From Arcobacter sp. (GTDB lineage Bacteria; Campylobacterota; Campylobacteria; Campylobacterales; Arcobacteraceae), in assembly GCA_002733685.1 (NCBI GenBank), contig NVWN01000009.1, positions 129,492 to 168,486 on the forward strand: a DNA stretch of 38,995 nt, written 5' to 3'. How positions within the stretch are numbered: the first letter of the stretch is position 1; each line of letters opens with the position of its first letter. The notes under the pieces are model-generated. The model made no database searches, was not told where the DNA came from, and saw nothing but the letters and a program-made list of their open reading frames with translations. This document shows positions 1 through 38,995 of this stretch, one piece after another. The position numbers were made by a program, and so were the translations under genes.

Positions 1-464
1 ACAATGAAACACATATATTTTAAAAATTCTTCAATATCTTTAAAAGAACGAATCAAATTATAAATGACAAAAAAGTATAAATACATTCGTAACATTTTCC
101 ACAGCTCAAAAAATGAATAAATATATATATCGCTGTTTATAATAGAAATACAAGAAAAAGTAAAATACATAAAATACAAAGAACTGCCAAGAGGTAAACT
201 TATAGGATATTTTTCGCGTCTGCTAAAAAGTACAAGTAACATTATCATGGCAGTAATATCTACTAAACCTATTTCAAAACCTTTTGACGTCCCTCTATAA
301 AGCTCCATAGAAAAAAAGTTTATATCTTCTGTACTGGCAGTAAAAAAAAGCAATAAAAACCATAAGAGTTTTTCCACTTTAGGAAATCTTTTTGCCAGCA
401 TAAAAGCAATAGGAATACCTAAAAATATTACAATAAAAAATATAATATATTTAAACTCAGACAT
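1..464 (-). CDS. O-antigen polymerase/ligase-like membrane protein (5' part only)
   Basis: The reading frame starts with ATG at 464 and stays open to the window edge, so about 154 N-terminal residues are visible. They are strongly hydrophobic, starting MSEFKYIIFFIVIFLGIPIA, with at least four likely membrane segments. The stretches RGTSKGFEIGLVDI and FFELWKMLRMYLYF resemble the N-terminal half of Wzy/WaaL-type O-antigen ligases found in exopolysaccharide clusters. It begins 9 nt downstream of the acetyltransferase stop and is the last visible gene of the minus-strand EPS operon. Inference: polymerisation or ligation of the exported polysaccharide in the inner membrane. The catalytic periplasmic loop lies outside the window, so the family call is tentative. 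Confidence 0.6.
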   Translation of the reverse strand, partial: MSEFKYIIFFIVIFLGIPIAFMLAKRFPKVEKLLWFLLLFFTASTEDINFFSMELYRGTSKGFEIGLVDITAMIMLLVLFSRREKYPISLPLGSSLYFMYFTFSCISIINSDIYIYSFFELWKMLRMYLYFFVIYNLIRSFKDIEEFLKYMCFI

Positions 465-473
465 ATTATCCCT

Positions 474-1004
474 TTAAATTACTTTTCTGTATTTAATGAC
501 TTTGGCAGGAATACCAACAACCACAGCATATTTTGGTGTATCTTTTAGTACCACACTGTTTGCCCCGATTCTGCTGTAGTCATCAAGAAGAATTTTTCCA
601 AGAATTTTTGCTCCTGTTCCAATTTCCACATAATCTCCTAAGGTTGGATTGGACGTCTCATGTTCTTCTCCTCTATCTCCTAGGGTAACACCTTGGTGAA
701 TAATACAATTGTGACCAATGATGGCATATTCTCCAATGACTACACCGCTTGGATGAGGAAGATATAATCCTCCTTGTATTTTGGCTCCTTTTGCTATATC
801 ACAGCCAAAAAGAACAAAATTTATTGTTGAAAATATTTTGGCTATTATTCCTAAATGATACTGCTCGAAAAAACTTGAAATACGAAACATTATGACCGGG
901 TACATTCTTGGATTTAGAACCACAATATAATCCTTTATTCCCAATTCATCTTTATTCCTAAACATAGAAATATCTTCTTTTATTAATGTAAATAAATTTT
1001 TCAT
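474..1004 (-). CDS. Serine O-acetyltransferase-like hexapeptide-repeat acetyltransferase
   Basis: This 176 aa protein has the C-terminal left-handed beta-helix of the CysE/hexapeptide acyltransferase family. The hexapeptide turns run from about residue 75 (GAKIQGGLYLPHPSGVVIG) through GHNCIIHQGVTLGD to a final IGANSVVLKD and the closing VVGIPAKVIK. His in LPHPSG and in CIIHQG are the usual active-site positions. The N-terminal part is short compared with true CysE, as in CysE-like enzymes of EPS operons. The start has a clear ribosome site (GGAG, about 7 nt). It lies between the Wza-like gene (1 nt apart) and the polymerase-like gene, so sugar O-acetylation during EPS assembly is more likely than cysteine synthesis. 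That role is inferred. Confidence 0.8.
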   Translation of the reverse strand: MKNLFTLIKEDISMFRNKDELGIKDYIVVLNPRMYPVIMFRISSFFEQYHLGIIAKIFSTINFVLFGCDIAKGAKIQGGLYLPHPSGVVIGEYAIIGHNCIIHQGVTLGDRGEEHETSNPTLGDYVEIGTGAKILGKILLDDYSRIGANSVVLKDTPKYAVVVGIPAKVIKYRKVI

Positions 1005-1005
1005 T

Positions 1006-2121
1006 TTAATCTCCTGTTACTATTTCTCTTAATAAAAATGTATTTAAGACTGCATCTAAACTTGGCATTATCAATGCCAAAACTGTATTCCAGTCACCTA
1101 GTTTACTCGAAGCAATAAAAACAATATCGTTGGGTTTAATCCTAAAATCTTTTTGTTTTCCCTCAATTATTTTTTTCAAATTTGCAACATAAACAATAGG
1201 ATTGGTTAGATTTCCTCTTATAATTGCAACTTCATCTATATTTGCATTTGTTTTGTATCCTTTTGCGTATGTTATTAATTGGACCAAAGTCATTTTTTCT
1301 TTGAAGCCAAAATGGCCCGGTTCTTTTACTTCCCCTAATACATAAACTTCACTGTTTAAAGCAGAAGGAATATAGATATAATCTTTATCTTCTAAAGGAA
1401 TATTATGTAAAGGATTTCCTTTTCTTACTAACTCTATAAAATTAACAGGTAATACCTTATTGTCTCTTCTGATATACGCATGTTCTAAATTTGCCAACTC
1501 AACGGTATTGTTTTCAAAAATACCAATAGAGAGACCTTGTGCCATTGCAATGCTATCTATTACTTTGCTATTATTCGTAATTGCATATCTTCCTGGTTCA
1601 TTGATTTTCCCCAAAATAGTAAAACTTTCACTTTTTAATTCATAAAGTACAAGAGAAATTATGGGATTAATTAAAAACTTACGAAGTTTGAAGGAAAGCT
1701 CTTTCATGGCTTCATTAACGCTTAATCCTGCTATTGTCACATCTCCTACTAACTGCAAAGTCACTGTTCCATCTGGTTTGACTACGGCACCTTTTATATT
1801 TAATTCAGGCTCCCCATAAACAAAAACATTAAACTTATCCCCCACGCCTATTTTATAATCCTCTTTTTTCTTGACATGTAAAAGAAGAAGTTCTTTTTTA
1901 ATTTCATTTTCATTTTTACCTCCATATAAAATGTCAAAATCTTTTTCTATAACTACATATTTTTCTTTTTTTTCAAATGTTCTTTTTAAAGCATTTTCTG
2001 TGTTAATAGTTTTTTTGTTTATAACACTCATTTCAGGTTTAGGACTGGGAATACACCCTGTATAAAAAGCAAAAATGAGTAAAAATAATAAATATTTAAA
2101 TATATTTTTTATGAATAACAT
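1006..2121 (-). CDS. Polysaccharide export outer-membrane lipoprotein, Wza-like
   Basis: The 371 aa product begins with a signal peptide ending in a lipobox (FAFYTGC, Cys at about 23), so it should be a lipoprotein. The polysaccharide-export domain begins near residue 88 with YKIGVGDKFNVFVYGEPELN, and VKPDGTVTLQLVGDVTIAGL is the typical strand pair. Two SLBB-type segments follow (FTILGKINEPGRYAI and VYVLGEVKEPGHFGF). A hydrophobic C-terminal stretch (WNTVLALIMPSLDAVLN) fits the transmembrane helix of Wza proteins. By family it forms the outer-membrane export channel. The start at 2121 has GGAG 6 nt upstream and overlaps the end of the upstream Wzc-like gene by 26 nt, so the two are probably translationally coupled. 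Confidence 0.88.
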   Translation of the reverse strand: MLFIKNIFKYLLFLLIFAFYTGCIPSPKPEMSVINKKTINTENALKRTFEKKEKYVVIEKDFDILYGGKNENEIKKELLLLHVKKKEDYKIGVGDKFNVFVYGEPELNIKGAVVKPDGTVTLQLVGDVTIAGLSVNEAMKELSFKLRKFLINPIISLVLYELKSESFTILGKINEPGRYAITNNSKVIDSIAMAQGLSIGIFENNTVELANLEHAYIRRDNKVLPVNFIELVRKGNPLHNIPLEDKDYIYIPSALNSEVYVLGEVKEPGHFGFKEKMTLVQLITYAKGYKTNANIDEVAIIRGNLTNPIVYVANLKKIIEGKQKDFRIKPNDIVFIASSKLGDWNTVLALIMPSLDAVLNTFLLREIVTGD

Positions 2122-4075
2122 TGAGAACTCCTTTTATGTTTTTTATTCCTTTTTTTCTCATTGTAGTAATTAATTCTTTTAAATCTTTTCTGTTAGAAAC
2201 TCTGTATTTACAGATTAAACAGACAAAACTTGAAAAACTTGCTAAGGAAGAAAAAAGAAAAGGATTGGACTGGCTGTTTGATATTTCTAAAAATATATAG
2301 TCATATTTACTTTCATTCAAACTCTTAAAAAAACGCTGTAAACTTTTTACATCTGCTAAGTCATATTTGTTTTTTTGATTGATTAAAAGATATGCTTTAT
2401 CTACCGTGTCATTTATTTTATTAAGCAAAGAATAATCAATGTGTTTTTCATAAAACAAAGCATCATTCAAGAGCGCATTTTTTGTTTCATTTTCATTTTT
2501 TGAAATGCTTTGTATAAATAAAACTTTTTTATTTTGACGAGACAAGAGCTGCATTAATTTTTCAATGACAAAGGTTTTTCCTGTATGAGAAACATCACTT
2601 CCAAAAATAACTGTTTTAGGGGCATCAAATTCTTCGCAAGTGTTTATGAAGGTGTCAAAAAATTGCATAGAATATTTGATGTTTAAATTACTTGTTTCTT
2701 TTTCATCCAATAATGTTCCCAATACCTCTATCTTAAATCTTTTTTCTAGATCAAAACTTTCTTTAATTTTGTCATTAAAAAACTCTAAGAGTAAAATACT
2801 GGCAATGGATAAAGAAAGGCCTAAAAAACCGAACATTAAGATGATGGCTTTTCTATATGTAGGTTGGGCATATTTGGGTGGTGTGGCATATTCTAAAAAT
2901 TTGAAATCTTCTAAGGATGATTCCAAGGCCATTTTCAGTTCATTCAATCTGTTTGTAACTTTATACATTAAGTCTGTATTTTGACTCAAGTTTGATTCTA
3001 TGATTTTAAATCTTTTTTCCAAATAATTTAAATTTTTAATTTCTTCTTGTATGATTTTTTGTTGTTTTTCCAAATTTTTTATTCTCGTATAACTGGAGAT
3101 TATTCCAATTTTACTTTTTGCTTCTTCAATTTTTAGTGCTGTAACTACTGGATTATTTCCAAATGTAGTTTCATCAGCTATTGTTTTTGTATTGTTTTTA
3201 TTAAATAATTCTTTTTCCATAATCAGAATCTCATCCGTGATTTTTTTTACTTTTGGATTCAAGAGGGTATATCTCTGTTTTAATTTTCGCAACTCTTTTT
3301 TCTTATTCTCTAAGTTTTTTATATTGGCTGATCTTACTGTATATTTGAGCTGAACTTGAAACGGAATATTTTTTAAACTTCTTTGTATCTCCTGTACTTT
3401 ACTGCCAAACTCTTTTTTGGCGACTTTACTTTCAATAAGACTCAAATCAATTTCATTTAACTGTTTATATTTGTATTCTTTTTGTATTTTTATAGATAAA
3501 ACTTTATGTTTTTTGATAAACTTTTCTTTTTTATGCAGGGACAAATCAATGTTTTTTTGTATTTTATTTTTTTCTTTTGCATAATAATGATAAATCTCTT
3601 TTGTTGCCGCATTTTGTACTTCATAAAAATTCTTTAAAAATATTTCACTTAATACATTTGCTCCTTTTACCGCTTTTTTAATATCTTTATTACTGTATCT
3701 AATTTCTATAATGTCTGAATTTCTTCCTCTTTTGATTTCAAAAGCAGAGTAAAGTTTTTCAACGGTACTATCAATATTCAATACTTGAATAACTTCACTT
3801 AGATTTTTTCTGGTTCTTATAGTTTGTAAAGCAGTATCATAATTAAAGTTCTGAAACTTATAAGGAACATCTCGTGGCATGGATATTTTCTTGTCATATC
3901 TGATTAATTTAACGGTTGCTTTATACGTTGGTTTAATCAGGTTTTTTGAAAGAAAGATTCCTGCAATTAAAGAAACAAGGGTGATAAATAAAATAAGCAG
4001 AGATTTATATCTTAATACTTTTAAATAATAGTATGGATTGATTAAAAAATGCTTATCTATATTATCTTTTTTCAT
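2096..4075 (-). CDS. Wzc-like polysaccharide chain-length protein with degenerate kinase domain
   Basis: I choose the ATG at 4075 (659 aa). The longer frame to 4099 begins with GTG and has no clear ribosome site. The N-terminus is a Wzz domain with a membrane segment at about residues 22-45 (SLLILFITLVSLIAGIFLS), a long coiled-coil periplasmic region and a second membrane segment near residue 415 (AIILMFGFLGLSLSIASILL). The C-terminal 200 residues align with the BY-kinase fold, but its motifs are weak. GSDVSHTGKT stands in for Walker A, VLFIQS lacks the Asp of Walker A', YIFLEISNSQ lacks the Walker B Asp, and the usual Tyr-rich tail is missing. It probably controls EPS chain length and export with Wza, perhaps without kinase activity. 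It overlaps the upstream gene by 14 nt. Confidence 0.82.
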   Translation of the reverse strand: MKKDNIDKHFLINPYYYLKVLRYKSLLILFITLVSLIAGIFLSKNLIKPTYKATVKLIRYDKKISMPRDVPYKFQNFNYDTALQTIRTRKNLSEVIQVLNIDSTVEKLYSAFEIKRGRNSDIIEIRYSNKDIKKAVKGANVLSEIFLKNFYEVQNAATKEIYHYYAKEKNKIQKNIDLSLHKKEKFIKKHKVLSIKIQKEYKYKQLNEIDLSLIESKVAKKEFGSKVQEIQRSLKNIPFQVQLKYTVRSANIKNLENKKKELRKLKQRYTLLNPKVKKITDEILIMEKELFNKNNTKTIADETTFGNNPVVTALKIEEAKSKIGIISSYTRIKNLEKQQKIIQEEIKNLNYLEKRFKIIESNLSQNTDLMYKVTNRLNELKMALESSLEDFKFLEYATPPKYAQPTYRKAIILMFGFLGLSLSIASILLLEFFNDKIKESFDLEKRFKIEVLGTLLDEKETSNLNIKYSMQFFDTFINTCEEFDAPKTVIFGSDVSHTGKTFVIEKLMQLLSRQNKKVLFIQSISKNENETKNALLNDALFYEKHIDYSLLNKINDTVDKAYLLINQKNKYDLADVKSLQRFFKSLNESKYDYIFLEISNSQSNPFLFSSLASFSSFVCLICKYRVSNRKDLKELITTMRKKGIKNIKGVLNVIHKKYI

Positions 4076-5210
4076 TATTAATCTCTTTTTCCATAACACG
4101 TCTAATATCTGTTATGCTTTGTATTTCCTCATCTATTGTTGTGCTTGAGAACATCAATGCATTTGAATCTTTATGGTCAGGGTGAAAACCATGCATTCCT
4201 GGTATTACTTTTAATCCAAAATAACTGGGATTGATTAATATGCCAGGCTTGGTTAAAAAGAATACTTCTCCAAAACGATTACCTTCAAAAAAAACATGCA
4301 TTCTTTTTAACTCATCATGTGTAACTATAGAACCTTCTTCAACATTTTCAAGAATTTCTAGTATTTTTATTTTTGCATTTTCATTCATAAACCAGAATCT
4401 GGCCATGGTAGAATCATACATTGCAACATAATCTTTTCCGTACTCTAAATTAATTTCTTCTATAGAAGAAATTAAATCAATACTTCCTTTTGTATCACAC
4501 ATTCCATGATCACTAAAAATATGAAGGCTTACTTCATCATAATGATTAAGCGCATGAAGGTATACATCTTGGATTTGTTCTTCTAACCATAAAAGTTTAT
4601 TTTTGGTCTCATCTTTTTGTGTACCATAGGTATGCATAACACCATCAAGGGTAGGCAGATATAAATAAGTAAATTCTATTTCTTTTTTTTCTATTTCTTT
4701 TTTTAAAACCTTGATATTATAGGTTTCACTTTTTCTCCAGTTGGAGCAGTGGTAAGGAATATTATTGTCCACACACCAGTCAAAAATGGTATCTGTTTTT
4801 AATATTCCGTTTGGTACAAAATAGTCTCTTTTTTCGAGATAATCAAAATAAGGAAGATATTTAAAAGGCACACTGTAAAGCTCAAAATATCCCGTATAAC
4901 CATAAAATATTTTTATTAATTTACTCAAATAATGTCTTGGTCTAAAACGATCAAAAATTTGTTTGGGCAAAAAAGCCAAATATTTAAAAAACTTAAAAGG
5001 AGAGTTTTTAGGATCGTAATAAAAACTTGACCAGTGAGTATGTTCATCCGGGTAACGTCCCGTAAGAATGGATGGATCAGCTGCAGATGAAAAACCAAAG
5101 GTAGTTTTTAAAGGTTTTGCATCTTTTATAATTGAGAGATTAAAACCATGTTTTTTATAAACCTCCCAGCCAAAACCATCAATAAAAACAAAAAGTGATA
5201 ACTTTTTCAT
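4062..5210 (-). CDS. Alkaline-phosphatase-fold phosphodiesterase (ENPP-like)
   Basis: The 382 aa protein shows the metal-ligand pattern of the type I phosphodiesterase/nucleotide pyrophosphatase group: FVFIDGFGW at the N-terminus, ADPSILTGRYPDEHTHW around residues 44-60, LPTLDGVMHTYGT, IFSDHGMCDTKG and PGMHGFHPDH. I cannot assign the nucleophile with certainty; it lies in or next to SSAADPSILTG. No signal peptide is evident, so it is probably cytoplasmic. It is the first gene of the EPS operon in transcription order, with ribosome site AAAGGAT upstream of the ATG. Such genes occur in polysaccharide clusters, where they may act on phospho-sugar or lipid-linked intermediates. The substrate is unknown. 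Confidence 0.78.
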   Translation of the reverse strand: MKKLSLFVFIDGFGWEVYKKHGFNLSIIKDAKPLKTTFGFSSAADPSILTGRYPDEHTHWSSFYYDPKNSPFKFFKYLAFLPKQIFDRFRPRHYLSKLIKIFYGYTGYFELYSVPFKYLPYFDYLEKRDYFVPNGILKTDTIFDWCVDNNIPYHCSNWRKSETYNIKVLKKEIEKKEIEFTYLYLPTLDGVMHTYGTQKDETKNKLLWLEEQIQDVYLHALNHYDEVSLHIFSDHGMCDTKGSIDLISSIEEINLEYGKDYVAMYDSTMARFWFMNENAKIKILEILENVEEGSIVTHDELKRMHVFFEGNRFGEVFFLTKPGILINPSYFGLKVIPGMHGFHPDHKDSNALMFSSTTIDEEIQSITDIRRVMEKEINNEKR

Positions 5211-5354
5211 ACTACATCCTTTTTTATATTTTTATGATTGTAATAAGTAAGTGTGCAAACAAAATGCAAAAAAGAATAGGAATTTTTATCGAATATACAG
5301 AGAAAAAGAAAACTCTTTAATTTCTTGTGATTGTATATCTTTGATTTATTTTAG

Positions 5355-5400
5355 ATGGCAGGTTTTGAGCTCTTGTGCTGCTAGTGCATTTCGCTTCTTT
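5355..5400. repeat. Isolated end-module of the structured intergenic repeat
   Basis: The stretch around TTTTGAGCTCTTGTGCTGCT followed by AGTGCATTTCGCTTCTTTT resembles the left part of the large repeats at 9680 and 24964 (TTAAGAGCTCGTGAAAGCTA then GCGCATTCG). The inner stems of the full element are absent here. The rest of 5211-5449 upstream of the EPS operon shows no gene I can support. It should contain the operon promoter, but I see no convincing -35/-10 pair. Confidence 0.4.
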
Positions 5401-5449
5401 TGTATATTAAATGATTTAGGATTGTATCTCTGGAACTTTCTTGGGTACT

Positions 5450-5677
5450 TTATATATCAATAAGCGTATCAAAAATATCGCTTTGTCGTTTTCCTATTTT
5501 CTTTTTGTGAAATATGGATGTTTTTTCTGTATTTTCACTTTCAGATTTAAGTTGAAAATCTATACTTTGTTTTTCAAAAGCTTTTTCTATGTAATGGGAA
5601 AAATCTACATTATCTTTACAAGTATGATTTAAGAGTGAACTTTTCTTACAAGAATTTGTATTGTTATGAATTTTCAT
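5450..5677 (-). CDS. Small hypothetical protein, 75 aa
   Basis: An unrecognised 75 aa protein. The main support is a good ribosome site (AAAGGAT, 5 nt before the ATG at 5677). The product is hydrophilic and charged, with two cysteines near the N-terminus (SCKKSSLLNHTCKD) and a C-terminal basic stretch HKKKIGKRQSDIFD. There is no membrane segment, signal peptide or known domain. It stands alone between the EPS operon and a lipoprotein gene, all on the minus strand. It could be a spurious frame in AT-rich DNA, but the ribosome site argues for translation. Confidence 0.45.
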   Translation of the reverse strand: MKIHNNTNSCKKSSLLNHTCKDNVDFSHYIEKAFEKQSIDFQLKSESENTEKTSIFHKKKIGKRQSDIFDTLIDI

Positions 5678-5934
5678 ATTTATCCTTTACTAGGATTATA
5701 TTGCACTTATGTGAAGAAAGTGTTTATTAAAATTATTAAAATTACTCTCTTTTTTATGTTAAGAAACTTCTATTCTTAGACTAGATAAAGAGTTAAAGGG
5801 GACAGATTTTTATTTGAGCGTTTTGCTTACTATAGTAATATATGAATTTTTAGATTCTAAGGATTAATGATAACATTTAGATACGAGGCAAGACTAGTTT
5901 ATAAGGGATTTAAATTTAACTGCAATGCATTTAC

Positions 5935-6813
5935 TTATTCATCATAAACGTGCACATACCTAACTATTCGCCAGTATTTATTTTTTACTTTTTTTAAACA
6001 TAATTTTGCATCTTTATTTATGTCATTGAAAAACATAGCTCTTAATAAACAATATTCATCCTCTTCTTTGAGGTAAATGTTCGAATTGAAAAAATGAGAC
6101 AATCTTATCCATGCTTGAGCTTTTGTTTTATTATTTCTTGAATCCAAGGGTAATATTTTCATAAAATTATGAGAAGGTAAATCTTCTTTGTTAAAAACAC
6201 CTTCATAATCATTTTCAATTTTAAATTCAATTCCAATATTAGGATATATACCAAAAATATTTTGTTTTTTGACTATGTGTTTAAACCTATTAATGATATT
6301 TTTAAATTCTATATTAGCATCATTGATATCCAATATTTTTGAGAGCTTAAATTTTTTTTGTTTGTATTCTTGCTCGTAATAAGAGGCAATGACTTCATCA
6401 TCTTTTACTTTCCATACTGGTGTACTATTATTTAGTGAGTCTTCTTCATTGTATTGTAAAAATCCAACAATACTTTTTTTTCTTTTATCAAGTATATAGG
6501 TGTAATTATAATCTACTATTTTATATGTACCTTGTCCTCCAGCTGTTGCATGAAGAAGCATAATGGTATCACTTAAAATCTCTATGTTTTTTACATAAGG
6601 AATACCTGTGTGTTGAATAAGTTGAATGGGATTTGAAATACCCTCAACGTTAACATAATATTTTTCTTCATTTTTATCAAAATATTCTAAATACCTAGGA
6701 TTGTTTTTTTGCATTTTTATTTTTGCCGTATCCATTTTTTGTATTTTATTATTTGTGCTACAACCATTAATAAAAAACAATGATATTAATATAAATAATA
6801 AAGTTTTGAACAT
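5935..6813 (-). CDS. Hypothetical lipoprotein, 292 aa
   Basis: The product starts MFKTLLFILISLFFINGCS, a lipoprotein signal peptide with lipobox FINGC (Cys at 18). The mature part is about 275 residues, mixed alpha/beta and rich in Lys, Asn and Tyr. It contains a Gly-rich turn (LHATAGGQGTYKIVDYNYT). I do not recognise a family. The start is supported by AAGGA 5 nt before the ATG. It is a single-gene unit with 257 nt of non-coding DNA downstream and 222 nt upstream, so it is probably transcribed alone. Likely anchored in the outer or inner membrane; the function is unknown. Confidence 0.7.
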   Translation of the reverse strand: MFKTLLFILISLFFINGCSTNNKIQKMDTAKIKMQKNNPRYLEYFDKNEEKYYVNVEGISNPIQLIQHTGIPYVKNIEILSDTIMLLHATAGGQGTYKIVDYNYTYILDKRKKSIVGFLQYNEEDSLNNSTPVWKVKDDEVIASYYEQEYKQKKFKLSKILDINDANIEFKNIINRFKHIVKKQNIFGIYPNIGIEFKIENDYEGVFNKEDLPSHNFMKILPLDSRNNKTKAQAWIRLSHFFNSNIYLKEEDEYCLLRAMFFNDINKDAKLCLKKVKNKYWRIVRYVHVYDE

Positions 6814-7035
6814 TTAAATCCTTTTACTATGTCTTGTATTATGATTATAAATAGATAATAATTAAAGACAACTTTATTATTTAATAAAATTAATTTTCTT
6901 GCAAAGCAAATATTTTATAAGAACTTTTCAAAGCTCTTAAACTATACGAAGCAGTGAACAAGCATGCTGTCCCCAAATTTTAATTTTTATCTATAACTTA
7001 GATATAATTTCTTAAATTTAAAAAATAGGCGAAAA

Positions 7036-7581
7036 ATGACAAGTTTTTTATTATCACAAATATTTATAGGAATAGCAATTTGTTTTGACATGATGTCTTT
7101 TCAATTTAAAGAGAGAAAAAAGATTATAATTTGTTTTTTTTGTGCTTCTATTTTTATAGCAATTCATTTTTTATTATTAGAACAATATACTGCTGCATCT
7201 TTGGTATTTATTTCTGCACTTAGATTTATTACAAGTATTTTTACTACATCTAAAAAACTTATGGCAATATTTTTACTAGCTTGTTCTGCGGTAACTTTTT
7301 TTACGTATTCTGGACTTCTGAGTATTCTTAGCTTTTTAGGAGCTAGCATTAATACTGTTGCTTCTTTTTGTAAAGAAGATAAACACTTGCGTATTATTAT
7401 GTTTATAGGAACATCCTTTTGGTTAGTAAACAATTATTTTGCTAACAGTCCTGCTGCTGTTTTTATGGAGATTTTATTTTTAGGAAGCAATTTAATAGGT
7501 TATTATAGACATTATATAAAACCTAAAAAAAGCATTTTAAATAAAAACTATAACGATAATGAAGAGTTACCCAATCACTAA
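7036..7581 (+). CDS. YgjV-family inner-membrane protein
   Basis: The 181 aa protein is almost entirely hydrophobic, with about six membrane segments: SQIFIGIAICFDMMSF, IIICFFCASIFIAIHFLL, AASLVFISALRFITSIF, MAIFLLACSAVTFFTY and others. The pattern, size and the motifs QFKERKKI and ASLVFISALRF fit the uncharacterised YgjV/Imp membrane-protein family. A hydrophilic tail (KPKKSILNKNYNDNEELPNH) ends the protein. GGCGAAAA lies just before the ATG. No biochemical role is established for the family. The last 60 bp of the gene are duplicated at 10075-10134. Confidence 0.7.
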   Translation: MTSFLLSQIFIGIAICFDMMSFQFKERKKIIICFFCASIFIAIHFLLLEQYTAASLVFISALRFITSIFTTSKKLMAIFLLACSAVTFFTYSGLLSILSFLGASINTVASFCKEDKHLRIIMFIGTSFWLVNNYFANSPAAVFMEILFLGSNLIGYYRHYIKPKKSILNKNYNDNEELPNH

Positions 7582-8416
7582 AATATTTTACAGAGATATT
7601 TAATTCTTACTATCATTATTTTAAGTGCCTGCTTTTAGTACTCAGGCAGGTTCAAAAGTGTAAGAAACTTTTCAAGAGCTCATGAAATATACTAATAATC
7701 AAATAAGTATACTGATCCTTGAATTTCAGATTAAGTATTGACATGTGATATTAATATTTAAAATAAAATAATAATTTAATTATATCCTTTTCTTTGTACT
7801 TAATATATCATGCTTTTGAATTCACCTACTTTTAATTACAAACATGAAAAACTGTGTTTATCTATGAACATTTACTTAATATAAACAGCTAAGATATTAA
7901 TGCAGTCCTTCATAGTAAGTTATGCAAGATTTTAAATTTTTAAAAAATCTGGCATTTTGACTATTGAAGTTAAGCTCAAGTCTAATTAAATATTTTATAA
8001 TATATTTTAAATATGAATCTAAAAGTTTAAAATTTAATTAAATAATTTTATAAATATAAAAAATTAATATTATTAATAGTTTTAAATGCAACAATTAAGT
8101 TGTTATTATCTGATGCTTATCAAGTTTAAAGGATTTTGCTGTTTAAAAATACAAGTACTAAACAAAGAATATTTATTAATATGCTTTTTTTTTGAGTGAG
8201 ACAGATTCAAAAGGAATAATAAAATTTGCAAATGAAGATTTTTCTAATGTTACTGGCTACAGTTTAGAGAATTAACGGGGTATGCTACGGCATCCTGATA
8301 TGCTAAAAGCTGCCATGCTTTATGTCATACCCTAAGTGGCATTTAATCGAAGTAGTGTTAATCAAGTAAGTAAACATAAATTAAATAATTACAATAATTA
8401 ATGAAAAGGAGTGCTC
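7582..8416. other. Long gene-poor gap with degraded DNA
   Basis: About 835 nt between the ygjV-like gene and the diguanylate cyclase. It holds a short module near 7665-7695 (CTTTTCAAGAGCTCATGAA) like the end of the structured repeats, very AT-rich sequence, and a PAS-domain remnant at 8192-8340. No intact gene or RNA gene is visible. Confidence 0.6.
8192..8340 (+). pseudogene. Remnant of a PAS sensor domain
   Basis: Translated in one frame this gives LSETDSKGIIKFANEDF, then SNVTGYSLEN, a stop (TAA at 8273), then RGMLRHPDMLKAAMLYVIP and another stop. This is the characteristic order of an Aer-type PAS domain (TD.kG.I.yaN..F...sGYs.eel...HpdmPkaaf) found in chemotaxis receptors and signalling enzymes. 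Only about 45 codons remain, there is no start codon or downstream domain, and it has two in-frame stops. It is therefore a decayed fragment, not a gene. Confidence 0.6.
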
Positions 8417-9676
8417 ATGCTGAAAATATTATTATTAGAAAATTCGGAACACTCAATATCTATTTTAACAAAAGAGCTAAAAAAAATTAAACAAAATATA
8501 GATGTTCTTGTAGCAAGAACGTATAAAGAAACAATAAAAAATATTATAAAATATGGAGATGAAATAGAATTAGCTTTATTAAATCATGATCTATTACAAA
8601 CAAATGATGCTACACTTTTTGATATGTTAGAAGTTAACAATATAAAAAGTATTATCATTTGCAATGATATAGAAAATATACCCACTGATTTAATTTTTGA
8701 AAGAAACTGTGTGATTGATTGTATTATTCACTATACCAAGTCAGAATTTAAAAATATTGTAAGCGCAGCAAGCCATGTTTTTAAAAATATTGATAAAAAT
8801 ATTTTAATTGTAGAAGATTCAAAAATACAATTAGCAGTATTAACTAAGATTTTGGAAAAAATGAATTTAAGTGTAACGGGCGCTCATGATGGAATAGAAG
8901 CTTTAGACATTATCGAAAAAAGCAATAAAAAATTTGAATTAATACTTACTGATTATAATATGCCAAATATGGATGGAATGCAATTAACCTTAAAAATCAG
9001 AGAAAAATTTGATAAAGATGAAGTTGGTATTATTATTTTGAGTTCAAATAATGAACCTGATATTGCAGAACAATTTTTAAAAATGGGTGCAAATGATTTT
9101 ATTAATAAACCTTATCACGAAACTGAAGTGCTAACAAGAATAAACTCAAATTTGGATTTAATAGAATTATTTACTAAAACAAAAGAGATGGCAAACAAAG
9201 ATTTTTTAACGGGTGCGTATAATAGAAGGTATTTTTTTGAAGCTTCAAATCTAATATTAAAAAAAGCACGAAGAGAGAATACAAAGGTTGCTTTGGCAAT
9301 GATAGATATAGATAATTTTAAAAATATCAATGATACTTACGGACATGATGTTGGTGATAAAGTTATCTGTGATGTTGTTACTGTACTAAAAGAACATATT
9401 AGATCATATGATTTAATGGCACGCTTTGGTGGAGAAGAATTTTGTGTGATCTTAGATAATCTTTCTTATGAAGATGCTGAAAAAACATTTGAAAAAATAA
9501 GAATGTCGTTTGAAAAAAATGTCATTAATGCAGATGAATATACAATATCTTTTACGGTATCCATTGGTATTTATTATGGACTTGATGATGGATTGGAAAA
9601 CATGCTAAAAATTGCGGACAAATCTTTGTATTATTGTAAAGAAAATGGACGGAATCAAGTAAAAGTTTCTGTCTAA
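8417..9676 (+). CDS. Two-receiver response regulator diguanylate cyclase (REC-REC-GGDEF)
   Basis: I use the ATG at 8417 (AAGGAG 5 nt upstream) rather than the GTG at 8411, giving 419 aa. Residues 1-120 look like a receiver domain that has kept the fold (ILLLENSEHS, LALLNHD) but lacks the complete acidic pocket. Residues 127-250 are a normal receiver with ILIVEDSK, phospho-acceptor Asp179 in LTDYNMPNMDG and the Lys in INKPYH. Residues 260-419 are a GGDEF domain with GGEEF at 338-342 and an RxxD inhibitory site at 329-332. It should make cyclic-di-GMP in a phosphorylation-dependent, product-inhibited way. No histidine kinase is adjacent. The structured repeat R1 starts within 4 nt of its stop codon. 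Confidence 0.93.
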   Translation: MLKILLLENSEHSISILTKELKKIKQNIDVLVARTYKETIKNIIKYGDEIELALLNHDLLQTNDATLFDMLEVNNIKSIIICNDIENIPTDLIFERNCVIDCIIHYTKSEFKNIVSAASHVFKNIDKNILIVEDSKIQLAVLTKILEKMNLSVTGAHDGIEALDIIEKSNKKFELILTDYNMPNMDGMQLTLKIREKFDKDEVGIIILSSNNEPDIAEQFLKMGANDFINKPYHETEVLTRINSNLDLIELFTKTKEMANKDFLTGAYNRRYFFEASNLILKKARRENTKVALAMIDIDNFKNINDTYGHDVGDKVICDVVTVLKEHIRSYDLMARFGGEEFCVILDNLSYEDAEKTFEKIRMSFEKNVINADEYTISFTVSIGIYYGLDDGLENMLKIADKSLYYCKENGRNQVKVSV

Positions 9677-9679
9677 AAT

Positions 9680-10016
9680 CAAAGGTGATGATTTTCACTT
9701 TTATTTCTAAATATTATTTTGAGTGGCTGGGTTAAGAGCTCGTGAAAGCTAGCGCATTCGTTTTTTTCTTCTTTTCTTGAAAAGAAGAAACAAGAAAGCA
9801 AAGCTGTGTTGTTGAAGGCTTGCAGCTTCCCTCACTTATTATTTATTGTTTCTGCCTTGTGGAACTCCCTCTTGTGCTTGCACTCTCTGTGAGAAAACGT
9901 GCTAAAGAGCACCTTTCTTTACGGTCACACAGTCCTCAGGCTGTTTCGAAACAATAAATAAACGCTCGGCTTCAACAAAGGCAGAACCACGCTCCACGTT
10001 TTCTAATAATTGATTT
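9680..10016. repeat. Large structured intergenic repeat, copy R1
   Basis: About 335 bp, closely similar to R2 at 24964-25277. It opens with a terminator-like hairpin (AAAGGTGA paired with TCACTTTT) right after the GGDEF gene. It then contains nested pairings: a 12-bp hairpin TTTCTTCTTTTC/GAAAAGAAGAAA (9765-9790), an outer stem TTGTTGAAG/CTTCAACAA (9809-9817 with 9970-9978), and an inner stem TATTTATTGTTTC with GAAACAATAAATA (9840-9852 with 9948-9960). In the centre is an apical hairpin GTGCT-AAAG-AGCAC (9899-9912). In R2 the sequence of several stems differs while pairing is kept, which suggests structural selection. I do not recognise the family. Confidence 0.8.
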
Positions 10017-10074
10017 CTCTTTATACCGTAAACATAGAAGTAATAAATAAAAAAAAGAATAAAACTTTATTCCC

Positions 10075-10134
10075 AAAAAAAGCATTTTAAATAAAAACTA
10101 TAACGATAATAAAGAGTTACCGAATCACTAAATC
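10075..10134. repeat. Duplicate of the 3' end of the ygjV-like gene
   Basis: This 60-bp stretch (AGCATTTTAAATAAAAACTA then TAACGATAAT and so on) matches 7526-7585, the last codons and stop of the ygjV-like gene, with only a few mismatches. No ribosome site or start precedes it, so it is not a gene. It marks an old duplication or rearrangement that brackets the diguanylate cyclase and repeat R1. Confidence 0.8.
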
Positions 10135-10385
10135 TTTTAAGTAAAGCTTGAGTGCTTAGCTAAATTCATACTCCAAATTTAAAATTCTAGGTTAAAATAA
10201 AAAATGAATATGAATCGTAAATAATTCAAAGAATCAACCCTGCTGTTAATATTGCACAGTAATAAAAGTGTTTAAGCTTGCAGCAGGTTTAAATTCACAA
10301 AGCTTATCTAATTGGATAAAAGCTGGCAGTATTGTTAGCAAACGATATTGTGGATTTTGAATAAAAATAAAGTGTATAAACTTCA

Positions 10386-10649
10386 GTTAACACTCCACTA
10401 TCCGGTGGTGAGAGTTTTATTGTAAGTCTTTCACTTGCTCTTTAGCTATCAAAGTTAGCCAGTCAAAAGATATCTATAGCTTCACTTTTCTTAGATGAAT
10501 ATTTTGGAACTCTTGATGAAGACAGCCTAATAACAACACTAAATGTCCTTTCTTTACTTCAAAGTAGAGGAAAAATAGTTGATGTTATCTCACATGTAGA
10601 AGCACTAAAAGAAAGAATTCCCTTGCAAATAAAAGTCACTATTAAATAA
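10386..10649 (+). pseudogene. C-terminal remnant of the exonuclease subunit SbcC
   Basis: One frame reads VNTPLSGGESFIVSLSLAL, an in-frame TAG (10443-10445), then SKLASQKISIASLFLDEYFG and TLDEDSL, and finally VISHVEALKERIPLQIKVT before a TAA. These are the ABC signature (LSGGE), Walker B plus D-loop (LFLDE-FGTLDE) and H-loop (ISHVEAL) of SbcC/Rad50-type ATPases, in the right order and at the C-terminus. The rest of the roughly 1000-residue protein is absent, and upstream frames are broken by stops. The identification of the fragment is strong. No intact sbcC or sbcD is in the window. Confidence 0.85.
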
Positions 10650-10751
10650 GAAGTTAAAACTACATGGAACCTGTCAAAAGTATAACATTAATAATTACTT
10701 TATATATGCTGTTTTAAGTTTCGAGTAAGAATTAATAGTATAGTATTTTAT

Positions 10752-11393
10752 ATGACAGAATTTAGCGCATTTAATAGCTTCCCCTATAGAATTTATATTA
10801 GAGACGAGAACGTAACAATATATGCAAACAAAGCCGCATTGAAAGTAATGCATAAAAGTATTGATGAAGTAGTAGGCAAAGATCTGGATGAGATTTTTTC
10901 AGATTTAACATACTTGGAACATATAAAACGTATGAAAAAATATTTTTTTATTGATGGCAATAAAAGTTTTTCTTCAATGAAAGAATTAAATAGATGCTTT
11001 AACAAGCCTGAGATGTTACAAATCGTTGAGTATCTTGAAGATTATAATGATAAAAAAGTTATTATCTCTATTTTAATAAGTATTGACGATGATAATTATC
11101 CGGATAAAGTACTTCCCCTGAGTAATATTGGGCATTATGAATCTGCTTCAAGAAAAGTTATATTAGAAGATAATAAAATAATTAAGCTTACTTCTTTAGA
11201 AAACTCACTCTTATTCCTACTAAGTAAAAAAAAATCAAGAGTGGTCAGTTATGAAGAAATATTCTTATCCTTAGATCCTTTCAACAAGATGACTAAAGTT
11301 ACCTTGAAATCCTTAATATTTAGACTAAATAAAAAATTATGTAATATAATTAAATGCGAATCCATGCAAGGTTATTATTTAAAGAAAGCATGA
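10752..11393 (+). CDS. PAS plus OmpR/PhoB-type winged-helix transcription regulator
   Basis: The 213 aa protein has a PAS-like N-terminal half (PYRIYIRDENVTIYANKAAL, then MHKSIDEVVGKDLDEIF, residues 12-60). The C-terminal domain (about 135-213) has the winged-helix pattern of OmpR/PhoB effectors: IIKLTSLENSLLFLLSKKK, VVSYEEIF, VTLKSLIFRLNKKL and the final wing GYYLKKA. There is no receiver domain, so it appears to be a one-component sensor-regulator whose PAS domain may bind a ligand. No clear Shine-Dalgarno is seen; the ATG is chosen because the PAS domain begins directly after it. It lies 347 nt upstream of the catabolic cluster, which carries 11-bp direct repeats of the kind bound by PhoB-like domains. 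It is the best candidate regulator. Confidence 0.8.
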   Translation: MTEFSAFNSFPYRIYIRDENVTIYANKAALKVMHKSIDEVVGKDLDEIFSDLTYLEHIKRMKKYFFIDGNKSFSSMKELNRCFNKPEMLQIVEYLEDYNDKKVIISILISIDDDNYPDKVLPLSNIGHYESASRKVILEDNKIIKLTSLENSLLFLLSKKKSRVVSYEEIFLSLDPFNKMTKVTLKSLIFRLNKKLCNIIKCESMQGYYLKKA

Positions 11394-11592
11394 TTAAACT
11401 CTTTACCTCTATCTATATCCTAAAATCAAACTCTTAATTTCTTAAAATGAAAGCATTAAATAAGTAAAAATGTAATAAACAAAGTAACTATCCCTCCTAT
11501 TTTTTTCAAATGATGAACCTTATAACGATTGTTATATAAAGTGTATGCAAGAAGCTTTCTTTATCTAAACTAAGACTTGAAATATTAAATAA

Positions 11593-11624
11593 TTATCATT
11601 TCTTATCACTTTTTTATCACTTTT
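11593..11624 (+). promoter_or_regulatory. Tandem 11-bp repeat operator upstream of the catabolic cluster
   Basis: Two perfect abutting copies of TTATCACTTTT (11603-11613 and 11614-11624) are preceded by a partial copy, TTATCATTTC, at 11593. They sit about 117 bp before the start of the racemase-like gene. The same motif occurs upstream of both divergent genes at 22.4 kb. Contiguous 11-bp direct repeats are the typical site geometry of PhoB/OmpR-type winged helices. That the regulator at 10752 is the binding protein is an inference. Confidence 0.65.
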
Positions 11625-11740
11625 CTCTTTTAAACTGACATATACATTTATAACACATACTTATAATTAAAGATAGGTACGAATTATAAAGTAAAATTCT
11701 AAACTCCTAAGGGAGAAAGTATTACTTACAAGGAAAAAAT

Positions 11741-12472
11741 ATGAAAACAAAAGGTGGCAAAAATATTTATGGTGCAACGATAGGTATTATGATGCTGGAA
11801 ACCAAATTTCCAAGAATTCCAGGAGATATTGGTAATGCAACAACCTGGCCATTCCCTGTTCATTATGAACCAGTAAGTGGAGCACATCCAGATAATGTTG
11901 TACGAGACAATGGTGGTGGAAAAATTGATGAGTTTGTCAAAGCAGGTAAAGCTTTGGTTAAAAGAGGTGCAGATGCTCTTACTACTAACTGTGGTTTTTT
12001 AATTTTATTTCATGACGAATTAGCTGAAAGAATAGGTGTTCCTATTTTAACTTCGTCACTAATGCAATATTCTTTAATTGCAAATACACTGGCTTCATCA
12101 AAAGTACCTGGAATTCTTACTATTTCAAAAGAAAATCTTTCTACTAAACATCTTGATGCTGCAAACATTCCTCATGATGTTCCTATGGTTGGGATGGAAG
12201 AGATGAAAACAAGTGAATTTCATGATGGAATTTTAGATGATTGGGAAGCCTTAGATTTTGATATATGTCGTGAAGAAATGATTGCAGCAGCGTTGAAATT
12301 ACAAAAAGAGAACCCAAATGTTGGTGCTATTTTATGTGAATGTACCAATATGGTTCCTTATGCAAGAGATATGCAAAGAGCAACAGGATTACCAGTTTTT
12401 AGTATTTACTCCGCTGTAACGTGGCTACATCAATCCGTTCAAGCAAAACGTTTTGATATTAACGAATTTTAA
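11741..12472 (+). CDS. Asp/Glu/hydantoin racemase-family enzyme
   Basis: The 243 aa product matches the Asp/Glu racemase superfamily: IYGATIGIMMLETKFPRIPG and DIGNATTWPFPVHYEPV at the N-terminus, GADALTTNCGF with one candidate catalytic Cys, and VGAILCECTNMVPYARDM with the second. Members interconvert stereoisomers or isomerise/decarboxylate dicarboxylic compounds; the substrate cannot be read from sequence. Ribosome site AAGGA lies 6 nt before the ATG. It is the first gene of the cluster, 13 nt before the ThDP enzyme, so the two probably act on the same imported compound. Confidence 0.75.
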   Translation: MKTKGGKNIYGATIGIMMLETKFPRIPGDIGNATTWPFPVHYEPVSGAHPDNVVRDNGGGKIDEFVKAGKALVKRGADALTTNCGFLILFHDELAERIGVPILTSSLMQYSLIANTLASSKVPGILTISKENLSTKHLDAANIPHDVPMVGMEEMKTSEFHDGILDDWEALDFDICREEMIAAALKLQKENPNVGAILCECTNMVPYARDMQRATGLPVFSIYSAVTWLHQSVQAKRFDINEF

Positions 12473-12485
12473 TTAGGAATATATT

Positions 12486-14201
12486 ATGAAAATGAACGGC
12501 GCACAAATAATTTTAAAAATGTTAGAGTTACATGGAATTAAGCATGTATTTGGTTTACCAGGTGAAACTACTATTGGTTGGTATAAAGAATGGAGAGAAC
12601 ACTCAAACATTGAGTATGTTTTAACTAGAGATGAGAGAACAGCCTCTTATGCTGCTGAAGCTTATGCAAAAGTTACGGGAAGACCTTGTGTTTTAGAAGC
12701 GCCTAGTCCTGGCGTTACACATTGTACCCCAGGTATTACAGAGGCATTTTTATCTTGCGTGCCTATAATTTATTTTTCTTCTGATATTCCAATTAATCAA
12801 GACAAAAAACATGGTTTAACGGGAATTGATCAAACTGCACTTTATTCAAGTATTTCAAAAGAATCTTTTGTTGTTACAAATGTTGCCGAAATACCATTTT
12901 TATTACGACGTGCTTTTAGAGTAGCAACCTCTGGAAAACCAGGTCCTGTTCATATTAGAGTTCCAATTAATATCTTTCACGATGAAGCAGATATTACTGA
13001 TGCATATGCTGAAGAAGAATATAGTTTTTATCCTGCTCATAGACCAGTAGCTGATCATAAAAAAATCAGAGAAACTATTAAGATTTTACTAGCTTCTAAA
13101 AACCCAGTAATTGTATGTGGTCAAGGTGGTTTAATCTCAAAAGCAAGTGAAATTTTATTAGAACTTGCAGAATTACTTCAAATTCCTATTGGTACAACAA
13201 CTCCAGGAAAAGGAACAATTCCTGAGAATCATCCCTTAGCGTTAAGAGTTATTGGAGCACGTGGAGGAATGGAATATTCTAACAATTATGTATCAAATGC
13301 GGATACTGTATTTTTTATAGGAACGAATACTGATTCTTGTTCAACAGATGCTTGGACATTATATGGTGATCCTAAATCAAAAACATTTATTCACTTAGAC
13401 ATAGCAGAGGCACATGTAGGTAATAACTTTCCTGTAAAAGTTGGTTTAGTAGGAGATGCCAGAGCAAGTATTGAATATATGGTAGAACTTATTAAAAGTG
13501 AACACCCTAATATAAAAAGAAAAAAAATTAATTTAAATCCTATGAAAGAAAAAGCCCTTAATGCTGTTTTTACCAAAGATATTAAAATGCCAGAAGGAAC
13601 TATCTCTCCTGTTAAATTATCACAAGCTATTCAAAAACTACTACCTGATAATGCAATTGTAACAGCAGAACCAGGGGTTAGTGCTATTTATCCTTCTGCT
13701 TTATTGACCTTTGAAAAACCAGGAAGAAGATATTTAACCAATTATTCAATGGGAGCTTTAGGTTATTCCGTACCTGCTGCTATTGGTGCTTCATATGCAA
13801 GTGACGGTCCTATTGTATCGTTTACAGGAGATGGTTCTTTTGCTTTTGTTATGGGAGATATGGAAACAATTAAAAGATCTAAGAAAAATGTAACGGTAAT
13901 TCTAACTCGAAATGATACTTATGGCTGGATAAGAGGAGAAGCCATTTTATTAGATGACGTAGATGAACCAATGACTACTGATTTTGGTGCTGTGGATTAC
14001 GTTAAATTAGCGGAAGCCTTTGGTTTTCAAGTTGCAAAGATTACACATGAAGATCAAATTGAAGATGTTTTAAAAGAAGCACTTGCACACCACGGTGCAA
14101 GTTTTATTGAAATTATGGTTCCTTCACAAGATAAAATTGTACCTTTTGTCCCTGTGTGGGTAAAAGCGGCAAAAGCGAAGAACTTACCATATTTTAACTA
14201 A
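12486..14201 (+). CDS. Thiamine-diphosphate enzyme of the acetolactate-synthase family
   Basis: The 571 aa protein has the three-domain layout of ThDP-dependent carboligases/decarboxylases. The N-terminal Pyr domain holds HVFGLPGETTIGW and the catalytic Glu50 in TRDERTASYAAEAYAKVTGR. The central domain begins near residue 200 (ILLASKNPVIVCGQGG). The C-terminal PP domain has FTGDGSFAFVMGDMETIKR and the metal-binding continuation ILTRNDTYGW. It lacks features that would make it a housekeeping IlvB, and no small subunit (IlvN) follows. Its place between a racemase-like gene and a TRAP transporter suggests cleavage or decarboxylation of a 2-oxo intermediate. The exact reaction is unknown. Confidence 0.82.
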   Translation: MKMNGAQIILKMLELHGIKHVFGLPGETTIGWYKEWREHSNIEYVLTRDERTASYAAEAYAKVTGRPCVLEAPSPGVTHCTPGITEAFLSCVPIIYFSSDIPINQDKKHGLTGIDQTALYSSISKESFVVTNVAEIPFLLRRAFRVATSGKPGPVHIRVPINIFHDEADITDAYAEEEYSFYPAHRPVADHKKIRETIKILLASKNPVIVCGQGGLISKASEILLELAELLQIPIGTTTPGKGTIPENHPLALRVIGARGGMEYSNNYVSNADTVFFIGTNTDSCSTDAWTLYGDPKSKTFIHLDIAEAHVGNNFPVKVGLVGDARASIEYMVELIKSEHPNIKRKKINLNPMKEKALNAVFTKDIKMPEGTISPVKLSQAIQKLLPDNAIVTAEPGVSAIYPSALLTFEKPGRRYLTNYSMGALGYSVPAAIGASYASDGPIVSFTGDGSFAFVMGDMETIKRSKKNVTVILTRNDTYGWIRGEAILLDDVDEPMTTDFGAVDYVKLAEAFGFQVAKITHEDQIEDVLKEALAHHGASFIEIMVPSQDKIVPFVPVWVKAAKAKNLPYFN

Positions 14202-14260
14202 TAAAAATAGGAGGTATTTAAATTTTAATTGGCAAAATTTATGAAAAAGGCGTTAATAGA

Positions 14261-14285
14261 TATTTTTACCTTATGGGTGAAAATA
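14261..14285 (+). promoter_or_regulatory. Hairpin between the ThDP gene and the TRAP binding-protein gene
   Basis: TATTTTTACC pairs with GGTGAAAATA over 10 bp (one T-G wobble) with a 5-nt loop. It has no T-run after it, so it is more likely an mRNA processing or stability element than a terminator. It lies 42 nt upstream of the TAXI gene start. Confidence 0.4.
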
Positions 14286-14326
14286 TAGCTTAATAAAATG
14301 AAAAATAGAAAATTAAAGGAAAAATT

Positions 14327-15286
14327 ATGAAAAAATTAAATTTACTAGTATCAGGAATATGTTTAAGTGCATCTCTTTTATCTGCAGAAACACTTGTTTG
14401 GACATCAGGACAATTAGGTGGAGGTTGGTATACCATGGCTGCTGGTATGGCAAAATTTATTGAAAAAAATGATTCATCTCTTAATTTAAAAATTGTTCCA
14501 GGTGGAGGAACCTCTAATCCTTCCAAGGTAGAAAAAGGTAAAAGTGACTTAGGTCTTGGCTTAGATACAGTGACGTATCTTGCTGCTAATGGAAAAGATA
14601 TTTATAAGAAAAAACATGTGAATATTTCTTTAATTGCTATGGGTTTGTCGGATATTATGTTTCATGTGATAAGAGCTAAAGATGCAAAATATAAAAATAT
14701 TGGTGATTTACTTAAAAATGGTAAAGACGAAAATATTGCAGTAACAAAAGCAGGATCTTCAGATGAAAAAATATTTTCATGGATAATGAAATACTATGGA
14801 ACGTCCTATGCTGATTTAAAGAAAAGAGGCTTTAAAGTTATACATGGTAACTATACTGAAATTTCTAGTCAATATAAAGATGGTCTTGTTGATTATGCAG
14901 TAATGAATCTTGGTACTCCAGGGGCTGCTGTTATAGATATGCTACTAAGTAGAGATGGGCAAATAACTGATTTACCAAAAGATTTAAGTTCTAGCTTGAA
15001 AAAAGAGTGGGGATATAATACGGGAACACTTGGTGCTAACACTTATTCAGGACAAATAGCTAGTGTCTTAACTGGTAAGATGTCTACTATTATGTTTGCA
15101 CGTAATTCCGTATCTACAAATACTGTTTATAATATTACTAAAGCAATTTGTGAAAATGAAGCTGATCTAGAAAAAATTCATTCAAGTATGAAAAACTTTT
15201 CTTGTAAAACGGCTACTCTAAATGCTCCACTTCCTGTTCACCCAGGTGCGGCTAAATACTATAGAGAAATGGGTTACATAAAATAA
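14327..15286 (+). CDS. TAXI-type TRAP transporter periplasmic binding protein
   Basis: The 319 aa product begins with a Sec signal peptide (KLNLLVSGICLSASLLSA, cleavage before ETLVW at about residue 20). The mature N-terminus, TSGQLGGGWYTMAAGMAKFI followed by NLKIVPGGGTSNPSKVEKGK, is the hallmark of TAXI solute-binding proteins. The protein ends in HPGAAKYYREMGY, also typical. It would capture an organic acid or amino-acid-like substrate in the periplasm and pass it to the fused permease 117 nt downstream. AAAGGA precedes the ATG. The ligand cannot be predicted; the neighbouring amine-oxidising genes suggest a nitrogen-containing acid. Confidence 0.92.
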   Translation: MKKLNLLVSGICLSASLLSAETLVWTSGQLGGGWYTMAAGMAKFIEKNDSSLNLKIVPGGGTSNPSKVEKGKSDLGLGLDTVTYLAANGKDIYKKKHVNISLIAMGLSDIMFHVIRAKDAKYKNIGDLLKNGKDENIAVTKAGSSDEKIFSWIMKYYGTSYADLKKRGFKVIHGNYTEISSQYKDGLVDYAVMNLGTPGAAVIDMLLSRDGQITDLPKDLSSSLKKEWGYNTGTLGANTYSGQIASVLTGKMSTIMFARNSVSTNTVYNITKAICENEADLEKIHSSMKNFSCKTATLNAPLPVHPGAAKYYREMGYIK

Positions 15287-15301
15287 CAATCTAAATGAGT
15301 C

Positions 15302-15336
15302 TAATCTAAAAGTTTTTTGAAAAAACTTTTAGATTA
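15302..15336 (+). promoter_or_regulatory. Perfect 17-bp hairpin between binding-protein and permease genes
   Basis: The arms TAATCTAAAAGTTTTTT (15302-15318) and its exact reverse complement (15320-15336) are separated by a single G. It follows the binding-protein stop by 15 nt. A stem this strong between a periplasmic binding protein and its permease often gives partial termination or protects the upstream mRNA, so the binding protein is made in excess. That role is inferred. Confidence 0.7.
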
Positions 15337-15402
15337 ATATATGAAAAATATATATAAAAACTTTTTAGGAAGTAGTTTTATATATTTTAACTAGGAGAAG
15401 TT

Positions 15403-17301
15403 ATGTCAGAATATTTTAAAAAAATTAATATTGCACTTGTAATATCATTAATGGCCTTAATAGCTAGTATCTTTCATTTGTACACTGGGAATATAGGATT
15501 CTTAGAACCCAGAGAACAAAGATCTCTTCACTTATTTTTTCTCTTGCCAATGGTTTTCTTAATGAAACCAAGCTTTTTCTCTAATTCGGAAAGAAGAGAA
15601 AGTGTAAAACCTGGTTTCTTGGACTATAGTTTTGCTGTTTTAATAGCCGTCCCTGCTTTATATTCATATTTTGAAGCATTTAGAATCAATATGAGACTTG
15701 AAGATGTTGATGATATTTTACAAGTAGAATTAATTCTTGGTGGAATCATGACGGTATTAATATTAGAAGCAATACGACGTGGAGTTTCTGTTGTTATGTT
15801 CTTCCTTGTAGTAATAGGACTTTCTTATTTATTTTTAACTGAATATATGTCTGGAATTTTTTATTTTAGAGATATTCCTTATCCTGAAATTATTGAATCT
15901 TTATATTTATATAATGGAAATGGAATTTTTGGATCAATTACTGGTATTTCAGCGACCTTGATTGCAGTATTTTTGATTTTTGGTTCTTTTATTGAAGGCA
16001 GTGGAACGGGTAGATTATTTATTAACTTGGGTAAAAAAGTAGCTGGTCGTTATACGGGCGGACCTGCAAAAATTGCTGTCTTAACATCTGCTTTATTTGG
16101 TTCGATGTCAGGATCATCATCTTCTAATGTATTTACTACAGGTTCTTTTACTATCCCAATGATGAAAAAAAGAGGCTATAAAGCATCTTTTGCAGGTGGT
16201 GTTGAAACGGCTGCTTCTGTTGGTGGCCAAAGTGCTCCTCCTATTATGGGGGCTGGTGCATTTATTATGGCAGAAATTACAGGGGTTCCTTATACAGATA
16301 TTATAATTGCTGCTGTGATTGGATCTGTTTGTTATTTTTCTATGATTTTTATTACAGTGCACTTAGAAGCCAGAAAACTAAATTTAAAAGGTATAGAGAA
16401 AAGTGAATTACCCTCATGGAAAGAAATTCTAAATGACATACATTTATTGATACCTATAGTTGTTTTAATTACTTTATTATTGATGAGGTTTTCTCCAACT
16501 TATGCTGCCTTAATTTCAATTCTTAGTACTTTTGTTGCTTCTTGGTTAAGAAAACATACTCGAATTGGAATAAGAAAAACTATTGATATTTTAGTAACGG
16601 CTGGAAAAAATGCAGTATTAGTTGCAATTGCATGTGTTGGTGCAAATATGATGGTCTTGGTTCTTACAAAAACAGGATTAATTGTATCAATTGGTACGAT
16701 TGTTACGGGTGTTGTGGGAGATAACTTGTTTTTAGCTGGATTATTATTAGCTTTGATGACCTTAGTATTAGGTATGGGCGTTCCTACTACTCCTGCGTAT
16801 ATTGTTGTTGCAGCTGTTGGTGTTCCAACCTTGGTTACGAACTTTGATGTACCTTTGTTAGCGGCTCACTTTTTTGTATTTTATTTTGCTATTTTAGCGG
16901 ATGCTACTCCTCCTGTTTCCATAGCCGCCTACGGCGCCGCCGCGATCTCAGGCGCTGATCCTATTGTCACGGCTTTTCAAGCAACACGACTGGCTATTGC
17001 AGGTTATGTAGTTGGATTCTCCTATTTATTTGTACCTGAATTATTAATGCAAGGTACTGTTGTATCTATTCTTGCAAATACTGCAAATATAATTTTGGGA
17101 TTAACAATATTCTCTATTGCAATAACTGGATATTTTGTAACTACAGTAAAAATACCACTAAGAATTATTTTATTTCCTATTGGTTTATATTTAGCCCTAA
17201 GTGTAGAAACACCAGTTGAATATAGATTAATTGCAAGTATCGCTGTATTGGTATTATTATATGTGACAAGTCCAAAAGAATCTGCAAAACTTGCAGTTTA
17301 A
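15403..17301 (+). CDS. TRAP transporter fused permease (small plus large subunit)
   Basis: This 632 aa integral membrane protein fuses the small (DctQ-like, first about 150 residues) and large (DctM-like) subunits, as is usual for TAXI systems. Diagnostic stretches are SGSSSSNVFTTGSFTIPMMK, ETAASVGGQSAPPIMGAGAF, GMGVPTTPAYIVVAAVGVP and ADATPPVSIAAYGAAAISGA. Membrane segments occur throughout. It should drive Na+- or H+-coupled uptake together with the TAXI protein. GGAG lies 7 nt before the ATG. An odd feature is a GC-rich run of codons at 16921-16965 inside an otherwise AT-rich gene; the encoded residues are those expected for the family. Confidence 0.93.
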   Translation: MSEYFKKINIALVISLMALIASIFHLYTGNIGFLEPREQRSLHLFFLLPMVFLMKPSFFSNSERRESVKPGFLDYSFAVLIAVPALYSYFEAFRINMRLEDVDDILQVELILGGIMTVLILEAIRRGVSVVMFFLVVIGLSYLFLTEYMSGIFYFRDIPYPEIIESLYLYNGNGIFGSITGISATLIAVFLIFGSFIEGSGTGRLFINLGKKVAGRYTGGPAKIAVLTSALFGSMSGSSSSNVFTTGSFTIPMMKKRGYKASFAGGVETAASVGGQSAPPIMGAGAFIMAEITGVPYTDIIIAAVIGSVCYFSMIFITVHLEARKLNLKGIEKSELPSWKEILNDIHLLIPIVVLITLLLMRFSPTYAALISILSTFVASWLRKHTRIGIRKTIDILVTAGKNAVLVAIACVGANMMVLVLTKTGLIVSIGTIVTGVVGDNLFLAGLLLALMTLVLGMGVPTTPAYIVVAAVGVPTLVTNFDVPLLAAHFFVFYFAILADATPPVSIAAYGAAAISGADPIVTAFQATRLAIAGYVVGFSYLFVPELLMQGTVVSILANTANIILGLTIFSIAITGYFVTTVKIPLRIILFPIGLYLALSVETPVEYRLIASIAVLVLLYVTSPKESAKLAV

Positions 17302-17318
17302 AATAATAGGAAAAAAAA

Positions 17319-18491
17319 TTGAAAAAAAATAAAAAAATAGTAATTGTTGGAGGAGGAATCATTGGTGCTTCCATTGCATGGCATTTATGTAAAAAAGGTT
17401 ATCAACCAACAATTATAGAAAAGAATTTTGTTTTAGATAAGGGTAGTTCTGGCGCATGTGAAGGTTTGATGTTCTTACAGTCTAAAAAACCAGGAATTCA
17501 TTTAAATATGGCAATGAAAAGTATAGATTTATTTGAAGCGATTCAAAAAGATCTTGACATTGATATAGAATTTGAAAGAAAAGGTGGAATTGTATTAATT
17601 CATTCAAAAAGAGAAATGGAAATACTAGACACTTACATTGCTAAACAAAAAGCCAGTGGGGCTGATATTGAGATGTTAGATGCCAAAACAGTTAAAGAAA
17701 TGGTACCAGAAGTTGCCTATGATATTAAAGGTGGAAGTTTTTCAAAGAATGATGCCATCGTTAATCCTCTAAATTTAACACATGGTTTTTTACAAGCATG
17801 TATTAAAATGGGAGCAGTATTGCATCAAAACTGTAAAATTACAGCAATAGATACAAAAGGTGGGGTAGTAAGAGTTGTAAAAACAACAAAGGGTGATTTT
17901 CAAGCAGATTTAGTTATAAATGCAGCCGGTGCCTATGGTGCAAATATCGCAAAAATGGTAGGCCTTGATGTTCCTTTAGAACCAAGAAAAGGTGAAATAT
18001 TAGTTACTACTGCAAAAAGGAAGATATTAAATTATCCTTTATTATCAGCAACCTATATTGCTGCTAAATACGATCCTGAAATTGCTGCAAAAGGAACAGG
18101 TTTTGCCATTGAGCAAGTCCCTAATGGTAATATTTTAATTGGTTCAACAAGAGAATTTGTTGGGTTCAATAGAGACAGTACTATAAAAGCTTTACAAAGT
18201 ATAACCGCAAGTATTGCACATACCCTTCCTGGATTAGGGAATTTAAATATAATCAGAGATTTTGCAGGTCTTCGACCTTATACTCCTGATGGTTTGCCCT
18301 TAATTGGTGAGCATGAAAAAGTCAAAGGTTTCTTTTTCGCCTGTGGACATGAAGGAGATGGTATTACCTTATGTGCAATTACAGGAAAAGTGGTAAGCGA
18401 AATGATAAATGAAGAAGAAGTAGAATTTGATATGAGCCATTTTCATCCTGCTCGTTTTGATAAAAAAGGAAAGAAAAATGACAAGCTGTAG
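17319..18491 (+). CDS. FAD-dependent amine/amino-acid oxidase (DadA/DAO family)
   Basis: The 390 aa protein opens with a Rossmann FAD motif (IVIVGGGIIGASIAWHL). It contains the substrate-domain pattern of the DAO family and ends with RPYTPDGLPLIGEHEKVKGF followed by FACGHEGDGITLC, typical of D-amino acid, glycine, sarcosine and hydroxyproline dehydrogenases. The start is a TTG at 17319 preceded by TAGGA; no ATG fits the beginning of the FAD motif. Its 3' end overlaps the [2Fe-2S] gene by 14 nt. With that gene and the next FAD protein it forms the three-part HcnABC/opine-oxidase/D-hydroxyproline-dehydrogenase type complex. It is probably the subunit that oxidises the substrate. Confidence 0.88.
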   Translation: MKKNKKIVIVGGGIIGASIAWHLCKKGYQPTIIEKNFVLDKGSSGACEGLMFLQSKKPGIHLNMAMKSIDLFEAIQKDLDIDIEFERKGGIVLIHSKREMEILDTYIAKQKASGADIEMLDAKTVKEMVPEVAYDIKGGSFSKNDAIVNPLNLTHGFLQACIKMGAVLHQNCKITAIDTKGGVVRVVKTTKGDFQADLVINAAGAYGANIAKMVGLDVPLEPRKGEILVTTAKRKILNYPLLSATYIAAKYDPEIAAKGTGFAIEQVPNGNILIGSTREFVGFNRDSTIKALQSITASIAHTLPGLGNLNIIRDFAGLRPYTPDGLPLIGEHEKVKGFFFACGHEGDGITLCAITGKVVSEMINEEEVEFDMSHFHPARFDKKGKKNDKL

Positions 18492-18720
18492 TATAAAATT
18501 TGGTAAATTTGAGTTCAAGGCAAATGAAGGAGATTTATTACTTTTTTCTTTAATGAAAGAAGGAATATATACCCAAGGTATTAATCAAAAAAGAAAACGT
18601 GGTGGTTTTTGTGGAATGGGTGTTTGCCAAGAATGTCTTGTTGAATTAAGCAACGGAAAAGATACCTTAGCCTGTCAAACAATAATCCAAGGTGATATGG
18701 AGATTATAGATTATGAATAA
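18478..18720 (+). CDS. Small [2Fe-2S] ferredoxin-like dehydrogenase subunit
   Basis: I choose the ATG at 18478 (80 aa), with AAAGGA upstream. A longer frame begins with a TTG at 18457 inside the preceding gene. The protein has a ferredoxin-type cluster motif, GGFCGMGVCQECLVEL with a fourth Cys in DTLACQT. By family this is the small electron-transfer subunit (HcnA/SoxA-N-like) bridging two flavoproteins. The gene overlaps both neighbours (14 nt upstream, 8 nt downstream), indicating translational coupling and equal production of the three subunits. Confidence 0.88.
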   Translation: MTSCSIKFGKFEFKANEGDLLLFSLMKEGIYTQGINQKRKRGGFCGMGVCQECLVELSNGKDTLACQTIIQGDMEIIDYE

Positions 18721-20107
18721 AGAATACGATGTTCTAATTGTAGGTGCAGGTTTTGGCGGAATTCAAGCAGCACTTAGCTTAGATAAAAAAAACTTAAATG
18801 TCTGTGTCATTGATGAGGGCGTCTTACCAGGAGGACAATTTATTCGATACAATAAAAATGGTAATAATGGAAATACTCCTCCTTCTTATTCAAAAGGTTT
18901 AGCCTTAGTTAAAGAATTTAATGAAAGTTCAATTACTTATTTAAATCAATCTGAGTTAATTTTTATTAACATGGATAAAGAAATAATTGTAAAATTAAAA
19001 GATGATAGCTTAAAAAAAATCAAGCCTAAAAAGATTATTCTAGCAACAGGTGCTAGAGAAATTATTCAACCTTTTAAAGGATGGGATTTACCTGGAATTA
19101 TTACAACAGGAGCCCTACAAATTCTCTTAAAAACTTCTGGAAAATTATTTGCAGATGAAGTTACTATTGCAGGCTGTGGAATTTTACCTTATGCAGCTGC
19201 TGCTACCTGGTTTGAGAAAGGTGGAAGGATTAAAGCTTTTTATGACTCTAATAATTTCTCACAAAAATTATCTATGTTAGGTTCTGCTTTAAAATCCAGT
19301 GATAAACGAGCTGATTTTTTTTCTTTATTACCCAAAATGATTAAATTACAAAAAAATACAATAAATAATACCAAAGTAATAGAAGCCAAAGGGAATGGAA
19401 AACTAGAAAGCATTATCCTAGCAAAAGTTGATGCACTTGGAAATATTATAAAAGGCAGTGAGTTTGAGGAAAAAACTACTTTATTAGCAATGGGTGAAGG
19501 GTTAAGTGCAAATGTCGAAGTTGCGACAACAGCTGGTTGTGAAACAATGTACGATGAAAACTTAGGTGGGTTAATTATTAAAGTAAATGAGTTTCTAGAA
19601 ACAAGTATTTCTGGAATATATACTATTGGTGCATCAACAGGTGTTGGAGGAGCGGATAAAGCGCAATTAGAAGCAAAAATAGCTGCATCGGATGTACTTT
19701 TTTCTTTAGGAAAAATGCAAAAAAATGAACATAATAGTTCCTTGAATATCTTACTAGCTAAAAGAAAAAAAATGCTAGATTTTTCAAGGTTATTGGCATC
19801 TATGCAAAAATTTAATTTAAATGAATTAAATAATATTGATGACAGTACGGTTATTTGTAGGTGTGAAAATATCTCTGTAAAAGAGATTAAAGATGCTATT
19901 GATAATGGAAGTACGAGTATCAATTCTATTAAAAAAAGAACAAGAGCTGGTATGGGAAATTGTCAAGGTAAAACATGTTCTGAATTGGTAAGAAATATTT
20001 TGTTGGCAAAAGGATTTAAGGATGAAGAAGCTTCAAAAGCAAGGCCTCCTTTAAGACCTACAAGTATAAATATCTTAGCAAGTGAAATTAAGTTTTTAGC
20101 AATATAG
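18713..20107 (+). CDS. FAD/NAD(P)-binding dehydrogenase subunit with BFD-like iron-sulfur domain
   Basis: The 464 aa protein has an N-terminal FAD-binding fold (VLIVGAGFGGIQAALSL), PGGQFIRYN, a second nucleotide fold (EVTIAGCGILPYAAAATWF) and ATGAREI/YTIGASTGVGG motifs of the pyridine-nucleotide oxidoreductase superfamily. A C-terminal BFD-type [2Fe-2S] domain (about 384-435) carries VICRCENISVKEIKDAI and RAGMGNCQGKTCSELV. This matches HcnB/octopine-oxidase subunit A/D-hydroxyproline dehydrogenase alpha-type proteins. It probably passes electrons from the oxidase to the respiratory chain or to a nucleotide. Hydrogen cyanide production itself is not implied. Confidence 0.88.
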   Translation: MNKEYDVLIVGAGFGGIQAALSLDKKNLNVCVIDEGVLPGGQFIRYNKNGNNGNTPPSYSKGLALVKEFNESSITYLNQSELIFINMDKEIIVKLKDDSLKKIKPKKIILATGAREIIQPFKGWDLPGIITTGALQILLKTSGKLFADEVTIAGCGILPYAAAATWFEKGGRIKAFYDSNNFSQKLSMLGSALKSSDKRADFFSLLPKMIKLQKNTINNTKVIEAKGNGKLESIILAKVDALGNIIKGSEFEEKTTLLAMGEGLSANVEVATTAGCETMYDENLGGLIIKVNEFLETSISGIYTIGASTGVGGADKAQLEAKIAASDVLFSLGKMQKNEHNSSLNILLAKRKKMLDFSRLLASMQKFNLNELNNIDDSTVICRCENISVKEIKDAIDNGSTSINSIKKRTRAGMGNCQGKTCSELVRNILLAKGFKDEEASKARPPLRPTSINILASEIKFLAI

Positions 20108-20117
20108 AAGGAAAATA

Positions 20118-20861
20118 ATGAAATTATTATTAATTGGGGCAGGAAATATGGGTGGAGCAATGCTTCAAGGTTTACAAAAATATGATATTACAGTTGTTGC
20201 AAGGAATATTAATCAATCAAAACAATTAAAAGAAAAGTACCCAAGTATTAATATACTGTATGATATTCCCGCTTTAGATGGATATCTTGTTATTGTTGCT
20301 GTTAAACCTATTGTATTTAATACCTTAGTTTTTACAGGGAAAGCAAAAGGGATTATATCAATTTTAGCAGGTGTAACGCTCAAAAGTATAAAAGATAGAA
20401 TGCAGGCGGTTTCCTATATTAGAGCCATGCCAAATATGGCTGCAATAGTTCAAGAATCTGCAACTTCTGTATGTGGGGATATTGAGCTTAAAGATACAGC
20501 CATAGAAGTTTTAAATACAATAGGAGAGTGTTTTTGGCTTAATAGTGAAGAAGAATTAGATATAGCAACTGGGTTAGCTGGATCTGCTCCTGCTTGGTTA
20601 GCTTTAGTTGCGGAAGGTTTAAGTGATGGGGCTGTGAACCTAGGACTAAAAAGAGATATTAGCTATAAATATATTGCAAAATTATTTCAAGGAGTTGGAA
20701 AGGTTTTAAAAGAAGAACATCCATCAATTTTAAAAGATAAAGTAACTTCACCAAAAGGAACTACTATTGCAGGTATAAAGAAATTAGAAGAAGGACAAGT
20801 ACGAAATTCTTTTATGAATGCGATGCAGGCTTCGTATGATAGAGCCAAAGCAGTTAAATAA
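20118..20861 (+). CDS. proC: Pyrroline-5-carboxylate reductase-like protein
   Basis: At 247 aa it is slightly short for ProC (about 265-280) but has the family landmarks: the NAD(P) fold LLLIGAGNMGGAMLQGL, RAMPNMAAIVQESATSVCG, GLAGSAPAWLALVAEGLSDG and the signature SPKGTTIAGIKKLEEGQVR. ProC reduces 1-pyrroline-5-carboxylate to proline. Sitting last in a cluster with an imino/amino-acid oxidase and an importer, it may instead reduce a cyclic imine made in the same pathway, or work in reverse. The gene has AAGGAAA 5 nt before its ATG. Whether it is the cell's housekeeping ProC cannot be decided from this window. Confidence 0.82.
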   Translation: MKLLLIGAGNMGGAMLQGLQKYDITVVARNINQSKQLKEKYPSINILYDIPALDGYLVIVAVKPIVFNTLVFTGKAKGIISILAGVTLKSIKDRMQAVSYIRAMPNMAAIVQESATSVCGDIELKDTAIEVLNTIGECFWLNSEEELDIATGLAGSAPAWLALVAEGLSDGAVNLGLKRDISYKYIAKLFQGVGKVLKEEHPSILKDKVTSPKGTTIAGIKKLEEGQVRNSFMNAMQASYDRAKAVK

Positions 20862-20870
20862 AACAGGAGA

Positions 20871-20900
20871 TAGAATAGAGTACTTTATACTTCTATTCTA
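20871..20900. terminator. Hairpin after the catabolic cluster
   Basis: TAGAATAG (20871-20878) pairs with CTATTCTA (20893-20900), with GTA/TAC inside. It lies 9 nt after the proC stop codon, where the operon should end. There is no downstream T-run, so termination by this hairpin is only likely. Confidence 0.45.
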
Positions 20901-21500
20901 GAACTTCTTATTTAAATACACAAAAACTTTCTTTTGTGAATAAATTATTCCAAATGAAGCAAGTAAGGCTATTACTGTACCTAAAAATATATTTTATTCT
21001 GGATAAAGAAAATAAACCACTAAAACATATATGACAATACTTGGCAAACCGTTTGTAGCATTTTTAGCAATAGTTCTTACTTCTAGAGAAGAATAATTAA
21101 AATGAATAATTAGTAAAAGAGGTAAGAGTATAATAGGAAAAGAGATGAAAAAACCGGCAATATGAACGGGTGCAATATTAGGTAAGTATGATATAAAGAG
21201 AAAAATTGATGTCGTAAATATAACTCTCAGAATCAAATTTTTTATCGTAAGATTCTTCTTGTTACTTAAAATATAATCCTCTTTTTTGAAAAATAAAGGA
21301 TAGGAAGGTATAAGAGTAAAAAGACCAAGGCCGCTGTAAAAAATAAATTAGGAATAAAAAAAGAAAAAATAAGCATGGTCGCTAAATAAAAAAACCAGAT
21401 ATGAAAATACTTACTAATATTCCTAAACGACCTTGATAAAAAGTACTAATATAATAACCTACACAGAAACTAGAATTTGCTAATATATCTTGTCTCTTCT
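20898..21500 (-). pseudogene. Disrupted multi-spanning membrane protein gene
   Basis: On the minus strand the region reads as hydrophobic protein pieces that continue each other only if a frameshift and stops are ignored. Near 21480-21390 it reads ANSSFCVGYYISTFYQGRLG, ending in a stop. In another frame it reads FFIPNLFFTAALVFLLLIPS and SYPLFFKKEDYILSNKKN, leading into IFLFISYLPNIAPVHIAGFF. The latter runs on to YFLYPE, a stop at 20994-20996, then NIFLGTVIALLASFG to a final stop at 20898. The longest open piece (20994-21236) is 80 codons. No start or ribosome site fits. I read it as a decayed membrane-protein gene of unknown family. Confidence 0.6.
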
Positions 21501-21510
21501 ATAATATTGT

Positions 21511-22359
21511 TTAATGTGCCATAAAAATTGGTATTTTTGTATGTTCTAGGATATATTTAGTTGTTCCACCTAACATCAATTCTTTCAAGCCTTTATGTCC
21601 AAAAGCACCAGCTACAATTAAGTCAAATTTATTTTTATTGGAATACTTTAGTAAGGCTTCTCCAGGAATTCTTGTAGTACGAATGACCTCATATGAACTA
21701 CTGATACCATGTATCTCTAAATAAGACATGAGTTTATCCATATCCTTTTCATTAGAAATAAATTCTTTACTTGTTATTACATGCACCTTGGATGCTTTTT
21801 GTAATAAAGGAATAGCTTGGGATAAAGCTCTCGAAACCTCAGGAGAATTATTCCATGCAATTAAAATATGCTCAGTTTTAAAGATTTTCATTTTACGTGG
21901 AAAAACCAAAGCAGGTTTTCCACTTTTCGTAATAGTAGCTTCAAAGGTTGCTGTTATTTTTGCATTGTGAGGAGAAGCGGCAATGACTAAATCACAGTAT
22001 TTTGATTCTTGTTCAATTAATTTACTTCTATAACCATCTTTGACCGTAAGCTCTACACTTACTTCTTCTTTTCTGGCTTGTTTTGAAAGCATAATTTTAA
22101 GAATACTTGCTTCTTCTTTTACAATATTTAGTGTGTTCTGTAGATCTTCGTTTAGCATTTCTTTTGCCACACTATTAAGTTCTTCTAAAACAGTTTGTGT
22201 GAGGGCTTCACTTAGTTGCATAAGTTGTTTAGGAGTAACTTGAGCTTTAAAGATTTGAAGATGAGACTTAAAATGTTTTGCAATTAACAATGCTCCATGA
22301 ATTCTTTCTTTTAATTCTTCTCCACCACCAATAGGAAAAAATATCTTTTTGTAATGCAT
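21511..22359 (-). CDS. Tandem universal stress protein (two UspA domains)
   Basis: The 282 aa protein has an N-terminal Usp domain (YKKIFFPIGGGEELKERIHG to about 150) and a C-terminal one. The latter runs from KTEHILIAWNNSPEVSRAL to the nucleotide-binding loop GAFGHKGLKELMLGGTTKYI and the closing HTKIPIFMAH. The GxxG(x)9G pattern fits the ATP-binding class. Usp proteins assist survival under stress; their targets are usually unknown. AAGGA lies before the ATG. It is transcribed divergently from the AEC carrier gene, and its upstream region carries two abutting copies of the 11-bp repeat also found at the catabolic cluster. This suggests shared control. Confidence 0.88.
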   Translation of the reverse strand: MHYKKIFFPIGGGEELKERIHGALLIAKHFKSHLQIFKAQVTPKQLMQLSEALTQTVLEELNSVAKEMLNEDLQNTLNIVKEEASILKIMLSKQARKEEVSVELTVKDGYRSKLIEQESKYCDLVIAASPHNAKITATFEATITKSGKPALVFPRKMKIFKTEHILIAWNNSPEVSRALSQAIPLLQKASKVHVITSKEFISNEKDMDKLMSYLEIHGISSSYEVIRTTRIPGEALLKYSNKNKFDLIVAGAFGHKGLKELMLGGTTKYILEHTKIPIFMAH

Positions 22360-22403
22360 TGAGAATCCTTTTCCTCATAATAATTTAATATATTCTAAAA
22401 AAA

Positions 22404-22425
22404 TAAAGTGATAAAAAAGTGATAA
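22404..22425 (-). promoter_or_regulatory. Tandem 11-bp repeat operator upstream of the universal stress gene
   Basis: On the minus strand TTATCACTTTT (22415-22425) is directly followed by TTATCACTTTA (22404-22414), about 45-66 bp before the Usp start codon. It has the same motif, spacing and orientation relative to its gene as at 11603-11624. Confidence 0.65.
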
Positions 22426-22456
22426 GTATTTCAAGAGTAAAAAATATCTATAAGAA

Positions 22457-22478
22457 GAGTCACCTTTTTATCACTTTT
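22457..22478 (+). promoter_or_regulatory. 11-bp repeat operator upstream of the AEC carrier gene
   Basis: A perfect TTATCACTTTT at 22468-22478 is preceded by a degenerate copy, GAGTCACCTTT, at 22457-22467. It lies 47 bp before the AEC start codon and points towards that gene, so each of the two divergent genes has its own copy. Confidence 0.6.
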
Positions 22479-22525
22479 ATCCATTAGAATTAGAACTAGT
22501 TAATGAATCCTTATTAAGGTAAAAA

Positions 22526-23458
22526 ATGAGTATATTTATTGCATTGCTTAGTAAAATAATTCCGATTTACTTTAGTATAATTATTGGTTTTTATGTTTCT
22601 AAAATATTTAAAATTAAAAGTCATCACATTGCTTTTATTATTGTGTATATATTAGCTCCTGCTGTTATATTTTTTGCAAGCTTGTCTATTAATATAAATT
22701 TACAAGTAATTTCTATTCCTATTATTCTTTTCACTTTTAGTACTATAAGTGCATTTTTTGTATTATATAATTATAAAAAATTATGGAAGGATTCTTCTAT
22801 AAATACTCTTGCATTTACATGTGGCTCTGGAAATACTGGATATTTTGGAATTCCCTTGGCAATCATTATTTTAGAACCACAATATGTAAATATTTATATC
22901 TTTACTACCCTAGCTTCTACAATGTATGAATATACAATTGGTTTTTATATTATGGCAAAAGGCTCTTTTTCTAGCATACAAAGCCTAAAAAAAGTATTAA
23001 AACTTCCTTTGGTATATGCCTTTATTCTTGGTATTTCTCTAAATATATTGAGTTTTAAACTTCCTGCTTTCTTATTAGAATACTTTGACTATACTAAATA
23101 TTTGTATGGATTATTAGGCATGATGATTTTAGGAATGGGATTTAAGGATTTTAATTTTCGTGAAGATTTTGATAAAAAATTTATCTTATTAGCCTATCTT
23201 CATAAGTTTTTACTTTGGCCACTTTTTATAATACTTATTCAAATCCTAGATAGACTTTATTTTAATTTTTTTAACAAGGAATTATATTTTATTATGTTTC
23301 TTTTTTCAATTGTACCCATGGCTGGTAATACAGTTACATTTGCAATTTTGTGTAACACAAAGCCTCAAAAAGCTAGTATTAGTGTTTTAATGTCAACCGC
23401 ACTATCTTTGTTGAGTATCCCAATAATGCTACTTTTATATGAGTTGTTTGTAGAATGA
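22526..23458 (+). CDS. AEC-family (auxin efflux carrier type) membrane transporter
   Basis: The 310 aa protein is hydrophobic, with about ten membrane segments in two halves. Motifs typical of the AEC family are YILAPAVIFFASLSINI, FTCGSGNTGYFGIPLAI and MILGMGFKDFNF, and near the end AGNTVTFAILCNTKPQKAS. Bacterial members carry malate, malonate and other small organic acids, or amino-acid derivatives, in either direction. AAGG lies 7 nt before the ATG. The shared operator suggests it handles the substrate or a product of the catabolic cluster; this is an inference. Confidence 0.82.
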   Translation: MSIFIALLSKIIPIYFSIIIGFYVSKIFKIKSHHIAFIIVYILAPAVIFFASLSININLQVISIPIILFTFSTISAFFVLYNYKKLWKDSSINTLAFTCGSGNTGYFGIPLAIIILEPQYVNIYIFTTLASTMYEYTIGFYIMAKGSFSSIQSLKKVLKLPLVYAFILGISLNILSFKLPAFLLEYFDYTKYLYGLLGMMILGMGFKDFNFREDFDKKFILLAYLHKFLLWPLFIILIQILDRLYFNFFNKELYFIMFLFSIVPMAGNTVTFAILCNTKPQKASISVLMSTALSLLSIPIMLLLYELFVE

Positions 23459-23540
23459 AAATTAATACTAAATTAGAATTATGTTAATACTTTAAATATA
23501 TACAACTTCATATAAGTGTCCCCGAAATTTTAGACAAGTT

Positions 23541-23562
23541 AAAGAGGACAATTGTCCTCTTT
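23541..23562. terminator. Bidirectional terminator between convergent genes
   Basis: AAAGAGGACAA and its exact reverse complement TTGTCCTCTTT form a 22-bp perfect palindrome followed on the plus strand by TATTTTCTT. It lies between the AEC gene and the convergent DMT transporter gene. Confidence 0.75.
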
Positions 23563-23588
23563 ATTTTCTTAACAAGTAAAATGTCATT

Positions 23589-24494
23589 TTACAATTTATC
23601 AATTATTTTTTCTGTAGGTATTTTTGTGTTTTTACTAGGTGCTACCCCAATAGCCATTCCTACAATCATTAAAAATAATGTAAAATATATCTCATTGGAA
23701 ATATCTTCATGCAAAAATATTCTTGAAAGTAATACTCCAAGAACTGGCATTAATATTGCGAACAATGCTGCTTTTGTTGCTCCTAGTTTTTGACCCGCAT
23801 AACTAAATGCAAGTAATGCTACAAAAGAGACTAAAATACCCTGATAAAACATTTGAAAAATTATATCTTTAGCACTTGCCTCAAATATGTATTTCTCAGA
23901 TTGTAAATACCAAGGGAAGAAAATAATAAAAGAATAAAAAGAGACTAAACTTACTGCATGAAAAGGAGGAATACTCCAATGTTTCGCAACAACATTATAA
24001 ATTGCAAATGACAATCCTGCTAAAGTGAATAAAACTAAACCAATAATAATTGAGATATCTTTTCCCAAACTAAATTGCATAAGAAACATGATAAATCCAA
24101 ATAATATAAATAATAGAGATAGTATTATTTTTAAAGTAAATTTTTTACGATAAATTATTAAAGATATTATTGTGCTGAAAAAAATCATGGAAACTGGAAG
24201 TGTACTTGCATATGAAGCGGGTGCATATGCAAAACCAAATGAAGCAATAACAACATATCCTATTCCAGAACTAAAGACAAGAGTTGCGGTTTTTGTATAG
24301 GACTTTGAGGGTTCAATAAATCCATATTTAAATAAAAAAGGTAAAGCTATAATAGCTGCAACAAAAAATCTTAAAAAAATCAAATCATTTATATTTAAAC
24401 TACTGCTTATTCCATATTTTGTAATTGGCATCCACGCACCCCATAATAATCCTGCTAAAATTCCAGCAAAAACTCCTAATATTTTTTTGTTCAT
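23589..24494 (-). CDS. EamA/DMT-family transporter
   Basis: I choose the ATG at 24494 (301 aa, beginning MNKKILGVFAGILAGLLWGA). The open frame extends further upstream to 24584, but that stretch overlaps the operator region and lacks a ribosome site. Ten membrane segments are arranged as two EamA repeats, with the signature LAGLLWGAWMPITKYG at the start and GQKLGATKAALFAILMPVLG in the second half. The family exports amino acids, drugs or other metabolites. It is transcribed divergently from an HxlR regulator, which probably controls it. Confidence 0.85.
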   Translation of the reverse strand: MNKKILGVFAGILAGLLWGAWMPITKYGISSSLNINDLIFLRFFVAAIIALPFLFKYGFIEPSKSYTKTATLVFSSGIGYVVIASFGFAYAPASYASTLPVSMIFFSTIISLIIYRKKFTLKIILSLLFILFGFIMFLMQFSLGKDISIIIGLVLFTLAGLSFAIYNVVAKHWSIPPFHAVSLVSFYSFIIFFPWYLQSEKYIFEASAKDIIFQMFYQGILVSFVALLAFSYAGQKLGATKAALFAILMPVLGVLLSRIFLHEDISNEIYFTLFLMIVGMAIGVAPSKNTKIPTEKIIDKL

Positions 24495-24526
24495 AATTAA
24501 GCCTTTATTTAATATATTAAAAAGGA

Positions 24527-24572
24527 TTATAATGTAAATTGGAATATAATGTAAGTATGTACCATAATGTAA
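24527..24572. promoter_or_regulatory. Three direct repeats in the DMT-hxlR divergent promoter
   Basis: TATAATGTAA occurs at 24528-24537 and 24545-24554, and CATAATGTAA at 24563-24572. The spacing is 17-18 bp, between the two divergent start codons. This is a likely operator for the neighbouring HxlR protein, with -10-like sequence inside each unit. Confidence 0.55.
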
Positions 24573-24597
24573 TATACTATACAAAAGGATAGTGTAA

Positions 24598-24957
24598 ATG
24601 AAAAAAACTAAGTTTGAACCATTGATTGATACGTCGTTTGGTTATACCTTGTCATTAATTTCTGGTAAGTGGAAACTGATGATTTTATATTTATTATCTG
24701 AGCATAAGATAATAAGATATAACGAATTACAACGTAAAATAGGAAGTATTACTTATAAAATGTTAAGTTCACAATTAAAAGAATTAGAAGCAAGTAAGCT
24801 GATAATTAGAAAAGAATATCCTATGATACCTCCAAAAGTTGAATACCGTTTATCAAAACGAGGAAAATCACTTATTCCTTTATTAGATTTAATGTGCACT
24901 TGGGGCTCTAGTGAAAAACCTGAAACATGTGAGTTTTTGTCTAAATCAAAAGTATAA
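24598..24957 (+). CDS. HxlR-family winged-helix regulator
   Basis: The 119 aa protein is a clear HxlR/MarR-like winged helix: SLISGKWKLMILYLLSEHK, RYNELQRKIGSITYKMLSSQ, LKELEASKLIIRKEY and PPKVEYRLSKRGKSLIPLLD. It ends with a short tail containing Cys in PETCEFLSK, and a second Cys in DLMCTWG. HxlR proteins often sense reactive aldehydes or oxidants, or control multidrug exporters. It is divergent from the EamA transporter gene. AAAGGA precedes the ATG. The structured repeat R2 starts 7 nt after its stop. Confidence 0.9.
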   Translation: MKKTKFEPLIDTSFGYTLSLISGKWKLMILYLLSEHKIIRYNELQRKIGSITYKMLSSQLKELEASKLIIRKEYPMIPPKVEYRLSKRGKSLIPLLDLMCTWGSSEKPETCEFLSKSKV

Positions 24958-24963
24958 ATAAAT

Positions 24964-25277
24964 TCAAAGGTGATTTTCACTTTTATTTCTAAATATTATT
25001 TTGAGTGGCTGGATTAAGAGCTCGTGAAAGCTAGCGCATTCGTTCTTTTTCTTTCTTGATTGCAAGAAAGAAACAAAGAATCAACTGCCACGTTGTTGAA
25101 GGCTTCCAGCTTCCCTCACTTATTATTTTGTGTTTCTGCCCTGTAAAACTCGTTAAAATATGCTAAAGAGCATATTTCTTTACACTCAAACAGTTTCGGG
25201 CTGTTTCGAAACAAAAAATAAACGCTCGGCTTCAACAAAGGCAGAACCACGCTCCACGTTTTCTAGATAATTGATTT
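24964..25277. repeat. Large structured intergenic repeat, copy R2
   Basis: Same orientation as R1 and similar throughout, from the opening hairpin (AAAGGTGA/TCACTTTT) and GAGTGGCTG to the closing ACGCTCCACGTTTTCTA. Pairing is conserved while sequence changes. The pyrimidine hairpin is TTTCTTTCTTG/CAAGAAAGAAA here, the apical hairpin is ATATGCT-AAAG-AGCATAT (25158-25175) instead of GTGCT/AGCAC, and the outer stem TTGTTGAAG/CTTCAACAA is unchanged. It follows a gene stop codon directly, as R1 does. Confidence 0.8.
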
Positions 25278-25313
25278 TTTAAAAAAGATAGAAGTATAAA
25301 GAGGAACTACAAA

Positions 25314-25620
25314 GCAAAATAATCTTTCATTAGGCTCTTTCCCTGACTTTGAGAAAGCTAAATCTTTTTATTTGTTAGCGGAAAAAGGTGAAAACTGTTA
25401 GAGCGTAAGAAATGTGCTCTTTAGCACGTTTTAGTGAGTTTTTGAACCTAGCTAACAAATAAAAACATTTAGGAACCCGAAGGGCTTTATCAATGTGTCA
25501 GTTGCTTCTTTTTGTTTCTTTTTCTGACAATTAAGAAAATGATGCCGGAATGAAATGACTAAATTCTGCTTGCAGACCAAAAAGCGCAAAGGTTACTTTG
25601 TATGAGCTCTTAAAACTACA
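25314..25620. repeat. Diverged, inverted copy of the structured repeat (R3)
   Basis: Opposite in orientation to R2 and lying 36 bp from it. It keeps the apical hairpin GTGCT-CTTT-AGCAC (25414-25427) inside a longer stem TTATTTGTTAGC/GCTAACAAATAA, then TGTCAG/CTGACA around a pyrimidine-rich loop, and ends with TATGAGCTCTTAA like the other copies reversed. Most other positions have diverged. The 901-nt gap 24958-25858 holds only R2 and R3 plus AT-rich sequence leading to the lipoprotein gene. Confidence 0.6.
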
Positions 25621-25858
25621 AGTTGTAAGCTTATTTTTGTACATTTTAAAACAAGTGAATAATACATTAATTCGTTTATTAAATAAATTAAAGGTGGCAA
25701 CTATCTCCATTTATTCTAAATAATAGTTAACTTCTTTTAATACATAAATTAAGGTTTACTAACCCCTTTATTTTTAGATATTAAAACGATATTTCCGAAA
25801 TAAGTATAATAATAACTACAAAAGTTATATAAAGCTATAATTAATAAAAAGGAAATGT

Positions 25859-26524
25859 ATGAAATATATTTTACCCCTGCTACTGCTCGTATTTTTTAAT
25901 GCTTGCTCAATAAAAATGGATACGCATAATTATAGTGATGGAACATCTTCATACGATGATGAAGTGGGTGGTATGAAAGTTAAACTATTATTAGATGATG
26001 GTTTATGTATAAGAAATGGAAGTACCTTAAAAAAAGGTAGTCAAACAATTAAACTTACATTAACAAAATGGTGTAAACTTATAGGTGCGGATAAATATAT
26101 AAACAATCAGTTTGTGGAATCTGTGCTAAATAATGACAACATAGATTTTATTGAAAATTATGTAAAAGAGAGAAAAGAACTTGATAATAAAAAGAACTTA
26201 TTTTTACCCCAAAAACGTAGAAAAAGTAATACAAGTTATTATTATGGAACATATAGAAATATATTATCCAAAAGTCCAAAATGTTTTGATAAAGGAATTA
26301 TCTCTTTACGTACAAAAGACAATATTAATTGGCTGGGTGAATTTAAATATTATACTAATTCAAAACTACTCGTTTATCAAATACAAGGGTTACTTGATAA
26401 TGAAATAATTACAAGCAAAACACAAGATATTAGATTTACTGCTAAACTCAAAAATGAGTTTATTAAGGGGAACTATTACACCGATTTATGTGAAGGTGAT
26501 TTTGAAGTTAAATTAGTAAAATGA
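25859..26524 (+). CDS. Hypothetical lipoprotein, 221 aa
   Basis: MKYILPLLLLVFFNACS is a lipoprotein signal peptide (lipobox FNAC, Cys at 16). The mature part has no domain I recognise. It contains two Cys within GLCIRNG and KWCKLIG, and a later segment SPKCFDKGIISLRTKDNINW followed by LGEFKYYTNSKLLVYQI, which looks like a small beta-rich fold. AAAGGAAA precedes the ATG. The gene is transcribed alone towards the duplicated small-protein region. Function unknown. Confidence 0.7.
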   Translation: MKYILPLLLLVFFNACSIKMDTHNYSDGTSSYDDEVGGMKVKLLLDDGLCIRNGSTLKKGSQTIKLTLTKWCKLIGADKYINNQFVESVLNNDNIDFIENYVKERKELDNKKNLFLPQKRRKSNTSYYYGTYRNILSKSPKCFDKGIISLRTKDNINWLGEFKYYTNSKLLVYQIQGLLDNEIITSKTQDIRFTAKLKNEFIKGNYYTDLCEGDFEVKLVK

Positions 26525-26655
26525 TTCAAAGGAAAATCTTTTAACACCTAACTCTCTCATATGGTGATATATGCAGAATGAATATTATTTTATGTATTTA
26601 CTTTGACTAATCAGTATTTGTTTTAATTAAGTTAAAAAGGATAGTTAGGGTATTT

Positions 26656-26935
26656 AAGGATTGTTATTGATTCTTTTAACGAAAGAAGAGGCTTATTTAA
26701 CTCTTTTTATCACTTTTATCATCACTTTTAGAATCAACATCATCACTATTATCATCCATATTCATAAAATAATCCATGGCTTTTTGCTCTTGATACTTCT
26801 TAAAACGATAAATAAAATAAATGGTAAGTGCAATATCTGCTAATATAAATAAAACAAATTCTATTTCCATTTTTTAACGCTATATTTATAATAATTGAGA
26901 TGATTTTTTTGGAGTTTTACAGTGGTACCGTACTC
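26656..26935. repeat. Direct repeat flanking hipBA, copy 1, ending in an att-like remnant
   Basis: About 280 bp matching 28773-29050 in the same orientation. It starts AAGGATTGTTATTGATTCTT, covers the whole small-protein gene and ends at TGGTACCGTACTC (26923-26935). That end is a one-base-deleted version of the tRNA-Leu 3' end sequence TGGTACCCGTACTC. The hipA stop codon lies 22 bp beyond it. Confidence 0.75.
26697..26870 (-). CDS. Small single-pass membrane protein, 57 aa, copy 1
   Basis: The protein starts MEIEFVLFILADIALTIYFI, one membrane segment of about 20 residues. A basic amphipathic stretch YRFKKYQEQK follows, then an acidic, Ser/Asp/Lys-rich tail (DDNSDDVDSKSDDKSDKKS). A second gene at 28814 encodes the same first 39 residues, and the DNA over that part differs only at a few third codon positions. 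This indicates that the protein is really translated and selected. The ribosome site is weak. It resembles the size and layout of small respiratory or regulatory membrane subunits, but I do not recognise a family. Confidence 0.75.
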   Translation of the reverse strand: MEIEFVLFILADIALTIYFIYRFKKYQEQKAMDYFMNMDDNSDDVDSKSDDKSDKKS

Positions 26936-26956
26936 ACACAATACTTTTTTTAGACT

Positions 26957-28234
26957 TTATTCTTTTATATCTTTCATATATTCAATAACTAATAAAAGTT
27001 GTTCAATTCTATCGTGAACATTACTTTGATAGTCATTACAAAAATCTTTTCTTACTTTATTTGTTTTTAGATCATCTATATTATTTAGTTTATTTAATAT
27101 TTTTTTTGAAATGTTTTTGAACTCTTTTATAAACATTTTTTTATCTATGGCCATTTGTTTACAAAACCCATAAAAGTCATAAGCACTTAATTTTTCAAAA
27201 GAAAATTCATTATCAATTGCCATTGCCATTTCATGATCATAAGTTTCATATAAAGTAATATTTACAATATCATAGAATGGTGCTAGTTTTATTCCTTTTT
27301 CATCTATTATAAAAGATATATTCTTTCCATGTGCATCACTATTCCCTAAACATAAATTTACACAAATCCATTTAATAAGTTCTTTTTTTACAATAATAGG
27401 GCTTTGACAAATATTTGCTAAATTAAAAAGTTTTTTATAACTTACCCCTTCTCTTATATCTTTTACATCTCTACTTGATCCAAAGTTTCTTTCATATTTA
27501 TATGAAACGGGTAAATTTAGTGCTTGGTTTGAATCAATGATATGTATTCTTTTTACATATTTATTTTCTAAAAGAATTCTGTCAAATCTTTTAACTTGAA
27601 GTACTTCTTCTTTAGAAATATTTACTATCTCACTATTGGCAACATTTAATCCAGCGCTATTAGCTAACATCAAAGATAAGTGCTCATTTAAAACTAAGTT
27701 TTCATTAGTGGTATTAAATTTTAAAATATGAGTAGATGCTAAGTCTCCTTCTCCAAAACCATACACTCCCTCAATTATTAAGACAGGCAATTTTTCTTGA
27801 ACGCCTGCAATACTTAATCTGGGTTTTCCATCCCAAATAGCCAGTGGTTTTTCTTTTCTTTGTTCAATTCTCAAAGAAAGCAATTCTTTTGAGATTTTAG
27901 TAAAGGAAGTTTCTTTTGTTTTATTTTTTAATGAAAAGGTTAATGCTCCCGTTGTTTCAGCACCAATAATACTCAAAAGAGAAAACTTATTTTGTTTTGA
28001 GAGATGATAATATTGAGTTAAAATTTCTAAACCATTACCCTCTGGTAGTAGATTTTCAATAAAATTCTTTATTGTATTAGGTGAGATTTCTTCTTCAAAC
28101 ATTAAACTAGGAGATAATTCAAAACCTGTTTCTATCCATTGTTTATTGTATTGGAAATTAAATTCATTTCTGGGCGCATCATAAATAATAATACCAACAT
28201 TTTTATCTTCATAAAATATATTTAATTCATTCAT
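26957..28234 (-). CDS. hipA: HipA-type serine/threonine kinase toxin
   Basis: The 425 aa protein has the HipA layout. The N-subdomain includes NLLPEGNGLEILTQYY and GAETTGALTF. The kinase P-loop SIAGVQEKLP at 141-150 has Ser141 at the position of the regulatory autophosphorylated Ser150 of E. coli HipA. HILKFNTTNE and VKRFDRI follow, then the catalytic loop GNSDAHGKN (Asp300) and the metal-binding YDIV (Asp322). By family it phosphorylates a tRNA synthetase or another translation factor and causes growth arrest unless held by HipB. All catalytic residues I can identify are present. It follows hipB by 3 nt on the minus strand and ends just before an att-like remnant. Confidence 0.93.
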   Translation of the reverse strand: MNELNIFYEDKNVGIIIYDAPRNEFNFQYNKQWIETGFELSPSLMFEEEISPNTIKNFIENLLPEGNGLEILTQYYHLSKQNKFSLLSIIGAETTGALTFSLKNKTKETSFTKISKELLSLRIEQRKEKPLAIWDGKPRLSIAGVQEKLPVLIIEGVYGFGEGDLASTHILKFNTTNENLVLNEHLSLMLANSAGLNVANSEIVNISKEEVLQVKRFDRILLENKYVKRIHIIDSNQALNLPVSYKYERNFGSSRDVKDIREGVSYKKLFNLANICQSPIIVKKELIKWICVNLCLGNSDAHGKNISFIIDEKGIKLAPFYDIVNITLYETYDHEMAMAIDNEFSFEKLSAYDFYGFCKQMAIDKKMFIKEFKNISKKILNKLNNIDDLKTNKVRKDFCNDYQSNVHDRIEQLLLVIEYMKDIKE

Positions 28235-28237
28235 TTC

Positions 28238-28480
28238 TTACTCCACAAACGTTTTAAGACCAAGCATCTTTGATATTTTTAAAGCAGTTGATAATCTAGT
28301 ACCTTCATTACCATTTTCAAGTTTTTTTAATGTTAAATGATTTACATTACATAAAGCTGCTGTTTCTTCTAAAGACAAACCTAAAGATGTTCTTTTATGT
28401 TTTACAAAATCTCCAAATATTTTAGTATCACTAATAATGTTAGAAGTGGGTTTTTTTGAAAGAATAACCTTTTTAGCCAT
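28238..28480 (-). CDS. hipB: HipB-type HTH antitoxin/repressor
   Basis: The 80 aa protein has a Cro/CI helix-turn-helix in GDFVKHKRTSLGLSLEETAA followed by NVNHLTLKKLENGNEGTRL and STALKISKMLGL. This is the HipB arrangement, preceding its toxin hipA by 3 nt. HipB neutralises HipA and represses the operon. AAGGAAT lies 5 nt before the ATG. Three TATAC-N4-GTAT-like inverted repeats lie upstream and are likely its operators. Confidence 0.9.
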   Translation of the reverse strand: MAKKVILSKKPTSNIISDTKIFGDFVKHKRTSLGLSLEETAALCNVNHLTLKKLENGNEGTRLSTALKISKMLGLKTFVE

Positions 28481-28495
28481 TTAAATTCCTTTACA

Positions 28496-28619
28496 TATAC
28501 TATTGTATAGTTTAATTCATTTAAACTTATATTTAGCTTTAAAAATATACTTTTGTATTGTTTTATTTCTTAAACCTTACACTTAACTTTAAAAATATAC
28601 TTTTGTACTGTTTTACTTT
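28496..28619. promoter_or_regulatory. Probable HipB operators
   Basis: TATAC-TATT-GTATA (28496-28509, perfect), TATAC-TTTT-GTATT (28546-28559) and TATAC-TTTT-GTACT (28606-28619) lie upstream of hipB. The second and third are in 60-bp spaced copies of a longer direct repeat (CTTTAAAAATATACTTTTGT). The multiplicity and symmetry resemble HipB sites (TATCC-N8-GGATA in E. coli) but with a shorter spacer. The gap 28620-28772 shows nothing else. Confidence 0.6.
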
Positions 28620-28772
28620 GTTGATTCACATTAGAAGTGCAACGTTAAGAAGTTAAGATAGTAGGGTGGTTAAATGTTATAAATAAATGGTATAGATGGG
28701 GACAGTTGCCAGCTTCAATTTTAAAAGAATACTTTTCAATAAATTAATATGAAATATAATAGAAGAGTATGA

Positions 28773-29050
28773 AAGGATTGTTATTGATTCTTTTAATTAA
28801 AGAAGAGGGCTATTTAACTCTTTTTTTCAGTCTTATCATTAGTTTTATCAGCGTCATCACTATCTTCATCCATATTCATAAAATAATCCATAGCTTTTTG
28901 CTCTTGATATTTCTTAAAACGATAAATAAAATAAATTGTAAGTGCAATATCTGCTAATATAAATAAAACAAATTCTATTTCCATTTTTAACCTTGTATCA
29001 ATAATATTTAGATGATTTTTTGTGAATTTTATAAGTGGTACCCGTAGACG
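28773..29050. repeat. Direct repeat flanking hipBA, copy 2
   Basis: Matches 26656-26935 over its length, with most differences in the acidic tail of the encoded protein. It ends in the att-like sequence TGGTACCCGTA at 29036-29046. Together the two copies bracket hipBA. Confidence 0.75.
28814..28984 (-). CDS. Small single-pass membrane protein, 56 aa, copy 2
   Basis: A paralogue of the protein at 26697. Residues 1-39 are identical, from MEIEFVLFIL to AMDYFMNMD. The acidic tail differs (EDSDDADKTNDKTEKKS) and is one residue shorter. At the DNA level the shared part shows synonymous changes only (for example ACC/ACA and GCC/GCT). It lies between hipB and the att-like boundary of the integrated element. 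Function unknown; the conserved part is the membrane helix and its basic cytoplasmic flank. Confidence 0.75.
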   Translation of the reverse strand: MEIEFVLFILADIALTIYFIYRFKKYQEQKAMDYFMNMDEDSDDADKTNDKTEKKS

Positions 29051-29055
29051 GACTA
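29036..29055. repeat. Attachment-site copy at the far end of the element
   Basis: TGGTACCCGTA, two differing bases, then CGGACT. It aligns without gaps to the tRNA-Leu 3' end at 37875-37894. A weaker copy is at 26923-26935. Confidence 0.7.
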
Positions 29056-29105
29056 GTAATCTCTACATGAACTACATATCAGTCTTTCCTTAGAATATAT
29101 TTTAT

Positions 29106-29129
29106 AAAAGGCAACAAAAGGGCAACATC
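29106..29129. repeat. Paired GGCAAC repeats, likely integrase arm site (left)
   Basis: AAAAGGCAAC followed by AAAAGGGCAACATC. The same sequence with one base difference is at 37738-37761 in the same orientation. It lies about 50 bp inside the att copy. Such short direct repeats near both ends are typical integrase arm-type sites. Confidence 0.7.
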
Positions 29130-29138
29130 TTATTAAAC

Positions 29139-29759
29139 TTACCATCTTTCTGGTTTCGTAATAGTTTTCCCTTGATAGCTTATTCTATGGGGCAAAATAC
29201 TATTTTTAAGTTGTTTCTCACCTATTTTTATAGTTGTAACTTTACTTCTTATTTCTCTTGCAATTTGGTATCTATTTGGTGGAGTTAAAACCATTATTTC
29301 TTTATGTGGAAAGCTCTTCTTAATCATTTCTATTACAGGTACCATATCAGAGTCCGATGTAACAATAATTGCTTTGTCAAACTTATCTAGATGTGCATTT
29401 TGAAGTAAATGTATACACAAGTTTACATCACTTTCTTTTTCTTCATGTGTTTCCCATGTAGCATTGCAACTTAGACATCTTTTTGTCTTTTTTTTGAAAT
29501 GACCTAAGATAATTTCTACATTATGTGCTTTTAATGCATTGATGTAATTTTCATGTCTTTTGCATGATTTCGGCAACCATTTTGCATAAGCTGAAAAATA
29601 ATAAACATTATCAAGTATTTCTGTGGAGGGTTTTATATATGCATTCATTAGTAAACGTAAATCTAGCCATTTGTAGTATTTTTTGGAGGAGTCTTTTTTT
29701 GTTAGTGTATCTATTGCGTGATACAAATTAAATCCATCGATAAAAGCTTGTACTCGCAT
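29139..29759 (-). CDS. NYN-domain (LabA/DUF88-like, PIN-fold) protein
   Basis: The 206 aa protein starts with the NYN motif VQAFIDGFNLYHAID and has the acidic residues expected for a PIN-like metal site: ESDVNLCIHLLQNA and IIVTSDSDMVPVIEMIKKSF. A CLSCNATWETHE segment with the earlier CKRHE could bind zinc. NYN proteins are probable ribonucleases; several are linked to phage defence or RNA processing, but the specific role here is unknown. It is the last gene at the far end of the integrated element, 84 nt from the att copy, a common place for cargo. A terminator-like hairpin lies directly upstream of its start. Confidence 0.85.
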   Translation of the reverse strand: MRVQAFIDGFNLYHAIDTLTKKDSSKKYYKWLDLRLLMNAYIKPSTEILDNVYYFSAYAKWLPKSCKRHENYINALKAHNVEIILGHFKKKTKRCLSCNATWETHEEKESDVNLCIHLLQNAHLDKFDKAIIVTSDSDMVPVIEMIKKSFPHKEIMVLTPPNRYQIAREIRSKVTTIKIGEKQLKNSILPHRISYQGKTITKPERW

Positions 29760-29782
29760 TTTTTCTCTCTTATAAATAAAAA

Positions 29783-29827
29783 AACCCAGCGCACAGGCAA
29801 CTGGGTTACGTAAGCTAATAACTTACG
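29783..29827 (-). terminator. Leader hairpins with terminator just before the NYN gene
   Basis: On the minus strand, CGTAAG/CTTACG (29827-29822 with 29814-29809) is followed by AACCCAG/CTGGGTT (29807-29801 with 29789-29783) and a run of seven T. The NYN start codon is only about 20 nt further on. This looks like an intrinsic terminator ending a short leader transcript, either as an attenuator for the NYN gene or as the end of a small RNA starting near 29840. Confidence 0.7.
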
Positions 29828-29843
29828 GGATGATCATGTAGTG

Positions 29844-29876
29844 ATTATAATACACATTAACTTAATGTATTATAAT
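29844..29876. promoter_or_regulatory. 33-bp palindrome with 11-bp perfect arms
   Basis: ATTATAATACA and TGTATTATAAT are exact reverse complements separated by 11 nt. It contains -10-like TATAAT in both directions. It could be an operator for a dimeric regulator, a recombinase site or a replication-initiator site. It lies between the leader terminator and the iteron block. Confidence 0.6.
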
Positions 29877-29977
29877 TCATTCGATTAATTGGGGTTAATT
29901 TAGATTAAGTAGGATTAATCTAGCTTAATTAGGAGTATTTATATATGTACCCTCCTGTACGTTTTCCTATATCCCCC

Positions 29978-30256
29978 TGTCTTAACGTCTTAATTGTCTT
30001 AATCAGGATTAAATAATTACTAAAATTACTTATAATTGGAAAATATTCATTTTTTGTCTTAATTGTCTTAATCATGTCTTAACGTGAATTAAAAACATAA
30101 GCCTATGAATAGGGCTATATATAGTAAAAAAGATATATATTTATTTATATTAAGACATTAAGACACTATACCTCTATGTTTTACTTTTTACTCCTATTCC
30201 ATATATATTACGTTAAGACAAAGCGTCTTAATCTGTCTTAATTGTCTTAATCAGGA
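29978..30256. repeat. Iteron-like GTCTTAA repeats, putative replication origin
   Basis: About a dozen copies of GTCTTAA lie in 280 bp. They are often paired as TGTCTTAATTGTCTTAATC (29995, 30055-30071, 30235) and preceded by ACGTCTTAATT; some are inverted (TTAAGACATTAAGACA near 30149, GTTAAGACA near 30212). Each long block ends in CAGGATTAAAT or CAGGAATTAAAT. The surroundings are extremely AT-rich. Clustered iterons in an element that encodes a helicase-primase-like protein suggest an origin of replication. Confidence 0.6.
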
Positions 30257-30385
30257 ATTAAATATTTCTCAAGTAGAAAAAACTAAATATGTTAAAACTA
30301 ACTTTTCTTGAGTAAATTGTGTTCTTTATTCATAATGTATGTGTAAGTGCTTATATAAGTTTTTTTACATAAATATAACAATGGA

Positions 30386-30480
30386 GTTCTTTTTTTCCGT
30401 ATACGTAAAATAGTGGCGTTTATGAGTAGTAATTACTTTAACATTTGTGTGATTCTTTTACACAGAAATTACTCCAGTCT
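30386..30480. repeat. ~90-bp direct repeat in the element, copy A
   Basis: Contains TTTATGAGTAGTAATTACTT then TAACATTTGTGTGATTCTTT and TACACAGAAATTACT. It aligns with copy B at 31138-31232 over about 90 bp at roughly 70% identity, 750 bp away. It includes inverted pairs GTGT/ACAC and AGTAATT/AATTACT, so it can form a stem. Confidence 0.55.
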
Positions 30481-31137
30481 GTACACATGTTTGAATAAAA
30501 TTGTACATATATCATTTTCTGTTTTTTATTTCCTGTTTCCTGTTCCTGTTCCCTGTTAACAGATTCTGTCCTGTTTTCTGTTGACGTAGGTTTAATTACA
30601 GAATCAGTCACAACAACATCGATAAAACCAGTCTTCTTTAAGAACAATATTACTGCAGTAACCATAACAGGATATTGGATAATTATCTTACTTGAGGTTT
30701 GATATTCTGTATTAATAGTTGTATGCTTTTATTGTTCAATAGTAGAAAGGGCTCTTTAAAATCATTTTTATGTGAAATGGAATGGAATTTATATTTATGT
30801 GTTTGCAAGTTAGATGTAGGAGGAGTAAATTTATGATTATAGAAGATAAGTTTTTATAAATATTAACTTTTTTTTTCATCAATTGTAGCTGCTACTTGAT
30901 ATAGCATTAAATGTATTTCACATGATAAGTAATATGTTTAGTGCTAGCCTTAATTTCTTAAAAGAATTTATCAACACAAAGAATCTTTTTCTCAAGGAGA
31001 TTATATACTACTTGTTAGCCTAAAATATATTTTTGAATAATCCAATATATGAAAGTTCATGTTAATTTGAGTAGTTTGTATTCTTTCCTCGTAATATCTT
31101 TTTTACTATGTGTGTTGGGTTTTTACACAGATATGAG

Positions 31138-31232
31138 AGATTAGACTTTTTTATTCACGTACACTATATAGTAGTGCTTATGAGTAATCATTACATTAAC
31201 TCTTGTGTACTTCTTTTACTCATAAATTACGA
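31138..31232. repeat. ~90-bp direct repeat in the element, copy B
   Basis: Contains CTTATGAGTAATCATTACAT then TAACTCTTGTGTACTTCTTT and TACTCATAAATTACG. See copy A at 30386. A 62-codon open frame overlapping this copy starts with GTG and is not convincing as a gene. Confidence 0.55.
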
Positions 31233-31793
31233 GAATATGTGCGCAGACTTGTGTGGCTTTGTGTAGATATGTATTTTTTAGTTACACGTATTTTCTTTAC
31301 TTTGTGCCTTTTGTTTTATGGGTATGTAATATATATAATATGCTGCCAAATTCATATAAAGAGTTTTAATTTTATGATGATAAAAATATGAATATATTTA
31401 ACAAGTATCTTGGTTTATTTTACTCAAAAGAACTATTCAATTATTTATAAAAATAAACATTTTTAGCGTGATAAATATTATTTTTATGCTTTGTCCTGGT
31501 GTAAATTGCTTGAGAGATTTATGCAGCATAATTAGATCAGTTGCTGCAGCAAAATAAAACTCTACAAGTACCATAAAATAACACTTCTTGAAAATGAATA
31601 AATACGTATCTATGATAATAGATTAAATTAAATTCAAAATAAGTACATTTTTATAACTTTTTTCGCCCAAAAATATCACTAAATAGTAACCTTACTTTCG
31701 TTATTTATTTCTTGCAGGACAGGTCAAAACAATTTTAATATTGTATAGATTTTGTTATATCGAAATGAACGTGTTTATGATAGTTATTTTTAG

Positions 31794-31825
31794 TTGAGTA
31801 ATGCAAATAAGGCTACATTACTCAA
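31794..31825. terminator. Inverted repeat after the XerH-like gene
   Basis: TTGAGTAATG (31794-31803) and CATTACTCAA (31816-31825) are exact reverse complements with a 12-nt loop, 15 bp past the recombinase stop codon. There is no T-run after the stem in the direction of transcription. It may end transcription or be a recombinase-related site. Confidence 0.45.
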
Positions 31826-31840
31826 GAGATAGTATTAGAT

Positions 31841-32881
31841 TTATAGGTCATCCATTATTAATGCTGCTTCTTTTAGTCTTGCGGTATCAAAATGTGTGTA
31901 GATTCTTGAGGTATTAATATTTTCATGCCCTAGAAGCTCTTGTACAAGAACTAAGTCTTTAGTTTTCTTATATAGCCTTGTAGCAAAAGTATGTCTTAAT
32001 AAATGCGGTCCATTTTTCCCCTTCTTTAATTTTGCGAGCCTTAATATATTATTCATATGATGATAAACTGTTTGTTGATTGAAGGCTTCTCCTTTTGTTT
32101 TAAAGAGCAATTCATTATCTTGGAGTTCCGGCTTAGTTTTACTTGTAAGGAAAAATTTTAGGATGTCTTCTTTTATCATTATAAATCTTTCTTTATTTCC
32201 TTTTCCAATGATTTTTATTACATAAGATAACTCATCATGAGTTATGTCTTTAAGACGTATATTTACTACTTCATGTACACGCATTCCAGTATGCAGAATC
32301 ATTTCAATTAGAATAACCATAATACTTTTTTTATACGATATTTTTCTATATTCCTCCAGGGCATTCATAAATTCTTTTATTTCTTTATCGTTTAAATATA
32401 TTGGAAGTTTAACTCCACTATTTCCTCTTAGTCCACCCCAGTTATTTAGTGAGAAGTTGAACTTACAGTCAGCTCTTTTATCAAGATAATTAAAAAAGTT
32501 TGAAATTACCCTAAGATGATTTTTTTTTGTTGCGTCAGCGAGGGTACACGTGCTTTCATATAAAAACTGCGATACAAAGTCTTCATCTATTTGATTAAGA
32601 GAGACCATGGGTATATTCTCAATATATAAGTGAAACTTTTTCATAACAGTAAAATAAACATTTGTTCCAGCTAATCCAGCTTTTCTAACTTGTTTCATAT
32701 AAAAGTCTAATTCTTGGATTGAGTGTGTACCCGCTTTTATTTTTACTGTAGCATTATCAAGTAATTTCTTATTTTTTATATCTCTTCTTGTAAGTATATT
32801 AATCTTATATTTCATATATTTCTCTATCCATACGAGTAAACTATCTTGTGGTCTTTCTTTGCAATTTAGTATATTATTCAT
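31841..32881 (-). CDS. XerH-like tyrosine recombinase
   Basis: I choose the ATG at 32881 (346 aa) because AGGAGAACAG lies directly before it; an in-frame ATG 15 nt upstream lacks this. The catalytic set is complete: Arg201 (HTGMRVHE), Lys227 (GKGNKERF), His293 and Arg296 (HLLRHTFATRLY), His319 (LLGHENINTSRIYTHF) and Tyr328. The N-terminal pattern (LDFYMKQVRKAGLAGTNVYF) and the end (KKTKDLVLVQELLGHENINT) closely resemble XerH of Campylobacterota, which resolves chromosome dimers at dif. Being inside a mobile element that already has an integrase is unusual. A role in resolving element multimers or in using dif-like sites is possible. Confidence 0.88.
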   Translation of the reverse strand: MNNILNCKERPQDSLLVWIEKYMKYKINILTRRDIKNKKLLDNATVKIKAGTHSIQELDFYMKQVRKAGLAGTNVYFTVMKKFHLYIENIPMVSLNQIDEDFVSQFLYESTCTLADATKKNHLRVISNFFNYLDKRADCKFNFSLNNWGGLRGNSGVKLPIYLNDKEIKEFMNALEEYRKISYKKSIMVILIEMILHTGMRVHEVVNIRLKDITHDELSYVIKIIGKGNKERFIMIKEDILKFFLTSKTKPELQDNELLFKTKGEAFNQQTVYHHMNNILRLAKLKKGKNGPHLLRHTFATRLYKKTKDLVLVQELLGHENINTSRIYTHFDTARLKEAALIMDDL

Positions 32882-32889
32882 CTGTTCTC

Positions 32890-34695
32890 CTAACATTCAA
32901 TAATAAAGGTTGTTTTTTCAACTTTTTCAAGTTTGAAAATGCCTTGCTCAATTAACTCATCTATTTTTTCTTTATTTAAGCCTCTTATATTATTTGTTGC
33001 ACTAGATTTTGTAATTCTTTTTTCTTTTGTTGCTCTAATCTTTTTTAGAAGTTTTTCTGCTACTGAATCAATTTTGAAATTTAATAGCTTGTTTTTTTGA
33101 AATAACTGTAGCACCTTGTTACTTTCTTCTGTGAAGATGTTCATGATAAAAATACCTTCCTCTATGTACTCTAAAGGTATCTCTATTAACTTACTATTCA
33201 CTACGTCTAGTTTTTCGTACGCATTATTAAAAATATAACTCATAAGTGCGAATTTAAGTGCATAGGTTGAAAGTCTGTATGTTGCCGTTAGTTCTTCATC
33301 TGTTTCAGTGTCATGAGCACTTTCACTGTACTCATTAAACCATAGAGTAAAATGATTTTCTGCTTCTTTGCTTAGTTTAAATAATACAGGTTCTTTTCTA
33401 TCAAACTCAAGCATATTTATAACAAAATTACCTACTTCCTCATAAATTGATGTCTTTATATGTAAAGGTTTTATTTGAAGGGGTTTAAAGTCTGCTCGAA
33501 TGTTATAACTAAATAAATACCTAGCCATAAAACCACTTGCAATATCGTTTTTGTTGGTTGCTTCTAATAACCATTGTTCGGTAATTAAACCAATTTCGGA
33601 TAGTACCGGTCTTTTAACAATAATACTACCCCCATTTACAAGTCTTTTATGAATAAGTTCTACATCAAATATAGATGTTTTTGTAGCTTTGTATGATCTA
33701 TCATTATTGGTTCTTTCAAGTTCTGAACGCATTTCATCATAATAGATAATTCCTCCATTTTGATTCTCTTGAAGAGATTTTATCTTCGCTTCTGGAGTAC
33801 CATCATTTTGGAATATTAATAGTTTCGGCTCAGGTTTATCAGGTTCAATTTCATTCTTTTTATCATCTTTTGATAATTCTCTAAAGTTCTTTTTATCAAG
33901 TTCGTATTGTTCTGTTTTTTTTTCATATTCATCATAAAAGTCTGTTTGTAGATTTCCAAAGATACATTTTTTAGTATATTTATACAAAGTTGACTTGGCT
34001 CCTGCACTTGAGGGGGCTATGACAATACTCCATATTATTGGATAGACGGTTAAATTTACATTGTTTGTAATTTGTGCACGTCCTCCAATTAATCCACCCA
34101 TAGAAGTTAGTACAGTAGAAAGTACCATACTAATTGGGTAGTCGTTTATCTGTGCTAAGTCCTGTACAATACTTTTAATAAATGGAGTGAATTTACTTAC
34201 ATCAATTTCCATTTTATTGGAACTTTTTTTATTTTTTGTTTTATATAAATTGTTTAGCTTTAGTAATTCACTATTGAGCTTCTCAATGCCACTGGAGGCA
34301 CTTAATGTAGTAGTTCGTGCATTTTGAGCCAAAGAGGAAGAGATACGAAGCATTTCACGTTTAATGTGATCTTCTTGCATACTTTTTATATAGGCAGAAA
34401 GGTTTGTAATTGGATTAGCACTTAATATATCTATTAAAACATTTTCGTGACGGCTATCATTAATATCTTTCTTTATAAACTCTTCATCAATAGGTTTCTC
34501 TTCTTTATGTAGCTTCAACATGCTTTTAAATATCATTTGATGTGTTTCCATGAAAAAGGTCTCAGGCTTGAGAGAGTCATGCATTTTATCAAAAGTGTTA
34601 CTATTAAAAAGAAAAGAACTTAAGACTGCTCTTTCTACATTTAGAGTACTTGTCACATCACTTTGAATATTTTGTTTATCTGTGTTAGAATTCAT
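32890..34695 (-). CDS. DnaB-N plus DUF3987 helicase/primase-like protein
   Basis: The 601 aa protein begins with a DnaB N-terminal-type helical domain (about 18-110: ERAVLSSFLFNSNTFDKMHD, then LKPETFFMETHQMIFKSML and EEKPIDEEF). Next comes a DUF3987-type ATPase core with an altered Walker A, APSSAGAKST (227-236), where an Ala replaces the expected GK spacing. The Walker B is GGIIYYDEMRSEL (Asp320-Glu321). Such proteins occur in phages, satellites and integrative elements and are thought to support replication. The C-terminal 70 residues are basic and may form a winged helix. It precedes the XerH-like gene with 8 nt between stop and start, so the two are co-transcribed. Confidence 0.75.
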   Translation of the reverse strand: MNSNTDKQNIQSDVTSTLNVERAVLSSFLFNSNTFDKMHDSLKPETFFMETHQMIFKSMLKLHKEEKPIDEEFIKKDINDSRHENVLIDILSANPITNLSAYIKSMQEDHIKREMLRISSSLAQNARTTTLSASSGIEKLNSELLKLNNLYKTKNKKSSNKMEIDVSKFTPFIKSIVQDLAQINDYPISMVLSTVLTSMGGLIGGRAQITNNVNLTVYPIIWSIVIAPSSAGAKSTLYKYTKKCIFGNLQTDFYDEYEKKTEQYELDKKNFRELSKDDKKNEIEPDKPEPKLLIFQNDGTPEAKIKSLQENQNGGIIYYDEMRSELERTNNDRSYKATKTSIFDVELIHKRLVNGGSIIVKRPVLSEIGLITEQWLLEATNKNDIASGFMARYLFSYNIRADFKPLQIKPLHIKTSIYEEVGNFVINMLEFDRKEPVLFKLSKEAENHFTLWFNEYSESAHDTETDEELTATYRLSTYALKFALMSYIFNNAYEKLDVVNSKLIEIPLEYIEEGIFIMNIFTEESNKVLQLFQKNKLLNFKIDSVAEKLLKKIRATKEKRITKSSATNNIRGLNKEKIDELIEQGIFKLEKVEKTTFIIEC

Positions 34696-34768
34696 TACTT
34701 CTTACCTTATGTTATTTGCCGAATATTTTGGAGAGTGTTTATTTAAATGCTCTCCAAAGTACTTCTAA

Positions 34769-35011
34769 TTATTCATATTTTTTTATGTAATACTTACTTG
34801 TAATAAAAACAAACCCACCAATTAATATTAGTTTTTCTAACTCCAGTGTTTTGCTTCTTTTGTTTAGCAGCTTTGATATAGCAAACTTTATTCCTAAACT
34901 TATTGCTGTATTGGTTAGTATTTGCTTGATATTAATTTCTTTTTTAGAAAGTATATTTTTAGATACACTTAATACAATATTCGATATATTGTTACTTGTA
35001 CTTATATTCAT
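34769..35011 (-). CDS. Small protein with C-terminal membrane segment, 80 aa
   Basis: An unrecognised 80 aa protein with a good ribosome site (AAAGGGG, 7 nt before the ATG). It has an amphipathic N-terminal half (NIVLSVSKNILSKKEINIKQ), a moderately hydrophobic helix (TAISLGIKFAISKLLNK) and a clear membrane segment LEKLILIGGFVFITSKYYI near the C-terminus. It lies 73 nt upstream of the DUF3987 gene in the same direction. In phage-like elements, small membrane proteins in this position can be exclusion, lysis-control or replication-anchor factors, but nothing in the sequence decides this. Confidence 0.55.
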   Translation of the reverse strand: MNISTSNNISNIVLSVSKNILSKKEINIKQILTNTAISLGIKFAISKLLNKRSKTLELEKLILIGGFVFITSKYYIKKYE

Positions 35012-35112
35012 ATAATGCCCCTTTGGTATTTATGAGTATTCTTCGTCTTACTAATTGCTGTTAGTAAGATGAACACCTAAAAAAAATCATATTGTGCCTT
35101 TCTTATTAGCTT

Positions 35113-35307
35113 TTATAATTCTTCAATATATTCACGAACTAGTCTTTTTTGTGTTTGTTTTCCAATATTTCCATACCTACCATAATGCTTTGTAACTATT
35201 GCTCTAGTCATAGTAAAATCATTAAGTATGTAGTCAACTAGGTTACTTGCTAATTGCCCTTTTTCTAATTCGGCTCTTAGTCTTGCATTTAAATCTAATA
35301 AGTCCAT
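35113..35307 (-). CDS. Small hypothetical protein, 64 aa
   Basis: The 64 aa product (LNARLRAELEKGQLASNLVD, then YILNDFTMTRAIVTKHYGRY) is charged and helical with no membrane segment. Its ATG at 35307 directly follows the stop codon of the HTH gene, and the ribosome site AAAGGGG lies inside the end of that gene. The pair is therefore translationally coupled. TMTRAIVTKHYG could be a small helix-turn-helix, but I do not recognise a family. Likely a DNA-binding or accessory factor of the element. Confidence 0.6.
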   Translation of the reverse strand: MDLLDLNARLRAELEKGQLASNLVDYILNDFTMTRAIVTKHYGRYGNIGKQTQKRLVREYIEEL

Positions 35308-35520
35308 TTATTCCCCTTTCTCTATATTTACACGTCCACTTTCTATCATTTCAATTAAGTCAGATTTTTTATATAAAATCTTTCTACCTCTCTTACAAAA
35401 AGGGAAACCTTTTTTAAGTGACCTTGCAACTGCAAGACTTCCAACTGATGTATCTGTAAAGATAGAAGTCTCCTCAATAGATAAATATTCTTTATCCAAA
35501 TTAATCGTAGTATATTTCAT
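35308..35520 (-). CDS. Excisionase-like helix-turn-helix protein
   Basis: The 70 aa protein has the layout of HTH_17/excisionase (AlpA/MerR-like) proteins: YLSIEETSIFTDTSVGSLAV, then RSLKKGFPFCKRGRKILYKK and SDLIEMIESGRV. The last part is the wing and the final helix. AAAGGAG lies 5 nt before the ATG. In small integrated elements such proteins direct excision or regulate early genes. It is the first gene of the replication/recombination operon, downstream of a 265-nt promoter region with an inverted repeat. Confidence 0.78.
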   Translation of the reverse strand: MKYTTINLDKEYLSIEETSIFTDTSVGSLAVARSLKKGFPFCKRGRKILYKKSDLIEMIESGRVNIEKGE

Positions 35521-35605
35521 TTAATCTCCTTTAAACATAATCATTATGTACAATAAAAGCTTAATAATGTATTAATATTGATATTAAAAGGATAATTCTA
35601 GTAAA

Positions 35606-35636
35606 TAAGTACTATATAAAGCTTATTTAGTACTTA
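35606..35636. promoter_or_regulatory. Inverted repeat upstream of the HTH operon
   Basis: TAAGTACT (35606-35613) and AGTACTTA (35629-35636) are exact reverse complements 15 nt apart. A further AAGTAAGTAC lies at about 35662. They are in the 266-nt gap before the HTH gene and are a possible operator for it or its partner. Nothing else is seen in this gap. Confidence 0.4.
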
Positions 35637-35786
35637 AAGTAGGTATAAAAAATCCTTGATTAAAGTAAGTACACAATAAATAAGTTATTTGCACTTTTTA
35701 TTAATTTGATTGTATTTATGTAGAATATATAATATAGAAGGGGGAGTAAAAAGTAGGCTTTGTAAAATTGATTTGGCTATATATTA

Positions 35787-36584
35787 TTATAATATGAGCG
35801 GCTTAAATTTTATATTATTCGTCATTTTAATTTTATCTTCTGCTTCTTGATTAGCTCTATATATTTGTGAGGTATTTCCATTATAAAGCATAGTAGCTAG
35901 TTTTTTTATCGTTTCTTTTTTATTTAGTTCTATAATATCTCCAAAGTCATTAAATTCTTGAAGCATATATCTTATGCTGTCTTCTATTGATATGTAATTG
36001 AATATATCATAAATAAAAAGTCTATCTCTTTCGGTTTTTTTAATTAATCTTTTATTTGAGACATTTAATTTATCTATTGTAAAGTGCATATTAAAATATT
36101 GAAGAAATGCAATTTCATTTAAGCGAACAGTTGCTTTAGATAGGTTCTCATATGCTTCTATTGTTAATACTTTACCAGATGATTTCAGGCCATATACGTA
36201 AAAAAGTGTAGTTAAATGTTTAGGTAGCACTTCATCATAATTGCTATTTCCTTTAAGATAAAATAAATTATATGACCTAAAAAAGTATAAAAGAGCTATG
36301 TCTTCTTGAGAAAGAGAATCATAATATTTAAAATAGGTCTTGTATAAAGAAAGCCAATCTTCTTTTGAATAACTATCCATTTTTGCAAGAAGTTTATTAA
36401 TATCAGCATAGTGTGGAAGAAGATATAATGGATAATATTCATAGTATCTATCATCAACAGGTACTAAGTAATTTTTATATTGGTCATAAGTTCTTTCAAT
36501 TTTATACCACTCTTTAATTGGAATAATAATATGAGTTGGTTCTCCATCTTCTATGTCCGATATATATTGTGGATAAAAATCCAT
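35787..36584 (-). CDS. Hypothetical element protein, 265 aa, co-transcribed with integrase
   Basis: I do not recognise this protein. It is rich in Tyr, Asp and Leu and mostly helical, with no signal peptide or membrane segment. The N-terminal stretch GEPTHIIIPIKEWYKIERTY resembles the short beta-helix start of Phd/YefM-type antitoxins, but the remainder (LAKMDSYSKEDWLSLYKTYF, RLIKKTERDRLFIYDIFNYI) has no match I can name. AAAGGA precedes the ATG. The gene starts 21 nt after the integrase stop on the same strand, so the two are likely one transcript. Position suggests a control or cargo (for example defence) function; this is unproven. Confidence 0.65.
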   Translation of the reverse strand: MDFYPQYISDIEDGEPTHIIIPIKEWYKIERTYDQYKNYLVPVDDRYYEYYPLYLLPHYADINKLLAKMDSYSKEDWLSLYKTYFKYYDSLSQEDIALLYFFRSYNLFYLKGNSNYDEVLPKHLTTLFYVYGLKSSGKVLTIEAYENLSKATVRLNEIAFLQYFNMHFTIDKLNVSNKRLIKKTERDRLFIYDIFNYISIEDSIRYMLQEFNDFGDIIELNKKETIKKLATMLYNGNTSQIYRANQEAEDKIKMTNNIKFKPLIL

Positions 36585-36605
36585 TGTATTCCTTTTTCTT
36601 TATAA

Positions 36606-37703
36606 TTATATTTTACTTTGTTTTTGTTCAATTTTATTTAAATCATCAATTATATCTTTGTTTGATAAATCTATATACCGTTGAGTGGTTTTAATATCTT
36701 TGTGTGTCATCGTTTTTTGTATTTGAAAGGCATTTAAGCCATTTCTTGCAAGTACTGTGCCAAAATGATGCCTTAGGCTATGTAATGGTCTATATTCATC
36801 AGGAAGGCCTGCTTTTAATTTCATTTTTACTGCATGATAAGATAATCTACTTTTTCCAATAGGAACACCTGGACGTTGTTCAAAAATATATTCTTTACTT
36901 AGTCCTTTTTGGCTTTCTATAATGCTCTTAGCGTTATTTGATAAGTAGTATATTTCATCATGTCCACTTTTTGCATCTACTATTTTTACTGTACTATTGA
37001 CAAAAGAATAATGCTTCCACTTTATCTTAAGAGGTTCTGCTCTTCTCATTCCAGTTGTATATATTAGCTTAACAATTTTAGCAATTATTTGATCCTCATA
37101 ATTATCTATAACTTTTAGGTAATCTTCAATCATTTCATCAGAGTAGGTCTCTGTTATTTTATTGTTTTTAATTTTTCTATTAAATCTGATTATAGGTCCA
37201 GATTGTATATAGTCTGAGGCTATTGCATGATTAACTACTCTTTTAAACATAGAATAGACTTTTTGGAATGTTTGCTCCGTAATACCTTTTTCAAGCATAG
37301 TTGAATAGACTTTTTCAATATCTTTTGTATTGATATCTTCGATATTTTTAGTAAGTAGAAAGCTAAAATGATTGATAACTCTTTGGTATTCTTCTTTTAC
37401 TGCTTTTAATGTATCTTTTTTATCTTCATGCCATTTAGTTGTTAAGTATTGTAGGGTAAGATTTTTTTGTGTATGGCTATTAATACCGTATTTGATTTCG
37501 TATAAAATATCATTTCTAATTTGATTTGCTTTTGTTGCTGTCATTCGTTGTGATTTTTTTCCAACAGACTTTTTTTTCTGCTTGCCATCACTTCTATAAA
37601 TCACATAATAAGATAAGTCAGGTACCTGTCCAATAACACTAAGTAGTTCTTTGTAATAGACACCTTCATATTTTGTTTTATGCATGAAATTATTTTTAGA
37701 CAT
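36606..37703 (-). CDS. int: Phage-type tyrosine integrase of the element
   Basis: The 365 aa protein has an N-terminal arm-binding region (YYVIYRSDGKQKKKSVGKK, about 32-50), a core-binding domain (about 80-180) and a catalytic domain. Its residues are Arg220 (TTGMRRAEPL), Lys245 (DAKSGHDE), His308 and Arg311 (PLHSLRHHFG), His334 (MTHKDIKTT) and Tyr343 (QRYIDLS). AGGAG lies 6 nt before the ATG. It begins 172 bp from the tRNA-Leu 3' end, with GGCAAC direct repeats between them. It should therefore be the recombinase that inserted the element at this tRNA. All catalytic residues are present, so it may still be active. Confidence 0.92.
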   Translation of the reverse strand: MSKNNFMHKTKYEGVYYKELLSVIGQVPDLSYYVIYRSDGKQKKKSVGKKSQRMTATKANQIRNDILYEIKYGINSHTQKNLTLQYLTTKWHEDKKDTLKAVKEEYQRVINHFSFLLTKNIEDINTKDIEKVYSTMLEKGITEQTFQKVYSMFKRVVNHAIASDYIQSGPIIRFNRKIKNNKITETYSDEMIEDYLKVIDNYEDQIIAKIVKLIYTTGMRRAEPLKIKWKHYSFVNSTVKIVDAKSGHDEIYYLSNNAKSIIESQKGLSKEYIFEQRPGVPIGKSRLSYHAVKMKLKAGLPDEYRPLHSLRHHFGTVLARNGLNAFQIQKTMTHKDIKTTQRYIDLSNKDIIDDLNKIEQKQSKI

Positions 37704-37737
37704 TTGTACTCCTAAAAAGGTAACAGCAGTTTATCAC

Positions 37738-37761
37738 AAAAGGCAACAAAAAGGCAACATC
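37738..37761. repeat. Paired GGCAAC repeats, likely integrase arm site (right)
   Basis: AAAAGGCAACAAAAAGGCAA then CATC. It is almost identical to 29106-29129; a related AAAAAGGTAACAG is at 37714. It sits between the integrase start and the tRNA. Confidence 0.7.
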
Positions 37762-37874
37762 CCAATTGTATTCTAGTTAATCCTATGGTATTCTAATTAA
37801 TGTAAAGGTTTTGAGGGAATCGTGTTAGTGTATCGTATTTAACTCTACTTAATCTCTTGTAATGTTAGTGTTTA

Positions 37875-37961
37875 TGGTACCCGTACTCGGACTTGAACCG
37901 AGAAGACCGTGAAGTCACCGGATTTTGAATCCGGCGTGTTTACCAATTTCACCATACGGGC
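37875..37961 (-). tRNA. tRNA-Leu (anticodon CAA)
   Basis: The minus strand reads GCCCGTATGGTGAAATTGGT at the 5' end. It has an anticodon stem-loop CCGGA-TTCAAAA-TCCGG giving anticodon CAA, the long variable arm of class II tRNAs, GGTTCAAGTCC in the T arm and an acceptor end TACGGGT-A-CCA. The length is 87 nt and the CCA is encoded. G1 pairs with U72 as a wobble. A TATAAT -10 box lies about 12 nt upstream (37973-37978). The 3' end is the attachment site of the integrated element and is intact, so the tRNA should be functional. Confidence 0.95.
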
Positions 37962-38124
37962 ATGTGGATGAGATTATAAGAAATTTATACTTAAGTACTC
38001 TTTATATTTCAAAAGAATTTGATAAAAGATGTTTTTTGATAATTAATTTAAAAATTAAAAACTCTCTAATTGAATATATACTAAAATATGAAAAGAATTA
38101 GCAGAAAGATTAAGAAGGTTAAAA

Positions 38125-38775
38125 ATGCATGACAAAAAACTATTAGAAGAAATAAAAAATATATACGCTTTAAATAAAAATATTAAAAGTATGGTGAATG
38201 ATTTAGAATTTAATGTAAATATTGCATATTGGGCAAATAAACTGTGCAGTGATGAATTTGACAATAATTTAGAAATTGCAGAAGCTTTATTTGATGAAGC
38301 AGTAGAAAATGCCAATGAGTTTAGAGATTATAAAGAGCTTGCTTTTTATGTTGGTAGAAGTGCTGGTATTAATGATAAAGACTGGGCAAAAGAATTACTT
38401 GATATTACGATTACAAAAATTACAAATGTAAGAGATTTAAGAAATTTAGCAGATGCACTTGCTAATAAAGATTCTGGCTACCATGATGAAAATATAGCAG
38501 CCACTTTATACAAAGAATGTATACAAAAAGCTTCTAATGCTTATGGGTTTTATTGTATTGCAGATTCTTTATGTGATCCTTCTTTATTAAACGATAAGGA
38601 CTGGGCAAAAGAACTGTATTTAAAGGCCATTGATGTAGCACATACAGCTGAAGAACTAACATGCATAGCAGATGCTATTGCTGATGAAGATGGTTACAAT
38701 GATGAAGCATGGGCAAATGAATTACATTCAGTTGCTTATGAACATGAAAATCAAGAAAGTAAAAAGAAAAGCTAA
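38125..38775 (+). CDS. Alpha-helical repeat protein, 216 aa
   Basis: The protein consists of about four degenerate repeats of roughly 38 residues. They are visible as INDKDWAKELLDITITKITN, LLNDKDWAKELYLKAIDVAH and YNDEAWANELHSVAY, each followed by a segment like VRDLRNLADALANKDSGYHD or AEELTCIADAIADEDGYND. The pattern is TPR/Sel1-like in size and helical character. There is no signal peptide or enzymatic motif. It probably mediates protein contacts. AAGG lies 7 nt before the ATG. A terminator overlaps its stop codon. It is outside the integrated element, beyond the tRNA. Confidence 0.75.
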   Translation: MHDKKLLEEIKNIYALNKNIKSMVNDLEFNVNIAYWANKLCSDEFDNNLEIAEALFDEAVENANEFRDYKELAFYVGRSAGINDKDWAKELLDITITKITNVRDLRNLADALANKDSGYHDENIAATLYKECIQKASNAYGFYCIADSLCDPSLLNDKDWAKELYLKAIDVAHTAEELTCIADAIADEDGYNDEAWANELHSVAYEHENQESKKKS

Positions 38776-38790
38776 ACAATAGCTTTTCTT
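38764..38790 (+). terminator. Terminator overlapping the stop codon of the repeat protein gene
   Basis: AAGAAAAGCTA (38764-38774) and TAGCTTTTCTT (38780-38790) form an 11-bp perfect stem with a 5-nt loop. The TAA stop codon lies in the hairpin. Confidence 0.7.
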
Positions 38791-38891
38791 AAATAATTTT
38801 ATAAATATTCATTATAAAGATATAAAGTTAGGATTATTAAGTAAACTGTAAAGTAAGATTTTGTACATTACGTTTTAAGAATAGGAAAATT

Positions 38892-38995
38892 ATGAATATA
38901 ATAATACAAGAAATATATAAAGCGAATAAAGAAAAAGAAAAAGATCTTCAAATACTTCTTTCTAAATTACTGTTTTCTTCTGTACAAGAAGAAGG
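38892..38995 (+). CDS. Start of an unidentified gene (cut by window end)
   Basis: The ATG at 38892 has AGGAAAA upstream, and the frame is open for 34 codons to the window edge (MNIIIQEIYKANKEKEKDLQ and so on). It is hydrophilic and helical. There is too little sequence to assign a family. Confidence 0.5.
   Translation, partial: MNIIIQEIYKANKEKEKDLQILLSKLLFSSVQEE

Follow-up and report, generated by a model that had tools for sequence, protein, structure and literature searches.

A 38,995-bp stretch of Arcobacter sp. DNA (the window) contains an 8,839-bp element that is inserted precisely at the 3' end of a tRNA-Leu gene and leaves that gene intact. We consider the element to be a complete and probably functional phage satellite that is similar in plan to the phage-inducible chromosomal minimalist islands (PICMIs) of the Vibrionaceae (PMC10803314), and assign this reading a probability of roughly 60%. 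The reading rests on an empty site in a genome of the same genus, on a core gene order, att duplications and arm sites that recur in six elements, on the agreement of that order with the one in PICMIs, on the small size (8.8 kb) and on a slot for defence genes. A first-pass annotation of this DNA had proposed an 8.85-kb element of Campylobacterota at tRNA-Leu with an att duplicate, an integrase, an excisionase-like regulator and a replication module; the element is real, and the description is borne out by the empty site and by five complete relatives.

The tRNA-Leu(CAA) gene is the sole tRNA gene found in the window by ARAGORN. The features at and near the ends of the element are listed below, where G087 is the genome of the same genus that has the empty site.

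29036..37874: inserted element, 8,839 bp with the att core counted once; empty site in G087
29036..29055: distal att, a degenerate copy of the tRNA-Leu 3' end; exact 11-bp core at 29036-29046
37875..37961, minus strand: intact tRNA-Leu(CAA), with the proximal att core at its 3' end (37875-37885)
29104..29127, minus strand: predicted distal arm-type sites, paired, 11 bp apart (GGCAAC double repeat at 29106-29129)
37736..37759, minus strand: predicted proximal arm-type sites, paired, 11 bp apart (GGCAAC double repeat at 37738-37761)
37710..37725, minus strand: predicted third arm-type site, just upstream of int

In G087, the adjacent bases 268277 and 268278 correspond to window positions 29035 and 37875, with a left flank that is 92% identical and ends at 268277 and a right flank that is 95% identical and starts at 268278. 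Because these flanks adjoin, a site without the element exists and the inserted unit is 29036-37874; the tRNA gene is unbroken with and without it. The insertion proposed earlier therefore stands, with its extent of 29036-37894 corrected to this unit, and the comparison with relatives lacking the insertion that had been suggested as a check gave an exact join of 29035 to 37875 and no differing junction. The empty site also rules out that the element is fixed chromosomal DNA. The replication gene is absent from the two other genomes of the genus as well, in which the left flanks are not comparable. The distal att consists of TGGTACCCGTA (29036-29046, 11 bp exact), two mismatches and then CGGACT, the degenerate duplicate that had been read at the far side. 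An empty site, an att duplication and an integrase gene beside the tRNA thus occur together, as in site-specific integrative elements at tRNA genes.

The DNA beyond the distal end has several features of its own. Parts of a dispersed repeat lie at window 25500-25542 and 25579-25621; many near-identical copies (43 nt, 91-98%) are present in the source genome and in G087, the parts often side by side. A gene for a HipA-like kinase with an HTH gene just upstream (26957-28480), by sequence reading a HipBA-like pair, lies beside the element, and most of this segment is unmatched at the DNA level at the empty site of G087. Just outside the element, window 28723-29019, which holds a 56-aa ORF, occurs twice in G087 (266139-266434 and 267954-268277), a local duplication beside the attachment site.

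The main genes of the element all lie on the minus strand, the single-strand set that had been described, and are given here from the tRNA toward the distal att together with the region that holds the putative origin:

36606..37703, minus strand: integrase, a tyrosine recombinase of 365 aa (PF00589, 1.6e-23)
35787..36584, minus strand: 265-aa core protein (weak RelB-like N-terminal match in 4/6 members)
35308..35520, minus strand: HTH_17 protein of 70 aa, AlpA/excisionase-like (PF12728, 5.1e-5, below the Pfam cut-off; six-member alignment)
35113..35307, minus strand: small protein of 64 aa (candidate homologue in all relatives)
34769..35011, minus strand: small protein of 80 aa (gene of similar size in the same place in G065)
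32890..34695, minus strand: replication protein of 601 aa (DnaB N-terminal domain, 18-105; DUF3987 NTPase, 187-528; six-member alignment)
31841..32896, minus strand: second tyrosine recombinase, XerH-like, 351 aa (PF18644, 4.2e-34; PF00589, 9.4e-31)
29760..31840: long stretch poor in genes, present once in the genome and containing the iteron module
29978..30250: origin-like iteron module with TTAAGAC/GTCTTAA in 12 copies (geometry shared by five relatives)
29139..29759, minus strand: NYN-domain protein of 206 aa, cargo, candidate defence gene HEC-09 (Pfam NYN, 3.9e-12)

Relatives identified by the replication protein are found in two of the 104 genomes of the host family, G065 (a Halarcobacter MAG) and G073 (an Arcobacteraceae MAG), so that 3/104 genomes carry an element. 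A second family of the same order has complete relatives in G344, G174 and G461 and one fragment in G553; "six complete elements" here refers to the window element and the five complete relatives, with the G553 fragment left out. All six have the core order tRNA, integrase, 265-aa-type protein, HTH_17 protein, small protein and DnaB-N/DUF3987 protein, and cargo precedes the distal att; G073 is an exception in that a KAP NTPase gene and the iteron module lie between int and the 265-aa homologue. The targets are tRNA-Leu (window element and G073), tRNA-Thr (G065) and tRNA-Ser (G344, G174 and G461), the exact duplications of the tRNA 3' end are about 11 to 17 bp, and the elements are about 7.5 to 9 kb. 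The 265-aa gene is found among the 104 family genomes only in the three element carriers and, among 399 genomes of the order, a close integrase is found only in the carriers sampled. The elements form a coherent, sporadic family, of which we found no published description; our literature search also returned no paper on satellites, integrase and phage in Campylobacterota. In the G553 fragment (L063), an IS3-type transposase gene abuts the truncated replication gene. A small, apparently membrane-bound protein encoded on the opposite strand recurs in similar form in each of the four elements from the second host family (L055 9846-10019, L056 9997-10185, L062 8236-8412 and L063 1705-1923) and is absent from the window element.

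The long gene-poor stretch and the small size could also be those of a decayed prophage or the remnant of a larger island that is no longer mobile, but the compact layout is the same in six complete elements, both recombinases are intact, the empty site is clean and there are no phage structural remnants, which makes decay very improbable.

The catalytic residues of the integrase (R, H-x-x-R, H and Y), noted earlier as complete, are invariant in an alignment of six relatives. The near-identical GGCAAC double repeats that had been seen inside both ends are also real: the distal and proximal repeats are 96% identical, and pairs of TGTTRCC about 11 bp apart occur at both ends in all six elements with some substitutions. 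The integrases of the two host families are only 36-40% identical and the layout of these sites is nevertheless kept, which fits arm-type sites; the pairs are predicted to be the arm-binding sites of the integrase. The 265-aa protein had been taken as candidate cargo, a role that is ruled out by its presence in all six complete elements, always on the int side of the HTH gene. Its gene lies next to int in five of the six (other genes intervene in G073); in G344 and G174 the two genes share 8 bp, an overlap with int that iolg of PICMIs also has. The 64-aa protein is 14-52% identical to its candidate homologues, the lowest value not being significant alone. Structure predictions from three-row alignments were of low confidence, with a mean pLDDT of 47.7 for the 265-aa protein and 38.2 for the DUF3987 protein.

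The replication module had been recognised in the first-pass annotation without its iterons. TTAAGAC, counted on both strands, occurs 12 times within 300 bp, as compared with a mean of 1.0 and a maximum of 3 in shuffled sequence. A control using the best 7-mer of any kind did not discriminate, as shuffled sequence is equally dense in some 7-mer; the case for iterons therefore rests on the motif-specific shuffle and on the conserved geometry. In gene direction, the core consists of two copies in inverted orientation, 8 bp apart, and then three direct copies spaced 9-11 bp, the triple beginning 72 to 82 bp past the pair. G065 and G073 have the same layout and motif, the module of G073 lying elsewhere in the element. 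The iteron type TTAAGACA of the window element is replaced by TTATACA in G344, G174 and G461, where the triple is at +72/83/92 or +83/94/103, two classes one helical turn apart; only one member of the pair is recognisable in G344. The iteron sequence thus differs between the host families and the geometry is kept in all six. Since the iterons change together within an element while the geometry persists, this pattern suggests that they co-evolve with an initiator, plausibly the DUF3987 protein. The module is a putative origin.

In DnaB, the N-terminal domain contacts the DnaG primase. No primase domain was detected in the replication protein by domain profile searches, so priming is likely to depend on recruitment of the host DnaG. 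A helicase function in mobile elements has been predicted for DUF3987 (PMC5862659).

A gene-poor stretch of this kind could instead house an oriT. The element would then be a relaxase-less integrative mobilizable element (iOriT), whose excised circle would carry an unrecognised oriT and be transferred by the conjugation system that a helper plasmid or ICE provides. Such elements exist (PMC11389934), and there is no packaging gene to favour a phage route. However, no relaxase was matched, the gene order is that of a satellite family, and the sole conserved feature of the stretch is the iteron array; we regard mobilisation of this kind as unlikely. Searches of Pfam and NCBIfam matched neither a virion family nor the relaxase expected of an IME or ICE in the element, in agreement with the earlier statement that packaging and transfer genes could not be recognised.

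The gene inventory given earlier was right about the integrase and left the second, Xer-type recombinase unnamed. Its gene overlaps the replication gene by 7 bp, and its catalytic residues are invariant. Each of the six complete elements has a second tyrosine recombinase, which belongs to one or the other of two distantly related types. The XerH-like type (PF18644), in the window element and G065, overlaps or directly follows the replication gene. The other type is a shorter Xer-like enzyme, only 22-26% identical to the first. Its gene follows the replication gene in G073 and precedes it in G344, G174 and G461; G073 has this short type, yet its other core genes group with the window element. 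The types have been exchanged and are lost in none of the six, which suggests from sequence comparison that the function is needed, and multimer resolution is the most economical proposal for it. The PF18644 domain is shared with XerH, the chromosome recombinase of Campylobacterota, and the homologue in genome G000 (contig C28) is 43% and 41% identical to the second recombinases of the window element and G065, respectively. In contrast to XerH, the second recombinase is encoded inside the element, is coupled to the replication gene and is substituted by the shorter Xer-like type in four relatives. A search for dif-like palindromes established no recombination site; the one good candidate, at about 31795-31824 just downstream of the gene, has no counterpart in the relatives and could be a terminator.

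The cargo slot holds the NYN gene (HEC-09) in the window element and other defence or toxin-antitoxin genes in the relatives: KAP NTPase (PDC-S49-like), DNA methyltransferase, a DUF3800 protein (PDC-M04A), a YafQ-type toxin and MNT-HEPN-like pairs, the last named by reading of the sequences. The NYN protein matches PADLOC HEC-09 over its full length (4.5e-57) and, as expected of the cargo it had been proposed to be, is found only in the window element among the six. The HECs are candidate defence systems embedded in Hma, and activity has been shown for several of them, HEC-06 included (PMC12988326); in a Pseudomonas study, HEC-09 correlated with susceptibility (PMC12447246). On the satellite reading, the NYN protein probably shields its host from phages.

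The genes of PICMIs are int, iolg, alpA, up1 and prim, and defence genes lie between prim and fis. Excision requires int, iolg and alpA, replication requires prim, and the islands are packaged as concatemers by a virulent phage (PMC10803314). The iolg/icg gene overlaps int or is contiguous with it, and comprises 13 unrelated families (PMC10803314). The element has the same order of int, a gene beside int, an alpA-like HTH_17 gene, a small gene, a DUF3987 gene, a defence slot and a distal att; it is also small (8.8 kb; PICMIs, 6-9 kb) and without a capsid or packaging gene. The PICMI search model asks for int, alpA (PF05930/PF12728) and a primase (DUF3987/DUF5906) in one place (PMC10803314), and PF00589, PF12728 (E of 5e-5, below the Pfam cut-off) and PF13148 (DUF3987) are co-located here. 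For its authors, integration next to fis is a hallmark of PICMIs, and they found complete PICMIs only in Vibrio (PMC10803314). The present family differs in its targets (tRNA-Leu here; tRNA-Leu, -Thr and -Ser in the relatives), its host phylum (Campylobacterota), the DnaB N-terminal domain of its replication protein and the extra Xer-type recombinase in every member. As the fis hallmark is lacking, the element is a PICMI-like variant and not a PICMI, and the 265-aa gene is the positional counterpart of iolg.

P4-like satellites combine an integrase at a tRNA gene, an AlpA-like regulator, a replication protein and origin iterons; the alpha protein of P4 has its own primase, and P4-like satellites have capsid-size or decoration genes. 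The element shares the first four features, its iterons lying in an origin-like module, but no primase domain or capsid gene was matched in it. Tycheposons have a tRNA-targeted tyrosine recombinase, a replication module, cargo and no structural genes, an anatomy that the element shares in a different phylum. Tycheposons have been named as proposed marine satellites (PMC11389934).

Several results stand against the satellite reading, namely the lack of a fis target, the make-up of iolg, a set of unrelated families to which the 265-aa gene corresponds in position, and the outcome of searches for phage relatives. IMG/VR contained no real relative of the replication protein, the 265-aa protein or either iteron type, and INPHARED no full relative of the element; no helper phage, cos or pac site was identified, no packaged copy was found in these viral collections, and no helper came to light through a second copy of the gene-poor stretch (29760-31840), of which the genome has none. 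A scan of IMG/VR with the integrase brought up nothing closer than distant integrases, including one in a tailed phage. This nearest viral integrase, on contig L064 (IMGVR_UViG_3300021978_000002, 4259-5915), is 28% identical, shares the N-terminal TKYEGVY motif and is encoded directly after an HTH_17-like gene. With no link to any phage found, and with an iteron module, replication protein and resolvase-like recombinase that are plasmid-like, the element could be an autonomously replicating integrative element, tycheposon-like or plasmid-like, that spreads without a dedicated vehicle by vesicles, natural transformation or generalized transduction and uses its Xer protein as a plasmid-type resolvase. 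The match to the PICMI gene order, including the genes in the alpA-like and iolg positions, argues against this, and the sporadic presence (3/104), the size of about 8 kb and the defence cargo suit a satellite equally well; we find such spread rather unlikely. It and relaxase-free mobilisation are the live rivals.

Transfer as a satellite is the mechanism that we favour. The word satellite, used in the first-pass annotation, is plausible and best backed by the PICMI gene order, and its phage-transfer part is what we infer. The integrase would bind the conserved arm sites and recombine the 11-bp core, and the AlpA-like HTH_17 protein and the 265-aa protein encoded beside int would direct excision. 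The excised circle may then replicate from the iteron module, where the DUF3987 NTPase would open the DNA and its DnaB-type domain may recruit host DnaG. Because virion genes and a relaxase are both lacking from the element, it is proposed that a helper phage packages the replication product, as in Vibrio PICMIs. The Xer-type recombinase would resolve multimers that arise from replication or from incoming packaged concatemers.

How one integrated copy arises from a packaged concatemer is a question that the authors of the PICMI study left open (PMC10803314), and the second recombinase could answer it. Tentatively, the elements may be a separate Campylobacterota family of tRNA-targeted minimal satellites with their own Xer-type multimer resolvase (types exchanged, lost in none of the six) that turns packaged concatemers into single copies, and with a fixed origin geometry whose iterons change in concert with the initiator. 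The minimal plan of PICMIs would then be present in another phylum and at other targets, in a family of elements that moves candidate anti-phage genes.
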